From contig RXJH01000004.1 in assembly GCA_003987725.1 (NCBI GenBank), positions 365,372-429,371 of the forward strand: a stretch of DNA of 64,000 bases, written 5' to 3'. Numbering within the stretch: position 1 is the first letter of the stretch; each line of letters opens with the position of its first letter. Position numbers and translations under genes: made by a program. Shown here piece after piece: positions 1 to 64,000 of this stretch. The notes under the pieces were generated by a model that was given only the letters and a program-made list of their open reading frames with translations, did not search any database and was not told the origin of the DNA. Source of the stretch: Hyphomicrobium sp. Lineage in GTDB: Bacteria; Pseudomonadota; Alphaproteobacteria; Rhizobiales; Hyphomicrobiaceae.

Positions 1-68
1 AGCCCGAAGGCTTATTGTCGCTCACTGCCCGATCTCCATTCGTCCGCAACCGAATTCCTGCGATGTGC

Positions 69-1292
69 CTAGCGGCCCGCGCCGGCCATCGTCGTGTTCC
101 TTACCGCCTCTTCGGCGATATTTGTGGCCTTGATCGTTTTTGCAATCCATCCCCCGCCAAGGACACGTCCCTCCGTCCCGGCGTCGGCATAAAACACGCA
201 CGCTTGTCCGGTCGCAATACCCTCTTCGCCGTCGGTCAGATCGACCCGGACCGCGCCGCCTTCTTCGACTGTGAGCAAGGCGGGCCGGAGCGCCTGCGAC
301 GAGCGCATGCGAACATAAAGGGAGAGACCGTCGGCTGCGACCTCGTGCAAGGGCTTTTCCCCGAGCCAATTGACGTTCCGAAGCATCAGTCCGGTGGTCC
401 TGAGCGCCGCTCGCGGACCGACGACGACTTCATTCTTCGATGCATCGAGACGGACGACGTAAAGGGGTTCGGCGGCCGGGATTTTAATGCCGCGGCGCTG
501 ACCGACCGTGTAATGCACGATGCCGTCGTGGCGGCCGAGGATGCGTCCATCGAGATGGACGATGTTGCCGGCGTCGAGCGCGTTCGGCTTCAGGCGTTCG
601 ATGACGTCGGTGTACTTCCCGGTCGGAACGAAGCAGATGTCCTGGCTGTCCGACTTGTCGGCCACGGGCAGATTGAACGAACGCGCGAGGTCGCGCACGG
701 CAGCCTTCTGCATGCCGCCGATCGGAAACCAGAGGGACGACAGCTGCTCCTTCGTGATTCCGAACAGAAAATAGCTCTGATCGCGATCGGCATCGACGGC
801 GCGCGAGAGGACGGGGCCATCCTCGGTGTCGTGCCGCTGAACGTAGTGGCCGGTCACTAGGACGTCGGCGCCCAGATCCTTGGCGGTGTCGAGCAGGTCG
901 CGAAACTTGATTTCGTTATTGCAGGTGACGCAGGGGATCGGCGTTTCGCCGGCGACGTAGCTCTCGGCGAATGACTCGATGACCTTCGTGGCAAAGCGCG
1001 TCTCGTAGTCGAGGACGTAGTGCGGGATATCGAGCGCTTCGGCGACGCGCCGAGCGTCATGGATGTCCTGGCCCGCGCAGCAGCTGCCCTTGCGGCCCGT
1101 CGCGGAGCCGTGGTCGTAAAGCTGTAGCGTGACGCCGATCACGTCGTGACCGGCGGCCTTCATGATGGCCGCGGCAACTGAGCTATCGACGCCGCCGGAC
1201 ATTGCCACGACAACGCGCTTTTTCGATGCGCCCGCCTGTTTTGGGGCGCGCACTGCGCTGCTGCCGGCAGATGATGTTTCGGTCTGGTTCAT
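69..1292 (-). CDS. mnmA: tRNA-specific 2-thiouridylase MnmA
   Basis: A 407-residue enzyme that thiolates the wobble uridine of Lys, Glu and Gln tRNAs in the cytoplasm. Visible marks are the PP-loop ATP-pyrophosphatase motif AMSGGVDSS near residue 31, the first catalytic-cysteine region TPIPCVTCN, and the second cysteine in SQDICFVP; these are the pair known to relay sulfur in the family. The N-terminal 25 residues before [11 protein letters not shown] are a low-complexity extension. ATG start and TAG stop are both present. It is followed on the other strand by sciP after about 400 bases, so it appears to be transcribed alone. Identification is secure. Confidence 0.97.
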
Positions 1293-1698
1293 ACGATCGA
1301 CTGGCTCGGGCTCGTGGCAGGGGAGCGCAACAAAGCTCCTACAACAATACCCCGACGCCGCTATCCTTCAAAAGATCCAAGAAATTCAGAGAATTGCCCG
1401 TCCTCGGGCGATTGTGATCTCAGCGGGTATTGGGCCTTGTCCATCAATAATTGTCAAATCCGCCGTCTGCAAGGCGGCGTGGAGCCTCGCCACAGGGTTT
1501 TGGCCCATTTTTCGCTGAGGATAGGTCCAGACTCCACGGTGCTTCAAATCGGGACGGATCGCCTCAACACCGCCCTGTTTCGGTAAGGTAATGTGGAATT
1601 GGCACGCCCATTTATATGTTTTTCACTCAATGGGTTAGTGCTAATTTAATCGCATGCGGTTATAACTAACCCTGGTCAAAGAGTGTGTATTGAGTATC
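1293..1698. other. Intergenic region between mnmA and sciP
   Basis: About 400 bases between the divergent starts of mnmA and sciP. The half next to sciP is AT-richer and carries the CtrA-like site and a short dyad, listed separately. The half next to mnmA shows no gene, tRNA or clear hairpin. Confidence 0.6.
1635..1649 (+). promoter_or_regulatory. Candidate CtrA binding site upstream of sciP
   Basis: The sequence reads TTAG, seven bases, then TTAA, one mismatch from the CtrA consensus TTAA-N7-TTAA. It lies about 50 bases before the sciP ATG. Just after it, at 1658-1671, is the dyad GGTTA-TAAC-TAACC, which supplies further TTAACC-like half sites. In Caulobacter, sciP is a CtrA-activated gene, so the position makes sense. 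The assignment rests on motif and context only. Confidence 0.5.
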
Positions 1699-1977
1699 AT
1701 GACCGAACAGCAGATGAGAGCGCGCGGGCGCTACGTGATCGGACCTGATGGGTCGCCCCTCACGGTCGCAGACCTTCCCCCGCGGGATACGAAAAGATGG
1801 GTCATCCGCCGCAAGGCTGAGGTGGTTGCCGCTGTCCGCGGTGGTCTTCTCAGTATCGAAGAAGCTTGCGAGCGTTATACGTTGACCGTTGACGAGTTCC
1901 TGTCGTGGCAGCGTTCGATCGACAAGCATGGCCTGCCTGGCCTTCGCGCAACGCGTTTACAGGACTATCGGGACTAA
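1699..1977 (+). CDS. sciP: SciP-type CtrA inhibitor (DUF1153)
   Basis: A 92-residue DUF1153 protein. The core RYVIGPDGSPLTVADLPP, then KRWVIRRKAEVVAAVRGGLL and the helix-turn-helix-like segment ending LTVDEFLSWQ, is almost identical to what I remember of Caulobacter SciP, which binds CtrA and blocks its transcriptional activation late in the cell cycle. I chose the ATG at 1699; a TTG three codons earlier is also possible. It sits near a FliJ-like gene and ctrA, a grouping common in this order, and a CtrA-like site precedes it. This suggests a feedback loop in which CtrA drives its own inhibitor; the loop is inference. Confidence 0.9.
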   Translation: MTEQQMRARGRYVIGPDGSPLTVADLPPRDTKRWVIRRKAEVVAAVRGGLLSIEEACERYTLTVDEFLSWQRSIDKHGLPGLRATRLQDYRD

Positions 1978-2052
1978 CTTTGTCAGGCTGACTTCGTCAG
2001 GCTGATTTCGTCAGTTTCCAAGAGTCCGTAAACCGATACAGCAGAGTGCAGT

Positions 2053-2694
2053 CTAGGGTTGCTGGGCCGGCTTGGCCTGGGCAGCCTTGACTTTGGCTTT
2101 TTGCGACTTGGTCTTCTTCGCCGGTTGATCTGCGTTTGCCGTCTCGGGTGGCGCAGGTATCCAGCCTGGGACCGATGAGGTGGCTGCGCAACCGTCTGTG
2201 CCCTTCGCCCATCGCGAGATGTCGTTCGTCATTGCCGAGGCGTATGCATCCGTCATCTTCCGGTTTTCAACCGTGAGCGTGGCGGAAGCTTCACCTGTCG
2301 GTTCGATGCCGACGAGATAGGCCTTGGGTCCGCGCGGGTTGGGTTGCGTCGGATCCCGCTCATGAATGACGATTTCTGCCTTGCCCCCGCGCGAAGGTGC
2401 GTCGGCCGTTGCGTGAAAGATGTAATCTTTCTTGAGCGGGCCGCCCGTGGCGAACCAACAGCTCATCGCACCTCGAGCCAGCCGCGAATAAATCTCGGTT
2501 GCCGATCCCGTTACGCCCGGAACGACCTTGCCCGCGGATGCTTCGCCGCCGGGGAGCGCCGCGACCGTCGGCGCATTTTGCCCGGAGGGCTGTAGGTTCA
2601 GAGACTGCAATTCCGGTCCGTTGCCCGCGCAACCTGGCAACGCCGCCACGATCAGCAGCGCCGGCACCCACATTGATGGACGGCGGACAGGCAT
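2053..2694 (-). CDS. Putative lipoprotein of unknown function
   Basis: A 213-residue protein starting MPVRRPSMW, followed by a hydrophobic stretch and the lipobox-like ALPGC near residue 21, so it is probably an envelope lipoprotein. A start 29 codons upstream is open, but that extension is cysteine-rich and unlike a signal peptide, while the chosen ATG has a GGGGA-type ribosome site. The middle holds MSCWFATGGPLKKDYIF and a region on hydrophobic derivatives of a repeated T/E-rich strand pattern. The last 30 residues are rich in K, A and P. I do not recognise the family. It stands alone between sciP and the FliJ-like gene. Confidence 0.75.
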   Translation of the reverse strand: MPVRRPSMWVPALLIVAALPGCAGNGPELQSLNLQPSGQNAPTVAALPGGEASAGKVVPGVTGSATEIYSRLARGAMSCWFATGGPLKKDYIFHATADAPSRGGKAEIVIHERDPTQPNPRGPKAYLVGIEPTGEASATLTVENRKMTDAYASAMTNDISRWAKGTDGCAATSSVPGWIPAPPETANADQPAKKTKSQKAKVKAAQAKPAQQP

Positions 2695-2914
2695 TTTTCC
2701 CCGAGCGGCGGCGCAGATAGACTCATTGCTTGAACACGAATGACAGTTGCAACTCGTGCCCGCCCGGCCTGATTTGGGCAAGGGGTCACAGTCGCACCAA
2801 ACGGCGAAGCCAACAGAATTTGGAGGGGAGAAAGGCGGCGTCTTTCAGGCGGGCCGCATCACCTGGGGGAGAGGGAGGATGGGCCCTATGCAAGAGCCCA
2901 GCGACCCGAATCAA

Positions 2915-3298
2915 TCAGCGGAGGGCGGTGATGCCGAAAGGGCGGTCACGGCGGCCAGCGCGGGGATCGTCGAGGTTGGCGGCCTGCTGGGCGGCACGAG
3001 AGAATTGCTCGACGGTGTCGTCCCGTTCGCGAACGGCGGCTGCCAGCTTTTCGCGCAGCCCTTCCGTCGACTGCCTGAGGTTGTCGCGCCGCTGCGCTGC
3101 CGCCTTTGCGAATGTCGAATAGGAGAAATGCGCGCGATCGCGAATGCCCGTGCGATCTTCCTCAAGTTGAATCTGGCGTTCGAGGTCGGCGGCCATCTGA
3201 TCAAATTCGCGAATAATTCGCTCTAGATCATCAACCTTCCTAGACTTCTCTTCCACTTCCCGACGCTTCAGGCGCATGGCCATGTCACGTGACTTCAT
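2915..3298 (-). CDS. FliJ-like flagellar export chaperone
   Basis: A 127-residue, strongly charged, nearly all-helical protein that looks like one long coiled-coil pair. FliJ is the soluble coiled-coil component that works with the FliI ATPase in flagellar type III export. The pattern MKSRDMAMRLKRREVEEK, then EEDRTGIRD and AKAAAQRRDNLRQS, matches alphaproteobacterial proteins annotated as FliJ near ctrA. I chose the ATG at 3298; an in-frame TTG lies five codons upstream. No other flagellar gene is in the window, so its role is inferred from family resemblance. Confidence 0.75.
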   Translation of the reverse strand: MKSRDMAMRLKRREVEEKSRKVDDLERIIREFDQMAADLERQIQLEEDRTGIRDRAHFSYSTFAKAAAQRRDNLRQSTEGLREKLAAAVRERDDTVEQFSRAAQQAANLDDPRAGRRDRPFGITALR

Positions 3299-3981
3299 CG
3301 TCCGATACCCCAAACAAAATTCGAACTTTCCGTATCTTCGCCTTACACAAGAAGCGTGCCAACCAAGATGAGGCGTTGCTGCTACAGTAATAATGAAGAA
3401 ACGCAGTCATTTCGATGGGCCGTCGCGTTGCACCAGCGTCCGATGACCCTCAATAATTAGGTATGACATACTGCGCTTAAGTTGCGGTAAAGCAACGGGT
3501 AACTATTTCTGACGGCCCGTCTCGTTTGGGGTCAAAATTTTAGTCATGCGCCGTCTAGGGCAATCTCACGAATTCTGTTAGCTCTTGATTCGAGCCGAAT
3601 GCAGGTCAGAAGCGATCGGAGTCGGATAGCGGGGTGGGCGCCTCGAAATCGGACTTTGCGGAAGATCTTGTCGGCGATCGAGAGGGGCGCAGTTCTAATA
3701 TTTTGAAACAATAGCGGGCCATGCTTTGGCGCGAACGAGGATGCTTTGCCTCGCGACCGTCAATAGCGCGACCGGCTTCGCGGGAGCCATGTCCATCTCC
3801 AGTTGCCGCCGGGACACCGGCAAGCCACTGGATGGTGAATTAGCTAACGCGAATTAGGGTTTGTTAACCTCTCGTCGCTAACTTCCTAACGATCGCTTAG
3901 CTCGATGGTAGTGCGTTCTCTTTGAGCGAAGGACAGACATAGCGCGGACACGGATCGGATTAGGGCACCAGAGGGACGGTC
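3299..3981. other. Long regulatory region between fliJ-like gene and ctrA
   Basis: Nearly 700 bases with no convincing open frame. The last 150 bases before ctrA are rich in TTAG/TTAA/CTAAC half sites, listed separately. The remainder has no evident RNA fold or gene. A long multi-promoter leader is usual for ctrA genes. Two GANTC sequences (3587 and 3619) are possible CcrM methylation sites but are not more than chance predicts. Confidence 0.6.
3854..3869 (+). promoter_or_regulatory. Cluster of CtrA-like half sites upstream of ctrA
   Basis: TTAG, six bases, then TTAACC (3864-3869), followed by two CTAAC elements between 3880 and 3900. CtrA autoregulates its own promoters in Caulobacter through TTAA-type half sites. 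The spacing here is six rather than seven, so this is a candidate only. Confidence 0.4.
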
Positions 3982-4680
3982 ATGCGGGTTCTACTCATTG
4001 AAGACGACAGTGCCACGGCGCAAAGCATCGAGCTTATGCTGCAGTCGGAAGGTTTTAATGTTTATACGACTGACCTAGGCGAAGAAGGCGTCGATCTAGG
4101 TAAGCTTTACGACTACGATATCATTCTCCTTGATCTCAACCTTCCAGACATGAGCGGTTACGAAGTTCTGAAGACGCTTCGTGTCGCGAAGGTCGGAACG
4201 CCGATCCTGATACTTTCAGGTCTGGCAGGCATCGACGACAAGGTTCGCGGCCTTGGCTTCGGCGCCGACGACTACATGACGAAGCCCTTCCATAAGGATG
4301 AGCTCGTCGCACGTATTCAGGCGATCGTTCGTCGCTCGAAGGGACACGCACAGTCGGTCATCGAGACCGGCGATCTTCGCGTCAACCTCGACACCAAGAC
4401 GGTCGACGTCAATAATCAGCGCGTGCATCTGACCGGCAAGGAATATCAGATGCTCGAACTCCTTTCGCTTCGGAAGGGCACGACCCTGACGAAAGAGATG
4501 TTCCTTAATCATCTCTACGGCGGAATGGATGAACCTGAGCTGAAGATCATCGACGTCTTTATCTGCAAACTCAGGAAGAAGCTTCAAGCAGCAACCGGCG
4601 GCAAGCACTACATCGAAACGGTGTGGGGTCGCGGATACGTGCTGCGCGATCCGGGACATGAAGGTTCCGAAGCCGCTTAA
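3982..4680 (+). CDS. ctrA: Cell-cycle master response regulator CtrA
   Basis: A 232-residue OmpR-type response regulator. The receiver domain (about 1-115) has the acidic pair at 8-9, phospho-acceptor Asp51 in [13 protein letters not shown], and Lys in MTKPF. The winged-helix DNA-binding domain follows from about 125, with [26 protein letters not shown] and the end [10 protein letters not shown], as in CtrA. The C terminus ends in two alanines, which in Caulobacter CtrA forms the ClpXP degradation signal. A DUF1465 (RcdA-type) protein, the known adaptor for that proteolysis, is encoded at 37445. CtrA controls division, motility and replication genes in this class. Confidence 0.97.
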
Positions 4681-4728
4681 GATTTCGCGTCGAGACGATC
4701 TTCTTCTCTCGCACTCTTATTCACGCGC

Positions 4729-4760
4729 ACAGGGGCCATGATGGCCCTTGTCGTGTTTTT
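4729..4760 (+). terminator. Rho-independent terminator of ctrA
   Basis: Inverted repeat 4729-4739 with 4741-4751 (core GGGCCAT/ATGGCCC, one G-U pair in RNA, tip of about five bases) followed by five Ts at 4756-4760. It is 50 bases after the ctrA stop. Confidence 0.75.
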
Positions 4761-4821
4761 GGGGCTTCCTTTTCCTGATGCAGTTTGGACGTCGAGACCG
4801 CGTGTGATCCAGGCATGCGTT

Positions 4822-4844
4822 CAGGGGCCCACGAGGGGCCCCTG
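4822..4844. terminator. Perfect 9-bp hairpin between ctrA and the outer-membrane gene
   Basis: CAGGGGCCC, loop ACGAG, GGGCCCCTG. There is no T-run on either side. It lies 48 bases past the stop of the leftward outer-membrane gene, so it may help end or protect that transcript. Confidence 0.4.
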
Positions 4845-4892
4845 TCATTCGCAACAAACTTTCGATTTAGACCGGCACCAAACCGGCGGCTG

Positions 4893-6230
4893 TCAGGGAC
4901 GCCAGTTTATAGAAAGACGGCCCGTCTGAATGTCGGGGTCGATGTGTGCTGATAGGCCAGGTGTTGCAAATAGCGGCAAGTTTTCGCTCCCGAGGTCGAT
5001 GTAGCGATATTCAGCTTTGAGCGAGAGCGAATCCCAGATTTTTGTTTCGACACCGGCGCCAATGAATGCACCTGAGATGCGCTTGGCGTCGTATATGGTC
5101 CCCCCGGTGCCGCCGATAGAAGCCGTAGTCTGTTCCAATCCCGCGTTCGCGTAGCCGCCACTGACGAACAACAGGGTATCGGGGGCGGTGAGGTATCCCA
5201 ACCTACCGCCGACCATCAGAATATTCTTAAAGCCACCCTGGCTGCCGTAAATGGGCGTGCCCGAGAAGCTGAGTTGATCTTTGTATTTGAGGTTCGACAT
5301 ATCGGCGTCGGCGAGCGCGCCAACGACGAACTTTTTGCTGAATTGATAGTCGTAGCCCACAGTTGCCGAGATGAAGCCGCCGTCATTGCTGACGGGGTTG
5401 TTCAGTGCGCTCGCTTCCCCGGGGTACGGGAACGTTTCCTCTTTCTGGGCGACGCTGTAGCCTGCGCCGAAGCCCAGGTACGGTCCGGTCCAGCTCGAGG
5501 TGATCGGCGGGATCGAGTTATCGACAACGTCCTTCTTGCCATCGCCAAAGCGGTAGCTGAGCGACATCCTGATGGTTTGGGTTTGCGGCTTCAACGTCTC
5601 GATCAACGCCGCTGACGGCACAGTGTCATTGAAAACAGCACCCTCTGACCGCATCGACGTATAGCGATACTCGGCCTTGAGGCTGAAACCGTTGCCAATC
5701 AACGTTTCGACGCCGCTTCCCAGGAAATAGCCATTGAAGCTTCCGATTCCCGCGCGCATGCGATCGCCGTCAAAATCGATGGTTACGTCACTCGGATCAG
5801 AATGGGCGTAGCCAAACGTGGAGAAAAAGAGCGTCGTTGGTGCGACGAGGTATCCGATGCGGCCGCCGACGGAGAGTTGATCTCCGAGCTTCAGGTGTCC
5901 AGTCTCGTTGAATATGAAATTGGAAAAGTTGGTATCAGCGTCGGAGAAATCGTAGTCGACGAAAACACCTACGACGAGCGGCCCGAACAAGTTGTGATCG
6001 TAACCCGCGCTAAGAGTGAGAAATCCTCCCGCACCAGCCTGGCCATTTTTCTTATAATTGAGGTTGGTCGGCCCGTCGGTGAGGAGGGTGTCGACGCGGG
6101 TGTTCGCCATTTCATACCCGCCGCCGATGCCGATATAGGGTCCTGCCCAGTCGTTGGCGGAAGCCGGTCCGGCGGCGATAACCAATGTGCTCCCCGCGAC
6201 TAGCGCTAGGCCGGTCAGTTTCTCGATCAT
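4893..6230 (-). CDS. Outer-membrane beta-barrel protein with two tandem barrel repeats
   Basis: A 445-residue secreted protein with a signal peptide cut after about residue 25 (GPASAND). It holds two homologous copies of an Omp25/Omp31-like barrel. The first starts WAGPYIGIGGGY at residue 28 and ends LSYRFGD near 230; the second starts WTGPYLGFGAGYS at 247 and ends LSINWRP at the C terminus. Shared internal blocks are VGGRIGYLVAP/VGGRLGYLTAP and SLKAEYRYTS/SLKAEYRYID. Single copies in this family form eight-stranded barrels. I chose the ATG at 6230, which has a GGGGA-type site; an in-frame GTG is 7 codons upstream. Likely a structural envelope protein. Confidence 0.85.
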   Translation of the reverse strand: MIEKLTGLALVAGSTLVIAAGPASANDWAGPYIGIGGGYEMANTRVDTLLTDGPTNLNYKKNGQAGAGGFLTLSAGYDHNLFGPLVVGVFVDYDFSDADTNFSNFIFNETGHLKLGDQLSVGGRIGYLVAPTTLFFSTFGYAHSDPSDVTIDFDGDRMRAGIGSFNGYFLGSGVETLIGNGFSLKAEYRYTSMRSEGAVFNDTVPSAALIETLKPQTQTIRMSLSYRFGDGKKDVVDNSIPPITSSWTGPYLGFGAGYSVAQKEETFPYPGEASALNNPVSNDGGFISATVGYDYQFSKKFVVGALADADMSNLKYKDQLSFSGTPIYGSQGGFKNILMVGGRLGYLTAPDTLLFVSGGYANAGLEQTTASIGGTGGTIYDAKRISGAFIGAGVETKIWDSLSLKAEYRYIDLGSENLPLFATPGLSAHIDPDIQTGRLSINWRP

Positions 6231-6421
6231 GGCATTCCCCGACAGGTGCACCTGAACACGCGCCGCGCGTGTTTTGACGATGCTGAATCAATGGGCGCAT
6301 ATGTCCCGCTCATTGATATCGTTATCTGATTCGCGGACTAAGGGAGACCTAGTGCCAACGCGCCGCTTCGCGATCAGCGGTGGATTGTTTAAAACCGGCG
6401 GAGCAATACGGAGTTAGAGCC

Positions 6422-7084
6422 ATGAGCGAATCGACCGCCAAAACTGCATCCCCGCTCAAGGCGGCAATCGTCCGCGTGACGCCTTTCGAGCAGAACTGCA
6501 CGCTGATTTGGGATGACGCGACGAAGGTTGGCGCCGTCGTCGATCCGGGTGGCGATCTCGATCGCATCGAGCAGGCGATCAAAGAAGTGGGAATGAAGGT
6601 CGAGAAGATTCTGCTGACGCACGGTCACATCGATCACGCGGGCGGCGCGGCCGATCTTCGCGACCGGCTCGGCGTCAAGATCGAGGGTCCGCATCGCAAT
6701 GATGGTGTTCTACTCGATGCGCTCGAGAAGCAGGGCGAGATGTACGGGATTTCAGGCGTTCGCAACGTGAAGCCCGACCGCTGGCTGGACGAGGGCGACA
6801 AGGTCACCGTTGCGGGTCACGAGTTCGAGATTTTTCACTGCCCGGGGCATTCGCCGGGGTCGGTCGTCTTTTTCGACCGGCGGCAGAAATTCGCGCTCGT
6901 CGGCGATGTGATCTTCCGGGGATCGATCGGACGAACCGACTTTGCTTACGGCGACCACGACGCGTTGATATCGTCGATCAAAACGAAGCTCTTTCCGCTC
7001 GGCGACGACATCGCTTTTATTTGCGGTCATGGCCCGCCGAGCCAGTTCGGTCCGGAACGGCTGACCAATCCGTTTCTGGTCTGA
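6422..7084 (+). CDS. Metallo-beta-lactamase-fold hydrolase (glyoxalase II-like, YcbL type)
   Basis: A 220-residue cytoplasmic protein. The zinc motif is LTHGHIDHAGG near residue 70; further ligands are in CPGHSPGS, LVGDVIFRGSIGR and ICGHGPPS. The order and length fit the small YcbL/glyoxalase-II-like branch rather than full glyoxalase II, because the C-terminal substrate-binding domain is absent. The start at 6422 follows a GGAG site eight bases upstream; an in-frame GTG 14 codons earlier is less likely. Substrate is unknown, probably a thioester such as S-lactoylglutathione. It stands alone. Confidence 0.88.
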   Translation: MSESTAKTASPLKAAIVRVTPFEQNCTLIWDDATKVGAVVDPGGDLDRIEQAIKEVGMKVEKILLTHGHIDHAGGAADLRDRLGVKIEGPHRNDGVLLDALEKQGEMYGISGVRNVKPDRWLDEGDKVTVAGHEFEIFHCPGHSPGSVVFFDRRQKFALVGDVIFRGSIGRTDFAYGDHDALISSIKTKLFPLGDDIAFICGHGPPSQFGPERLTNPFLV

Positions 7085-7105
7085 GATTTCCCGGGCGCCC
7101 AGCGG

Positions 7106-7483
7106 CTAGAATGAGAATTCGTACGAGCCGCCGAGGCAGCCGAAGATTCCGCATTCGCGCTGAAGGGTGCCGTAGCCGCCGTCAGAGATCGAATTGTCGT
7201 TGCTGGCGGTCAAATCGACCGTCTGCACGCGCAGGGTCTCTTCGCAGCTTCTCCTGCAAGCGGTCCAGCTGCCGCCCGGAAGCCGGACTTCCCACCCCCA
7301 TTTGGGAGCGCGCCTGACGACGCTCCTGATCGCGCCGTTGCCGAAGCGGCTATAGGCGGTGATCACTTCGCCTTGCTTGTAGTTCGAGCGAAGCCGGCCG
7401 ATGTGTGCATCGGCGGCCGGCGGGACGATAGACGTGAGAACTGCCGCGGAGACTGCGACCGCTGCCAGCATTTTTGCGCGCAT
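7106..7483 (-). CDS. Small secreted protein of unknown function
   Basis: A 125-residue protein beginning MRAKMLAAVAVSAAVL with a signal peptide ending near AADAH. The mature part contains four or more cysteines (ACRRSCEE, RECGIFGCLGG), suggesting disulfides in the periplasm. I chose the inner ATG because AGGATGAGA lies seven bases before it; another ATG four codons earlier overlaps that site. I do not recognise the family. It opens a run of small secreted genes. Confidence 0.65.
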   Translation of the reverse strand: MRAKMLAAVAVSAAVLTSIVPPAADAHIGRLRSNYKQGEVITAYSRFGNGAIRSVVRRAPKWGWEVRLPGGSWTACRRSCEETLRVQTVDLTASNDNSISDGGYGTLQRECGIFGCLGGSYEFSF

Positions 7484-7517
7484 GGAAAATCTCATCCTTT
7501 GATGTTGCGGTTTTCGG

Positions 7518-8018
7518 CTAACGCGACATCGAAATGTTGACGCCCTTGAACGACGGTCCGCTGGTCGCGACCGTTACCGAGTGCGAACCTCCGGAAATCG
7601 AGACGGACATCGAGCCGCTGATGCCGCCGCTGATCGCCAGGTTCATTCTGTTGGATGACGCACGTCCGTTCACCGTGCCGGACTGATTGTACGTGCGCTC
7701 TTCCCAATCGCCGCTCACCGTGCCGTTGGCGTTGGTGAGATTGGCTCTGAGCTCGACCTTTGCTGAGGCGTTGGCGCAGCGAATCGAAAGACCAAGATTG
7801 GTTGGTCCGCCGTTGTTCGTGTAATACCCTTTGCAGCGCAGGCTTTCGGTCTTGCCGTTATCGAAACGGGCGGTGCCCGAGCCGCTCCACGTACCGGCGA
7901 GTTCGACAAACGGATTGTCCGACGCCGCGGCAGCGGGATTGAACGACAGGGCCAGGCCAACTGCTACAACGGCGGCCCACGCCGAAATTGACGCTGCAAG
8001 TCTATGATTGCGCACCAC
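7518..8018 (-). CDS. Secreted protein of unknown function, paralogue of the divergent neighbour
   Basis: A 166-residue protein with a clear signal peptide (start RNHRLAAS, hydrophobic core, cut near AAAAS). The mature part begins FVELAGTWSGSGTARF and contains ESLRCKGYYT and VSGDWEERTYNQSGTVNGR, then a Ser/Gly-rich end. The GTG start at 8018 (a second GTG follows directly) is backed by AAGGA seven bases upstream; the frame is open further upstream but lacks signal features there. Sequence blocks match the divergent gene at 8346. Function unknown. Confidence 0.7.
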   Translation of the reverse strand: MVRNHRLAASISAWAAVVAVGLALSFNPAAAASDNPFVELAGTWSGSGTARFDNGKTESLRCKGYYTNNGGPTNLGLSIRCANASAKVELRANLTNANGTVSGDWEERTYNQSGTVNGRASSNRMNLAISGGISGSMSVSISGGSHSVTVATSGPSFKGVNISMSR

Positions 8019-8345
8019 GAATTCATCCTTCCAAACTGTGGGCCCCCGAAGCGGCGGCATTATCATCCGATGTGAGCCGATTTGCGAGCCATATGGGAAG
8101 GACAATGCTGCGCGTTCAAACGTGTTGCCGCCGAGCGACACTCGCGGGCACCCGTCCGCGCCGAGGTACGGTCGTACGATCGATATCCAGCCTGCGAGTT
8201 ACCCAAATGTAGCCTCCAAAGCGTCGCGATCGAATTTCAAACTCCCGGTATTGTTGGGTGGCGCTGAGAAGCAAGACAGCGGCATTGCCGCGGGGTGGGA
8301 CTCGGGGTGCGCCATCGTCAATCGATATGTTGAGGGAGTTCGAGC
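8019..8345. other. Divergent intergenic region between paralogous secreted-protein genes
   Basis: About 325 bases separating two diverging starts. No hairpin, repeat or gene with coding character is visible to me. Confidence 0.5.
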
Positions 8346-8849
8346 ATGGGCCGGTCGTACCGCGTTGCCACGTATGTCGTTGCTGCAGCAATTTCAAGTC
8401 TTGTCGCAACCGAAAACCGGGCGGCTGCGCCTATCGATCCGCTGGCCAGCCTCGCAGGACGCTGGGTGGGCATGGCAACGATGACGTCGATGTCGGGACC
8501 CGCGTCGAACTTCAAATGCGTTGTGACTTACGTTGCGCGGCAGGACGGCGTGCGCGGCATGCGGCAGACGCTCCGCTGCGAAGACGGTTCGAACTTCAAG
8601 CTTCACGCGGCGACCGATCTTGCCGTCGAAGGCGATAAGGTCACCGGCGCCTGGACGGACAAGATCAACGACATCGGCGGCACGGTCGCCGGCACCGTCA
8701 CGGCCGATGGTTTTGACGTGCAGCTTTCTGGCCAGTTCTTCGCAGCGCACATGGCGGTCGCTGGACAGGGCTGCGATCAGTCCGTCAAGGTTCTCCCGCA
8801 GGATGCGAGCGTGTTCCGGGAACTCGCCGCGACGCTCAAGAAGTGCTGA
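8346..8849 (+). CDS. Secreted protein of unknown function, paralogue of the divergent neighbour
   Basis: A 167-residue protein with a signal peptide (GRSYRVATYVVAAAISSL). The mature part has LASLAGRWVGMATM, NFKCVVTYVA, a cysteine in QTLRCEDGS, then KVTGAWTDKINDIGGTVAGTV and a C-terminal Cys. The blocks AG-W-G, KC---Y and (V)(S/T)G-W----(N)--GTV-G occur in the same order in the gene at 7518, so the two are probably old paralogues. ATG start has GGGAG upstream. I do not know the function; an extracytoplasmic location is likely. Confidence 0.7.
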   Translation: MGRSYRVATYVVAAAISSLVATENRAAAPIDPLASLAGRWVGMATMTSMSGPASNFKCVVTYVARQDGVRGMRQTLRCEDGSNFKLHAATDLAVEGDKVTGAWTDKINDIGGTVAGTVTADGFDVQLSGQFFAAHMAVAGQGCDQSVKVLPQDASVFRELAATLKKC

Positions 8850-8868
8850 GCCGTCGCTCTCGATATCG

Positions 8869-9459
8869 TTAAAACGGCTGAACGATCTGACCGACGATGG
8901 GGGTCGAGTCCGGCTTCGGGTCGTAGCGGAAATCCAGGATCAGATTGAAGACGTTTTGCGGCCAGAAGGCAGGATAGCTGCCTTCGCGGGCGCCGAGGAG
9001 TGACGCGATCTCCGGCAGCTTCTTATGGTGCCAGCAGATCACGATCATCTTCCCGCGATACTCGGGCTTCGAAAAAATTTCGGTGATGAGACTTTTGAAG
9101 TCCCTGTCTTCGATGTGATGCTGCACCTCGATGTTGAGTGCGGCGGCGAGCGGTTTCACCGTTTCGATCGAGCGGATCGAACGTTTTGAGCGGGCGGCCG
9201 CGTAAATGAAATCGGGCCGTCCGAACGTCTGAGGAATGTACGTTACAAGGCGCGCTGCGCGTGCGACCCCTTCCGGAGAAAGCAGGATATCGTTCGGGTC
9301 ACCCGTTTTCTCGGCATGGCGCATCAGCAGGATGCGGCCCGGCGCGCCCTCGGGGTGGTGTGTGGCCGTTATTTCTTCCGAAGCGGTCAGCCCCAACGAA
9401 CGGGCGAGCGCGCACAGCCATGCTTTCATGCCGCGATCCGGCTCACCAGAATTTTTCAA
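8869..9459 (-). CDS. Histidine phosphatase family protein (cytoplasmic copy)
   Basis: A 196-residue branch-2-like phosphoglycerate-mutase-fold protein. The catalytic motif is LLMRHAEKTGDPND near residue 44; ARSKRSIRSIETVKPL gives the second arginine region and VICWHHKKLPEIA the distal histidine. It is about half identical to its neighbour at 9577, with the same end block NLILD-YDP----P-V--I-PF. The start is a TTG preceded by AAGGGG; an ATG ten codons in is the alternative. No signal peptide is evident. Substrate unknown. Confidence 0.82.
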   Translation of the reverse strand: MKNSGEPDRGMKAWLCALARSLGLTASEEITATHHPEGAPGRILLMRHAEKTGDPNDILLSPEGVARAARLVTYIPQTFGRPDFIYAAARSKRSIRSIETVKPLAAALNIEVQHHIEDRDFKSLITEIFSKPEYRGKMIVICWHHKKLPEIASLLGAREGSYPAFWPQNVFNLILDFRYDPKPDSTPIVGQIVQPF

Positions 9460-9576
9460 ATCATGCCCCTTCCGTGCGCTTCTGCCACGCGACCCCGAAA
9501 GTCGCCGTCAACGCCGCGGCTCACCGCTGACGTCAAAAGAAATTCGCGCCGGTCTTCGCAGGAATTTGGCAGGCGT

Positions 9577-10275
9577 TCAAAACGGTTCGATGACGCGGTT
9601 GACCGTCGGGGCGCTACCCGAGTTCGGATCGTATTGCAAATCGAGAATGAGGTTATAGGCATCGTCCGGCCATGGGTCCGGATAGCTGCCAGCGGGGGCG
9701 CCCAGCAACGTTGCGATTGCGGGCAAGGATCCATGATGCCAGCAGATGACGACCGTTTTGCCCTTGTAGTCGGGGTCGTTGAAAATCATATCGGCCAGAT
9801 CTTCGATTTCGTCTTTTTCCATATTGTCGTCGACCTTCATTCCGAGCGCATCGGCGAGCGGTTGAACCGTTTCTCTCGGTCGGTCCGAATGTTTCGAGCG
9901 GGCAGTCGCGATGATGAAATCGGGTTTGCCGAAGGTTTGCGGAATGTAGGTCGCCAGATGTTCCGCGCGTACCTGCCCGGCTTCAGATAGATCTTCGTCG
10001 CCGTCATCGCCGGTCTTGTCGGCATGACGCATCAGGATGATGCGCTTCGGGCCGCCGAGAAAGTGTTCGACGGGCGCATAATCGGAGGCCTTCTCACGAA
10101 CCTTGATGCAAAGGGCACACGGCGGCCGGTTCTCCAGCTTCTGCATTCCAGCGGCGAGGAGATCCATGGAGGCAGCGGCGCCGGGAGGCTCGAGGAGGAT
10201 CGCTATCGACGCGACACTTGCGAGAAAAAGGGCTGCGGTCGCGGAGCGCCGGAAAAGAACAGAGACGCGTTTCAT
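9577..10275 (-). CDS. Histidine phosphatase family protein (exported copy)
   Basis: A 232-residue protein with an N-terminal signal peptide (KRVSVLFRRSATAALFLASVA) followed by a short cysteine pair PPCALCIKV. The phosphatase core starts IILMRHADKTGDDGD; ARSKHSDRPRETVQPLADAL and VICWHHGSLPAIATLL supply the remaining active-site positions. It shares its whole core with the adjacent gene at 8869. The signal peptide places this copy in the periplasm, whereas the neighbour appears cytoplasmic. A tandem duplication followed by a change of location is the simplest reading. Confidence 0.83.
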   Translation of the reverse strand: MKRVSVLFRRSATAALFLASVASIAILLEPPGAAASMDLLAAGMQKLENRPPCALCIKVREKASDYAPVEHFLGGPKRIILMRHADKTGDDGDEDLSEAGQVRAEHLATYIPQTFGKPDFIIATARSKHSDRPRETVQPLADALGMKVDDNMEKDEIEDLADMIFNDPDYKGKTVVICWHHGSLPAIATLLGAPAGSYPDPWPDDAYNLILDLQYDPNSGSAPTVNRVIEPF

Positions 10276-10522
10276 TCGTTTACTCCTGTTTCCTCAGACC
10301 CGCGTTTCACCGCGCAAGCCTTTCAGCTTGCGGACTGGGCCGCGAGACGTCGCAAGTGGCTTATACCCCTGCAGTTCGCGGAACGGAGCCTAAACGGTGG
10401 AGGAAAGACGCACGGGAAGGCGCCCAAGTTTCAAAACCGGGCATAGCGTCAACCCTTACGCAACCTTCGTTGCCTAATTTTGACAAATAAGGCCGGTCAC
10501 TGATTCGATTTGCGATAACGCC

Positions 10523-10825
10523 ATGACGTGCGCCACCCCCGACCGCGAACTGCTGCGGCAGCTCGCGGACATTCCCGAGGTTTCGTTGAGCGGGTTTTCC
10601 GTCAGGGAAGGCTTGGCCGGAACGGGCGTGACGGTGATGAAGGGCCGGAACTATTTCGGCAGCTGGCGGGCGGTGGACAAGCAACTTGTTTGGGTGCCTG
10701 CCAACCTGACCGAGCCCGGCCATATCGTCGAGACGGTTGAAGAGGCCGTTCGTCATACGCTGCTCTTGATTTTGAAAAGCATCCAGTCGCCCGGATCTAC
10801 GCCGCCTCGGGCCCTTGCCAGCTGA
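10523..10825 (+). CDS. Hypothetical protein
   Basis: A 100-residue protein with no signal peptide or membrane segment. It contains FSVREGLAGTGVTVMKGRNYFGSW and a C-terminal helix HIVETVEEAVRHTLLLILKSI. I do not recognise it. No strong ribosome site precedes the ATG, so the start and even expression are uncertain. Codon composition is like the neighbours. Confidence 0.55.
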   Translation: MTCATPDRELLRQLADIPEVSLSGFSVREGLAGTGVTVMKGRNYFGSWRAVDKQLVWVPANLTEPGHIVETVEEAVRHTLLLILKSIQSPGSTPPRALAS

Positions 10826-10916
10826 TCGCGGTCAAAGCCAAAAATTTCCCTCAGTGGACCGTTGCAAAGTCAGCGGGTCAACGCGACTGTCGGGCTCTGA
10901 CAAAGGGAGCTCTATC

Positions 10917-11456
10917 GTGAACATTCGCCGCCAAACGTTGCTGCTAATATTTCTCCTTGCGTCGCTGTCCGGCGCTGTGGCCGATCCGGTCGAACTGCCG
11001 TCGCGCAAGCCCGGGTACTGGGAAATTGCGATTGCGCACGGGTCGAAGTCGACATTTGCGATGACGGTGCATGCCTGCATCGATGCGGCGACCGATAAGG
11101 TCATGATGCAGGCTGGAACCTCGGCGATGGAGGAGATGTGCTCCGATCACGAGATCAAGCGTCAGGGCGACGCTTATGTGTGGGATACCAAGTGCACGAT
11201 GGGTTCGATGAAGACGACGTCGCACGTGGTGATCACGGGTGATTTTCTATCGGCCTATCAGATCGAAATCACCGGAGATGTCACGGGTCTGCCGTCGGCT
11301 GAAAAAACATTGACGACGCAAAAGGCGAAGTGGCTGTCGGATGCCTGTCCCGCAGGCGTCAAAGCGGGCGACATGCAAATGCCGGGCGGCATCACCGTCA
11401 ATGTCAGCGATATGATCAAATCGCTGGGCGTGGCGAAGACGCCGTGGCAGCCCTAG
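10917..11456 (+). CDS. DUF3617-like secreted protein
   Basis: A 179-residue protein with a signal peptide (NIRRQTLLLIFLLASLSGAVA). The mature part has the DUF3617 pattern: RKPGYWEIAI near the start, a Cys in VHACIDAATD, EEMCSDHEIK, DTKCTMG and a final DACPAGVKAGDM. The GTG start at 10917 has AAGGGAG eleven bases upstream and is preferred to an upstream start, which would bury the signal peptide. The function of this domain is unknown; members are periplasmic. Confidence 0.75.
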   Translation: MNIRRQTLLLIFLLASLSGAVADPVELPSRKPGYWEIAIAHGSKSTFAMTVHACIDAATDKVMMQAGTSAMEEMCSDHEIKRQGDAYVWDTKCTMGSMKTTSHVVITGDFLSAYQIEITGDVTGLPSAEKTLTTQKAKWLSDACPAGVKAGDMQMPGGITVNVSDMIKSLGVAKTPWQP

Positions 11457-11473
11457 ACGCGAAACGCGCGCAG

Positions 11474-11508
11474 ATGACTGCGGCCGCCTTCCCAGCGGCC
11501 GCAGTCAT
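11474..11508. terminator. Bidirectional terminator hairpin
   Basis: A perfect 14-bp stem, ATGACTGCGGCCGC and its complement, around a seven-base loop, set between the converging ends of the DUF3617 gene and the PfpI-like gene. Few Ts follow, but position and strength support a shared terminator. Confidence 0.75.
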
Positions 11509-11516
11509 TATGTGAT

Positions 11517-12095
11517 TTACGCAGCGAGCACTGCGCGCTCGTGCTTTCCTTCCTCGATCTCTTCGATGATCTTGGCGACAAAGGCTTCGAGATCGCCGGG
11601 ATTGCGGCTCGTGACGATGCCCTCTTCGGCCACGACGGGCTCATCGACCCAGTTGGCACCGGCATTGATCATGTCCGTCTTGATCGAATTGTATGACGTG
11701 GCCTTGCGTCCGCGAACGGCTTTGGCCTCGATCAACAGCCACGGAGCGTGGCAGATGGCGGCGACGACTTTGCCGTCGGCGAGAAAGGCCTTGATGAGCT
11801 TCATCGCGTCCGCGTTCTGGCGAAGCGTGTCCGGATTCATCTGGCCGCCTGGCAGTACGATCGCGTCGTAGAGCGAGGTCGATGCGTCGCCGAGTTCCAC
11901 ATCGACCTTAACGGGCTTGCCCCAGTCCTTATTTTCCCAGCCGATGATCGAGTCTTTCTGCTTGCGATCTTTCGGCGCGGCGACATGGACAAGCTGCGCC
12001 ACCGCTTTCAGCTTCTCGCGCGGAACGTCAAGTTCCGACTGCTCGAAACCGTCGGTCGCGAGAATGAGAATTTTCGCTTTCGAGATCTTTGGCAT
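11517..12095 (-). CDS. DJ-1/PfpI family protein
   Basis: A 192-residue member of the class I glutamine-amidotransferase-like superfamily. Motifs are ILILATDGFEQSEL with the conserved acidic residue, IVLPGGQMNPD, and the nucleophile elbow VAAICHAPWLLIEA with Cys-His. These fit the PfpI/YhbO group of stress proteins, often described as proteases or deglycases; which activity applies here is not visible. The ATG at 12095 has GAGGAAC upstream, and the longer frame before it is rejected for lack of homology. Confidence 0.88.
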   Translation of the reverse strand: MPKISKAKILILATDGFEQSELDVPREKLKAVAQLVHVAAPKDRKQKDSIIGWENKDWGKPVKVDVELGDASTSLYDAIVLPGGQMNPDTLRQNADAMKLIKAFLADGKVVAAICHAPWLLIEAKAVRGRKATSYNSIKTDMINAGANWVDEPVVAEEGIVTSRNPGDLEAFVAKIIEEIEEGKHERAVLAA

Positions 12096-12197
12096 TGGAG
12101 GTTCCTCGATTGCTTTGCAACTGAGAAACAACCGACATGGCGTACCGGAGTTCCGCTCTGCGGCATGAGCAGATTGAAGCGCATCAGACGACGCTGC

Positions 12198-12491
12198 TTA
12201 CACCATTTTCCCAAGGATCCTCGTCATTTCGTCCAATGAAAAGGCGCGCAGCGTTTGCGTTCGAATGCTCCCGCGTGCAGAAACGCTTAACGAAAAAGCT
12301 GTGGCCGACTCATCGTCTGGTGCCTCGCAGATAGAGACGGCGTCGAATCGGCCGATCGTCCAATACATGTGTTTGACCGTGACGCTTGCGTTCGCAGCCA
12401 TTGCTTTGAACTTGTCGGCACGGTTTATGGTGTCCTTGGCGTCGTGAATGCCTTTGTCCGTGAAGTTGGCAAGAATGACATACGTTGCCAT
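12198..12491 (-). CDS. GYD-domain protein
   Basis: A 97-residue protein starting MATYVILANFTDKGI, with YWTIGRFDAVSICEAPDDESA, the usual GYD-family core (an alpha/beta ferredoxin-like fold), although the GYD tripeptide reads GRFDAV here. The family is widespread, small and of unknown function. It lies upstream, in the same direction, of the PfpI-like gene with a gap of about 100 bases, so the two may be cotranscribed. Confidence 0.8.
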   Translation of the reverse strand: MATYVILANFTDKGIHDAKDTINRADKFKAMAANASVTVKHMYWTIGRFDAVSICEAPDDESATAFSLSVSARGSIRTQTLRAFSLDEMTRILGKMV

Positions 12492-12575
12492 GAGAGCCTC
12501 CATTGTGGGTGGTGCTCCCCGTTGCCGCGGATGTTAGATCCGCAAGCGGTACAAATGTAGGAAAATCTGCGGCTG

Positions 12576-12690
12576 CTACTGGCCCGGGCGTCCGGTTTTC
12601 TTGGGGCGACCGCGGCGGCCCTTCTTCTCGGAGCCGCCCCTATATTCGCGGGTCCGCGTCGGCATCGTGATGCGTGAGGGCTTTTCGCCG
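12576..12690 (-). pseudogene. Detached copy of the uvrB 3' end
   Basis: A 115-bp segment that repeats the last 115 bases of uvrB (13394-13508) with ten mismatches and no gap. Its reading frame is still intact and encodes [15 protein letters not shown], then a [16 protein letters not shown] tail and a TAG. About half of the mismatches are synonymous. It follows the dioxygenase stop codon in the same frame. See findings for the interpretation. Confidence 0.85.
12576..12690. repeat. Direct repeat, distal copy (uvrB 3' end)
   Basis: Pairs with the direct repeat at 13394-13508. The 703 bases between the two copies are almost exactly the dioxygenase-like gene. Confidence 0.85.
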
Positions 12691-12695
12691 CTTAG

Positions 12696-13388
12696 TTAAA
12701 TCCCGGCCCACCTCAACGGAGAGGGCAAATCATTGGCCGCGTAATCGACCATCAATAGTCTCCGGCGGCCTTGGCTGTGAGAAGCATAGGAGGCATGCAC
12801 GATTGCGGTTGCGCAAATCCAAACGTCACCAGGTTCGGCCAAGCACGTAACCTCTGGGGATTGTGCAATGACTTTTGGTATTGCGTCAGTGGGGATGCGG
12901 CCTTTCCGATGCGATCCTGGAGCGACACGCAACGGGCCGTTGTCGTTTCGGCATGGATCAAGGTAGGCGCGGAGCGTGATCATACCCTCAATGTATGAGA
13001 AGGGTGGCTCGACATGGATGGCGCCCGACTTCGTCGTCCAAGGGCCAAAGCCAGGCATATCGATCTTTTCGCGAACGACGATTGTCCGGTCTTGATGCCA
13101 ACCGAGCGCCCAGTTGGTTTTAGCGTTCTTGTCGAAGAAGACCGCGCGTACGGCACGCGCATTGTTTCCTAACCTGGTCGTAGCAAGTCGATCGAACGTG
13201 CGACCGCACGAAAGAAGCTTTCGCACCGTTTCATCACCGACGAGGCGAGAGCCCGGCGCGCCGTTTCGCTGACGTTCTGCAAGCTCAGCAAATTCTTCCA
13301 GTTCAGCGACCGTCAACACATGTTCGACTTTTTCGACGCCATCATTTGAAAGCGATAGTGCATCGGCACTGCGGTTCGGCGCTGTCAT
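12696..13388 (-). CDS. Phytanoyl-CoA dioxygenase (PhyH) family protein
   Basis: A 230-residue Fe(II)/2-oxoglutarate oxygenase-like protein. The metal HxD appears in LGWHQDRT near residue 98, and the distal histidine and 2-oxoglutarate arginine are plausible in IVHASYASHSQGRRRLL; the core PCRNDNGPLRVAPGSH is typical of PhyH. The substrate cannot be told. It starts five bases after the uvrB stop, so it probably depends on uvrB transcription and perhaps translational coupling. It lies between two copies of the uvrB 3' end, which points to insertion into this site. Confidence 0.85.
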   Translation of the reverse strand: MTAPNRSADALSLSNDGVEKVEHVLTVAELEEFAELAERQRNGAPGSRLVGDETVRKLLSCGRTFDRLATTRLGNNARAVRAVFFDKNAKTNWALGWHQDRTIVVREKIDMPGFGPWTTKSGAIHVEPPFSYIEGMITLRAYLDPCRNDNGPLRVAPGSHRKGRIPTDAIPKVIAQSPEVTCLAEPGDVWICATAIVHASYASHSQGRRRLLMVDYAANDLPSPLRWAGI

Positions 13389-13393
13389 TGGTA

Positions 13394-13508
13394 CTACTGG
13401 CCCGGGCGTCCGGTTTTCTTGGGGCGGCCGCGGCGGCCCTTCTTCTCTGAGCTGCCCTCGAATTCGCGGGTCCGCGTTGGCATCGTGATGCGCGACGGCT
13501 TTTCGCCG
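13394..13508. repeat. Direct repeat, proximal copy (end of intact uvrB)
   Basis: The last 115 bases of the functional uvrB gene, repeated with ten mismatches at 12576-12690. Confidence 0.85.
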
Positions 13509-16300
13509 GACTTCACGGGCAGCGAGGCGTGCGGGCCCATTTCATCGAGCGTCGGCTTGTGGGGGCCTGCGATTTTCTCGCCGAACGCACCGGCCTTCAC
13601 GCGGCTATCGACATGCTGGGTGCGTGCCGGGACAGGACGGTCGGTGCCCGGTCCCATGTCGTCAAGCGACGGCTTCTTGATGCGAGAGGTCGACTGCGCG
13701 TACGTCGGCTGCACCGGCTCGTATTCCGTCGCAATGCGGCTGCCTTCCGATTTCGGCGGAGGTACGTTGGCGCTCGCTCCGTATTTGCGCGCGCCTTTGA
13801 AACTCCCGGCCTTGTCCTCGATCTCCGACTGCCGTGCCAACGGATCATCGGCGATGGCGAGTTCGGTTTCGCGCAGGCGCTTGATCTCGTCGCGCAATCT
13901 CGCGGCCGTTTCGAATTCGAGATCGGCGGCGGCTTCCTTCATGCGCCGTTCCATGTCGGCGATGACGGCTTGCAGGTTGTGACCGAGCACCTGGACATTC
14001 TCGCCATCGGCGAGACCGGCGTCGACGGTGACGTGATCCTGCTCGTAGACCGATTGCATGACGTCGGCGATGTTCTTCTTCACGCTTTCCGGCGTGATGC
14101 CGTTGGCCTCGTTCCACGCGAGCTGCTTTTCGCGGCGGCGGTTGGTTTCGGCCATGGCGCGTTCCATGGAGCCGGTGACCTGATCGGCGTAGAGAATGAC
14201 CTTGCCATCGACGTTGCGGGCCGCACGGCCGATCGTCTGCACGAGCGACGTCTCGGAGCGCAGGAAACCTTCCTTGTCGGCATCGAGAATGGCGACGAGG
14301 GCGCACTCGGGAATGTCGAGGCCTTCGCGCAGGAGGTTGATGCCGATCAGCACGTCGAAGGCGCCGAGGCGCAGATCGCGGATGATCTCGATGCGCTCCA
14401 GCGTCTCGATGTCGGAGTGCATGTAGCGGACGCGGACGCCGTTCTCGTGCATGTATTCGGTCAGATCTTCGGCCATGCGCTTTGTCAGCACGGTGACGAG
14501 CGTCCGATAGCCCTTCTTCGAGACCTGGCGCACCTCGTCGAGCAGATCATCGACCTGCGATTTCGCGGGGCGCATTTCGACGACGGGATCGATCAGGCCG
14601 GTGGGGCGGATGACCTGCTCGGCGAACGAGCCGCCCGTCTGCTCGAGTTCCCAACTTGCTGGCGTCGCGGAAACGAAAACGGATTGCGGACGCATCGCGT
14701 CCCATTCCTCGAAGCGCAGCGGCCGGTTGTCCATGCAGGAGGGTAGGCGGAAGCCATACTCGGCAAGCGTTGCCTTACGCCGGAAGTCGCCGCGGAACAT
14801 GCCGCCGATCTGTGGCACGGTCACATGGCTTTCGTCGGCAAAGACGAGGGCGTTATCGGGCAGATATTCGAAGAGCGTCGGCGGCGGATCGCCGGGATTG
14901 CGGCCCGTCAGATAGCGCGAATAGTTCTCGATGCCAGCGCATGAGCCTGTCGCTTCCATCATTTCCATGTCGAAGGTCGTGCGTTGCTCGAGGCGCTGGG
15001 CTTCGAGAAGCTTGCCTGAGGCATAGAGTTCGTCGAGGCGCTGTTTCAACTCGATCTTGATCGACTTGATGGCCTGCTGCAGCGTCGGCTTCGGCGTGAC
15101 GTAGTGCGAATTTGCGTAGAGCTTTACGAGTGCCAATTCGTCCGTCTTGTTGCCCGTAAGCGGATCGAATTCGACGATCGACTCGATCTCGTCGCCGAAC
15201 AGCGAGAAACGCCAAGCCCGATCTTCTAAGTGGGCCGGGAAGACTTCGACGGTGTCGCCGCGTGCGCGGAAGGAACCACGGACGAAATTCTGATCGTTGC
15301 GCCGGTAGTGAAGGGCGACGAGGTCAGCCAGCAGCTGGTCGCGCGAGAGCTGTTCGCCGACGCGCACGGTGAACGTCATCGCAGTGTAGGTTTCGACCGA
15401 GCCGATACCGTAGATGCACGACACCGACGCGACGATGATCACGTCATCGCGTTCGAGAAGGGAACGCGTCGCGGCGTGGCGCATACGGTCGATCTGTTCG
15501 TTGATCGACGCTTCCTTCTCGATGTAGGTGTCCGTGCGCGGCACGTAGGCTTCGGGCTGGTAGTAATCGTAATACGAGACGAAGTATTCGACCGCATTTT
15601 CGGGGAAGAAGCTTTTGAACTCCCCGTAGAGCTGGGCCGCGAGCGTCTTGTTCGGCGCGAGGATGAGCGCGGGGCGCTGGGTCTTCTCGATGACGTGCGC
15701 CATCGTGAACGTCTTGCCGGACCCCGTTACGCCGAGCAGCACCTGATTGTGCTCGTGCATGCCCACGCCTTCGACGAGTTCCGTGATGGCTTGCGGCTGA
15801 TCGCCTTTCGGCTCGTAGTCCGAGACGATCTTGAACCTGACGCCGCCTTCGCTTTTCTCGGGGCGGTCCGGCCGATGCGGAACGAACGTCGGCATGCCGC
15901 CCGAGACGATCGGGTGGGTCGCCATGAGCGGCTGCCGGGATAGAAGTTCTTTCGCCCGTTCGGAGCGCTCCTGCGGCTTGGTCAGGAGTGCGGTAAGGCT
16001 ATCTGTCAGGCTTTCGCCGCACATCGGCGGGCGCGGTCCGGACTGACGAAGCGCAGGGAGACTCGGAAGTCCCGTCGCTCCGCGTTTCGTCGAAAGGTCC
16101 GCCGGTGCGAAATAGGAACCCGCTTCTCCGAATCCCGGCGTTCCGGCCTCAGTCTCCATCGGAGGCTGAGTCGGCTTTCCCGATTTGCCACGGGAAGGAC
16201 GAGGTGTTTTCGGTCCGGATGATTTTGTCGGTGTTGCCACGGGAGGAATATAGGAAAGAAGGCTTTCGTCATAAATGCCGATTTGGCGCCACAGTGTCAC
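13394..16300 (-). CDS. uvrB: Excinuclease ABC subunit UvrB
   Basis: UvrB, the damage-verifying helicase-like subunit of nucleotide excision repair. The first 150 residues are a Pro/Ser/Lys-rich extension, so the true start may be internal; no candidate has a good ribosome site. The core begins [17 protein letters not shown], with Walker [13 protein letters not shown], the beta-hairpin region [21 protein letters not shown], the motif [12 protein letters not shown], and motif [11 protein letters not shown]. The UVR domain is at [20 protein letters not shown] tail of about 140 residues follows, with two similar blocks ([10 protein letters not shown] and [10 protein letters not shown]) and a basic [13 protein letters not shown] end. 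Confidence 0.96.
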
Positions 16301-16492
16301 GTCTGAGCAATAGCAAAAAATTCGGGGCGATTTGGTTCCCGAAAATTCTCCTTACCGAAGGGTATGTACTGGTGTTCTCCGCGGGATGATAGCGGAAGGG
16401 GAACAACCCGGACGCTGCGCGTTATCGGGTTGTGAAACGGGGGCCGCTGCCGGCCGAACAGGGTTCGGACCGTCCTGGCGGAGGAAACCCAA

Positions 16493-16723
16493 ATGGAGAA
16501 GACTTCAATGATCACGACCAGATTGATTGCTGCTGCAGTCGCCGCCACGTTCGTCATGGGCAGCGGAGCCGCATTCGCGGCTGCCGAAAAGTCGGCTGCC
16601 TCCGTGGAATGTTCCAAGCAGGCGGATGCGAAGGGCTTGCACGGCAAGGAGCGCAAGAAATTCCGCGAGCAGTGCAAACACGAGATGATGCACGGCACCA
16701 TGAAACCCGAAGAAAAGAAATAA
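16493..16723 (+). CDS. PsiF-repeat-like small secreted protein
   Basis: A 76-residue protein with a signal peptide (ITTRLIAAAVAATFVMGSGAAFA) and one PsiF-type repeat, VECSKQADAKGLHGKERKKFREQCK, with its two cysteines. psiF in E. coli is phosphate-starvation induced and of unknown function. The ATG at 16493 follows a strong GGAGGAA; a second ATG five codons later is also usable. A terminator follows directly. Confidence 0.82.
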   Translation: MEKTSMITTRLIAAAVAATFVMGSGAAFAAAEKSAASVECSKQADAKGLHGKERKKFREQCKHEMMHGTMKPEEKK

Positions 16724-16753
16724 CTCCGTTTGACGAAAGTCCGACTTGATGAG

Positions 16754-16782
16754 AAACCCCGCACCTTCCTGCGGGGTTTTTT
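16754..16782 (+). terminator. Rho-independent terminator of the psiF-like gene
   Basis: AAACCCCGCA and its complement form a 10-bp stem around CCTTCC, followed by a run of six Ts (16777-16782). Confidence 0.92.
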
Positions 16783-16845
16783 CGTCGGCGGCATATGGCG
16801 GGCGATACGCTACCGGAAGATGCTATCCGATGCTTGGAGAGTGTC

Positions 16846-17577
16846 ATGCCGCACACGGAAGGTTCCAAAACCGCACTTGTGACGGGCGCCAACCGGGGCA
16901 TCGGATTCGAGATCGCGCGGCAGCTCGCGGGCCTGGGCTTCAGCATTCTCGCCGGTGTCAGATCGCGTGAGAAAGCGGTCATGGCCGTCGACGACTTCAA
17001 GAAGGCCGGTGTCGACGTCAAGCCCGTCATCCTCGACATGGCGAACTCCGGACGGCTTCTCGACGCGCTCACCGAAATCGAGCTTACGCATGCGCCGATC
17101 GATGTTCTGGTCAACAACGCGGCCATTTTGATCGACGGACCGGGCGGCTTCAATTCCTCTCTCTTCGACATGACGGACGACGTGTTCCGGCGGACTTGGG
17201 AAACCAACGTGCTCGGACCTTCGATCGCCATGCGCGCGCTGATGCCAGGCATGCTGACACGCGGGTTCGGCCGCGTGGTCAACATGTCGTCTCTCGCCGG
17301 GCAGTTGAGCCATATGGGGAAGGGCTATCCGGCCTATCGCGTTTCGAAGGCGGCCCTAAATGCCCTGACCCGGATTGCCGCCGCTGAAGCCGCTGCATCG
17401 GGTACGGATGTGAAGGTCAACGCCTGCTCGCCGGGCTGGGTCAGGACCGGAATGGGCGGCAAGGATGCGCCTCGTTCGCCTGAGAAGGGTGCGGAAACCG
17501 CCGTATGGCTGGCGACGATCGACAGCGACGGACCCAACGGCGGATTTTTTCAGGACAAAGAACTGCAGGCCTGGTGA
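16846..17577 (+). CDS. Short-chain dehydrogenase/reductase
   Basis: A 243-residue classical SDR. The nucleotide motif is TALVTGANRGIGFEIA, with NNA in VLVNNAAILI, the catalytic Ser in VVNMSSLAG, and YRVSK as the Tyr-x-x-x-Lys pair. The C-terminal PGWVRTGMGG is usual. It resembles carbonyl-reductase-like SDRs; the substrate is unknown. The ATG at 16846 has GGAG seven bases upstream; a longer frame to 16795 would lack a site and overlap the preceding terminator region. Confidence 0.9.
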   Translation: MPHTEGSKTALVTGANRGIGFEIARQLAGLGFSILAGVRSREKAVMAVDDFKKAGVDVKPVILDMANSGRLLDALTEIELTHAPIDVLVNNAAILIDGPGGFNSSLFDMTDDVFRRTWETNVLGPSIAMRALMPGMLTRGFGRVVNMSSLAGQLSHMGKGYPAYRVSKAALNALTRIAAAEAAASGTDVKVNACSPGWVRTGMGGKDAPRSPEKGAETAVWLATIDSDGPNGGFFQDKELQAW

Positions 17578-17623
17578 GGCCGCTCGATACATCCGTCGAT
17601 CAGATTGGCAGGCGTTCAGCGCG

Positions 17624-18115
17624 TCAGAGAGTGCGGCCGGTGCGGCCAGCGACGACCGGTGAGCTGCCCTGCTGGATTTCCATGACGAAGCGGATGGGGC
17701 GCGCGCCGGAATCACCGAGGTCGCGTGCGGTCACGAGCACCAAGTGGCTCGGGGCCGGCGACGTATCGATCTGGGTGATCTTGGGAGAAAAATCCGAAAC
17801 GGTCGCCACTTCGAGCGTGCGCCGGACGCCGCCGAGGTTCATCGAAATCTGATCGCCGACAGAGATCGTTTTGTTGACGGGCATCGTGCCGTCACGCATC
17901 GCGGACAGCCAGTAGTCTTCCGAACCGGAGATCGGGGCGGAGGTGGCTGCAACCACTCCTGCCTTGGCTTCGGCGTTCGTCCGGTTCAGTGCAGTCTGGA
18001 AGCTCTTACGCAGGACGGTTTCGCTATTGGCGGAGAAAAGCGCGCCGGCGATGGCGGCAACGGCGGCGCCCGCCGTCAGTCCCAGCCAAAACGGTCTCAA
18101 GTCCTGCTTCGTCAT
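17624..18115 (-). CDS. Membrane-anchored protein of unknown function
   Basis: A 163-residue protein with an N-terminal hydrophobic segment (PFWLGLTAGAAVAAIAGALF), most likely a single anchor or signal. The outer part contains SEDYWLSAMRD and the strand-rich VNKTISVGDQISMNLGGVRRTLEVATVSDF, then FVMEIQQ near the end. Unrecognised. It converges on the SDR. Confidence 0.65.
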   Translation of the reverse strand: MTKQDLRPFWLGLTAGAAVAAIAGALFSANSETVLRKSFQTALNRTNAEAKAGVVAATSAPISGSEDYWLSAMRDGTMPVNKTISVGDQISMNLGGVRRTLEVATVSDFSPKITQIDTSPAPSHLVLVTARDLGDSGARPIRFVMEIQQGSSPVVAGRTGRTL

Positions 18116-18203
18116 GCTTCGGCCTCCAGCATTCCTATCAGGCGGCGAACGGCGTCAGATTCCGTCTCGCCGCACTCACAGGTACAATCGAGATTAAGGC
18201 AAT

Positions 18204-20161
<1,958 letters not shown>

Positions 20162-20162
20162 G

Positions 20163-20194
20163 AAACAAAAAGCGCGCGATCGAAGTCGCGCGCT
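20163..20194 (-). terminator. Terminator hairpin for the leftward small gene
   Basis: AGCGCGCGA, loop TCGAAG, TCGCGCGCT, with AAACAAAAA on its left, which reads as a T-run for leftward transcripts. It sits between the ends of the aminotransferase and the following reversed gene and may serve both. Confidence 0.7.
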
Positions 20195-20225
20195 CCTCAC
20201 ATTGAGCACTTACCTGTTTCGTCGC

Positions 20226-20474
20226 TCAGGCCGGCGTTGCGCCGTGGTGTACGAAGCGGTCGGTGAACCAGTCCCAGGCGTTGGAAATGTGGCCCGCTAG
20301 CGGCTTGCCATCGACGGCTGGAACGACCGGACGCCAAATCGCGATCGCCGTCGGCGGCTGCGATTTGAATTCAAACACCTGAGGTTCGGCGCCGAATGTT
20401 TCGGGGAGTTGTTCTTCGGCGGCCATGACATATCCGGCAGCGTTGGCCGCGGACATCAATGTTTCTATACTCAT
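20226..20474 (-). CDS. Small hypothetical protein
   Basis: An 82-residue protein starting MSIETLMSAANAAGYVMAAEEQ. It carries VFEFKSQPPTAIAIWRPVVPAVDGKPL and WDWFTDRFVHHG. I chose the ATG at 20474, with GAGG upstream, rather than one 32 codons earlier. No family is recognised; it appears soluble. Confidence 0.6.
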   Translation of the reverse strand: MSIETLMSAANAAGYVMAAEEQLPETFGAEPQVFEFKSQPPTAIAIWRPVVPAVDGKPLAGHISNAWDWFTDRFVHHGATPA

Positions 20475-20832
20475 AACCCAGCCTCGCATTTCCTGAGCCA
20501 ATTTCCCTCTGGCCCATTCCGAATTTCTCGCCAGTGCCCTTAGAACGCGTGAAACGCCGGAAGAGTTCACAATGCGACAAGTTTAAAGTTATTCAAGTTA
20601 TTTTTGCCTTTCCGGACTGCCTCGGAAGAGCAATTTGAGAAGTCGCTTTGGCGATGCAGTATAGAAACGCGGTTTTCGAGTAATTCTACCGCATCGCAAT
20701 ACATTCTTCACGAAACCGTGCGGTGATTCTCGTTGTGCGGACCTGGCTTTGGAGCGAGCATCGACTTGCCGCTCTCTTCCGAGGTGCGGGGCGCGGCTTA
20801 AGGTCGTGCGCCTCGCAAAATCGGAGGCAATC
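20475..20832. other. Intergenic region upstream of the EF-G-like gene
   Basis: About 360 bases between diverging genes. I see no RNA fold, dyad or coding frame beyond the GGAGG ribosome site directly before 20833. Confidence 0.5.
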
Positions 20833-22917
20833 ATGACGAGCTCAGATGGCCCGAAGGGCGGAAATGGCACACAAGGTAATAGGGCTGGGGTCCGAGGCGC
20901 GCGCTGCGTAGCGCTCATCGGGCCCTTCGCCAGTGGTAAGACGACACTTCTCGAAGCGATACTCGCCCGCACGGGCGCCATTTCACGAGCCGGTTCGATC
21001 GCAGCCAATTCGACGCTCGGCGATAGTACGCCGGAAGCGCGCGAGCACGCGATGAGCGTCGGCCTCAACGTCGCCGATGCGACGTTCCTCGGGGAAAATT
21101 TCACCTTCATCGATTGTCCAGGTTCGGTCGAGTTCGCGCATGAAGGCGCGCTCGCGCTGCCGGCTTGCGATATGGCCGTCGTGGTCTGCGAGGCCGATCC
21201 GAAGCGCGTTTCGGCGCTGCAGGTGATTCTGAAGCAACTCGAGGATATGAGCGTTCCGCACATCCTCTTCCTGAACAAGATCGATGCATCGACGATCCCG
21301 GTGCACGACGTCATTCCGAGCCTGCAGCCCGCGAGCACCAAGCCGCTGGTGCTGCGCCAGATCCCGATCTGGGAAAACGGCATCGCAACGGGCTTCGTCG
21401 ATCTCGCGTCCGAACGCGCCTACGTCTATCGCGAACACGCGTCCAGCAAGATCATCGAGCTGCCGTCGGCGATTGAAGCGCGCGAGAAGGAAGCGCGATT
21501 TGAGATGCTCGAAAAGCTCGCCGATTACGACGATGAGCTGATGGAGCAGCTATTGGCGGACATTCCGCCGCCCAACGATCGCGTATTCGACGATCTCTCG
21601 AAAGAACTGCGCGACGGATTGATTTGTCCCGTTCTTATCGGCTCGGCCGAGCATGGGCACGGCATCCTGCGGCTGCTGAAGGTGCTCCGTCATGAATGCC
21701 CTTCGGTCGAAGATACGGCGAAGCGGTTGAAGGTCGATGGTCTCAAGTCTGCGGCCTATGTCTTCAAGAGCGTTCATACGAGAGCGGGCGGCAAGCTGTC
21801 GTACACGCGCGTCTTCGCGGGCGAGATTCCCGATGGAGCGACGGTCACGGGGGCCAACGGTCACGAGCAGCGCGCCGCCGGCATCTTCACCATTCGTGGC
21901 GAGGACGCGGTCAAGCGTGGGGGCGCGAAGGCCGGTGATACGGTCGCGCTGGGCCGGCTCGACGGCATTCACTCGGGCGAGACGATTGCCGTCGGCAAAA
22001 CCCCAATCGAGCAAATTCCCGTGCCTGAGGCTTCGCAACACGCGCTCGCGATCGGGCTTGGCCTCAAGGACCGGAAAGACGAGGTGAAGCTCTCGGCGGC
22101 GGTCACCAAGCTGATCGATGAAGATCCGTCGCTGACACTCGAGCACAATGCCGAGATGCATCAGATCTTGCTGCACGGGCAGGGCGAAATGCACATTCGC
22201 GTGGCGCTCGAAAGGCTGATGCGCAAGTACGGCATCGACGTGCAGCGGGAGAAGCGGCGGGTCGGTTACAAGGAAACGATCCGGTCGGCGACCGAAGTCC
22301 GCGGACGGCATAAGAAGCAGTCGGGCGGGCATGGCCAATTCGGCGACGTCAAACTCGACATCAAGCCGCTGCCGCGAAGCGGCGGAATCGTCTTCGACGA
22401 GAAGATCACCGGTGGCGCCATTCCAAAGAACTTCATTCCTTCGGTCGAAATCGGCGTGCGCGATTACCTTAGCGAAGGCCCGCTCGGCTTTCCGGTCGTC
22501 GATGTTGCGGTGACGCTGACGGATGGATCGTACCATTCGGTCGATTCATCCGACATGGCATTCCGGCAGGCGGGGCGGCTCGCAATGTCGGAGGGTCTGC
22601 CGAAGTGCAATCCGGTTCTGTTGGAGCCGATCATGGCGGTTTCGATAGCGGTGCCGTCGGAGGCCAACGCACGGATCAACAGCATCATCTCGCAGCGGCG
22701 CGGGCAGATCCTCGGCTTCGATGCGCGTCCCGGATGGCCAGGATGGGATTTGATCCAGGCTCACATTCCGGAAGCGGAAATGGACAGCCTGATCATCGAT
22801 CTCAGATCGGCGACTGCGGGCGTCGGGTCCTTCACCTTCGGGTTCGATCACCTGTCGGAAGTGACGGGGCGCCTCAAAGATCAGGTCCTCGCTGCGAGCA
22901 AGGCGGCGGCCGAGTAA
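20833..22917 (+). CDS. EF-G-like translational GTPase, divergent (EF-G2 type)
   Basis: A 694-residue protein with the full EF-G domain order. The P-loop is IGPFASGKTT (30-38) and the specificity motif is NKID (148-151). Two switch features differ from true EF-G: the G3 motif is DCPGSVEF where EF-G has DTPGHVDF, so the catalytic histidine is replaced by Ser98; and the switch I block reads EHAMSVGLN, with a serine in place of the usual Thr of RGITI. Domains III-V continue to VTGRLKDQVL. Proteins of this kind are often annotated EF-G2; the Mycobacterium EF-G2 is reported to bind nucleotide but lack ribosome-dependent GTPase. It is not in a str operon. Confidence 0.88.
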   Translation: MTSSDGPKGGNGTQGNRAGVRGARCVALIGPFASGKTTLLEAILARTGAISRAGSIAANSTLGDSTPEAREHAMSVGLNVADATFLGENFTFIDCPGSVEFAHEGALALPACDMAVVVCEADPKRVSALQVILKQLEDMSVPHILFLNKIDASTIPVHDVIPSLQPASTKPLVLRQIPIWENGIATGFVDLASERAYVYREHASSKIIELPSAIEAREKEARFEMLEKLADYDDELMEQLLADIPPPNDRVFDDLSKELRDGLICPVLIGSAEHGHGILRLLKVLRHECPSVEDTAKRLKVDGLKSAAYVFKSVHTRAGGKLSYTRVFAGEIPDGATVTGANGHEQRAAGIFTIRGEDAVKRGGAKAGDTVALGRLDGIHSGETIAVGKTPIEQIPVPEASQHALAIGLGLKDRKDEVKLSAAVTKLIDEDPSLTLEHNAEMHQILLHGQGEMHIRVALERLMRKYGIDVQREKRRVGYKETIRSATEVRGRHKKQSGGHGQFGDVKLDIKPLPRSGGIVFDEKITGGAIPKNFIPSVEIGVRDYLSEGPLGFPVVDVAVTLTDGSYHSVDSSDMAFRQAGRLAMSEGLPKCNPVLLEPIMAVSIAVPSEANARINSIISQRRGQILGFDARPGWPGWDLIQAHIPEAEMDSLIIDLRSATAGVGSFTFGFDHLSEVTGRLKDQVLAASKAAAE

Positions 22918-22975
22918 GGGAGCCATGGAGTCGAAGCGTGCGCGGTGCAAAACAGCTCGTGCACGCTTCGGACGT

Positions 22976-23734
22976 TTAACGAGCGCGCTTTGCACGTGCG
23001 CCGAACAATTTTCCGCGCCATCCTTGGATGAGCACAAGGAGATATCCGCCAATCAGGGCCAAGCCGAGCGCTTCGAGCGTAGCAGTTTCGGCCGGGCTAC
23101 ATCTCGCATTTGACTTCATACAGGCTGCGGACATTTCTTGGGTGATCAGCAAAACCAAGATGACGATCTGCAGCAATGCGGCCGTCAAAAGCATGTACCC
23201 GAATATTACAATCGCGCGCCTGAGACGAGACGGCATTCCAGGGGTTTCGAAGACTGTGTCGGCAGCGGCATAGTGATGTGTCTCAGCGATCGAAGCGTCG
23301 CGGATCTGCACTGTGGAACGCGTCAGCACGTCGTGGAAAGCCTGACGGCGTTTCGTCAGAAACATTGCAACAAGCGATAGCCAGCCGAGCAAGCTCTTCA
23401 CGATGAAGCGGATGAAAGCCTTGCCTAAGCCAATGTTGCCGCCGGTCCGATCATCGACGACGCGCAGATTTTTCCGCCAATGTCCGATCGTCCCGCCGGT
23501 GGCTGCAACCATCGCGGCCTCGTAGAAAATCAGTGCAACGCAAAAAGCCGTGCCAATGACCCAGGCCACCCACTGATTGTTTGTAGCGGTAACGAGGCTT
23601 AGGCAGGCGAGTATGCTTGCGAAAAATATAATGGCATCGATGGCCATTGCCTGGATTCGTCGGGTGAAGCGCGCATACTTCGGCTCTTCGCCGGTCTCGC
23701 CTTCCAGCGCGGTGACAGGGGCACTTTGATCCAT
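22976..23734 (-). CDS. RDD family membrane protein
   Basis: A 252-residue protein with four to five membrane segments. The RDD hallmark is FTRRIQAMAIDAIIFF near residue 24, followed by GGTIGHWRKNLRVVDDRTGG and RQAFHDVLTRSTVQIRD, which are typical of the family. Two more helices follow at about 180 and 225. Function is unknown; some RDD proteins are thought to be transporters. It lies downstream of the formate dehydrogenase operon on the same strand, separated by 152 bases. Confidence 0.8.
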   Translation of the reverse strand: MDQSAPVTALEGETGEEPKYARFTRRIQAMAIDAIIFFASILACLSLVTATNNQWVAWVIGTAFCVALIFYEAAMVAATGGTIGHWRKNLRVVDDRTGGNIGLGKAFIRFIVKSLLGWLSLVAMFLTKRRQAFHDVLTRSTVQIRDASIAETHHYAAADTVFETPGMPSRLRRAIVIFGYMLLTAALLQIVILVLLITQEMSAACMKSNARCSPAETATLEALGLALIGGYLLVLIQGWRGKLFGARAKRAR

Positions 23735-23886
23735 TCGTGCTCGCAGAATTCAAGCGATGAGGGCCGACGCCCAGCCGATGGAACGTACCTCAAAAATAAA
23801 TGCTCTGCGCGAACACACGACGGATTTGGCTGCGGGCTTGTGTGCATGTGCCAGAATCGTCACGTCAGGCGCCGCGCGTTCTTGGG

Positions 23887-24129
23887 TCAGCGCGCAGCGG
23901 CCTTCACTGGCGACTTCGGGCCTTTGAAGTAATCCGTCATCGCTTCGAGAAACAGTGGCGACAAGCCTTCGCCGCCGGCATCGATGTGGGCTTTCAGAGC
24001 ATTGCGCATGCGCGGCTCCCACGATGATTGGATGTGCTTTGAGATGCCGTCGACAGCTTCAGCCTTCGGGTAGATGCAGAAGTAGTCCGTTATTTGATTG
24101 GCCATACGGACGAGATCGGAAGCTTTCAT
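23887..24129 (-). CDS. fdsD: Formate dehydrogenase delta subunit FdsD
   Basis: An 80-residue protein that ends the formate dehydrogenase operon. The pattern LVRMANQITDYFCIYPKAEAVDGISKHIQSSWEPRMR is characteristic of FdsD, a small subunit needed for assembly or maturation of soluble NAD-dependent formate dehydrogenase. It is 27 bases downstream of fdhD, in the usual order. Confidence 0.92.
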   Translation of the reverse strand: MKASDLVRMANQITDYFCIYPKAEAVDGISKHIQSSWEPRMRNALKAHIDAGGEGLSPLFLEAMTDYFKGPKSPVKAAAR

Positions 24130-24156
24130 CAGATTGCTCGATTGAGGTTGCGTTGA

Positions 24157-24975
24157 TCAGGAATTGAATACGACGGGGCCGCCGGGCCCGAGCGATGCCA
24201 GGAAGAGATTGGCTTTCTTGGCGAGTTCGAGGGCGAGGACGGTCGGCGCGGAGACCGTCACCAGGGCCGTGATGCCTGCCGTCACCGACTTCTGAACGAG
24301 TTCGAAGCTGCAGCGGCTGGTCATCAGGACGAAGCCGTCCGTCCGGTCGATGCCGCTCGTGTAGAGGGCACCGATCAGTTTATCGAGCGCGTTGTGACGG
24401 CCGACGTCCTCGCGGACGAATTGGATCTCGCCGTCTTTCGAAACCCAAGCCGCGCCGTGAACCGAACGGTTGAAACGGTTCATCGGCTGGTGCTCGAAGA
24501 GGCTCTTCTCGGCACGCCGGATGGCTTCGGAAGTCGGCGACCACGCCCGGTCGAGCTCTTGCAACGGCCGAACCGCGGATTCGATATCTTCGACGCCGCA
24601 TAGGCCGCAACCCGTGCGTGCCTCCATAGCGCGGCGCGCGAGACGTGACGTTTCAATCGCGGTCTCGGGCACGGCAACGTCGATCGCCATGCCGCCGTCG
24701 ACCGGCATTACAAGAATGCCCTGGATTTGGGATGGATCGGGGACGATGCCTTCGCCGACGAGAAAGCCGGTGGCGAAATCGCGAAGATCCGCCGGGGTCG
24801 ACATCATGACCGTGTAGGGCTCGGAGTTGATCTGCAGCGCGACGGGCACCTCCTCGGGGAGTTGCCACGTCACGGATTGGGTGCCGGTTGCCGAATGCAA
24901 CTCGCCCACGGCAGGGCGGGAGCAAAGCTCCGCGCCACCCTCAGGCTGAGACACGCTTTTCGGCACGACGTTCAT
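24157..24975 (-). CDS. fdhD: Formate dehydrogenase accessory sulfurtransferase FdhD
   Basis: A 272-residue sulfurtransferase that passes sulfur to the molybdenum cofactor of formate dehydrogenase. The cysteine motif is TGCGLCGVEDIE, and DVGRHNALDKLIGAL is the conserved family block. A strong GGAGGTGA precedes the ATG. In the fds operon this gene is called fdsC. Confidence 0.95.
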   Translation of the reverse strand: MNVVPKSVSQPEGGAELCSRPAVGELHSATGTQSVTWQLPEEVPVALQINSEPYTVMMSTPADLRDFATGFLVGEGIVPDPSQIQGILVMPVDGGMAIDVAVPETAIETSRLARRAMEARTGCGLCGVEDIESAVRPLQELDRAWSPTSEAIRRAEKSLFEHQPMNRFNRSVHGAAWVSKDGEIQFVREDVGRHNALDKLIGALYTSGIDRTDGFVLMTSRCSFELVQKSVTAGITALVTVSAPTVLALELAKKANLFLASLGPGGPVVFNS

Positions 24976-25009
24976 AGTACGTCACCTCCAGCTTGGACGG
25001 CAGAGTGCC

Positions 25010-27928
25010 TTACTCTGCCGGCTCCAGCTTCTTTTCCTTGCCGATGCGCTTGTTCTCGAGTTCGCGCTCCTGCCACTCTTCCTGCCACTCGGACGGGTGA
25101 TTGGAGACTGTCACCTGCACCGCCGTCACCTTGTACTCGGGGCAGTTGGTCGCCCAATCCGAGTTGTCCGTGGTGATGACGTTGGCGCCGGTGACCGGGT
25201 GATGGAACGTCGTATAGACGACGCCTGGCGGCATCCGGTCGGAGATCTTAGCCGTGAGCGTTGTGGCGCCGACGCGGCTTGCGAGCGACACCTTCATGCC
25301 GGTCTTGATGCCGCGCAGTTCCGCGTCGCTCGAATGGATCTCGAGGATGTCCTCGGGGTGCCATGCGACGTTGTCCGTGCGCCGGGTCTGGGCGCCGACG
25401 TTGTAGTGCGCCAGGATGCGCCCTGTCGTCAGGATCAGCGGGAAGTTGCGGTTCGAGCGTTCTGCCGTCGGGACGAAGCCCGTCAGCATGAAGCGGCCCT
25501 TGCCACGCGTGAACTCGTCCGTATGCATGACGGGAGTACCGACCGGGTGCTCTTCGTTGCACGGCCACTGAATGGACCCAAGTTCGTCGATCCGGTCGAA
25601 GGAGACACCCTCGAACGTCGGCGTAACGCGGGCGATCTCGTCCATGATCTCAGCTGCATCGTTGTAATGCATCGGATGACCCATGGCGGTGGCGATGCGG
25701 GACACGACTTCCCACTCTGGCATCCCCTGCTTCTCGCGCATCACCTTGCGCACGCGATTGATGCGCCGCTCAGCGTTGGTGAAGGTGCCGTCCTTTTCGA
25801 GGAAGGACGTACCGGGCAGGAAGACGTGAGCGAACGCGGCCGTTTCGTTCAGGAACAGGTCCTGGACGATGACGATGTCCATCGATGACAGCGCGTGTTC
25901 AACGTGATGCGTGTTGGGATCCGACTGGGCGATGTCTTCACCCTGGATGAAGAGGCCCATGAAGGTGCCGTCGGATGCCGCATCGAACATATTGGGAATG
26001 CGCAGACCAGGCTCGGATTCGAGCTTTGTGCCCCATTCCTTCTCGAAGATGGAGCGCACTTCGGCGTTGCCAACGTGACGGTAGCCCGGGAATTCGTGCG
26101 GGAACGAACCCATATCGCACGAACCCTGCACGTTGTTCTGGCCGCGGAGCGGGTTCACGCCGACGCCTTCACGGCCGATGTTGCCGGTTGCCATCGCGAT
26201 GTTGGCCATCGCCATGACCATCGTCGAGCCTTGGCTGTGCTCGGTGACGCCGAGACCGTAATAGATCGCCCCGTTGCCGCCCGTCGCGTAAAGGCGGGCC
26301 GCTTCGCGAACCTGCTGTGCCGGAACGCCGGTGATGGATTCGAGCGCTTCCGGCGAATGCTCCGGCCGCTTGATGAACTCTTCCCAGCGATAGAAGTCGG
26401 CCGGTTCGCAGCGGCGGTTGACGAACTTGCGATCAATCAGATTTTCGGTCGCGATGACGTGACCGATCGCATTCATGATGGCGACGTTGGTCGAGGGCTG
26501 GAGCTGCAAGTGGTAGGCAGCCTCGACGTGGGGCGAGCGAACGATGTCGGTGCGGCGCGGATCGATGACGATCAGCTTCGCGCCTTCGCGGATGCGTTTC
26601 TTCATGCGCGAACCGAAGACGGGGTGACCGTCGGTCGGGTTGGCGCCGACGACCATGATCACGTCGGACTTATCGACGCTCTTGAAGTCCTGCGTGCCAG
26701 CGGATTCGCCGAACGTCTGCTTCAAACCGTAGCCGGTCGGCGAATGGCAAACGCGAGCGCAGGTATCGATATTGTTCGTGTTGAACGCGCCGCGGACCAT
26801 GCGCTGGACGGCGTAGACTTCCTCGTTCGTCGTGCGCGAGGAGGTGATGCCGCCGATCGAATCCTTGCCGTACTTCGCCTGCGTCTCTTTAAGGCGCTTC
26901 GCGGCGTAGTTGATAGCTTCGTCCCACGACACGACCTGCCACGGATCGGTGATCTTCTCGCGGATCATCGGCGTCAGCACGCGATCCTTGTGTGTCGCGT
27001 AGCCGAACGCGAACCGGCCTTTAACGCATGAGTGGCCTTCGTTCGCGCCGCCGTCCTTATAGGGAACCATGCGCGAGACTTCTTCGCCGCGCATTTCGGC
27101 TTTGAACGAGCAGCCGACGCCGCAGTAAGCGCAGGTCGTGACCACGGAGTGTTCGGGCTGGCCGAGGTCGAGCACTGATTTTTCGATCAGCGTCGCTGTC
27201 GGGCAGGCCTGCACGCAGGCGCCGCAGGAGACGCATTCCGAAGCCAGGAACTCTTCGTCCATACCGGCAGAAACGTGCGAAGCGAAGCCGCGGCCGTCGA
27301 TCGTCAGCGCGAACGTGCCCTGCACTTCTTCGCAGGCGCGGACGCAACGCGAGCAGACGATGCACTTCGAAGGATCGAACTGGAAGTAGGGGTTCGAGCC
27401 ATCCTTCGGCTTGAACATATCGTTGGCTTGGCCATCGGCGCGCTTGGCGAATACGTGGTTCTCACCATCGTAGCCGTAGCGAACTTCGCGCAGGCCGACG
27501 GCGCCCGCCATATCCTGCAGCTCGCAGTCGCCGTTGGCGCCGCAGGTCAAGCAGTCGAGCGGGTGGTCGGAGATGTAAAGCTCCATGACGCCCCGGCGGA
27601 TGTTGGCGAGGCGGGGATTTTGCGTCGTGACCTTGATGCCGGGCGCGACGGGCGTCGTGCACGAGGCGGGCGTTCCCTTGCGGCCTTCGATTTCGCAAAG
27701 ACAAAGGCGGCAGGAGCCCCAGGCGTCGAGGCTATCGGTGGCGCAGAGCTTCGGAATTTGAATTCCGAGCTGCATCGCCGCGTTCATGATCGAGGTGCCT
27801 TCGGCAACCGTGATCTCGCGGCCGTCGATTTCGAGCGTCACCATTTTGGTGGCTTCGTGAATCTCGGGGCTTGGCGTGCCGTAGTCCGTCTCTTTGATGA
27901 GGGTCATCGGCTTGACGTGGTGGTTCAT
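25010..27928 (-). CDS. fdsA: NAD-dependent formate dehydrogenase alpha subunit FdsA
   Basis: The 972-residue catalytic subunit, which oxidises formate to CO2 at a bis-MGD molybdenum site. From the N terminus: a [2Fe-2S] plant-type domain (LCATDSLDAWGSCRLCLCEI), the His/Cys cluster of the NuoG type (DHPLDCLTCGANGDCELQ), two [4Fe-4S] groups (KCIVCSRCVRACEE; CVSCGACVQACP), and the FdhF-type cluster CAYCGVGCSF. The active-site residue is Cys, near 393, in ARVCHSPTGYG, not selenocysteine. The C-terminal molybdopterin-binding part begins NRNFPLILTTGRILAH. Confidence 0.97.
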   Translation of the reverse strand: MNHHVKPMTLIKETDYGTPSPEIHEATKMVTLEIDGREITVAEGTSIMNAAMQLGIQIPKLCATDSLDAWGSCRLCLCEIEGRKGTPASCTTPVAPGIKVTTQNPRLANIRRGVMELYISDHPLDCLTCGANGDCELQDMAGAVGLREVRYGYDGENHVFAKRADGQANDMFKPKDGSNPYFQFDPSKCIVCSRCVRACEEVQGTFALTIDGRGFASHVSAGMDEEFLASECVSCGACVQACPTATLIEKSVLDLGQPEHSVVTTCAYCGVGCSFKAEMRGEEVSRMVPYKDGGANEGHSCVKGRFAFGYATHKDRVLTPMIREKITDPWQVVSWDEAINYAAKRLKETQAKYGKDSIGGITSSRTTNEEVYAVQRMVRGAFNTNNIDTCARVCHSPTGYGLKQTFGESAGTQDFKSVDKSDVIMVVGANPTDGHPVFGSRMKKRIREGAKLIVIDPRRTDIVRSPHVEAAYHLQLQPSTNVAIMNAIGHVIATENLIDRKFVNRRCEPADFYRWEEFIKRPEHSPEALESITGVPAQQVREAARLYATGGNGAIYYGLGVTEHSQGSTMVMAMANIAMATGNIGREGVGVNPLRGQNNVQGSCDMGSFPHEFPGYRHVGNAEVRSIFEKEWGTKLESEPGLRIPNMFDAASDGTFMGLFIQGEDIAQSDPNTHHVEHALSSMDIVIVQDLFLNETAAFAHVFLPGTSFLEKDGTFTNAERRINRVRKVMREKQGMPEWEVVSRIATAMGHPMHYNDAAEIMDEIARVTPTFEGVSFDRIDELGSIQWPCNEEHPVGTPVMHTDEFTRGKGRFMLTGFVPTAERSNRNFPLILTTGRILAHYNVGAQTRRTDNVAWHPEDILEIHSSDAELRGIKTGMKVSLASRVGATTLTAKISDRMPPGVVYTTFHHPVTGANVITTDNSDWATNCPEYKVTAVQVTVSNHPSEWQEEWQERELENKRIGKEKKLEPAE

Positions 27929-27961
27929 GGAGCGTCCTCGTTGAGGATTCTAATCCTGAAA

Positions 27962-29530
27962 TTACTCTGCAGCGTCTGCTAGAAACTTGTTTGACGGCGC
28001 GGGCTTTTGGAAGTCCTCGGGGAAGCCGCGTACCGCACTCATGACCGGGAACGGCGTCAGTCCGCCCATGGCACAGAGCGAGCCGTCCGCCATCGTCACG
28101 CAAAGATCTTCGAGCAGGGCCAAATTCTTCGCGCGGTCGACGTCGGCGATGATCTTGTCGATCACTTCGACGCCGCGTGTCGAACCGATGCGGCAGGGCG
28201 TGCACTTGCCGCAACTTTCGATGGTGCAGAACTCCATCGCGAAACGCGCCTGCTTGGCCATATCGACCGTGTCGTCGAATACGACGAGACCGCCGTGGCC
28301 GACCATCGCGTCGACCTTGGCGAATTCCTCGTAATCCATCGGCACGTCGAACTTCGATGCCGGGATGTAGGCGCCGAGCGGGCCGCCCACCTGGACTGCG
28401 CGCGCCGGACGGCCCGTGGCGGTGCCGCCGCCCCAGTCTTCGATCAGCTGACGCGTCGTGACGCCGAAGGCCTTCTCGACCAGTCCGCCTTGCTTGATGT
28501 TGCCGGCGATCTGGAACGCCAAGGTGCCGCGCGAACGGCCGACGCCGTAGTCGCGATAGAACTCGCCGCCCTTGTCGATGATGATCGGTACGGCCGCGAA
28601 GCTCATCACGTTGTTGATGATCGTCGGCTTGCCGAACAGGCCTTCAATCGCGGGGATCGGCGGCTTGTAGCGAACGATGCCGCGCTTGCCCTCGATGCTT
28701 TCGAGCATGGAGGTTTCTTCGCCGCAGATGTAGGCGCCTGCACCCATGCGTACGAAGAGATCGAAGGAAAATTTGGTTCCCTGGATATTGTCGCCGAGCC
28801 AGTTGGCGCGACGCGCAATCTCAATCGCTTCGCGCAGAACATGCACCGAGTGCGGATATTCGGAACGGACGTAGATGTATCCCTTTTGCGCACCGCCCGC
28901 GACGGCCGCGATCGTCATGCCTTCGATCAGGCAGAATGGATCGCCTTCCATCAGCATACGGTCGGCAAAGGTGCCGCTATCGCCTTCGTCGGCGTTGCAG
29001 GCGATGTACTTTTCGCCGGCCGGCAAATCGTGGACCGTCTTCCATTTGATGCCGGTCGGGAAGCCAGCGCCGCCGCGTCCGCGGAGGCCCGAGGTCGTCA
29101 CTTCCGTGACGATGTCGATTGGCTTCATCTTAAGGGCCTTCGCAAGGCCCTGGAATCCGCCGTGCTTGCGATAATCCTCGATCGACAGCGGATCGGTGAT
29201 GCCGCAGCGCGCGAACGTCAGACGTTCCTGGTTTTTGAAGTACGGGATTTCTTCCGTCAGGCCGTGGCCCAAAGCATGGGTCTTGCCTTCGAGGAAGCCG
29301 GCATCGAAGAGGCCCGCCACGTCGCTTGCGGCAACCGGGCCATAGGCGACGCGGCCCTTCGGTGTTTCCACTTCGACGAGCGGCTCGAGGTAGAGCATGC
29401 CGCGCGAACCATTGCGGACGATCTGAATCTCGAGCTTGCGCTTTTTTGCTTCCGCGGTGATTGCGGCTGCAACTTCATCTGCACCGACCGAAAGGGCGGC
29501 GGCATCGCGTGGGATAAAGACCTTGATCAT
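27962..29530 (-). CDS. fdsB: Formate dehydrogenase beta subunit FdsB
   Basis: A 522-residue NuoF-like subunit holding FMN, a [4Fe-4S] cluster and the NAD site. The N-terminal 140 residues are the thioredoxin-like domain that follows the NuoF fusion pattern. FMN and NAD motifs are GLRGRGGAGFPTGIKW, CNADEGDSGTFADR and AGAYICGEETSML. The cluster cysteines are in ESCGKCTPCRIGSTRG and LEDLCVTM. It passes electrons from FdsA to NAD+. It overlaps fdsG by four bases (ATGA). Confidence 0.97.
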   Translation of the reverse strand: MIKVFIPRDAAALSVGADEVAAAITAEAKKRKLEIQIVRNGSRGMLYLEPLVEVETPKGRVAYGPVAASDVAGLFDAGFLEGKTHALGHGLTEEIPYFKNQERLTFARCGITDPLSIEDYRKHGGFQGLAKALKMKPIDIVTEVTTSGLRGRGGAGFPTGIKWKTVHDLPAGEKYIACNADEGDSGTFADRMLMEGDPFCLIEGMTIAAVAGGAQKGYIYVRSEYPHSVHVLREAIEIARRANWLGDNIQGTKFSFDLFVRMGAGAYICGEETSMLESIEGKRGIVRYKPPIPAIEGLFGKPTIINNVMSFAAVPIIIDKGGEFYRDYGVGRSRGTLAFQIAGNIKQGGLVEKAFGVTTRQLIEDWGGGTATGRPARAVQVGGPLGAYIPASKFDVPMDYEEFAKVDAMVGHGGLVVFDDTVDMAKQARFAMEFCTIESCGKCTPCRIGSTRGVEVIDKIIADVDRAKNLALLEDLCVTMADGSLCAMGGLTPFPVMSAVRGFPEDFQKPAPSNKFLADAAE

Positions 29531-30057
29531 TCCGCGGCTTCCTTCTCGAGTCCGCCGATGATCTCATCGAAACGTTTAGGATCGACTTTACCATAAAGCT
29601 TTTCGCCGACCATGATGGCTGGCGACAGCGCGCAGTTACCGAGGCAGAAGACCTGCTCGATGGTCACCATTCCATCCGCCGTCGTGCCACCGAGTGCCGT
29701 CCGCAGCGATTGCTCGGCGTGCTGACACAATGCGTCGGTCCCCATGGACTGGCAGGCCTCGGCGCGGCAGATCTTAACGACGTGCTTGCCGACAGGATGG
29801 CGCTTGAATTCGTGATAAAATGTCAGGACGCCGTAAATTTCGGCGCGCGAGCGGTTGAGTGCCCTTGCGATGACGGGCAACGTGGCGTCGGGGACGTAGC
29901 CGAGCTGGTGCTGCAAATCATGAAAGATTTCAAGAAGCTCATCAGGCTTGTTTCCGTGGCGTGCACACGACGCCAGCGCCGCGACCTCAGCAGGGGTCGG
30001 GGCCGGAACTTGATCCACCTGTGAGCCGTTCGATTTTTTTACGGCCTTCTTCGCCAT
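29527..30057 (-). CDS. fdsG: Formate dehydrogenase gamma subunit FdsG
   Basis: A 176-residue NuoE-like [2Fe-2S] subunit and the first gene of the fds operon. Cluster cysteines are at CRAEACQSMG and VFCLGNCALSPA. The N-terminal 20 residues are variable. It has its regulator upstream and a LysR-like dyad in the gap. Confidence 0.96.
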   Translation of the reverse strand: MAKKAVKKSNGSQVDQVPAPTPAEVAALASCARHGNKPDELLEIFHDLQHQLGYVPDATLPVIARALNRSRAEIYGVLTFYHEFKRHPVGKHVVKICRAEACQSMGTDALCQHAEQSLRTALGGTTADGMVTIEQVFCLGNCALSPAIMVGEKLYGKVDPKRFDEIIGGLEKEAAE

Positions 30058-30172
30058 GTTTGGCGTTTCCTCAGTGTTTGTTGGCGGTCGCGGTGACGCA
30101 GAAGGCCACTTTGCCGCATGATTTTAAGTGTGGCATCCGTCGCATGTATTCAAATCGATATGGTCGATCTCA

Positions 30173-30191
30173 TCATAGATTTCATCTATGA
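30173..30191. promoter_or_regulatory. Candidate FdsR (LysR-type) binding dyad
   Basis: A perfect inverted repeat TCATAGAT-TTC-ATCTATGA, which contains the LysR-type T-N11-A pattern (T30176 to A30188). It lies about 115 bases upstream of the fdsG start, between the regulator gene and the operon. Confidence 0.6.
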
Positions 30192-30260
30192 GGCGACGCA
30201 AAAACTGCGGGGGAATTCACAGTTTGAGGCAAATGTGGCGATCTAAGTGGCCGTTTCTCT

Positions 30261-31166
30261 TCAGGAAATAATGTTTACTGAAAATTTTGCGGCGGCCGCC
30301 TGGAAGGCGCGCACGAGGGGTGCGACAGGATCACGACTCTGTGCAACCAGCCCGACGCTGTGGGCGACTTTGGGCTCGACCAGGGGGATGGCCTTCAGTT
30401 CCGACTCGCTGCCGAGCAGGTCCAGTAAGTAATGAGGCATCACGCTCGCGAGCTGCATCAGCCTGACATTTGAATAAAGATTGATCACCGAGTTGGTTTC
30501 GAGCGCGGGCGTGGGGCGGCATCCAGCATCGTGAAAGGCACGATCGATGATTCGCCGGTTCTGCATGTTCGACGTCAGAAGTCCGAGCGGCAACTCGGCG
30601 GCTTCGCGCCAAGTCACGGTCTCCCGATCAGCAAAGGCATGGCCTTCCGGGATGAATAGACAGTAGCGTTCGAAGTAGAGCGGCGTCGCGACGAGGCCGT
30701 TGATCGGCTCGTTGTCGAGATAGGTGATACCGGCGTCGATCGAATAGTCGTCGAGCCCGCGGAGAATTTCCTCAGAACTCATCGACATGATCGTGAAGTT
30801 GATCTGCGGGTGCAGACGCTGGATGTCCCGCGTCAGGTAGGGGATCATTGGCAACGCCGACGGAATGGCGCCGAGCGTCAGCCGGCCGGTCAGGCCGAAG
30901 TCGCTGATCGCGAGGTGGGCCAGCTCCTGATGCATCGACGCCCAATTGCTAAGGATGAGTTGCGCCCACTTGAGGACGCGCTCTCCCTCCTGCGTCAGGC
31001 CCTGATACCGCTGGCCGCGTTCGACGATGGGGACGCCAAGCTCGAGCTCAAGCTGGCGAATGCGCCCCGAGAGCGTCGGTTGCGTGACGTTGCAAGCCTG
31101 AGCGGCGCGCGTGAAATGCTTCTCGCGTGCGAGGGCGACGAGATATTGAAGCTGGCGGATGTCCAT
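30261..31166 (-). CDS. LysR-type regulator of the fds operon
   Basis: A 301-residue LysR protein. The helix-turn-helix region is LVALAREKHFTRAAQACNVTQPTLSGRIRQLE (about 8-40) and the effector domain starts near residue 90. It lies just upstream of fdsG in the same direction with 203 bases between, which fits an FdsR that activates formate dehydrogenase with formate or a related signal. The effector is not visible in the sequence. Confidence 0.88.
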   Translation of the reverse strand: MDIRQLQYLVALAREKHFTRAAQACNVTQPTLSGRIRQLELELGVPIVERGQRYQGLTQEGERVLKWAQLILSNWASMHQELAHLAISDFGLTGRLTLGAIPSALPMIPYLTRDIQRLHPQINFTIMSMSSEEILRGLDDYSIDAGITYLDNEPINGLVATPLYFERYCLFIPEGHAFADRETVTWREAAELPLGLLTSNMQNRRIIDRAFHDAGCRPTPALETNSVINLYSNVRLMQLASVMPHYLLDLLGSESELKAIPLVEPKVAHSVGLVAQSRDPVAPLVRAFQAAAAKFSVNIIS

Positions 31167-31282
31167 TTGTCTCTCTCTCCCGAGAGAGGGCTAATCATCG
31201 GCGGCCCGATGAGCAAATGCAAACTCGCAGCCCGTCCCAGGCTCGACCGGCCCGCTGGCGCGGGCAAAGACCGGCTGCGGGT

Positions 31283-32026
31283 TTAGAAGTCCAGTCCGCC
31301 GGCGTCGAAAACGTGGCCCGAGAGGGAACGCCCACGGCGCGACGCCAGATGGAGCGCCAGAGTGGCGACATCGGGCTCGTTCGCGAGGTAGGCGCCGGAA
31401 TGGCCGCCATCATAGAAGGCCCTCGGGCCGACGCCGTTGATGCGGATGCCCTTGCCGGCCCATTCGCGCGCTTCATTGGCGATCATCGCCGCGAGTGCGG
31501 TGCGGGCGAAGCCGGCGACGGCGGCCGTACGGCGATCTTGGGGTTCGGGCATTTTGAGGACGTTCAAGACCATGCCTTCGCTCAGCACCACGCACATGCG
31601 ATTGGCGATGACGCGCGTCAGCTGCGCGAGGGGCGCGAGCTTCGCTTCGATGAGGGCTTCGAGATCGCCGTCGGCGTTCACGGCCTCAATTTCGGTGGTC
31701 GAGATCGACGCCATATTGATCGCCGCGTCGAGGCCGCCATAGGTCTGCGCCGACGTCTGCGCGAATTTCGCGGCGCAATCGGCGTTCGATATGTCGAGAG
31801 TGTGGAGGCGAATTTCGCTGGCGCTCTGGGTCAATAGTGCGGCCAGTTCGACCAGTTCCGGGGAAAGATCGGTCGTATGAACAACGAGGCGGCCTTTCAG
31901 GTCCGCGAAGGCGCGTGCGACGTCAACGCCCGCTACGCCCGTGAGACCCGTGATCAGGATGCGTGCCCGCGCAAGCTCGCTCGAGACTTCGCTTTCGACG
32001 CTGGCACCTACTCGATCCATGTACAT
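31283..32026 (-). CDS. SDR-fold protein lacking the catalytic Tyr/Lys motif
   Basis: A 247-residue protein with SDR architecture: ILITGLTGVAGVDVARAF at the N terminus, DISNAD, MASIS, VNADGDLEA and IRINGVGP. The nucleotide motif is TGLTGVAG rather than TGxxxGIG, and the usual YxxxK is absent; the region reads AVAGFARTALAAMI. The end is GHVFDAGGLDF. So it may bind nucleotide but is unlikely to be a normal dehydrogenase. GAGGGGAAG precedes the ATG. Placed upstream of the LysR gene by 116 bases, it may be cotranscribed with it. Confidence 0.75.
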   Translation of the reverse strand: MYMDRVGASVESEVSSELARARILITGLTGVAGVDVARAFADLKGRLVVHTTDLSPELVELAALLTQSASEIRLHTLDISNADCAAKFAQTSAQTYGGLDAAINMASISTTEIEAVNADGDLEALIEAKLAPLAQLTRVIANRMCVVLSEGMVLNVLKMPEPQDRRTAAVAGFARTALAAMIANEAREWAGKGIRINGVGPRAFYDGGHSGAYLANEPDVATLALHLASRRGRSLSGHVFDAGGLDF

Positions 32027-32361
32027 GCGCTCTTCCCCTCTTGAACAATACGCTTAACCGGCGAACGCGAGAGGCGCCGTCGGTTGCACGATAGCATGCC
32101 GATTCGCCTAACGAGACCTAAACAGCGCGCCGATTCGGGTTTGCGGGAGACAGGTCAAGGGCGCTTTTGCGGCTATGCACGGGTGCGGACATATGTTCGC
32201 AAGATAGAATCGTGTGACCTCGGCGCCCCGGCGGGGGTATGATCAGGCCGGTTGTGCCGGTGCCGCGCGAAAAGGTGGTGATAGCGGCCGCCGGTACATT
32301 GCTTCCGTTCATCCGTCTGCGAAGGTTAAAGGCAGACGAATCGAAGGCAGCCTGGAACACC
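32027..32361. other. Divergent intergenic region before the EAL-like gene
   Basis: About 335 bases with no evident gene or RNA. An ATG at 32239 opens a frame that could extend the next protein by 41 residues, but that extension has no recognisable character. Confidence 0.5.
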
Positions 32362-34680
32362 ATGACAAAGCAGGACATTTCAAAGCCGCAGGCCAGTGTC
32401 GCTCCGCTCGACATTGCTGCGCCGTCGCAGGCTATCGGACCCGCTCCCTCGACGGGTCCGGCCGCACCTACCACCGATGAGGCCAACGACACGCTGCCAG
32501 AACCAGCGCCGAAGGACGGGCTCATTGTGCTTTCGATCGTGATCGTCTCGGCGGCGTTTGCGATGATGTGCTTCATGCAGATCGGGCTTTCGCTGTCCGT
32601 TTCAGCCGCGACTGGCGTCGTCGTGCTGGCGCTGTCGATGCTCGTGCACAAGCAGGTTCAGAAATCGGCGCAGATCGCTCAGCTCAAAGCGGAACTTGCG
32701 CAATCGCGGCACGAGGTGAAGCCGAACGGCGTCAAAGCGAACGAGGCGAAGGCCGCTGCTCCGAAAGTGATGGGCGTGCCGGTACGTCCAGCGACGGCTG
32801 CGGCGCCCGCGCCTGCCGTCGCTCCGGTTTCGAGCACTCCCGAAGCGCGAATTCGCGAACTGAGCCGCGACATCGGCAATCTGGTGCCGCGTTCTGATGC
32901 TGCGGTGCCCGCACAGCCTGCCGGTAATCCGCAGCCGAAGCCGGTTGCCCCTGAACAGGCGGCGGTTCGCGCGACAGCGTCTGCCGATGCCATGTCCGAT
33001 CGCGGCGGCGACAAGCAGGGGCGTGCAGCGCCGCGCCCTGTCATGCAATCCGCTCAACCCGCTATGCAACAACCCTCGATGCAAGCTGCGGCGCAGCCTT
33101 CTCTCGAGATTCCTGCGAAAGCGCCGTTGAAGCCAGTGTCAGATGCCAAGGGCCGTCCGACGTTTGCAGCTCCGGTGGCCGACAGACCGGCTCCTCCCGA
33201 GGCGGCCCGCGAGCGCTGGTCGTTCCGGAGGCGGGTCGACACGCAGCCGCAGCCCGTCAAAGGGCCGACGCCAGCCCCTGGCTGGCCAGCCGCCGATGCG
33301 ACGCCTGCTGCCAACCCCGCCGTGACGATCGAAGGTGATCTCGAGCTGGTCCAGCGGAAGATCAAAGAGCTTGCGGATGAAGTAAACGCTGCTGAAGCTT
33401 TGCGCGCGCCGAAACCGGCGCGTCCGAACGATCGGGCGAAGACGCCTTCGAGCGCGCTCGAGGAGTCAATCGGTGCGCTCCGGGCGGTTGCCAACAACAT
33501 GCGGCAGCGTCCTTCGCTCGGCGATTTCGTGCCGACACTCGACACGGCGGCGCCGAAGCCAGCTGCAGCGCCCGCTCCTGGGCCGATGATGCCGGCGGCC
33601 GCTGCTGCCGCGATGTCCGCACCGGCTCAGGCGTTACCGGCTCAGGCGTTCGTTCCGCCGGTCGCGGCCGAACCGTCACCGTCGCAAGGTCTCGGCGAAC
33701 TCGTCATTCCGGCGACTGCTGAGCGTATCGCCGGTTTCGAAGCCGACGAAGATACGAGCGCTGGCTCAGGGCTCGATCAGCCGGGTTTGGATGGGCTGAC
33801 GGGTGAGCCAGCTGGCGTTCCGGACGAACAGGCGTTGCCGCTTCCCGAGCTGGCGCTTCCCGAACTGCCTGTATTGGAGTTCGCGGCAGACGCGGCACCC
33901 AATCCGGAACTGCCGCCGCGTGTGGCTGCGGTCGCGCGTGCCATCGAAGACGAACTGCTCGATGTCATGCTTGGGCCGATCGTTACACTCGCGGAGCATT
34001 CGGTCGGTCATTACGAAATGACGACCATCCTGCGATCTTCGACGGGCGAGGCGCTGGAAGCGAACGAAGAGGACTTCGCTTTGATCGGCGAACTCGACTC
34101 GCGCTTCGATATTGTGCGTCTCAATCGTGCGGCGGCGCTCGCGGGCCGGATGGATGCGCGGGATAGGGGCGGCTTGCTATTGACGAGTTTCCTCGGATCG
34201 TCGGTTACGAGCAGGGCCTTCCTCGAATCCTTTGCTCACACCTACGAAGCCCGGCCGCGAATTGCCGCGCAGCTCGTGCTGACGTTCTCTCAGCGTACGC
34301 TCGATGGCTTCACGCCGGCGGCATGGCAGGCGCTGCGGGATATGCACTCGTTCGGTTTCCACTTTGCGCTCGACCAGGTAACGCACATGGGAACGGACTT
34401 TGCCGCGCTTCAGCAAACTGGTTTCCGCTTCGTCCGGCTCGGTGCGCAAGCGCTTCTCGACGGCATGACCGCACGCGACCGTTTCGTGCCGGCTGAGGAG
34501 ATCCTGCAGCGGGCGACGCTCGCCGGACTGTCGATCGTCGCGAACGGGATCGCGGACGCCGCGACGCAGAAGCGGTTGCTCGATACCGGCGTATTGCTCG
34601 GCCAGGGAACGCTCTTCGGCGCTCCCCGCCAGGTCAACGTCAGTGGCGGTGCACCGGCCAAGCATTCGGCCGCCGCTTAA
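32362..34680 (+). CDS. Membrane protein with a degenerate EAL domain
   Basis: A 772-residue protein. Two hydrophobic segments lie near residues 55 and 75 (LIVLSIVIVSAAFAMMCFM; ATGVVVLALSMLVH), followed by a very long Ala/Pro/Gln-rich disordered linker to about residue 530. The C-terminal 230 residues have the EAL fold, but the catalytic motifs are lost: EAL reads EMT in HYEMTTILR, the EITE block reads VLTFSQRT, DDFGTG reads LDQVTHMGTD, and KID reads VRLG. It is therefore probably not a c-di-GMP phosphodiesterase, and may bind c-di-GMP or another partner. The start at 32362 has GGAAC upstream. Confidence 0.75.
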   Translation: MTKQDISKPQASVAPLDIAAPSQAIGPAPSTGPAAPTTDEANDTLPEPAPKDGLIVLSIVIVSAAFAMMCFMQIGLSLSVSAATGVVVLALSMLVHKQVQKSAQIAQLKAELAQSRHEVKPNGVKANEAKAAAPKVMGVPVRPATAAAPAPAVAPVSSTPEARIRELSRDIGNLVPRSDAAVPAQPAGNPQPKPVAPEQAAVRATASADAMSDRGGDKQGRAAPRPVMQSAQPAMQQPSMQAAAQPSLEIPAKAPLKPVSDAKGRPTFAAPVADRPAPPEAARERWSFRRRVDTQPQPVKGPTPAPGWPAADATPAANPAVTIEGDLELVQRKIKELADEVNAAEALRAPKPARPNDRAKTPSSALEESIGALRAVANNMRQRPSLGDFVPTLDTAAPKPAAAPAPGPMMPAAAAAAMSAPAQALPAQAFVPPVAAEPSPSQGLGELVIPATAERIAGFEADEDTSAGSGLDQPGLDGLTGEPAGVPDEQALPLPELALPELPVLEFAADAAPNPELPPRVAAVARAIEDELLDVMLGPIVTLAEHSVGHYEMTTILRSSTGEALEANEEDFALIGELDSRFDIVRLNRAAALAGRMDARDRGGLLLTSFLGSSVTSRAFLESFAHTYEARPRIAAQLVLTFSQRTLDGFTPAAWQALRDMHSFGFHFALDQVTHMGTDFAALQQTGFRFVRLGAQALLDGMTARDRFVPAEEILQRATLAGLSIVANGIADAATQKRLLDTGVLLGQGTLFGAPRQVNVSGGAPAKHSAAA

Positions 34681-34730
34681 CGAACTCCATTACGAACTGG
34701 GCGCGGCCGCCCAAAAGGACGTGTGACGAC

Positions 34731-34754
34731 GGAGCCGGATGACAGTCCGGCTCC
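34731..34754 (+). terminator. Hairpin after the EAL-like gene
   Basis: GGAGCCGGA, loop TGACAG, TCCGGCTCC; a perfect 9-bp stem, weakly T-rich afterwards. Probable terminator. Confidence 0.5.
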
Positions 34755-34817
34755 GGCTCGTTTATAGGCCGCAAATCGAGGTCGCATTAACGGATCTGAT
34801 CTCGCGTAAGGCCTCGC

Positions 34818-35672
34818 ATGACTGGCATTCCCCTTATTTCCTCCATCGCGCCGTTCGCCGCCTCGTCCGATCTCTGGTTCGTCGACATATGGGGCGTGAT
34901 GCACAACGGCGTCCGGCCGTTCGCGTCATCGGTCGCGGCTTGCGAGGCTTTCCGGAAGCAGGGCGGCACCCTGCTTCTCGTCACCAATTCTCCCCGACCG
35001 CACGAGAGCGTCGCGCGCCAGCTCGACAGCATCGGCGTGGCGCGTTCCGCCTATGACGGCATCGTGAGTTCGGGCGATGTTTCACGCAGCCTGATCGACG
35101 CCTGGGCCGGTCGGCGCATCGTGCACATCGGACCGGAGCGCGATCTGCCGATCTTCGTCGGGCTGCGTGCGGTCCCCGGGGCGTCTGCGGACAATGCGGA
35201 GGTCGCGGTCTGCACCGGGCTCTTCGACGACGAAACCGAAACGCCGGAGAGCTATTCGGCGCTGCTGCAAACGCTCAAGGCGCGCAACGTGCCGATGATC
35301 TGCGCCAATCCCGATCTGAAGGTCGAGCGTGGCGGCCGCATCATCTATTGCGCCGGTGCGATCGCTGCCGCCTACGTCGCGCTGGGTGGGACCGTGAGTT
35401 ATGCCGGCAAGCCCTTTCGTCCGATTTACGATCTGGCGCTGCGCACAGGGTCCGAATTGCGCGGGCGCGAGGTCAGCAAGGATCGCGTTCTCGCCATCGG
35501 TGACGGCGTTGGGACCGATATCGCGGGCGCGGCGAACTTCGGCGTTCGTTCCGTCTTCATCGCGAGCGGCGTGCATGTCCGCTCGGATGAGTTGCTGCCT
35601 GAAGCGGCCGGGCGACTTTTCCCAGCGGATAAGCCGCAGCCGGTTGCGGTGATGAAGAGCTTCAGCTGGTAA
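34818..35672 (+). CDS. HAD-type hydrolase (TIGR01459 type)
   Basis: A 284-residue HAD phosphatase of the NagD-like group. Motif I is WFVDIWGVMHNGVRPF, with the nucleophile Asp in a DxWG variant; motif II is LLVTNSPRP; motif IV is AIGDGVGTDIAGAANFG. The class IIA cap lies in the middle. Alphaproteobacterial members of TIGR01459 have this same variant. The substrate is not known. Confidence 0.88.
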   Translation: MTGIPLISSIAPFAASSDLWFVDIWGVMHNGVRPFASSVAACEAFRKQGGTLLLVTNSPRPHESVARQLDSIGVARSAYDGIVSSGDVSRSLIDAWAGRRIVHIGPERDLPIFVGLRAVPGASADNAEVAVCTGLFDDETETPESYSALLQTLKARNVPMICANPDLKVERGGRIIYCAGAIAAAYVALGGTVSYAGKPFRPIYDLALRTGSELRGREVSKDRVLAIGDGVGTDIAGAANFGVRSVFIASGVHVRSDELLPEAAGRLFPADKPQPVAVMKSFSW

Positions 35673-35697
35673 GCGGCTCCGCGCGTGCGGGCGTGGT

Positions 35698-36696
35698 TCA
35701 GGCCACCGTCAGGACGATCTTGCCGATGTGAGCGCTACTCTCCATCCGTGCGTGGGCTTCGGCGGCTTGCGCGAGCGGATAGGTGCCGTCGATCGGCACT
35801 TTGATCTCGCCCGCCACGATGCGCGGAATGACATGCTCTTCGATACTCCGGGCGATGTCGCCCTTCACTTCGGGCGAGCGTATGCGCAAGGTCGATCCGG
35901 TGAGCGTCAGTCGCTTCAGCATGACGCGAATGAAGTCCACGGTTGCCGTCGAACCCTTCTGAAAGGCGATGTTGACGAGACGGCCGTCGTCGCCGAGCGA
36001 ACGAATGTTCTTCTCGATGTAGTCGCCGCCGACCATGTCGAGGATCACGTCAACGCCTTTACCCGCGGTCTCGCTCTTGATGACCTGCGCGAAATCTGCG
36101 GTCCGGTAATTGATCGCCACGTCGGCGCCGAGTGCGCGCGCGGCTGCACATTTTTCATCGGAGCCGACGGTTGTGAAGACTGTCGCGCCGAAGGCCTTCG
36201 CGAGCTGGATCGCAGTGACGCCGATGCCGCCCGTGCCGCCGTGGACGAGGAATTCCTCGCCGCCCTTGAGATGGCCGCGATCGAATACGTTGTGCCAGAC
36301 CGTGAAGAACGTCTCGGGGATGGCTGCTGCTTCGATGAAAGAAATCGCGTCCGGCTTCTTGATGCAGGAAAGCTCGGAGACCGCGACGTATTCGGCGTAG
36401 CCGCCGCCGGGGACGAGCGCCATGACGGCATCGCCCACGGCGAGATCACGAGCGTTCTCTCCGAGCGCTGCGATCACGCCGGAGACTTCAAGGCCCGGCA
36501 GCTCGGAATGGCCTTTCGGCGCCGGATAATTTCCCTGCCTCTGGAGCACGTCGGGCCGGTTTACGCCCGCAGCTGCAACCTTAATCAGCACTTCACCGGC
36601 TTTCGGCTGCGGCACCGGCACGTCGGTCAGCTGCAACACCTCGGGGCCGCCGGATCCCGCGATCACAATGGCTTTCATCGACGTCGGCAGATTCAT
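35698..36696 (-). CDS. Quinone oxidoreductase, PIG3-like zinc-free MDR
   Basis: A 332-residue MDR oxidoreductase. Family blocks are NRPDVLQRQGNYPAPKGHSELPGLEVSGVI and the nucleotide motif LVHGGTGGIGVTAIQLAKAFGA; no structural zinc cysteines are seen. The match is to the TIGR02824 (PIG3) type, which reduces quinones with NADPH. I start at MNLPTSMKAI because the 47 codons upstream have no homology and an MDR normally starts there. It diverges from the DUF1192 gene. Confidence 0.92.
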   Translation of the reverse strand: MNLPTSMKAIVIAGSGGPEVLQLTDVPVPQPKAGEVLIKVAAAGVNRPDVLQRQGNYPAPKGHSELPGLEVSGVIAALGENARDLAVGDAVMALVPGGGYAEYVAVSELSCIKKPDAISFIEAAAIPETFFTVWHNVFDRGHLKGGEEFLVHGGTGGIGVTAIQLAKAFGATVFTTVGSDEKCAAARALGADVAINYRTADFAQVIKSETAGKGVDVILDMVGGDYIEKNIRSLGDDGRLVNIAFQKGSTATVDFIRVMLKRLTLTGSTLRIRSPEVKGDIARSIEEHVIPRIVAGEIKVPIDGTYPLAQAAEAHARMESSAHIGKIVLTVA

Positions 36697-36872
36697 CGCG
36701 TTCGCTTTCTCATTGAAGACGCGAGAGGAATGCACCGGTATGTCGCTCGGAGCAAGCGGATCGGCGTAACGGCAATGGTCCGTTTGGCCGGTTGCGTTCT
36801 TCGCGCGAGCAACTCTCGACCGTTTGCGGCATCTCACATAAGCTGCCGGAAAAGAGAATTGGAGGAACAGCC

Positions 36873-37064
36873 ATGGACCTCGATGATCTGATGCCGCGAA
36901 AGAAACCGGCCGGCACGGCGATCGGAGACAATCTTGAAACGCTGTCTGTCGCCGAGCTCGAAAGGCGCGTGAAGGATCTCGAAGACGAGATCGTGCGCGT
37001 GAACGTGGAGCTGCAACGCAAGCGTCAGCACGAGGCAGCGGCCCGCGCGCTTTTCAAATCGTGA
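36873..37064 (+). CDS. DUF1192 small coiled-coil protein
   Basis: A 63-residue protein (MDLDDLMPRKKPAG at the start, then VAELERRVKDLEDEIVRVNVEL), mainly one coiled coil. DUF1192 is found throughout alphaproteobacteria and its function is unknown. The ATG follows a strong GGAGGAAC. Confidence 0.88.
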   Translation: MDLDDLMPRKKPAGTAIGDNLETLSVAELERRVKDLEDEIVRVNVELQRKRQHEAAARALFKS

Positions 37065-37240
37065 AGAAGTTCTGAAGTATTTATCTGAAATGCGTTCGAT
37101 GCCGTTCGATTTCGAGACCGGTCAAATTCGAACACTGTGCCAATTCGCTAATTTCGCACTGTCCAAAGGCTGACGCGGCTTAACTCGACTTTAAGCAAAT
37201 CCCGGCAATTTGGGCGTCGATCCGGGCCATCTGGATATAA

Positions 37241-37256
37241 GCGGCCCCTCTGCCGC
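37241..37256 (+). other. Hairpin before the terminator, possible part of a small RNA
   Basis: GCGGC, loop CCCTCT, GCCGC, about 30 bases before the strong terminator. Together they could form the 3' part of a structured RNA. No coding frame accounts for it. Confidence 0.35.
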
Positions 37257-37283
37257 TGAATTGACGCCTCTCTGTTGACTTTC

Positions 37284-37313
37284 GGGCCGCTCGATGAGGG
37301 CGGCTCTTTTTTT
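37284..37313 (+). terminator. Rho-independent terminator between the DUF1192 and rcdA-like genes
   Basis: GCCGC, nine-base loop, GCGGC, with G-T and G-C extension, then seven Ts at 37307-37313. It is 220 bases past the DUF1192 stop, far for that gene's terminator. Confidence 0.7.
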
Positions 37314-37444
37314 GCATTGTCCACAGGAGCATCGGCCAGTTGGGGATACACGCCCCGTTTTGGGCGTTCTTGTTAACTATGGTGCTCTAATGTCAGTTCG
37401 TGGTAGCAGTTGCGGACGGGTAAGCGTTTGTATCGTTGAGGGTC

Positions 37445-37993
37445 ATGAGTAACGTATATCGCGTGGATGGTGCGCCTATTGGCAGCGCCACAACGGTCTC
37501 GTTCGGTGAGCGGTTTCAGTCCTCCGAACAGTTCGACCACATCTTCAAAGAGGGCATGGCGCTCGTGGAGCGCACGGCCAGCTACCTTGATGGACCAGGC
37601 CGTAAGGAAGCCAAGGATCTCGTTGGCGGCGTAGGCGTGCTCTATGCCACCGAAAGCATGCGGCTGACAACTCGGCTGCTCGACCTCGCCTCATGGCTGC
37701 TGATCCGTCGCGCATTGCGCGAGGGGGAGATCACGCCGGAAGAGGCACAGAAGAAGCGCCGCCGCGTGAAGCTCCAGGCCTTTGGCCGGCCTTCGCACGT
37801 CAAAGGTTATTCCGATCTTCCGCAGGGTCTGCAGAACCTGATCGAAGAAAGCTTCCAGCTGCACGATCGCATTTCGCAGCTCGATCGCGTCCTCACCAAG
37901 CCTTCGGCTGCCGATACGCCGGAAGCGGCCGTCAATCCGGTAGCACAGCAGGTTGGCCTGCTGGAGCGCGCGTTTGCAGGCAAATACAGCTGA
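37445..37993 (+). CDS. RcdA-like protein (DUF1465), regulator of CtrA degradation
   Basis: A 182-residue mostly helical protein of DUF1465. Blocks are VSFGERFQSSEQFDHIFKEGMALVERTASYLDG, ESMRLTTRLLDLASWLLIRRALREGE and KGYSDLPQGLQNLIEES. In Caulobacter, RcdA bridges substrates to the ClpXP adaptor set and speeds CtrA destruction. CtrA in this window carries a C-terminal AA degron, so the pair is consistent. I chose the ATG at 37445, with GAGGG just upstream. A bidirectional terminator follows. Confidence 0.85.
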   Translation: MSNVYRVDGAPIGSATTVSFGERFQSSEQFDHIFKEGMALVERTASYLDGPGRKEAKDLVGGVGVLYATESMRLTTRLLDLASWLLIRRALREGEITPEEAQKKRRRVKLQAFGRPSHVKGYSDLPQGLQNLIEESFQLHDRISQLDRVLTKPSAADTPEAAVNPVAQQVGLLERAFAGKYS

Positions 37994-38013
37994 ATTCAAG
38001 ATTTCGCGCATTG

Positions 38014-38043
38014 AAAAAGCCCGGTCTCGCGACCGGGCTTTTT
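38014..38043. terminator. Bidirectional terminator between rcdA-like gene and rpmE
   Basis: AAAAAGCCCGGTC, loop TCGC, GACCGGGCTTTTT; a perfect 13-bp stem whose outer A/T runs serve both converging genes. Confidence 0.95.
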
Positions 38044-38081
38044 GTTTATCAAGCGAGAAGCGTTCGATCGCGCTTTGGCGA

Positions 38082-38306
38082 TCAGAACATGCCCTCGAAC
38101 TTCTTCTTGAAGCGCGACAGACGGCCGCCACGGTCCATCAACTTCGCGTCGCCGCCAGTCCAGGCCGGATGCGTGTTCGGGTCGATGTCGAGGGTCAGCT
38201 TGTCGCCGGCCTTGCCATAGGTCGAATAGGTCGTGAATTCCGTTCCATCGGTCATCACCACCGTGATCTGGTGGTAATCCGGGTGAAGGTCGGCGTCTTT
38301 CTTCAT
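38082..38306 (-). CDS. rpmE: Ribosomal protein bL31
   Basis: A 74-residue L31 of the alphaproteobacterial type, starting [21 protein letters not shown] and containing HPAWTGG and [12 protein letters not shown]. No CxxC pair is present, so it is the zinc-free form. Its gene converges on the rcdA-like gene and diverges from an ABC exporter, an arrangement common in this order. Confidence 0.97.
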
Positions 38307-38581
38307 AGCCTTGGGTCCGTCTTGTAATGCGTTTTCACGGCGAAGCTCTGAAGAGCCTCGGCCCCGGTCGTTGCAAAGGGGACTGAATTGGCGGGATCTT
38401 TAGCCGAGATAAGCCCGCTAGACAAGGCCGGATCACATGCCAAACCTGGGCAAATCGTAAGGATTGGCGGCCAAAAAGCGGCCCATTGTCTCTTGAGCCC
38501 GGCTGCCTCGTGGGGCATGGTCCGGGCCGGCTTCAGGGTTGAAACATCTTGTTTCCCCGAGCTTTGGACCAAAAAAGGCCG

Positions 38582-40405
38582 ATGAGCAGCGACGTTGCAG
38601 ATCAGGGCCCCGAACGGGCTCAAACCACCGACGAGGGCACGCGACAATCGAAGCGCACGGCGCTCAAGCCGCTTCTTGCCCTCAAGCCGCTCATCCTGTC
38701 GCACAAGGGCGCCCTTTGGGGTGCAATCATTGCGCTCGTCGTCTCGGCGCTGGCGATGCTCTCCGTGCCGCTTGCCGTGCGCCGGATGATCGACAACGGC
38801 TTCGGCAGCAACGATTCGACGTTAATCAACAACTACTTCCTGACGATGATCGGCATCGGCCTCATCATCGCGATCGCCAGCCCCGCGCGGTTCTATTTCG
38901 TCAACTGGATCGGTGAACGGGTCGTTGCGGACCTCAGAACGAAGGTTTTCGCCAAGCTCGCCAAGCTCGGTCCGTCCTACTTCGATCTCAACCATTCCGG
39001 CGAGATCATGAGCCGCCTGACGGCGGACACGACGCAGATCAAGGCCGTGGCGGGTTCGGCATTGAGCCAGGCGGCGCGCAATTCGATCATGCTGATCGGC
39101 GCGCTCATCATGATGTTCATCACGAGCCCCAATCTGTCGGCGCTCGTATTTCTCGCAATCCCGATCATCGTTCTGCCGCTTGTCGGATTTGGCCGCGTCG
39201 TTCGCCGGTTGTCGCGGCAGGCTCAGGATACGCTCGGCGAGGCATCTGCCTATGCCTCCGAAAACCTCGGCGCCTACCGGACTATGCAAGCCTACGTGAA
39301 CGAGAAGACGGTCTCAGATCGGTTCTCGCGCGCCGTCGAGCGGACGTTCTCAGCGGCGCGGCGGCGGATGCTCGCGCGCGCGGCGCTGACGGGCGTTGCG
39401 ATCTTCCTCACGGTCGTCAGCGTAACAGGCGTGCTCTGGTATGGCGCTTCCGAGGTCGTCGAAGGCGACATGACCGGCGGCCGTCTCGGGCAGTTCGTGC
39501 TTTACGCGCTGTTTGCAGCCGGAGCTCTCGCCGAGTTGTCGGAAGTCTGGGGCGAGGTCAGTCAAGCGGCAGGTGCCGCGGAACGACTTTCGGAGATGAT
39601 GGCGACCGTGCCGGACATCCGTTCGCCCGACCATCCAACGCCGCTGCCGGAACCGTCGACCGGCACCATCGCATTCGAAAACGTGACGTTCGCCTATCCG
39701 ACCCATCCGGCGGAGAAGGCAATCAGCGGCGTCTCGTTCCGCGCCAATGCCGGCGAAACGCTGGCGCTCGTCGGCGCATCGGGAGCAGGCAAGACGACGA
39801 TCTTTAATCTGCTTCTGCGCTTCTACGATCCGAGCGACGGCGTCGTTCGCGTAGACGGCGTCGACGTTGCTGACGCCGATCTTGACGCGCTGCGCCGGCG
39901 TATCGCCCTCGTGCCGCAGGACGTCGCGCTCTTTGCAGATACGGTTGCCGAAAACATCCGCTACGGAACGCCCGGTGCGACGCTCTCCGAGGTTCGTCGC
40001 GCGGCGACTGCGGCTCAGGCTGACGAGTTCATTCGCCGTCTCCCCGACGGCTACAATACGAAGCTCGGTGAACGGGGCACTTCGCTTTCCGGCGGCCAGC
40101 GGCAGCGGATCGCCATTGCGCGCGCCATTCTGAAAAACGCACCGATCCTGCTGCTCGACGAAGCGACAAGCGCTCTCGATGCGGAGAGCGAAGGCGCCGT
40201 GCAGCAGGCGCTCGAAGACCTGATGGAAGGCCGGACGACCATCGTCATCGCGCACCGGCTGGCAACAGTGCAGAAAGCCGACCGTATTCTCGTCATGGAG
40301 AAAGGCCGGATCGTCGAAGCCGGCACGCATGTCGAACTGGTTCGCCGCGGTGGAATTTATGCGCACCTCGCCGAGCTGCAATTTGGGCGCGAAGCAGCCG
40401 AATAG
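38582..40405 (+). CDS. ABC exporter, fused permease/ATPase (MsbA-like)
   Basis: A 607-residue half-transporter. Six membrane helices span roughly 45-330 (e.g. GALWGAIIALVVSALAMLSV). The nucleotide domain has Walker A GASGAGKTT (K404), Q-loop VPQDVALF, signature LSGGQRQR and Walker B ILLLDEATSALD, followed by VIAHRLATV. It probably forms a homodimer that flips lipid or drug; substrate unassigned. I chose the ATG at 38582, after AAAGG, rather than an in-frame start 11 codons earlier. Confidence 0.92.
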   Translation: MSSDVADQGPERAQTTDEGTRQSKRTALKPLLALKPLILSHKGALWGAIIALVVSALAMLSVPLAVRRMIDNGFGSNDSTLINNYFLTMIGIGLIIAIASPARFYFVNWIGERVVADLRTKVFAKLAKLGPSYFDLNHSGEIMSRLTADTTQIKAVAGSALSQAARNSIMLIGALIMMFITSPNLSALVFLAIPIIVLPLVGFGRVVRRLSRQAQDTLGEASAYASENLGAYRTMQAYVNEKTVSDRFSRAVERTFSAARRRMLARAALTGVAIFLTVVSVTGVLWYGASEVVEGDMTGGRLGQFVLYALFAAGALAELSEVWGEVSQAAGAAERLSEMMATVPDIRSPDHPTPLPEPSTGTIAFENVTFAYPTHPAEKAISGVSFRANAGETLALVGASGAGKTTIFNLLLRFYDPSDGVVRVDGVDVADADLDALRRRIALVPQDVALFADTVAENIRYGTPGATLSEVRRAATAAQADEFIRRLPDGYNTKLGERGTSLSGGQRQRIAIARAILKNAPILLLDEATSALDAESEGAVQQALEDLMEGRTTIVIAHRLATVQKADRILVMEKGRIVEAGTHVELVRRGGIYAHLAELQFGREAAE

Positions 40406-40462
40406 CCTAGGCCGGTCGTTTTTTAATCAGCCTTTAATATCTGCGTGCTGATCATTGGCGCC

Positions 40463-40573
40463 ATGAGGGCTCTGACGATCATTGTCGCGCTGTTCGGCTG
40501 CTTTGTGTACGATATCTCGTACAATAACGGCGATATCATCCGTTGGCTCGCCTCCACCCTCGGCATCGCGTAG
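40463..40573 (+). CDS. Small predicted membrane protein (36 aa)
   Basis: A short frame encoding a hydrophobic start, MRALTIIVALFGCFVYDISY, then NNGDIIRWLAST and a TAG stop. It is 57 bases after the exporter stop and on the same strand. The composition is like the small single-helix proteins that occur downstream of exporter genes in rhizobia. The ribosome site is weak, so expression is unproven. Confidence 0.45.
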   Translation: MRALTIIVALFGCFVYDISYNNGDIIRWLASTLGIA

Positions 40574-40625
40574 GCGGTTGAATGGGCTTCGGCATGGCCC
40601 GCCCTCGGCGCGAAGGCGCGATCGC

Positions 40626-41654
40626 CTATCTGTTCGTCAACTTCAGCTCGATGCGGCGGTTCTTCTGGAAGGCTTCTTCCGTCAAGCCGGTATCGATCGG
40701 CGCGAACTCGCCGTAGCCCGCGGCGACGAGGCGATCGGGCGGGACACCTTTCGAGATCAGATATTTGACGACGGAGGCGGCGCGTGCCGTCGATAGTTCC
40801 CAGTTCGATGGAAACTGAGAGCGCGAGATCGGGCGGATGTCGGTGTGGCCGTTGATCTGCAACGCCCAATCGATGTCCGGCGGGATTTCCTTTTGCAGCT
40901 CGAGGATCGCCGACGCGATCTGGTCCATCGCGGCATCGCCTTCGGGCGTCAGCGTCGCCGATCCCGCGGGGAAGAGAACTTCCGATTCAAAGACGAAGCG
41001 GTCGCCCGCGATGCGGATGTCTTTCCGGTCCTTCAGAAGCTCGCTCAGGCGCCCGAAGAAATCCGAACGATAGCGCTTCAGTTCCTGCACCTGCTGCGCG
41101 AGCGCAGTATTGAGGCGGGCGCCGAGATCCTTGATGGTCTTGTCGCTCTCGGTGCTCTTCTTCTGAGACGCGTCGAGGGCGTCGCTCAGCGCGGCGATCT
41201 GGCGGCGGAGGGCGACGAGCTGCTGGTTGAGCAGATCGACTTTCGACAAAGCCTCGGCCGAAATGTTCTTCTCTTTTTCGAGATCTGAGCCGAGGGCCGC
41301 CGCACGTCCTTCCGCTGTCTTGGCGCGTTCATCCGAGCCGAGCCCGGCGCCGGTCAATTTCTCGTTCTCGGACTTGAGGGCGGAGAGGGAGGCCTGTAGT
41401 GCGGAAAGGTCGTCCTGCGCCGACTGCGACTTGCCCTTTTCGAGCGAGAGCATCGAGGTCAACTCGGTGATCTGCCGGGTCAGGCGCTGGAGCGCGGAAT
41501 CTTTCCCCGTCGACTCCTGGGCGGAGAAGTATTGGGCGATCATGAAGATCGACATCAAGAGGGTGACGACAAGAAGCAGCGTCGACAGCACGTCGACGTA
41601 GGCTGGCCAGAACTCCCCGTATTCACCGCCGCGACGGGAACGTCCGCGTGCCAT
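40626..41654 (-). CDS. OmpA/MotB-like peptidoglycan-binding protein with coiled coil
   Basis: A 342-residue inner-membrane protein. One N-terminal helix (VDVLSTLLLVVTLLMSIFMI) is followed by a long coiled coil (about 50-185) and a C-terminal OmpA-type domain from about 205 with ALQINGHTDIRPI, ELSTARAASVVKYLI and NRRIELKL. It lies five bases downstream of the MotA/ExbB-like gene. The pair resembles a stator (MotA/MotB-like) but is not next to flagellar genes. Confidence 0.88.
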   Translation of the reverse strand: MARGRSRRGGEYGEFWPAYVDVLSTLLLVVTLLMSIFMIAQYFSAQESTGKDSALQRLTRQITELTSMLSLEKGKSQSAQDDLSALQASLSALKSENEKLTGAGLGSDERAKTAEGRAAALGSDLEKEKNISAEALSKVDLLNQQLVALRRQIAALSDALDASQKKSTESDKTIKDLGARLNTALAQQVQELKRYRSDFFGRLSELLKDRKDIRIAGDRFVFESEVLFPAGSATLTPEGDAAMDQIASAILELQKEIPPDIDWALQINGHTDIRPISRSQFPSNWELSTARAASVVKYLISKGVPPDRLVAAGYGEFAPIDTGLTEEAFQKNRRIELKLTNR

Positions 41655-41659
41655 GGTCC

Positions 41660-42712
41660 TTAGACCCCGCGCTTCATGGCGTCGGCGAGGTTGCGCAGCA
41701 TATGAGCGACCTCGGCCTGGCTCTGCGCCTGCTCATCGACCCACTCGCGGACGACTTTCTGCTCCGAGCGCATCTGCGTAACGAGCTGGTTGACGCCGCG
41801 CGCAAGGTCTCGCACGTCGTCCTGTGCGGGCGTGGCTTTCGCGGGCCCCGCCGTTGCCTGATCGACGACGCGGTTGGCGAAGTCTTCGAGCGAGCGCTGC
41901 ATTTCGACGACCGCCGACAGCAGCTGGCGGTTGACGTAGTCATTGGTGTTGGCGCCAGCGCCCGAGGGCGTCAGCTCGGTAATGCCCGACAGCCATTCCT
42001 CGAGCTCGTTGTAGAACCGGTTATGGGCGTGGCTCGCTTGAAGCTCCAGGAAGCCCAGGATCAGCGATCCGGAGAGTCCAAGCAGCGATGACGAGAACGC
42101 GGTGCCCATGCCTTTCAGCGGTGCGGACAAGCCGGCTTTCAAATCGCTGAAGAGCTGAACGTTGTCGGTCGCTTTGCTATCGAGGGTATCGATGGCCTGG
42201 CCGACTGACTGGATGGTCTCGAGAAGACCCCAGAACGTGCCGAGGAGGCCGAGAAACACAAGCAGACCGACGAGGTAGCGGCCGGTATCCCGGGCTTCGT
42301 CGAGCCGCGAGCCGATCGAATCCATGAACGAGCGCATCGCCGCGGTCGACAGCGACAGCGTGCCGGTTCGATCGCGCAGCATGGTCGCCATGGGCGCGAG
42401 CAGAACGGGGCGGGCGCTGATCGACAGGCCGGGATCGGAGATGCGGAAGGCGTTGACCCAACGGATTTCAGGGTAAAGGCGGAAGACCTGGCGATAGGCG
42501 TAGACGATGCCGAGCGCCAACGTTCCGACAATCAGGCCGTTGAGCCCCGGATTGTTGAGAAACGAGCGCTGCAATTGATCGAAGAGTATCGCGGCCAGGA
42601 AGCCGACCAACGTCAAAAAGATCGTCATGCGCAGCAAAAAGACACCGGGTGGTGTCAGCCGCCGTGATACCGGCGCGAGTGCCGAAGCATCGCCCGGGCG
42701 GATCTTGGCCAT
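41660..42712 (-). CDS. MotA/TolQ/ExbB-type proton-channel-like protein
   Basis: A 350-residue protein with four or so membrane segments: FLLRMTIFLTLVGFLAAIL, LNGLIVGTLALGIVYAY, LVGLLVFLGLLGTFWGLLETI and the long FSSSLLGLSGSLILGFLELQ. The pore-like segment LVFLGLLGTFWGL corresponds to the TolQ/MotA channel helices. The C-terminal 80 residues are charged, with a conserved Q/E-rich helix. Together with the OmpA-like gene that follows it makes a two-gene operon, probably an envelope motor of unknown purpose. Confidence 0.85.
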   Translation of the reverse strand: MAKIRPGDASALAPVSRRLTPPGVFLLRMTIFLTLVGFLAAILFDQLQRSFLNNPGLNGLIVGTLALGIVYAYRQVFRLYPEIRWVNAFRISDPGLSISARPVLLAPMATMLRDRTGTLSLSTAAMRSFMDSIGSRLDEARDTGRYLVGLLVFLGLLGTFWGLLETIQSVGQAIDTLDSKATDNVQLFSDLKAGLSAPLKGMGTAFSSSLLGLSGSLILGFLELQASHAHNRFYNELEEWLSGITELTPSGAGANTNDYVNRQLLSAVVEMQRSLEDFANRVVDQATAGPAKATPAQDDVRDLARGVNQLVTQMRSEQKVVREWVDEQAQSQAEVAHMLRNLADAMKRGV

Positions 42713-42828
42713 TATTCCTCGCCCTCCGAAGCCCCGCTATCCGCCAGAACTTTACCGCAAGGCTGTCCCATCGAAAACGGGCAACTTCATGCCGAAGTCG
42801 CGGCCAGACCGCGACCATGCAGCACGAT

Positions 42829-43623
42829 TCAGGCCTTATTGATCAGATATGACCCCAAAGCTTTGTGAATAGTGGCATTGGCCGCCAGAATATTGCCAGT
42901 TTCCAGCATCTTATCGCCGCCGTTCAAATCCGTGATGAAGGCGCCCGCTTCGCGGGCGATGACGATGCCCGCGGCAACGTCCCACGGCTGAAGATTGTGC
43001 TCCCAATAGGCGTCGAACCGGCCGGCGGCGACGAACGCGAGGTCGAGGGCGGCCGAACCCGTCCGGCGGATGCCCGCGACCTCTTTCATCATCACGTCCA
43101 TTTCTTTCAGATACCGCGCGTGGCCTTCGCGGCCGCGGTGGGGGATGCCGGTCGTGATGAGCGCATCGCCGAGGTTCTTGCGTGCCGCGACGCGCAGGCG
43201 GCGGTCGTTCATGTACGCGCCTTTACCCTTTTCGGCCGTGAAAAGCTCGTCCGTCGCGGGATTGTAAATAACGCCGGCAACGAGCTGGCCTTCACGTTCG
43301 AGGCCGATAGAGACGGCGAACATCGGGTTCGAGTGCAAGAAATTGGTGGTTCCGTCGAGCGGATCGACAATCCACGTATGTGTTTTGTCGGCGCCGACGA
43401 TTTCGCCGCGCTCCTCCATCAGGAAACCGTAGGTGCCGCGGGACTTCGAGAGTTCCTTGAAGATGATGTCTTCCGCCTTGTGGTCGGCGGCGGAAACGAA
43501 ATTGGCCGGTCCCTTGATCGAGACCTGCAGATGCTCGACCTCGCCGAAATCACGAATGAGGCTGCGCCCCGCCTTGCGTGCGGCCGCGATCATGACGTTG
43601 AGGGTCGGGGATACGTTATTCAT
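42829..43623 (-). CDS. Inositol-monophosphatase-family protein (SuhB type)
   Basis: A 264-residue phosphatase of the SuhB/IMPase group. Metal-binding motifs are EERGE, WIVDPLDGTTNFLH (DPIDGT-like) and PWDVAAGIVIAREAGA near the C terminus. The usual roles are myo-inositol-1-phosphatase and, for SuhB, a ribosome/antitermination function. I start at MNNVSPTLN; the open frame before it lacks homology. Confidence 0.93.
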   Translation of the reverse strand: MNNVSPTLNVMIAAARKAGRSLIRDFGEVEHLQVSIKGPANFVSAADHKAEDIIFKELSKSRGTYGFLMEERGEIVGADKTHTWIVDPLDGTTNFLHSNPMFAVSIGLEREGQLVAGVIYNPATDELFTAEKGKGAYMNDRRLRVAARKNLGDALITTGIPHRGREGHARYLKEMDVMMKEVAGIRRTGSAALDLAFVAAGRFDAYWEHNLQPWDVAAGIVIAREAGAFITDLNGGDKMLETGNILAANATIHKALGSYLINKA

Positions 43624-43703
43624 TTCATTGGTCCGGACGGCCGCAAGAAGGGGAGTGCCGGGCTCTAACGGCTCTTGCACCGGGTGGCAAGGCGACTGAA
43701 AGG

Positions 43704-44795
43704 CTACGGCGCTTCGGCCATGCCGGTGTCGACCCGAATGCGGTCGCTCCAGGCCGATGCCTCTGCCTCCGCTTTCTGGCGGTCGGCTTTCGGCATTTTG
43801 GCAATCAGATCGTCGAGCGTCTTGTCGTCGAAGCCGCCCTTTTTGGCGATCAGCCGCCACTTGGCTCCTTCGACCGGATCCTTCTTTACCTTGATGCCGT
43901 CGAGGTAAATGTAGGCCATGCGGTTCTGGGCGCCGACGATCCCCTTGTCGGCCGCGGCTTTCATCAGGATCGGAATTTTGGGTTCGTCTTTCGTCAGGCC
44001 CATGCCCTGGATAAGGCGCACGGCGTAATCGTACTGGGCCTCGGGATAGCCCTGCTCGGCGGCGCGGGAGAGCCATCGTGCGGCCTCTAGCGCGTCCGCA
44101 TTGGTGCCCGTTCCGGTCTGGTAAAGCTCGGCGAGGTCGTATTGGGCCTGCGCCAAGCCTTTTTCCGCGGCGTAGCGGATGTGCTGGAAGGCGCGAATGG
44201 GGTTTTCGGGCTTGCCGTCGCCTTTGAGGAAAAGCAGGCCGAGATTGTAGTTGGCTTCGGCCTGGCCGGTCAGCGCGGCTTTTTCGAAGAAATCAGCGGC
44301 AGCTTTGCGATCCTTCTTCACGCCGCGGCCTTCGGCGTAGGAGATGCCGAGCGCGAAGGTGCCTTGGATGTCGCCCATGTCGGAGGCGCGCTTGTAGTAT
44401 TCAAAGGCTTTCCGGTCGTCCTTCTGGACGCCGAGACCTTCCGTGTAGATGCGCGCGATCAGCGTGTTGGCTTGTGGCTCGCCACGCGCGGCTGCTTCCT
44501 CGGCGAGCTTCAGAGCGGTCAGATACTGGCCCTGATCGAAGGCCGTGTAAGCAGCGTCGTCACCGGTCGCCGGCACCGTCGATGGAATCGATTTTCGAAT
44601 GTCGGTCCTTCCGTCCTGCGCCGGTGCCGCGGATTGAGCGGGCTTCTTCGGCGACGGGGCGAGCTTCGGAACCGGCGTTTCCGTTTCCCTCGTGATCCAC
44701 GAGCTGTTGTCGGCCATCAGCGGCGCGCCGACGGCCACTCCGAAGAGCGCCGACAGCGCGAGGGAAACTGCGAATTTAGCGGCGCGCCCGATCAT
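43704..44795 (-). CDS. Sel1-repeat secreted protein
   Basis: A 363-residue protein with a signal peptide (GRAAKFAVSLALSALFGVAVGAP), a Pro/Lys/Ala-rich linker and then at least five Sel1 repeats, e.g. ANTLIARIYTEGLGVQKDDRKAFEYY and GTFALGISYAEGRGVKKDRKAAADFF. Sel1 repeats are helical protein-interaction modules. The final part is KADRQKAEAEASAW. It overlaps the next gene by four bases (ATGA). Confidence 0.88.
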   Translation of the reverse strand: MIGRAAKFAVSLALSALFGVAVGAPLMADNSSWITRETETPVPKLAPSPKKPAQSAAPAQDGRTDIRKSIPSTVPATGDDAAYTAFDQGQYLTALKLAEEAAARGEPQANTLIARIYTEGLGVQKDDRKAFEYYKRASDMGDIQGTFALGISYAEGRGVKKDRKAAADFFEKAALTGQAEANYNLGLLFLKGDGKPENPIRAFQHIRYAAEKGLAQAQYDLAELYQTGTGTNADALEAARWLSRAAEQGYPEAQYDYAVRLIQGMGLTKDEPKIPILMKAAADKGIVGAQNRMAYIYLDGIKVKKDPVEGAKWRLIAKKGGFDDKTLDDLIAKMPKADRQKAEAEASAWSDRIRVDTGMAEAP

Positions 44796-45511
44796 TTCGC
44801 GGGCTCCGGAATTCTTAGGGCCTCGGAAAATTGACGAATTTCAGAAGCGACCGTTTCCGCGCTATCTGCGGACGTGAGGCGCACGGCGACGAAGTCTGCG
44901 CCTGCTGCGGCGAGGGAATGCGCGGCGTCCGGATTATCGACGTCGAAGGCGACGCAGGGAATTTCGAACACTTCGCTCCACCATGAGACGAGATCGAGCT
45001 GGCGCTCGGCGGCGCGTTCCCGGTCTTCGACGTGAGGCGGAACGCCGAAGGCGACGTAATCCGCGCCCGCTTCCGCCACTTCCATAGCGTCGTGACGGCT
45101 GCGCCCGGCATCGACGCCAATGATCAGGCCTGGCGCGACCGCCTGCTTCAAAGTTTTGAACTCGCGGACGATTTCACGCGACCAAGGCAGGTGGACGCCG
45201 TCGGCGCCGAGTTTCGTCGCCTCGTTAAGGCTCGACGCGATGAGGACCGCGATATTCCTTTTCTGAGCCTCAGCAATAAGCGTGCGCGCAGTTGCATCGT
45301 CGAGAATGGAGCCTTCTGAAGGTCGAATGAGAATGCTTGCGACCGGCGCGGCGTCGCACGCGGCCCTCAGCACGCTCGCCGTGTGCGCTGCGGTAGATCC
45401 CGCTTCGATCTCGAAATCTAGATAAAGGCTGGTGGCGCTCGACACGCGATAAGGCTCCGGTTCAGGCCCGCTCTTCAAAGCCGATTGCGGCGGAAACAAG
45501 AACGGGTGCAT
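44792..45511 (-). CDS. ThiE/TenI-like TIM-barrel protein
   Basis: A 239-residue protein with a ThiE/TenI-type TIM barrel: ASILIRPSEG, GADGVHLPWSREI (canonical ThiE has GVHLGQED here), IIGVDAGRSRHDA, and YVAFGVPPHVEDRE where ThiE has its phosphate-binding GPVFPTxTK-like loop. Both signature loops are altered, so thiamine phosphate synthase activity is doubtful. It overlaps the upstream Sel1 gene by four bases, implying a shared transcript. Confidence 0.75.
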   Translation of the reverse strand: MHPFLFPPQSALKSGPEPEPYRVSSATSLYLDFEIEAGSTAAHTASVLRAACDAAPVASILIRPSEGSILDDATARTLIAEAQKRNIAVLIASSLNEATKLGADGVHLPWSREIVREFKTLKQAVAPGLIIGVDAGRSRHDAMEVAEAGADYVAFGVPPHVEDRERAAERQLDLVSWWSEVFEIPCVAFDVDNPDAAHSLAAAGADFVAVRLTSADSAETVASEIRQFSEALRIPEPAK

Positions 45512-45766
45512 TCAAGGTGTGTGGCAACGTGGTTTCCCGCCTTGGGTCGCAGCAATCGCGGCTATACTCAAGACGATTCGAGTTTTCTTGGTCACAGACC
45601 GGTTTTTTCGCCGGATTCCGCGCCTTGCGCAGTTTACCAACGAGGGGGGACGGGCGATGGTTGCCCATCTCTGAGTTTCGGCGTTTTTCCGCCAACTTGA
45701 GGGCTCACGTAGTGTCGGCAACGCTGGCATTCGCCGCGCCTCTCGCCTATCGGAGCCAAACGGGGA

Positions 45767-48022
45767 ATGAATAAATTTTCTCTTCGCCTTCTCGGCGTCA
45801 GCTTGCTGGGGATTGGTTTAGCCAGCGGCGTTCCTGCCGCAATGTCCGAGCCGACGGTTCAGAATTCGCAGGACGGGACGACGACGTATTTTCCACCGTC
45901 CGGAACGCCCGCAACGACCGGCGCCATTCCCTCTTCAGGTGAGCCGAAAGATGCGGCAGCTACAACCCCGGTGCCAGCGGCGGAAGCTCCAGCTGCTCCC
46001 GCTTCCACAGCGGCCGTAACGCCGCCCGCCAGTGAAACGCCTCCTGCTGCAGAGCCGAGCGTTTCGACACCGCCACCGTCGGCGACAGAGCCGGCACCGG
46101 CACCGGCAGCGCCCGCCGCGGCGCCTGCCGATACTGCAACTCAGCCGAAGCCGGAAGCGACGCCGGCTGTTGCTGCACCCGTCGCTCCCGCTGTCAGCCC
46201 CATCGTCGAGGCGGTGCGTGCGAAACTCAGCGACAAATCTCTCACCGGCCGGGACAACGTCGGCGACGACGTTGCGGCCGCACGCGACTTCTACAACTCT
46301 CGAACCGAGCCGGTGTGGGTGCACGACGGCGGATTCACGCATAAAGCCAAGGCCGTGATCTCGACGCTCAGGAGTGCAGACGATTGGGGTCTCGAGCCTA
46401 GCGATTTCCGCGTGCCGGAACTTGCCAGCGGGGCGAGCCCTGAAGCGCAGGGTGCAGCGGAAGCTCAGCTAACGCTTTCGGCGTTGAAATATGCGCGTTT
46501 TGCGCGTGGCGGCCGTCTCGATCCCGTGGCGCTCAGCAATATTCTCGACATGAAGCCGCCGGTCAAAGATCCGAAGTCGGTGATGAGCGAACTCGCGAGC
46601 GTCGCCGAACCCGATGCGTATCTGCGTGGTCTCAATCCGAAGCATGTGGGCTTCGAGCGGTTGCGTCAGGCGCTGTTGAAGGCGCGCGGTCCGAAGCAGG
46701 AAGAAGAGCCGATCGATCCGGCTCTGCTGGTCAAGCTGCCGCAAGGCAAACAGTTGAAGCCCGGCGCGGAAGACGATCAGGTGTCGCTGCTTCGCCAGCG
46801 TCTGAAAGTGCCGGCCGGCAATTCCGCGGACGAGCGCGTTTACGACGACCAGCTGGCCGACGCCGTGCGCGCCTTCCAGACCGAGAACGGGCTCAAAGCC
46901 AACGGCATCATAACCAATCGCGTGCGTTCGGCGCTGAACCAGGCTGGTGAGCCGAAGAAGGTCGATCCCAAACGCCATCTCGACCGGCTGATCGTCAACA
47001 TGGAGCGCTGGCGCTGGCTGCCGGTGGATCTCGGGCCCTTCTACGTGATGAACAACATCCCGGAGTTCACCAGCGAAATCTGGAAGGGTAACGAGCTGGC
47101 GCTGAAGCAGAAGATGATCGTCGGTCAAGCATCGTGGCCAACGCCCGTGCTCTCGGCGAAAATGCAATTCGTGATCTTCCATCCGAGCTGGGGTATGCCC
47201 GACGGCATCAAGTCCAAGGAGCTTTTACCACGGCTCAGAAGCGCGTCCGGCGGTTCTACCGGTTTCGGCTTCTTCGACCAGCTGTTCGGCGGTGGCGGCA
47301 ATGGCGGCTCCCGCGTGCTCGAGTCCTACAAGCTGCAGGTCTATTACAAGGGCCAGCCGGTCAATCCGGATTCCGTCAACTGGAACACGGCCGATATCCG
47401 GCAGTACAGCTTCACGCAGCCGCCCGGTGCGGACAATCCGCTCGGTCTCGTCAAATTCCGCTTCCCGAACCGGCACGACGTTTACATGCACGACACGCCC
47501 CAGCGTGATCTCTTCGGTCAGAGCTTCCGCGCTTTGAGCCATGGATGCATGCGCGTCGAGGAGCCACGCCGGACGGCGGAAGTTCTGCTCGCTGAAGATA
47601 AGGGCTATTCGCCCGAGAAGGTCGGCCAGCTCTGGGATAGCGGCGCAAACGTTACGCTGTCGAAGGAAGTGCCGGTCTATCTGGTGTACTTCACGGCCCG
47701 CGTCGATGACGAAGGCCGCCTGCTGACGTACTCCGACATCTACGGCCATGACGACCGGATCATGTCGGCGCTCCGCGGTCATCCGGTTCGCTATACGGCG
47801 CCGGAAGCGATCGATCCGACGGAATCGGATGCTCCAAGCGCATCCAACCAGCCGCGCGGCAACACCAGGATCGGCGATGCCGGATCGGACAGCATGATGG
47901 ATGCGCCGCCGTCATCGAAGAAGAACGCGAAGAAGAGCGCATCGGCGAAGCAGCAGAAGCCGCAGGGCAAAACGACCGGCGGCACCATTCAGGATGCGCT
48001 TTCAAACATCTTTCTGAACTGA
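45767..48022 (+). CDS. L,D-transpeptidase, YcbB/LdtD type
   Basis: A 751-residue secreted enzyme. A signal peptide (NKFSLRLLGVSLLGIGLASGVPAA) is followed by an Ala/Pro-rich linker to about residue 140, the YcbB-type helical and peptidoglycan-binding region (AVRAFQTENGLKANGIITNRV), and the YkuD catalytic domain from about 430. The nucleophile is Cys594 in LSHGCMRVEEPRR. It makes 3-3 crosslinks in peptidoglycan. The C terminus is Lys/Ser-rich. A terminator follows. Confidence 0.93.
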   Translation: MNKFSLRLLGVSLLGIGLASGVPAAMSEPTVQNSQDGTTTYFPPSGTPATTGAIPSSGEPKDAAATTPVPAAEAPAAPASTAAVTPPASETPPAAEPSVSTPPPSATEPAPAPAAPAAAPADTATQPKPEATPAVAAPVAPAVSPIVEAVRAKLSDKSLTGRDNVGDDVAAARDFYNSRTEPVWVHDGGFTHKAKAVISTLRSADDWGLEPSDFRVPELASGASPEAQGAAEAQLTLSALKYARFARGGRLDPVALSNILDMKPPVKDPKSVMSELASVAEPDAYLRGLNPKHVGFERLRQALLKARGPKQEEEPIDPALLVKLPQGKQLKPGAEDDQVSLLRQRLKVPAGNSADERVYDDQLADAVRAFQTENGLKANGIITNRVRSALNQAGEPKKVDPKRHLDRLIVNMERWRWLPVDLGPFYVMNNIPEFTSEIWKGNELALKQKMIVGQASWPTPVLSAKMQFVIFHPSWGMPDGIKSKELLPRLRSASGGSTGFGFFDQLFGGGGNGGSRVLESYKLQVYYKGQPVNPDSVNWNTADIRQYSFTQPPGADNPLGLVKFRFPNRHDVYMHDTPQRDLFGQSFRALSHGCMRVEEPRRTAEVLLAEDKGYSPEKVGQLWDSGANVTLSKEVPVYLVYFTARVDDEGRLLTYSDIYGHDDRIMSALRGHPVRYTAPEAIDPTESDAPSASNQPRGNTRIGDAGSDSMMDAPPSSKKNAKKSASAKQQKPQGKTTGGTIQDALSNIFLN

Positions 48023-48058
48023 GCCGTCACCGACGATCTTCCGGCAAACGCCAGACAA

Positions 48059-48090
48059 AAAAAGAGCGGATCGTTTGATCCGCTCTTTTT
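48059..48090. terminator. Bidirectional terminator between L,D-transpeptidase and aldolase
   Basis: AAAAAGAGCGGATC, loop GTTT, GATCCGCTCTTTTT; a perfect 14-bp stem with A and T runs, serving both converging genes. Confidence 0.95.
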
Positions 48091-48114
48091 CGTTTTGGGA
48101 TGGGCTCGCCCTGC

Positions 48115-49149
48115 TCAGGCTGCCTTCTCTTGCTTCTCGGTCCATTTGCCGAGCGCAGCGAGGCTGTTCATCTTGGCGCGATGCGTGAAGGCGCGCTGAC
48201 CGGCTGCGACGTTCTCCGGCTTTCCGCCCCAGGCCTGGATCGCTGCGGCCTGCAGCGCACGACCGTAGGAGAACGTCAGCGGCCACGGCAACGGGCCGGA
48301 CGCGTTCATCAGCGACAGGTGCTGAGTTGCCGCCTCGTCGGACTGGCCGCCCGACAGGAAGGCAATACCCGGAACCGCTGACGGCACCGTTTCCTTCAGG
48401 CACTTGATTGTCTTTTCCGCGACTTCGGCCGCGCTCGCCTGCTTCGGCGATTTCTGGCCTGCGATGACCATGTTCGGCTTCAGGATGATGCCTTCGAGTT
48501 CCACGCGCGCGTCGTAGAGCTCGCGGAACACGGTGCGCAGCGTCCATGCCGTCACGCGGTAGCATTCGTCGATGTCGTGGCCCGAATGCGGGCCGTCCAT
48601 CAGCACTTCAGGCTCGACGATCGGAACGATGCCCGCTTCCTGGGCGAGAGCTGCGTACCGTGCGAGCGCGTGCGCGTTGGCCTTGACGCAGTTCCAGCTC
48701 GGCAGGCCGTCGGCGATGGTGATGACGCCACGCCACTTCGCAAAGCGTGCGCCGAGCTTATGGTACTCGGCGAAGCGTTCACGCAGGCCGTCGAGGCCTT
48801 CGGTGATCGTTTCGATCTTCGACGTCGGGCCGGCGAGCGGCTTGGCGCCGACGTCGACCTTGATGCCCGGAATGGAGCCTGCGGCTTTCATGATGTCGAC
48901 GAGGGGCGTGCCGTCCTTGGCCTTCTGCCGCAGCGTCTCGTCATAAAGAATGACGCCGGAAACGTAGTTCTTCATGCCCTCCGTCGCGCGGAACAGCATC
49001 TCGCGGTAATCGCGGCGGCTGTCCTCGGTCGAGGCGAGCTTGATCGTGTCGAAGCGCTTCTTGATCGTGCTCGTGCTTTCATCGGCAGCGAGAATGCCTT
49101 TGCCAGGCGCAACGAGGGCGCGGGCAATATCCTCAAGTTTGTCGCTCAT
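48115..49149 (-). CDS. Class I fructose-bisphosphate aldolase
   Basis: A 344-residue class I aldolase that splits fructose 1,6-bisphosphate. Signature blocks are GKGILAADESTSTIKKRF, VIVEPEVLMDG-like IVEPEVLM, and the Schiff-base lysine in EGIILKPNMV; AFLSGGQSDEAATQHL lies near the end. The ATG at 49149 has GGAGG upstream and is preferred to one eight codons earlier. It is downstream of gap with an intervening terminator. Confidence 0.94.
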   Translation of the reverse strand: MSDKLEDIARALVAPGKGILAADESTSTIKKRFDTIKLASTEDSRRDYREMLFRATEGMKNYVSGVILYDETLRQKAKDGTPLVDIMKAAGSIPGIKVDVGAKPLAGPTSKIETITEGLDGLRERFAEYHKLGARFAKWRGVITIADGLPSWNCVKANAHALARYAALAQEAGIVPIVEPEVLMDGPHSGHDIDECYRVTAWTLRTVFRELYDARVELEGIILKPNMVIAGQKSPKQASAAEVAEKTIKCLKETVPSAVPGIAFLSGGQSDEAATQHLSLMNASGPLPWPLTFSYGRALQAAAIQAWGGKPENVAAGQRAFTHRAKMNSLAALGKWTEKQEKAA

Positions 49150-49185
49150 TTTTGCCTCCGTAGGCGTTTTCAATCCCTACTCGTG

Positions 49186-49212
49186 AAAACGGGCGCCGTT
49201 TCACAGCGCCCG
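49186..49212 (-). terminator. Terminator between gap and the aldolase gene
   Basis: Reading leftward: CGGGCGC, loop, GCGCCCG followed by TTTT. It is just downstream of the gap stop and would reduce read-through into the aldolase gene. Confidence 0.75.
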
Positions 49213-49224
49213 CCTGGAATTCCA

Positions 49225-50235
49225 TCAAATCAGCTTGGCCATCGCGACTGCGGTGTCGGCCATGCGGTTCGAAAAGCCCCATTCGTTGTCGTACCACGAG
49301 ACAACGCGGACGAAGTTCCCGTCGATCACCTTGGTTTGATCGAGAGCAACCGTCGATGACGCGGCATCGTGGTTCAAGTCCATGGAAACGAGCTTTTCGC
49401 TGGTCGTCGCCAGAATGCCGGCGAGGCGGTTCGACTTCGACGCTTCGATGAGGGCGTTATTGACTTCCTCGGCCGTCGTATTCCGCTTGGCGACAAACTT
49501 GAAATCGACCAGCGAGACGTTCGGCGTCGGCACGCGCATCGAGGCGCCGTCGAGCTTGCCATTCAGATCCGGGATGACCAGGCCGACCGCTTTCGCGGCG
49601 CCGGTCGTCGTTGGGATGATGTTCAACGCAGCGGCACGGCCGCGATAGAGATCCTTGTGCAGGGTGTCGAGCGTCGGCTGATCGCCGGTGTAGGAATGGA
49701 TCGTCGTCATGAAGCCGTGCTGGACGCCGATGATGTCGTGCAGGACGTGCACGACCGGAGCGAGGCAGTTCGTCGTGCACGATGCGTTCGAGACGACGAC
49801 GTGATCCTTCGTCAGCTTGTCGTCATTGACGCCGTAGACGACCGTCAGGTCGGCGTTGTCGGCGGGCGCGGAGACGAGCACGCGCTTCGCACCGGCATCG
49901 AGGTGCGCCTTCGCCTTCTCTTTCGACGTGAAGATGCCCGTGCACTCGAACGCGATATCGACGCCGAGGGCTTTGTGCGGAAGCTCCGCCGGGTTCTTGA
50001 TCGCGGTGACCTTGATCGGTCCGCTGCCCGCATCGATCGTGTCGCCGGAGACCTTCACTTCTTTCGGATACCGTCCATGCACGCTGTCATAACGCAGCAG
50101 ATGGGCGTTCGTTTCTACGGGGCCGAGATCATTGATGGCGACGACTTCAATATCCGTGCGTCCACTCTCGATGATTGCGCGCAGCACGTTACGACCGATG
50201 CGGCCGAAACCGTTGATCGCCACCTTCACAGTCAT
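49225..50235 (-). CDS. gap: Glyceraldehyde-3-phosphate dehydrogenase, type I
   Basis: A 336-residue GAPDH. The NAD-binding start is VAINGFGRIGRNVLRA; the catalytic Cys153 is in SNASCTTNCLAP; VSWYDNEWGFSNR is the usual C-terminal block. The residues after the NAD fold suggest NAD specificity (INDLGPVE). Start ATG has GAGGACC upstream. Other glycolytic genes (tkt, pgk) that often adjoin it are not in the window. Confidence 0.97.
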   Translation of the reverse strand: MTVKVAINGFGRIGRNVLRAIIESGRTDIEVVAINDLGPVETNAHLLRYDSVHGRYPKEVKVSGDTIDAGSGPIKVTAIKNPAELPHKALGVDIAFECTGIFTSKEKAKAHLDAGAKRVLVSAPADNADLTVVYGVNDDKLTKDHVVVSNASCTTNCLAPVVHVLHDIIGVQHGFMTTIHSYTGDQPTLDTLHKDLYRGRAAALNIIPTTTGAAKAVGLVIPDLNGKLDGASMRVPTPNVSLVDFKFVAKRNTTAEEVNNALIEASKSNRLAGILATTSEKLVSMDLNHDAASSTVALDQTKVIDGNFVRVVSWYDNEWGFSNRMADTAVAMAKLI

Positions 50236-50517
50236 TCTCGGGGGTCCTCCGGGGTAAGAGATTTATGCTTGATCTGACGAGATACCGTCTTGATCGCCGT
50301 TATCGCCAGGAATTGCGGGTCTTTAACGTCAGTTGGTGGCCCGCTGTCAATCAAATAGCCCTTGCGATTGGAGTTACGGCCGCGCAAATCTTTTCGTTCA
50401 ATAGGGTACAAACACGGTCTCGTTTATTGACGTCGTTTACCTTCGCCACGTAACGTAGGCGGCGGCTAAAGGTGATAGGTGCGTCAATCGTGTCGCCCGA
50501 GAGGGCGATTAGAGGCC

Positions 50518-50739
50518 ATGACTGAACGCAACACCGTCAAGATCAAGCGCGGGGAAGAGGTCAAACCTGCCCGCAAACCGATGGGAGACGTTGAACTCCG
50601 GTCGGAAAACGCGCGCCTGCGTGCCGAGTTAGCGGCCGCGCATCAGCGCATCGCGGAGCTCGAGCAGCGGTCGGCGGATGCCCTCAACCGCATTGATTGG
50701 GCGCTCGATTCGCTTCATAGTCTGCGCGAGAGCGGTTGA
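50518..50739 (+). CDS. Small coiled-coil protein upstream of zapA
   Basis: A 73-residue charged protein with a coiled coil (VELRSENARLRAELAAAHQRIAELEQRS). It resembles the DUF4164-type proteins found before zapA in rhizobia; a role in division is inferred from position. AGAGG precedes the ATG. Confidence 0.75.
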   Translation: MTERNTVKIKRGEEVKPARKPMGDVELRSENARLRAELAAAHQRIAELEQRSADALNRIDWALDSLHSLRESG

Positions 50740-50784
50740 CTGTGCGCGTCGTTCAGGCGGAGAGCGGCGAAGCTGCCGGATAGA

Positions 50785-51123
50785 ATGGCCGAAGTCCCGT
50801 TCACCTTCAATCAACGCACCTATCGCTTCTCGTGCGAAGAGCACGATGCGCGGCGTCTCACGGATATCGTCGATTATCTCAGTTCCAAGCTCGATGGCCT
50901 GCTGCAGGAGCACGGCGCCGTCGGCGACGAGCGGCTTATCCTCATGGCCGCCCTCATGGTGACCGACGAGCTGTTTGACGCCCGGGCGGACGTGGACGAG
51001 CTGCTTGAGGGTAGCGGGCCGGAGGTCCGGTCGGCCGCCATTCGCAGCATCGAGGCAGAGGACGCCGGTTCCGATCACGAGGACGAAGACATCGAGCCCG
51101 TGAGGCGGCGAGCCAAAGGCTAG
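50785..51123 (+). CDS. zapA: Cell division protein ZapA
   Basis: A 112-residue ZapA. Blocks are MAEVPFTFNQRTYRFSCEEHDARRLTDI, and LMAALMVTDELFDARADVDEL as the coiled coil. ZapA tethers FtsZ filaments. The C terminus is acidic, then RRRAKG. The gene sits directly before 6S RNA and fau, which is the classic order. Confidence 0.92.
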   Translation: MAEVPFTFNQRTYRFSCEEHDARRLTDIVDYLSSKLDGLLQEHGAVGDERLILMAALMVTDELFDARADVDELLEGSGPEVRSAAIRSIEAEDAGSDHEDEDIEPVRRRAKG

Positions 51124-51203
51124 TGCGTGCCCGGGACGGCGTTTCCGAGGATAGAGCCCGTCTGGCCCTGGATTTTTCCCGGTATCTCGCCTAAGTCAGG
51201 GGG

Positions 51204-51360
51204 GCTGCGGGGCTCGTCAGGGACAAATGACCCGGGGGCCTATAAGATCCGCACGGGTGCTGTCCCTGTCCGGAGCCGTGGCTTCGGACATATGGTGCCC
51301 ACCTACGCTCGTAGGGACCACGCGGGATCATGTTCCCAACGGCCTTCGCGGCATTTTCTT
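51204..51360 (+). ncRNA. ssrS: 6S RNA
   Basis: The gap between zapA and fau, where 6S RNA is found in most proteobacteria. The ends pair: GCTGCGGGGCTCGTCAGGGA (51204-51223) with TCCCAACGGCCTTCGCGGC (about 51334-51352), including G-U pairs. Inside are the hairpins TGTCCGGAGCC/GGCTTCGGACA, and CCTAC/GTAGG in GGTGCCCACCTACGCTCGTAGG, a stretch I associate with alphaproteobacterial 6S. T-rich bases at 51354-51363 would end it. The length of about 157 is right. Boundaries are approximate. Confidence 0.85.
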
Positions 51361-51395
51361 TTTCGACGGATAGAGCGGTTTTGACTTCGGACGTT

Positions 51396-51971
51396 ATGCC
51401 AGACGCCAAAAAAGAGTTGCGGGCCGAAGCGTTTCGCCGGCGGAAAGCGGCCTTTGAGCGTCACGGAGCGGAGGCGAGCCGGAAGATTGCGGCCCAGGGC
51501 CTCGATTTTCTGGGCATCAAGCCGGATGTAGTCGTCTCGGGTTTCGCGGCGATCCGCGACGAGATCAATCCGGCGCCGCTGATGGCCTGGCTGCAGGCCG
51601 AAGGTTTCAAACTGGCGCTTCCGGTCATGCAGGGGCGCGGAAAGCCGCTTCTGATGCGGTCGTGGTCGCCGGGCGATGCGATGGCGCCGGCGCAGTGGGG
51701 TATCGCGGAGCCGCTCGACGACAAACCGGCGGTCGATCCGGATGTCCTTCTGGTGCCGCTTCTGGCGTTCGACGCTAGGGGTTACAGGCTCGGCTACGGC
51801 GGGGGCTTTTACGACCGGACGCTGCGGCGATTAAGGCAGTTGAAGCGCGTCGTCGCCGTGGGTGTCGCCTACGATGAACAAAGGGTCGACGTGGTCCCAG
51901 CCGAAAGCTATGACGAGAAACTCGATTGGGTACTGACGCCCTCGGGCCCGCAACGTTGTTTCGATCCTTGA
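51396..51971 (+). CDS. fau: 5-formyltetrahydrofolate cyclo-ligase
   Basis: A 191-residue enzyme converting 5-formyl-THF to 5,10-methenyl-THF with ATP. The family pattern is KKELRAEAFRRRKAA, and DVLLVPLLAFDARGYRLGYGGGFYDRTL, the characteristic glycine loop. It follows 6S RNA, as ygfA does in E. coli. The start at 51396 (MPDAKKEL) is chosen; the longer frame starts inside the 6S gene. Confidence 0.93.
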   Translation: MPDAKKELRAEAFRRRKAAFERHGAEASRKIAAQGLDFLGIKPDVVVSGFAAIRDEINPAPLMAWLQAEGFKLALPVMQGRGKPLLMRSWSPGDAMAPAQWGIAEPLDDKPAVDPDVLLVPLLAFDARGYRLGYGGGFYDRTLRRLRQLKRVVAVGVAYDEQRVDVVPAESYDEKLDWVLTPSGPQRCFDP

Positions 51972-51984
51972 TCCGGAAGTCTTG

Positions 51985-52812
51985 ATGCGTCTCTTGTTTC
52001 TCGGCGATATCGTCGGTCGCCCGGGCCGAACGGTGGTTTGCGATGCGTTGCCGGGATTGATCAAACGCTATGGGCTGGATTTCGTCGTGATCAACGGCGA
52101 AAATTCGGCTGGCGGTTTCGGAATAACCGAGACGATCCTCAATGATCTGATCGACGCGGGCGCCGATTGCGTGACGCTCGGCAATCATTCGTTCGACCAG
52201 AAAGAGGCGCTGGTTTTCATCGAGCGTCACGAGCGGCTGATCCGCCCGCTGAATTATCCGAAGGGAACGCCGGGACGGGGCGCGACTTTGCTCAAGGCGA
52301 AGAGCGGGGCGGACGTGCTCGTGATCAATGCGATGGGTCGTGTTTTCATGACCGAGCTCGACTGCCCGTTTCGTGCCGTCGATAATGAGATTTCAGCCTG
52401 CGCACTGAAGCACGGAGCTGATGCGATTCTGATCGACTTTCACGCGGAAGCGACGAGCGAGAAGCAGGCGATGGGTCTCTTCCTCGATGGACGCGTCAGC
52501 GTCGTTGTCGGGACGCACACGCACACGCCAACGGCGGATGCCCGCATACTTTCGAGCGGCACGGCCTATATGTCGGATGCGGGCATGTGCGGCGACTACA
52601 ACTCGGTGCTCGGCATGGACCCTGAGGAGCCGATCAACCGGTTTTTGACCCGGATTCCGCGGGGCCGGTACGAGCCTGCCGTCGGTCCCGGAACGATTTC
52701 GGGATTTGCCGTCGATATCGACGACAAAACAGGCTTGGCCGTGAACGCCGGGCCTTTGCGCATAGGGCCGCACCTCGAGCCGGTCGTTCCATCGTTCTGG
52801 TCGGGCGCCTGA
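51985..52812 (+). CDS. TIGR00282 metallophosphoesterase (YmdB type)
   Basis: A 275-residue phosphoesterase. Metal motifs are LFLGDIVGRPGR, INGENSAGGFG, TLGNHSFDQ, FHAEATSEK and GTHTHTPTADA. In Bacillus, YmdB is a cAMP phosphodiesterase with regulatory effects; the substrate here is not known. It starts 14 bases after fau, so is likely cotranscribed. Confidence 0.92.
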   Translation: MRLLFLGDIVGRPGRTVVCDALPGLIKRYGLDFVVINGENSAGGFGITETILNDLIDAGADCVTLGNHSFDQKEALVFIERHERLIRPLNYPKGTPGRGATLLKAKSGADVLVINAMGRVFMTELDCPFRAVDNEISACALKHGADAILIDFHAEATSEKQAMGLFLDGRVSVVVGTHTHTPTADARILSSGTAYMSDAGMCGDYNSVLGMDPEEPINRFLTRIPRGRYEPAVGPGTISGFAVDIDDKTGLAVNAGPLRIGPHLEPVVPSFWSGA

Positions 52813-52908
52813 AGGTAGCTCGCCGCCTACGTCTTGACCGGCGCCCGGCCGTTGCGCAAAAGACGGACTTCAGTCGAGCGCAATTTTTCAAGTCGAGCGA
52901 GCACGAGC

Positions 52909-53658
52909 ATGGCCGGCCATTCGCAATTCAAGAACATCATGCACCGCAAGGGCAAGCAGGACGCGATGCGTTCGAAGCTCTTTGCGAAGCTTGCGCGCGA
53001 GATCACGGTTGCCGCGAAGTCGGGGACGCCCGATCCCACCATGAATCCGAGACTGCGCCTCGCGATCCAGGAAGCGCGCGCCGAGAACATGCCGAAGGAT
53101 AACATCGAGCGCGCCATCAAGAAGGCGCAAGGCGGCGATCTCGCGAACTATGAAGAGGTCCGCTACGAGGGCTATGCGCCCGGCGGTGTTGCCGTGATCG
53201 TCGAAGCACTCACGGATAATCGCAACCGGACAGGCGGCGTTGTCCGAAGCGTATTCACGAAATTCAACGGCAATCTCGGTGCGACCGGCGCCGTCGGACA
53301 TATGTTCAATCATATCGGCGAGATCACCTACAAAGCTGCCGCCGGTTCCGCGGAGACCATTCTCGATGCCGCGATCGAGGCCGGTGCGGATGACGTGCAA
53401 TCGGATGCCTCCGCACATGTGATTTCCTGCGCGTTCGAATCCTTGGGCACGGTCGCGGGGGAACTCGAAAAGAAGCTTGGTGAACCCGAAAGTGTCAAAG
53501 CGATCTGGAAGCCGAACCTCACGACACCCGTCGATGAGGACAATGCCCAGTCGATCATGAAATTGCTGGCGGCTCTCGAGGATGACGACGACGTGCAGAA
53601 CGTCTTCGCCAATTTCGAGATTTCGGATGAGGTCATGAAGAAGCTGACCGCGGCCTAG
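52909..53658 (+). CDS. yebC: YebC/PmpR family protein
   Basis: A 249-residue YebC-type protein: [39 protein letters not shown] and [24 protein letters not shown]. Annotated as a DNA-binding regulator, it is now linked in several bacteria to translation of proline-rich stretches. A homologue near ruvC is the usual setting; here one gene and a membrane hydrolase lie between. Confidence 0.95.
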
Positions 53659-53672
53659 GTCCTGCGCTGCCG

Positions 53673-53990
53673 CTATTCTCCGGAATAGAATATCCCGAAC
53701 ACGGCATAGACGAGGCCCGCAAGGATCATCAGCAGGCCGACGATCCCCGCGAGCTGAGCCATGGCGTTGCGAAAGTTCGCGGCCGCGCGCTTCTTCGCGG
53801 GCTTCGGCGCGCCGGCGGGAACTTTCGCCGCCGGATTTTTCAAAAGTTTGTTAACGGCGGCTTCGGTCGTTGCTGCTGCAATTTCGGCGGACGCGCTGTT
53901 ACGCCGGGACCATCGAAAGAGCCAGAAACCGGCAAAAATCAGTAATATGCCCGCCACAATCCAGAGGGGATGTGCAAATGCGGCGTCCAT
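53673..53990 (-). CDS. Small membrane protein of unknown function
   Basis: A 105-residue protein with two membrane helices, LWIVAGILLIFAGFWLF at the N terminus and LAGIVGLLMILAGLVYAVFGIF at the C terminus, joined by an Ala/Lys-rich cytoplasmic or periplasmic loop (KKRAAANF). It converges on yebC. Unrecognised. Confidence 0.65.
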   Translation of the reverse strand: MDAAFAHPLWIVAGILLIFAGFWLFRWSRRNSASAEIAAATTEAAVNKLLKNPAAKVPAGAPKPAKKRAAANFRNAMAQLAGIVGLLMILAGLVYAVFGIFYSGE

Positions 53991-54153
53991 GACTTCCTCG
54001 CCGGTTGGGTTGGTTATGAAGATGCTGGTTGATCGGCAACACTAAAGCCCAAATCTCGGGTTCTGACGAGGGCTGTCCATGGTGGGAGGGGCTATCGCCC
54101 GCCTCGCCAAAAAAGTTATGATTGCTGCACATGTTGCGTACGAGGGGGAGTTA

Positions 54154-56259
54154 ATGGCGGCGGACGGACCATCGGGGGCAAGGGGCCGGGTTCGCGTCGG
54201 ATTGGTCGTCGTCCATGGCGTCGGTGAGACTGAGCCCGGATATTGCGTCAACGCCGTTCTCGATACGCTGGCCTCGACGAGGCCGGGCTACAGCGTTTCC
54301 CCCGCCAACGAATACAACCGGATAGCCGAGCCCGAGGCCGGGTCGCCACCGCCGGTCTTTCCCGTCATTCGTCGCGGCGCCGCGCACACGAGCGGCATCG
54401 AGATCGAGGCGGTGGAACTGCACTGGGCCGATCTGACCACGGTTCAGGAAGGCCGCGTCAACACGCTGCTTCAGCTCTTCCGGGTCATCTTCGAATCCCA
54501 TCACCTTGTGGACGCGATGCTCGACCGTTCGCGGGATGCGATCTCGTGGCTGCTCAGAAAGATATTATGGGTTGCCGGGTGGCTCATTCGCGGACCGAGC
54601 GCGGCACTGACGATCGTGACGTCGGTGATCTGCGGTCTTTTCCTTTTCGAGCCAGCGACGCTGACGACCGATGTGGTGGATGTCAGATCGCAGGTGCTGA
54701 TCGTGACGGCGTTGATCTTCGTGGCGTCGCTTTATGTCTTCTACCGCATTACGCGACAGCAGGATTACTCGTGGTACGACACCGTATTCTGGCTCGGGGT
54801 CGCGGCGCTCGCGGTGTTCGGTCTGACGTTTTACGATGTGCTGTTGCCGCTGCTTAAAAACGTTCCTGATCTCGAAATGGGTCCGGAGCGCGGAGTTGGC
54901 GCGCAGGCGGTGGATTGTGCCGTCGCCGGATCGTCAGCGGCTGCCTGCTACATCAACGGACTTTACAAGGTCATCATCTGGGGCTGGCGCATTTGGGGCG
55001 GGATCATGCTGTTCGCCACGGCGCTGCTCGGCGTTGCTTATCTGCGCGCCTTGAAAACGGGAGATCGCTCGCGGCTTGCGACGGTCTCGACAAGCATCGC
55101 CATTTTGATCATGCAATTCCTGCTCTGGACGACGGTCGTCGTCAGCGCGATCTATCCGATCCTCAATCGCGCCGAGACGATAACGACCCTCAAGGAAGCG
55201 AAGCCGTTCATAGAGCGTGCGATCGAGGCGCATCAGATCGACAGGAACAGCGCCGTCGCCAAGCTCGTGCAGGTTCCCAATATCGAACTCGACTGGATCG
55301 GCCGCTTCAAGTTCATCTTCGCGGCGGCCGCTCTCACGGTAATGCTCTTCATCATCGGCGGCGGCATTTTGATCGAGCTCAGGCATTTGCGGGCACGACG
55401 AGGCCTTTCCGACCTCGAGCAGACGGCGCGGAACATGCCGAGACTGCTGTTCAATCCTTTCCTGGTTGCGCTGCTGATCGTCGCTTTCATCGTCGTCTTT
55501 GCGTTGGTGTTCGTGCAGCCCTATCTCGACAGCAACCATGTCTTCGTAAAGCTTCGAAGCTATATTCTTCCGGTCGCGGCCGTCGTCGCGCTGGCGCTGC
55601 CGTTCTTCTTCGGGCGGCGTATTGCGAACGTCGTGAACGTCGCGCGCGATCTGATCGACCATCACTATCAGCCGCGGCAGGAAACTGCGGCGTACTTCAT
55701 CCCGTCAGCATTTCGCTCGCGGTTCCGGCATTTGCGGCGGGAGCGCATCCAGGGGCGGCTCAATCTCGTTCTCGAGCACTTCGTTCAGAACCAAGGCTAC
55801 GATGGCGTGATTTTCCTGGCGCACAGCCAGGGCTCGGTCATCGTGTATGACTTCCTGCGCGATAACGGCCCGCACTACACGCGGCTGGGCGACGCTTCGC
55901 CGGCGCTGCTGACCTTCGGCTCGCCGCTCGGCACGCTCTATCAAAAGTATTTCCATGAATACTCGGCGTCGAAGGGGGCGCCTCTCGGCATCGCCGCCAG
56001 CCTCAAATGCTGGATCAATCTCTATCGCGTCGACGATTACATCGGCGGCCGCATCAACCCGCCCAGAGGCCTTCGCATCGATAACCACGTCATGGGGATC
56101 GGCGGGCATACGGGCTATTGGACGGAGCCGGGCGTCGCCGAAGCGCTGGATGCGATCCTGACCGGCAAGGTTGCCGACGCGACGAAACCGCCGCCGCTGC
56201 CGCCGCCGCCGATGACGCCTTCGGCGCCCTATGCGGTTCGTGCTATGCGGAGAGCATGA
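54154..56259 (+). CDS. Multi-pass membrane protein with alpha/beta-hydrolase features
   Basis: A 701-residue protein. Near the N terminus [19 protein letters not shown] looks like the HG oxyanion strand of a lipase-type alpha/beta hydrolase. A region of about eight membrane helices spans roughly 140-520. After it come [20 protein letters not shown], a nucleophile elbow (AHSQG), then [12 protein letters not shown], and a final HTGYW that could hold the catalytic His. So the hydrolase fold seems to be split by a membrane insertion. The ATG at 54154 follows GGGGGAG. It overlaps ruvC by four bases. I do not know its substrate. Confidence 0.7.
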
Positions 56260-56783
56260 TTGGACGAACGATTCGCATTATCGGCATCGACCCCGGGTTG
56301 CGGCGCACGGGATGGGGCATCGTCGAAAGCGACGGCGTCCGGCTCGGTTACGTCGCGTCGGGCGTCATCACGCCCCCGAAGGACGATGATCTCGCCTACC
56401 GGCTTTCCGCGCTGTTCGACGCTGTGACGAGCGTCATCCAGAGTTTCAGTCCGTCCGAGGCTGCCGTCGAAGAGACGTTCGTCAACGAGAACCCGCGTTC
56501 GACGCTGAAGCTCGGGCAGGCGCGCGGCGCGGTTCTGCTCGCTCCGGCGCGGCTCGGTCTCAGGGTTGCGGAATACACGCCCAATTTGATCAAGAAGTCG
56601 GTCACCGGGGCGGGCCACGCCGAAAAGCAGCAGATCCAGGCGATGATCGGTTTTCTGCTGCCGAAGGCGACGTTCGGATGTGCGGACGAAGCCGATGCGC
56701 TCGCGATCGCCATTACGCATGCGCATCACCGCGTCAGCCGGCAGCGGCTGGCAACCGTTGCAACCAAGGTTCCGCAGTCATGA
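56256..56783 (+). CDS. ruvC: Crossover junction endodeoxyribonuclease RuvC
   Basis: A 175-residue RuvC, the Holliday-junction resolvase. Acidic catalytic residues are in [14 protein letters not shown] (Asp), [12 protein letters not shown] (Glu), and [15 protein letters not shown] (Asp pair). It starts within the stop of the preceding gene and overlaps ruvA by four bases. Confidence 0.96.
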
Positions 56784-57403
56784 TCGGCAAGCTCAAGGGC
56801 AAGGTCGACGCGGTCGGCGAGAGCTTTCTCGTGATCGACGTCAACGGAGTCGGCTACGAGGTGCAGGCGTCATCGCGAACGCTGCGCAATTTGAAGCCCG
56901 GCGATAGTGTGTCCCTGACGATCGATACGCACGTGCGCGAGGACGCGATCCGGCTGTTCGGATTTCAGAGCGAACTCGAGCGGAGCTGGTTCCGGACTTT
57001 ACAGTCCATTCAGGGCGTCGGAGCCAAAGTCGCGTTGAGCGTTCTCGGCGTGTTGGCGCCGCAGGAGATTGCCAGCGCCGTGGCGCTCGGCAACTGGGCG
57101 GCGGTCGAAGAGGCGCCGGGCGTCGGCAAGAAGCTGGCGCTGCGCATCGTCGCCGAGCTGAAGGACAAGGCCCCGGCGTTATCGCTCGGCGGTCATGCCC
57201 TTCCGACGGTTGGTACTGCGTCGTCGTCCGCGATCGAAGGACCTGCGGCCATGGCGTTTGCGGAAGCTCTCTCGGCGTTGACCAATCTCGGCTACAACCC
57301 AGCCCAGGCCAGTGCCGCTGTGGCCATTGCTTCGAAGGACCTAGGCCAAGAGGCGGATACGGCCGGGCTCATCAAGCGCAGTCTCAAGGAATTGGCTCGC
57401 TAG
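56780..57403 (+). CDS. ruvA: Holliday junction helicase subunit RuvA
   Basis: A 207-residue RuvA, the junction-binding partner of RuvB. The OB-fold part is [28 protein letters not shown]; the helix-hairpin-helix motifs are [14 protein letters not shown] and [17 protein letters not shown]; a linker and the C-terminal domain III follow. Confidence 0.96.
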
Positions 57404-57446
57404 CGGCCTGGAAACCGGCAAAATCGATCAGAAACATCGGCTCATC

Positions 57447-57866
57447 ATGCGTAAGACCACATTGAGCAACACCCAACGCACGATCTGGATGGTGCTTATC
57501 ACCTCGCTCGCGGTCGCCTTTTTTGCGGGTCTCATCGATCTCGGGCTGATGTTTCTCAGTCCAATGACCGACTCGCTGTTGCCGCCACGAGGGGCCGAGG
57601 GTTTGGGTGAAGCTGCTATCGATGCATTCGTTTGGAGCGCCTTTCCGGCGACGATCGGAGCGCTGGGCTTAACGCCGTTCGTTTTACAACGCGGCACCTA
57701 CAGCTGGCTCGAAGCGGCAGTGGCGGGCGTTCTCGCGTTCATGGCGGCGGTCATCATATTTCCATTCGACGCGCCGGGCGGAGTGCCGTTTCTCGCGTTC
57801 GCTGCGGGGCTTCTGATGATCGGCATGCGCGCGCTGCTGATCGCGGCCGGGATTCTCAAATCCTGA
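57447..57866 (+). CDS. Small membrane protein between ruvA and ruvB
   Basis: A 139-residue protein with about four membrane helices (TIWMVLITSLAVAFFAGLIDLGLMF, WSAFPATIGALGL, WLEAAVAGVLAFMAAVIIFPF, FAAGLLMIGMRALLIAAG). It is in line with the ruv operon, 43 bases after ruvA and 66 before ruvB. Not recognised. Confidence 0.7.
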   Translation: MRKTTLSNTQRTIWMVLITSLAVAFFAGLIDLGLMFLSPMTDSLLPPRGAEGLGEAAIDAFVWSAFPATIGALGLTPFVLQRGTYSWLEAAVAGVLAFMAAVIIFPFDAPGGVPFLAFAAGLLMIGMRALLIAAGILKS

Positions 57867-57932
57867 CCACGGGAAGCCCAGAGATTTCGTCCTCGACTTG
57901 ACGGCGCAGCCGAATAGCCTCACGAACAAACC

Positions 57933-58979
57933 ATGACCGACAGGCTTGTCAGCAGCGCGCGAAACGACGTCGACGCCTTCGAGGCGACCATACGTCCGCA
58001 ATCGCTCGATGAATTCGTCGGGCAGGAGCAGGCGCGGGCGAACCTCAGGGTTTTCATCAAGGCGGCGCGCGGGCGGGGCGATGCCCTTGACCATGTGCTC
58101 TTTGCGGGTCCTCCGGGCCTCGGGAAAACGACGCTTGCGCAGATTTTGTCGAAGGAACTCGGCGTCGGGTTCCGCGCGACGTCGGGGCCGGTGATCTCGA
58201 AGGCCGGCGATCTCGCGGCGCTTTTGACGAATCTCGAAGAGCGCGACGTGCTCTTCATCGACGAAATCCACCGGCTCAATCCGGCGGTCGAAGAAATCCT
58301 TTATCCGGCGATGGAGGATTTCCAGCTTGATTTGATGATCGGCGAGGGACCGGCGGCGCGGTCGGTCAGAATCGATCTTCCGAAGTTCACGCTGGTCGGC
58401 GCGACGACGCGCGCGGGGCTCCTGACCAATCCGCTACGTGACCGCTTCGGCATTCCGGTGCGGCTCAACTTCTATTCGATCGGAGAGCTTGAACTCGTCG
58501 TCGGCCGTGGTGCGCGCGTGCTCGGCGCGCAGATGTCGCCGGATGGCGCGCGCGAGATCGCCAAGCGCTCGCGGGGAACGCCGCGGATCGCCGGGCGCCT
58601 GTTGCGCCGAGTCCGCGACTTCGCGAGCGTCGAAGGCGCAGTCATCATCAATGCCGAAGTCGCCGACCGGGCGCTGACGATGCTCGAAGTCGATCATGAG
58701 GGCCTGGACGCGCTCGATCACCGATATCTCGGCTGCATTCTGCGGAATTACGAAGGCGGCCCGGTCGGAATCGAAACGCTCGCGGCGGCGCTTTCCGAGC
58801 CGCGCGATGCGCTCGAGGAAATCGTCGAGCCCTTTTTGCTGCAACAGGGGTTCATCGGCCGCACGCCGCGTGGCCGGGTGTTAACACTGAAGGCATACCG
58901 GCATCTCGGTGTCAGCGGGCCCGCGCGCGTGGCTTCCCCCGAACTGCCGATTTTCGAAGACGACGCAGACGGGACTTAA
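57933..58979 (+). CDS. ruvB: Holliday junction helicase RuvB
   Basis: A 348-residue AAA+ ATPase that drives branch migration. Walker A is [12 protein letters not shown]; Walker [16 protein letters not shown]; sensor [13 protein letters not shown]; the arginine-bearing block [10 protein letters not shown] and the winged-helix C-terminal domain (VTG-like [16 protein letters not shown]) follow. Confidence 0.97.
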
Positions 58980-59097
58980 CGCCGCTGTATCTGCTTTGGA
59001 GTGGCGAAATTCACGGTTTCGACAGCATTCTCTGGCGAGAATGTGTGGATTCTGATTTCACAGCACAATTCGATTAATCGGGACCGAGGGTACGGGT

Positions 59098-60042
59098 TTG
59101 ATCAGCCGCCGCGATCTGCTCAAGATGACGGGCATTGCCGGTGCCGGCTCGACGGCGCTGAGCGGATATGCGCTCGCCGAGGCTTTCCGCGAAAAAGTTA
59201 CGGTTTACAATCTGACGCCGCCGAATTGGACGTCGGGTCTCAAGCTGAAGCTCGCCGTGCTTGCGGACCTTCATGTTTGCGAGCCGTGGATGTCGCTCGA
59301 GCGGCTCGAAGAGATCGTCGAGCAGACGAACGGTCTCGGAGCCGACGGGATCCTGCTTCTCGGCGACTACGTCGTCGGGCACCGCCTCGGCAAGTATTCG
59401 CAGAAAGTGAGCAACGGCGAGTGGGCAACAGTGCTCGCGAAGCTGTCAGCGCCGCTCGGCGTGCATGCAGTTCTCGGCAACCACGACTGGTGGGACTCGC
59501 GAGAGGTGCAGGACAGACGCGCGGGCCCCACTCCTGCTGGCCTGGCGCTGCAGTCTGTCGGTATTTCCGTTTATGAAAATAATGCCATCCGCCTCGAGAA
59601 GGAGGGGAAACCCTTCTGGCTCGCCGGTCTCGGCGACCAATGGGCGTTCAAGCGCCGCGACGACGAATCCGACGAGTCCTTACGCGGCGGAAAAGTCGCC
59701 TTTGACGGGGTCGACGATCTGCCGGGGACGCTACGACAGATAACTGACGATGCGCCGCTCCTGCTGATGGCGCATGAGCCCGATATTTTTCCGGTTGTGC
59801 CAGAACGCGTGTCGCTGACGATCTCGGGTCATACGCACGGCGGGCAAGTCCGGATATTGGGATATGCGCCCATCGTTCCGTCGCGGTTCGGCTCGCGGTA
59901 CGCCTATGGCCACATCGTCGAAGACGGCCGCCACTTGGTCGTTTCCGGCGGTCTTGGCTGTTCATCATTGCCGATCCGGTTCGGCTCGCCGCCCGAGATC
60001 GTAGTCCTCGAACTCGGCGGTGCCGAGGGTGGTCAAGTTTGA
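59098..60042 (+). CDS. Tat-signal metallophosphoesterase (YaeI-like)
   Basis: A 314-residue exported phosphoesterase. The N terminus SRRDLLKMTGIAGAGSTALS has a twin arginine and a hydrophobic core, so folded export is likely. Metal motifs are VLADLHVCEPW, LLLGDYVVGH, VLGNHDWW, MAHEPD and SGHTHGGQV. The start is a TTG at 59098. Its stop overlaps the ybgC start. Confidence 0.85.
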   Translation: MISRRDLLKMTGIAGAGSTALSGYALAEAFREKVTVYNLTPPNWTSGLKLKLAVLADLHVCEPWMSLERLEEIVEQTNGLGADGILLLGDYVVGHRLGKYSQKVSNGEWATVLAKLSAPLGVHAVLGNHDWWDSREVQDRRAGPTPAGLALQSVGISVYENNAIRLEKEGKPFWLAGLGDQWAFKRRDDESDESLRGGKVAFDGVDDLPGTLRQITDDAPLLLMAHEPDIFPVVPERVSLTISGHTHGGQVRILGYAPIVPSRFGSRYAYGHIVEDGRHLVVSGGLGCSSLPIRFGSPPEIVVLELGGAEGGQV

Positions 60043-60530
60043 CAGGGGCGCGTTGGCCAGACCTTGCCGGGCGCATCGTTCAGGATGCCGAGGGCCAGCA
60101 TCACATCCTTCCGGTTCGGGTTTACTTCGAAGACACCGATGCGGGCGGGGTGGTCTACCACGCGTCTTACGTGCGGTTCGCGGAACGCGGCCGGACCGAT
60201 TTTCTCCGGCTGCTCGGCACCGATGCCCGGCGCATGATCGACGGTACCGACAGCCGCGAACCGGCTGCTTTCGTCGTGCGCCGCATGTCGTTCGATTTCG
60301 CGCGTCCGGCGCGGATGGACGATCTCCTTGAGGTCGAAACGCGCGTCAAGGAACTCGGGGCGGCCAGCGTAACGCTCGATCAGAGGATCAGCCGCGACGG
60401 CGTGCCACTCGTCTCGGCCGAGGTCGTCGTGGTGCTCGTATCGATCTCGGGAAAACCTCTCCGTTTGAGCGACACGGTGCGAAAGGCATTCGAGGCGCAC
60501 GCCGAAGGGCGTAAGAATTCTTCCGCCTAG
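60039..60530 (+). CDS. ybgC: Acyl-CoA thioesterase YbgC
   Basis: A 163-residue hot-dog thioesterase of the Tol-Pal cluster. The active-site Asp is in VYFEDTDAGGVVYHASYVRFAERGRTDFLR. A TTG start overlaps the preceding stop by four bases (TTGA). In E. coli YbgC is the first gene of the tol-pal operon and hydrolyses short-chain acyl-CoA or acyl carrier substrates. Confidence 0.93.
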   Translation: MTGARWPDLAGRIVQDAEGQHHILPVRVYFEDTDAGGVVYHASYVRFAERGRTDFLRLLGTDARRMIDGTDSREPAAFVVRRMSFDFARPARMDDLLEVETRVKELGAASVTLDQRISRDGVPLVSAEVVVVLVSISGKPLRLSDTVRKAFEAHAEGRKNSSA

Positions 60531-60890
60531 ATCCCGCGCGCCCTGAATTTCTCAGGCGTTCCCCAAGCGCGTCCAGACGCCAATTGACATTCGTGACGGC
60601 GCTCTGCATGGCTCATGGTGAGATCAATGGCCGCATTTTTCGTGGATAAACACGTAGATGCGTCATTGCCATCGGCTACACAAAGCCCTCGTTTGGTCAT
60701 ATTGGGCGTCAAAAGCTCTCGATGCGAATGAGCGCGGTGGGCGATGGCGCTTGCTGCCGGGGTGCACGACAATTACGCCGTCATACGCAAACTTCATCGG
60801 GCCCGCGCCGGGCGCGTCCCAATGCTGCCGAAATTCCAAGGCCCGTGCGGTTCCGTACGGGTATCGCAATTCTTCGACATGGATGGTGAA
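60531..60890 (+). other. Leader region between ybgC and tolQ
   Basis: About 360 bases, larger than usual within a tol operon. A near-perfect hairpin, CCCGTGCG/CGTACGGG, lies at 60842-60861 just before tolQ. A frame from 60744 runs into tolQ but shows no coding character. It could hold a separate tolQ promoter. Confidence 0.5.
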
Positions 60891-61607
60891 ATGAATCCCG
60901 CGGATGTCGCCCAAAGCGCCGTTGCCCCGGTCGGAGCGAGTGGCTTCTCGTTCATCGAGCTGTTTCTGCATGCAAGCCTTACCGTCCAGATCATCATGAC
61001 GGGGCTTGGCATCGCGTCTGTCTGGTCGTGGGCGATCATCTTCGAAAAGCTGCTGGCGTTCCGGCGCGCACGCGTCGAGAGCGACCGCTTCGAGCAGTTG
61101 TTCTGGTCGGGCCAGTCGCTCGACGAGCTTTACGCGAACCTGTCGCGCGGGCGGACGATCACGATGGCGGCGCTCTTCGTGGCGGCGATGCGCGAGTGGA
61201 AACGATCGGTCGAAGGCAACATCCGCGCGCTAGGCGGCATTCAGCTGCGCGTCGAGAAGGTGATGGACGTCACGATCAGCCGCGAGATGGAACGTCTCGA
61301 CCGGCGCCTGCTGTTTCTCGCGACGGTTGGTTCGACGGCGCCGTTCGTCGGTCTCTTCGGTACGGTCTGGGGCATCATGACGAGCTTCCAGTCGATTGCC
61401 GTTTCGAAGAACACCTCGCTGGCGGTGGTTGCGCCGGGTATCGCGGAAGCCTTGTTCGCGACGGCGCTCGGCCTCATGGCCGCCATTCCGGCCGTTATTT
61501 TCTACAACAAGTTCTCTGCCGATTCGGCTGCGATATCGCAGCGTCTCTATGCTTTTTCCGATGAATTCGCAGCGATCGTATCTCGCCAGATCGACGTGAG
61601 GGCTTAA
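60891..61607 (+). CDS. tolQ: Tol-Pal system protein TolQ
   Basis: A 238-residue inner-membrane proton channel subunit. Three membrane helices: IELFLHASLTVQIIMTGLGIASVWSW, the second at LLFLATVGSTAPFVGLFGTVWGIM, and the third with ALFATALGLMAAIPAVIFYNKF. The start at 60891 (MNPADVAQ) has GGATGGTG upstream. Confidence 0.95.
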   Translation: MNPADVAQSAVAPVGASGFSFIELFLHASLTVQIIMTGLGIASVWSWAIIFEKLLAFRRARVESDRFEQLFWSGQSLDELYANLSRGRTITMAALFVAAMREWKRSVEGNIRALGGIQLRVEKVMDVTISREMERLDRRLLFLATVGSTAPFVGLFGTVWGIMTSFQSIAVSKNTSLAVVAPGIAEALFATALGLMAAIPAVIFYNKFSADSAAISQRLYAFSDEFAAIVSRQIDVRA

Positions 61608-61612
61608 ATCCA

Positions 61613-62062
61613 ATGGGGATGAGCACCAAAGCAGGCGGGGGCGGCGGGCGCGGGCGGCGCGGCCGGCACATGCCGATGAGCGAGATCAACGTCACGCCGA
61701 TGGTCGACGTGATGCTCGTGCTCCTGATCATCTTCATGGTCGCGGCGCCGCTGCTGCAAACAGGCATCGACGTCAATCTGCCGGAATCCAAGGGCCAGCA
61801 AATTGAGCCGCCGAAGAAGGATCCGGTGGCGGTAACGGTCAAGGCCAACGGCGATGTCTTCATCGGCGACTCGCAGGTTCCGATCGAGGAGCTGGCGACG
61901 AAACTCAAGGCGATCGCGGGCAACGGCTACGACGAGACAATTTTCGTGCGCGGCGACAAGGGCGTGAACTACGGGACGGTGATGGAAGTGATGAGCCGCA
62001 TCAACCAGGGTGGCTTCAAGAAACTGTCGTTCGTTCTCAATGGAGAGAAGGGAGGCTCGTAG
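61613..62062 (+). CDS. tolR: Tol-Pal system protein TolR
   Basis: A 149-residue inner-membrane protein with one helix, starting after a Gly/Arg-rich head. The channel Asp is in INVTPMVDVMLVLLIIFMV. The periplasmic part ends in RINQGGFKKLSFVLNGEKGGS. It follows tolQ by five bases. Confidence 0.95.
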   Translation: MGMSTKAGGGGGRGRRGRHMPMSEINVTPMVDVMLVLLIIFMVAAPLLQTGIDVNLPESKGQQIEPPKKDPVAVTVKANGDVFIGDSQVPIEELATKLKAIAGNGYDETIFVRGDKGVNYGTVMEVMSRINQGGFKKLSFVLNGEKGGS

Positions 62063-62090
62063 CGCCCGTAATCGCTAAAGGACGATACGT

Positions 62091-62206
62091 ATGACGAACC
62101 AGGATGCGCGTCGGCCAAGAAATATGCGAAGCGCGATGCCGACACGTCGCTCGAACTGCTCGCTCCCAACGATACGTATCCTCGTTCGCCCTGCGGTTCG
62201 CCGCCA
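62091..62206 (+). other. Probable original 5' end of tolA, out of frame
   Basis: The ATG at 62091 follows AAGGAC and encodes MTNQDA, then runs into a stop near 62255. The same bases in the tolA frame from 62111 read SAKKYAKRDADTSLELLAPND and continue openly into tolA. A shift of two bases within the GCGCG at 62106-62110 would join them. See findings. Confidence 0.55.
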
Positions 62207-63403
62207 TTGCGTGCGCGCATACGTGCCGTCTTTCAGAGAAGGTGGGTGCTGACCGTGCCCTTCGGACTTGTTCTGTCCCTCCTCTTTCACGCTGCGCTCC
62301 TCGGGTGGGCGCTTTTTTCCATGCCTGTGGCACCGCCGCTCTCACCAGATACGCCGGCGATCTCGGCGGATATCATCACCCCGTCCGAGTTCCTGCGCCT
62401 GAAGCAGGGGAGCGAGGACTCGAAGAATCTCGAGACGAAGGCGAACGATCAGCCGAAGCCCGACGACAGCAAGAACGATACGCCGAAGCCGGCGAACGCC
62501 CCGCCGCCGCCACCGCCGCCAGCGGAAGAGCAGGTCGCCAAGGCCGAGCCGCCACCCGAGCCTGAGCCGCCTCAGGCCGCCGAGCCTCCGCCTCCGCCGC
62601 CACCGCCGGCGAAGACCGAGCCCGATCCGATAGCCAAGAAGATCGACGAGCCTCCGCCGCCGCCGGAGCCTCAGCCCGGTCCGACGCCAGACGAGAAAAA
62701 GCTTCTCGAGCAAAAGCTTGAGCAGGAGCGTCAAGCCGAAGAAGCGAAGAAGAAGGCCGAGGAAGAGGCCAAGAAAAAAGCCGAGGCGGAAGCCAAGAAG
62801 AAGGCCGAAGACGAAGCAAAAAAGAAAGCGGAAGAAGAGGCGAAAAAGAAGAAGGCCGCCGAGCTCAAGAAGAAGAAACAGGAAGAGGCCAAGAAGAAAG
62901 CCGAAGCCGCGAAGAAGCAGTTCGATCCGAGCAAGATCGCGTCTCTTCTCGAAAAGTCGCCGGACGACGCAACGCCGAAGGCTCTTCTCGACAAGGACAA
63001 GAAAAAGAAGGGGCAGCAGGCGTCGGGCTCAAGCTCGACTTCGACCAACTTCGGCAAGGAAGCGGGGACGCAGACCGGTTCCGATACCGTCCTTTCGGCG
63101 CGCGAGCAGGATCTCTTGAAGGGGATGCTGAAGTCGCAGCTCAACGGCTGCTGGCGGCCGCCCGGTACGGGTGGCGGCAGCGAGGTTCCGGTCGTCGAGC
63201 TTCATTGGGAGCTGAATGCCGACGGCACGCTCGCCGGTGAGCCGCGCGTCACGTCCGCGCCATCGACGACGGCTGGACAGGTTTATGCCGAAGCCGCACT
63301 CAGAGCTGTCAGGATGTGCGCGCCGTTTCGATTGCCTCCGGACAAGTACGAAGGCGGGTGGAAGATCATCGACTGGACTTTCGATCCGCGTGAAATGTTG
63401 TAA
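62207..63403 (+). CDS. tolA: Tol-Pal system protein TolA (possibly truncated at the start)
   Basis: A 398-residue TolA. One membrane helix (FGLVLSLLFHAALLGWALF) is followed by Pro/Glu/Lys-rich runs, a long charged Ala/Lys/Glu helix (about 165-240) and a C-terminal domain III with CWRPPGTGG and AALRAVRMCAPFRLP. It links TolQR in the inner membrane to TolB-Pal in the periplasm. The only available in-frame start is the TTG at 62207, with no ribosome site; the coding frame seems to continue upstream, so a frameshift is suspected. Confidence 0.9.
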   Translation: MRARIRAVFQRRWVLTVPFGLVLSLLFHAALLGWALFSMPVAPPLSPDTPAISADIITPSEFLRLKQGSEDSKNLETKANDQPKPDDSKNDTPKPANAPPPPPPPAEEQVAKAEPPPEPEPPQAAEPPPPPPPPAKTEPDPIAKKIDEPPPPPEPQPGPTPDEKKLLEQKLEQERQAEEAKKKAEEEAKKKAEAEAKKKAEDEAKKKAEEEAKKKKAAELKKKKQEEAKKKAEAAKKQFDPSKIASLLEKSPDDATPKALLDKDKKKKGQQASGSSSTSTNFGKEAGTQTGSDTVLSAREQDLLKGMLKSQLNGCWRPPGTGGGSEVPVVELHWELNADGTLAGEPRVTSAPSTTAGQVYAEAALRAVRMCAPFRLPPDKYEGGWKIIDWTFDPREML

Positions 63404-63489
63404 ACGCCCAAAAGTTGCTTCATTCGACCGCGAAGCGAAGCAACGACTTGGGAATTCCGAATCGCACCGTGACGCATGAGAGACCATCC

Positions 63490-64000
63490 ATGACCTTGAA
63501 AGTCCGCCTCAAAAGGCTCTTTTCCGTTGCGACGCTCGTCGCCGCTTGCGTCTGGCTCGTTCCAGGTTTTGCGCCGGGCGCGATGGCGCAGCTCAAAGGC
63601 ACGCAGACGGAAGGCACGATCGCACCGATCCCGATCGCCATTCCGACTTTCCTCGGCGACGATCAGCAGCTAGCGAGCAATATCGCGGCCGTGGTCGAGG
63701 CCGATCTCGAAAGGTCCGGACTTTTCCGGCCGCTCGATCACCAGTCGTTCCTGGAGCAGGTGCGGGACGTCAACGCCGCGCCGCGCTTCCAAGACTGGCG
63801 CTCCATTCAGGCCGACGCGCTCGTCGTCGGGCGCGTCGTCAACGCGGGTGACGGAAAGGTCGGCGCCGAATTCCGAGTTTGGGATGTCGCGGGCGGAAAG
63901 CAGCTCGCTGGCCAGCGCTTTTCAACGGCATCTCGGAACTGGCGACGTATCGGCCATCTCATCGCGGACAGCGTCTATGAACGGCTAACCGGCGAAAAGG
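63490..64000 (+). CDS. tolB: Tol-Pal system protein TolB, partial at the window end
   Basis: The first 170 codons of TolB. The signal peptide is TLKVRLKRLFSVATLVAACVWL, cut after AMAQ. The N-terminal domain has PIPIAIPTFLGDD and DALVVGRVVN, as in TolB. The beta-propeller is beyond the window. It stands 86 bases after tolA. Confidence 0.93.
   Translation, partial: MTLKVRLKRLFSVATLVAACVWLVPGFAPGAMAQLKGTQTEGTIAPIPIAIPTFLGDDQQLASNIAAVVEADLERSGLFRPLDHQSFLEQVRDVNAAPRFQDWRSIQADALVVGRVVNAGDGKVGAEFRVWDVAGGKQLAGQRFSTASRNWRRIGHLIADSVYERLTGEK

Follow-up and report, generated by a model that had tools for sequence, protein, structure and literature searches.

Across the bacterial family studied here, the 3′ end of uvrB may well be a site where single accessory genes settle again and again, and each of them would bring along its own version of that end. 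In the window, by which we mean the whole 64-kb stretch of DNA analysed here (from genome G000 in our numbering), a single dioxygenase gene lies between the intact end of uvrB and a displaced second copy of that end. The arrangement recurs with other cargo in relatives and is more general than the single case of the window. Sites of frequent gene gain that lack mobile-element genes are already known, but the way in which single genes enter them can seldom be seen. A displaced gene end records where a gene came in, in which direction, and in what order the events took place, and such scars can be counted in public genomes. Should this reading be correct, the uvrB tail would offer a defined place to ask whether genes are added singly by ordinary recombination or by an unseen recombinase, the genes so added next to a repair gene including toxin–antitoxin-like and TIR-domain genes. 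Among the papers listed by searches of the open-licence PMC literature, judged by titles and abstract openings, none deals with the 3′ end of uvrB.

The window contains the terminal 115 nt of uvrB as two direct copies, at 12576–12690 and 13394–13508, which differ by ten mismatches (91% identity) and match far above chance (E 9.7e-44), confirming a duplication that the original prediction had described. As had likewise been proposed, the 703 nt that separate the copies consist of a dioxygenase gene, here phyH, with 5 nt on either side, and Pfam places the product in the PhyH family. The features of the locus are as follows.

13394–16300, minus strand: uvrB, 968 aa, listed with a GTG start; the residues beyond 811 form a C-terminal extension (NCBIfam)
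13394–13508, minus strand: proximal uvrB-tail copy, the end of the intact gene, stop codon at 13394–13396 (repeat alignment)
13389–13393, minus strand: 5-nt leader from the uvrB stop to the phyH start, TACCA on the minus strand; G020 has GACCA
12696–13388, minus strand: cargo gene phyH, PhyH family (phytanoyl-CoA dioxygenase-like), 230 aa (Pfam PF05721, 54.1 bits against a cut-off of 22)
12691–12695, minus strand: 5-nt trailer from the phyH stop to the displaced tail, CTAAG on the minus strand; CTAA is common to G020
12576–12690, minus strand: distal, displaced uvrB-tail copy, an open frame ending in TAG (repeat alignment)
12504–12575, minus strand: resident flank, found directly after uvrB in the empty-site relative G014 (comparison with G014)
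12198–12503, minus strand: resident downstream gene, GYD-domain protein, 101 aa (Pfam PF08734)

The uvrB-tail pair and a short-period array at 62741–62929 are the only direct repeats of at least 40 nt in the window, and a search of the whole genome found these two copies of the tail and no others. The identity of the 968-aa UvrB was confirmed by NCBIfam; the canonical UvrB model stops at residue 811, and both tail copies lie inside the C-terminal extension past this point. The distal copy retains an open frame to TAG, and its ten changes comprise five silent ones and five within three replaced codons, in agreement with the earlier statement that about half of them are synonymous. It also has good matches to uvrB genes of other genomes. 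Between positions 12000 and 13700, Rfam gave no match and no sigma-70-type promoters were found.

Strains that lack the dioxygenase, as anticipated, do exist. The closest relative, G014 (95% identity in uvrB), carries no insert, and the sites of G006, G016, and G003 are also empty. Because uvrB of G014 joins the flank that follows the distal copy in the window, base 1 to base 1 and with 93.5% identity over 1500 nt, the distal copy stands at the former uvrB end. The GYD-domain gene likewise adjoins uvrB in G014, G006, G016, G003, and G012. By contrast with a structure common to all relatives, phyH (E ≤ 1e-10) together with the repeat is present in only 2 of the 22 genomes of the genus, namely, that of the window and G020. 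In both, phyH sits at the uvrB stop with an identical 5-nt spacing, and the last bases of the phyH module are identical (CTAA) despite displaced tails of unequal length, 115 versus 48 nt. The detached tail of G020 comprises 48 nt plus 5 nt, GACCA, which also follow its proximal stop.

The two copies in the window may have had a composite history. A clade A, with G000, G014, and G006, and a clade B, with G020, G016, and G003, are recovered both by a uvrB tree of 20 genomes and by a 19-genome tree of an aminotransferase gene that was named by eye. Only two sites within the 115 nt tell these clades apart; at each of them the proximal copy agrees with clade A and the distal copy with clade B, and the flank past the distal stop is of type A. 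Although they are only two, these sites suggest that the distal copy is perhaps a mosaic and not purely the old uvrB end. They would fit a crossover in the interval from about 68 nt before the stop to the stop itself, with a B-like tail on the incoming DNA. One of them sits in a cluster of four changes, and the outgroup G008 has the B state at the other. Against G014, uvrB of the window is 93–97% identical right up to the stop, and 150-nt windows along the gene revealed no foreign tract outside the tail.

The cargo itself has a separate history. The HxD…H metal triad and the 2-oxoglutarate arginine constitute the motif of Fe(II)/2-oxoglutarate dioxygenases. In an alignment of eight sequences, two of which come from the genus of the window, residues H98, D100, H198, and R208–R210 of PhyH never vary. 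An enzyme with Fe(II)/2-oxoglutarate activity would be expected to show this pattern, and such activity is predicted. Between the window and G020, phyH shows a dN of 0.044 against a dS of 0.29, a difference that reveals purifying selection. The same dS of 0.29 (bootstrap 0.21–0.39) is about half that of uvrB in this pair of carriers (0.63, bootstrap 0.54–0.73, a range that does not overlap that of phyH) and lies below those of six further genes (0.55–0.88). By this measure, phyH is shown to have diverged later than the split of its two carrier species, and its third-position GC is low (0.576 vs. 0.65–0.80). The gene was therefore acquired horizontally by the window's genome, by G020, or by both. 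Outside the genus, relatives of phyH reach at most 59% identity. A search of viral contigs yielded no relative and one of phages no match, a plasmid search gave six records, each below 60% identity, and a solved-structure search gave two weak matches. The original prediction had envisaged the import of a uvrB end together with one gene, with the old 3′ end left behind. The flank of G014, the empty sites, and the younger phyH all support the import, whereas the notion of a purely resident distal copy is weakened by its possibly mosaic nature.

How general this arrangement is was assessed with uvrB ends and up to ~6 kb of downstream DNA from 84 of 103 family genomes, the other 19 having no located tail, a contig edge, or no entry in the input set. 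Among the 84, downstream DNA reached at least 60 nt in 83, at least 200 nt in 82, and at least 5.9 kb in 71. Searches of the family with the UvrB tail brought up the arrangement in genomes other than that of the window. When the last 300 nt of uvrB were compared with the downstream DNA of 83 genomes, same-strand copies of the extreme tail were detected in 10 at E ≤ 1e-4 (G067 counted), and a weight-matrix scan of 82 genomes found a 24-mer above 12 bits on the gene strand in 12, the reverse-strand maximum being 7.4 bits. We accepted as carriers 11 genomes from seven genera, with 12 inserts at the uvrB stop that are followed by displaced tails of ~19–139 nt. G066 has two such tails in series; G081 was accepted on synteny, its 24-mer score of 6.6 lying below the reverse-strand maximum of 7.4. 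For the analysis of frames, gaps, and attC sites, the tail starts of G081, G091, and G094 were set by eye, and the 139 nt given for G091, also set by eye, become 123 nt without the gapped part. In accepted cases besides G020, the repeat ends at the stop codon or within 1 nt of it.

A number of candidates were set aside. G067 was left out for its low profile score and a gapped alignment of 75% identity; in G044, G042, G041, G052, and G026 a 24-mer score above 7.4 was the sole support. Artefacts account for G042 (two contigs that overlap by exactly 141 identical bases), G071 (an inverted copy at a contig edge), and G047 (whose second uvrB end lies on a contig of 3194 bp); several tails with short frames proved to be contig edges, and the match in G096 lies away from the tail end.

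Each insert is 0.5–1.9 kb in size and contains one gene or a toxin–antitoxin-like pair, co-directional with uvrB in 12 of 12 upon inspection of the open reading frames. The accepted carriers hold the following cargo.

G000 and G020: PhyH
G025: GNAT acetyltransferase, its frame running into the tail
G054 and G091: small ORF and ParE-like toxin
G064 and G069: uncharacterised protein, with one sub-threshold AbiJ match for G064
G066: Clp_N-TIR, then glutathione S-transferase, in series
G083: EptA-like sulfatase
G094: cupin-like protein, named by eye
G081: uncharacterised

In the 11 inserts whose cargo has its own stop, 3–163 nt (median 15) separate this stop from the displaced tail. That the distal copy in the window is in frame with the dioxygenase stop, as had been pointed out, is true, but is nothing special: 4 of these 11 inserts are in frame, close to the one-in-three chance, and a role for the relation was rejected; in G025 it is the GNAT frame that enters the tail. 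The protein of G064 and G069 was found in those 2 of 103 genomes only. ParE-like homologs number 20 in 16 of the 103 genomes, 8 of them within 1.3 kb downstream of uvrB on the same strand, in six genera. For these eight, a displaced tail follows the pair only in G054 and G091; in G094 it precedes the pair.

Empty sites are available for some of the other carriers as well. The flank after the displaced copy matches that of another genome from G020 to G003, from G083 to G080, from G081 to G083, and from G069 to G067, a match being either to an uninterrupted relative or to the displaced-end flank of a sister (G000, G020, G069, G081, and G083); comparison of flanks with relatives found no clean empty site for G025, G054, G064, G066, G091, and G094. 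Most displaced tails are closest to sequences of their own genome or genus, and under an import the donors would therefore have to be near relatives. By eye, the displaced copy of G091 resembles the relative G093 more closely than the proximal copy does, which is opposite to the pattern in the window.

Among 438 other long ORFs of the same neighbourhoods, each compared with 3 kb of downstream DNA, there were no displaced tails, and two tail-end matches proved to be tandem paralogs (G003 and G006); these controls are not a matched core-gene set. With 82 genomes (G071 left out), Fisher's test of 10/82 versus 0/438 gives p = 6e-9, or 3e-7 with the two paralogs counted; without G067 (9/82) the values are 4e-8 and 2e-6, respectively. 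In the window, the minus-strand ORFs at 8869–9459 and 9577–10275 are, by eye, tandem paralogs of the histidine-phosphatase type, and it is the corresponding pair of G003 and G006 that matched in the control.

The reading that may well account for these findings takes the newcomer to be an accessory gene with its own version of the uvrB end. Recombination within the uvrB tail would yield an intact uvrB end and stop codon with the cargo directly after it, and the older uvrB end would remain downstream as a short direct repeat, of 115 nt in the window. The linked uvrB sequence would act as the anchor for import, for which the cell's homologous recombination would be the simplest agent; recombination between both copies could in turn restore the empty site. 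In favour of such a hotspot is the turnover of accessory genes beside a core gene, with varied cargo after uvrB in 11 accepted genomes, together with the empty sites, the young phyH, the displaced tails that the control genes lack, the serial inserts of G066, the ParE-like homologs near uvrB, and the two clade-diagnostic sites of the window. Against it stand the absence of a common crossover point, tails of 19–48 nt that are short for homologous recombination, a phyH end that G000 and G020 share while their tail lengths differ, the need for near-relative donors, the reverse pattern of G091, the small number of diagnostic sites in the window, and the six carriers for which no clean empty site was found. 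More broadly, the range of tail lengths (~19–139 nt), the shared phyH end, and the opposite native and foreign patterns in G000 and G091 argue against any single simple mechanism. The mover may be homologous recombination or an unseen recombinase.

Site-specific integration at the 3′ end of uvrB through a recombinase of the tyrosine or serine type, which would create attL and attR, with the inserts as decayed CIME-like remnants or as elements moved in trans, is in our estimate unlikely. Repeats that end at or near the stop codon and are confined to the last part of the gene speak for it, as does the possibility of serial insertion, and the outcome works like integration at gene 3′ ends, with the gene restored and the old end displaced. 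CIMEs are defined as elements that lack genes for integration and transfer yet have attL and attR, and they can stack (PMC5704250). However, the fetched downstream DNA of the 84 genomes, up to ~6 kb, holds no tyrosine integrase frame by a profile that, in a leave-one-out test, recovers 18 of 20 integrases of the family, which bears out the earlier remark that no integrase is seen, as none of the tyrosine type is nearby. In the ten genomes searched more widely, the nearest tyrosine integrase is 68–220 kb off or on another contig, a distance that says little in G025, G083, and G091, where the uvrB contig is short. Furthermore, all the inserts are very small and point the same way as uvrB, and in this they differ from large elements in decay. 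An integrase-less cassette system, in which the uvrB tail would be both entry site and cassette end, with single co-directional genes that enter, leave, and stack while uvrB always stays intact, is on balance an improbable account.

We are equally doubtful of a one-sided homologous import, whereby uvrB homology anchors the incoming DNA and its far end is joined in the resident tail by chance or microhomology. The variable right junctions, the uvrB-linked cargo common to different genera, and the native look of the displaced copy in G091 would suit this process, which is documented in transformable bacteria (PMC6382021). It sits poorly with displaced tails that are all at most ~139 nt although uvrB is 2.9 kb long, with the same cargo end in two carriers, and with the two other-clade states of the distal copy in the window; nor was clear microhomology at the junctions seen by eye. 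Far less credible is a duplication that predates the split of clades A and B and was lost in G014, G006, G016, and G003 through recombination between the repeats. Direct repeats do permit clean loss, and both carriers have the same site and leader, but at least three losses would be needed on the trees, the tails are unequal (115 vs. 48 nt), and the idea is disfavoured by the phyH dS, which is roughly half the uvrB value and whose bootstrap range lies clear of that of uvrB. It is also very unlikely that the resident tail was duplicated locally at a staggered break that captured a foreign fragment, in the manner of a long target-site duplication. Displaced tails do mostly resemble their own genome or genus, and the G020 repeat does extend 5 nt past the stop; the other repeats, however, end at or within 1 nt of the stop, where a random break would also have copied downstream DNA.

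Several known systems offer parallels to the proposed landing of single genes at the uvrB end. Integrase-less hotspots driven by homologous recombination share the turnover of accessory genes beside a core gene without mobile-element genes, but the uvrB inserts are single genes at the very end of the gene that leave displaced ends, a scar that the accessible portion of that literature does not mention. SCC elements enter the 3′ end of orfX/rlmH in staphylococci, stack, and include variants without recombinase genes, and the uvrB inserts are similar in these respects. SCC elements are, however, large and moved by Ccr serine recombinases, whereas none is known for the uvrB inserts. Integron cassettes are single co-directional genes inserted serially, with attC sites that carry RYYYAAC and GTTRRRY core sites. 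The uvrB inserts resemble them in being single, co-directional, and serially inserted, but their tails are without attC core sites: attC-type cassettes were rejected on finding no core-site pair in the 12 displaced tails and ~140 nt of context, single core motifs occurring only in the tails of G000, G066 (second copy), and G094. CIMEs likewise have flanking repeats, one of which restores the host gene end, lack an integrase, and stack, but they derive from ICEs or IMEs, whereas the uvrB inserts, at 0.5–1.9 kb and one gene or pair each, showed no such trace in the integrase search of up to ~6 kb of downstream DNA (PMC5704250). Homology-facilitated illegitimate recombination also joins foreign DNA beside one homologous anchor; the uvrB junctions differ in clustering in the last part of the gene and in a cargo end that recurs (PMC6382021).

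Some further observations concern uvrB and its neighbourhood. At the UvrB C-terminus (window 13394–13460), KTGRPG is invariant in 27 aligned family tails; the end of the extension forms what we take to be a hook-like motif. The uvrB linker is longer or interrupted in some relatives, at loci L018 (G001), L026 (G002), and L027 (G011), and palindromic CCCTCTCCCC/GGGGAGAGGG repeats occupy part of it, inside the coding region, in G002 and G011. The array at 62741–62929 of the window consists of short-period coding repeats rich in Lys, Glu, and Ala, in eight overlapping copies of 48 nt. In G091 (L089, 4823–4885), tandem 12-nt repeats lie soon after the displaced uvrB tail, within an open frame. Finally, in the genus of G064–G069, small genes after uvrB are reordered between species, as if shuffled, at L137, L108, L138, L161, and L139 of G064, G066, G067, G068, and G069, respectively.
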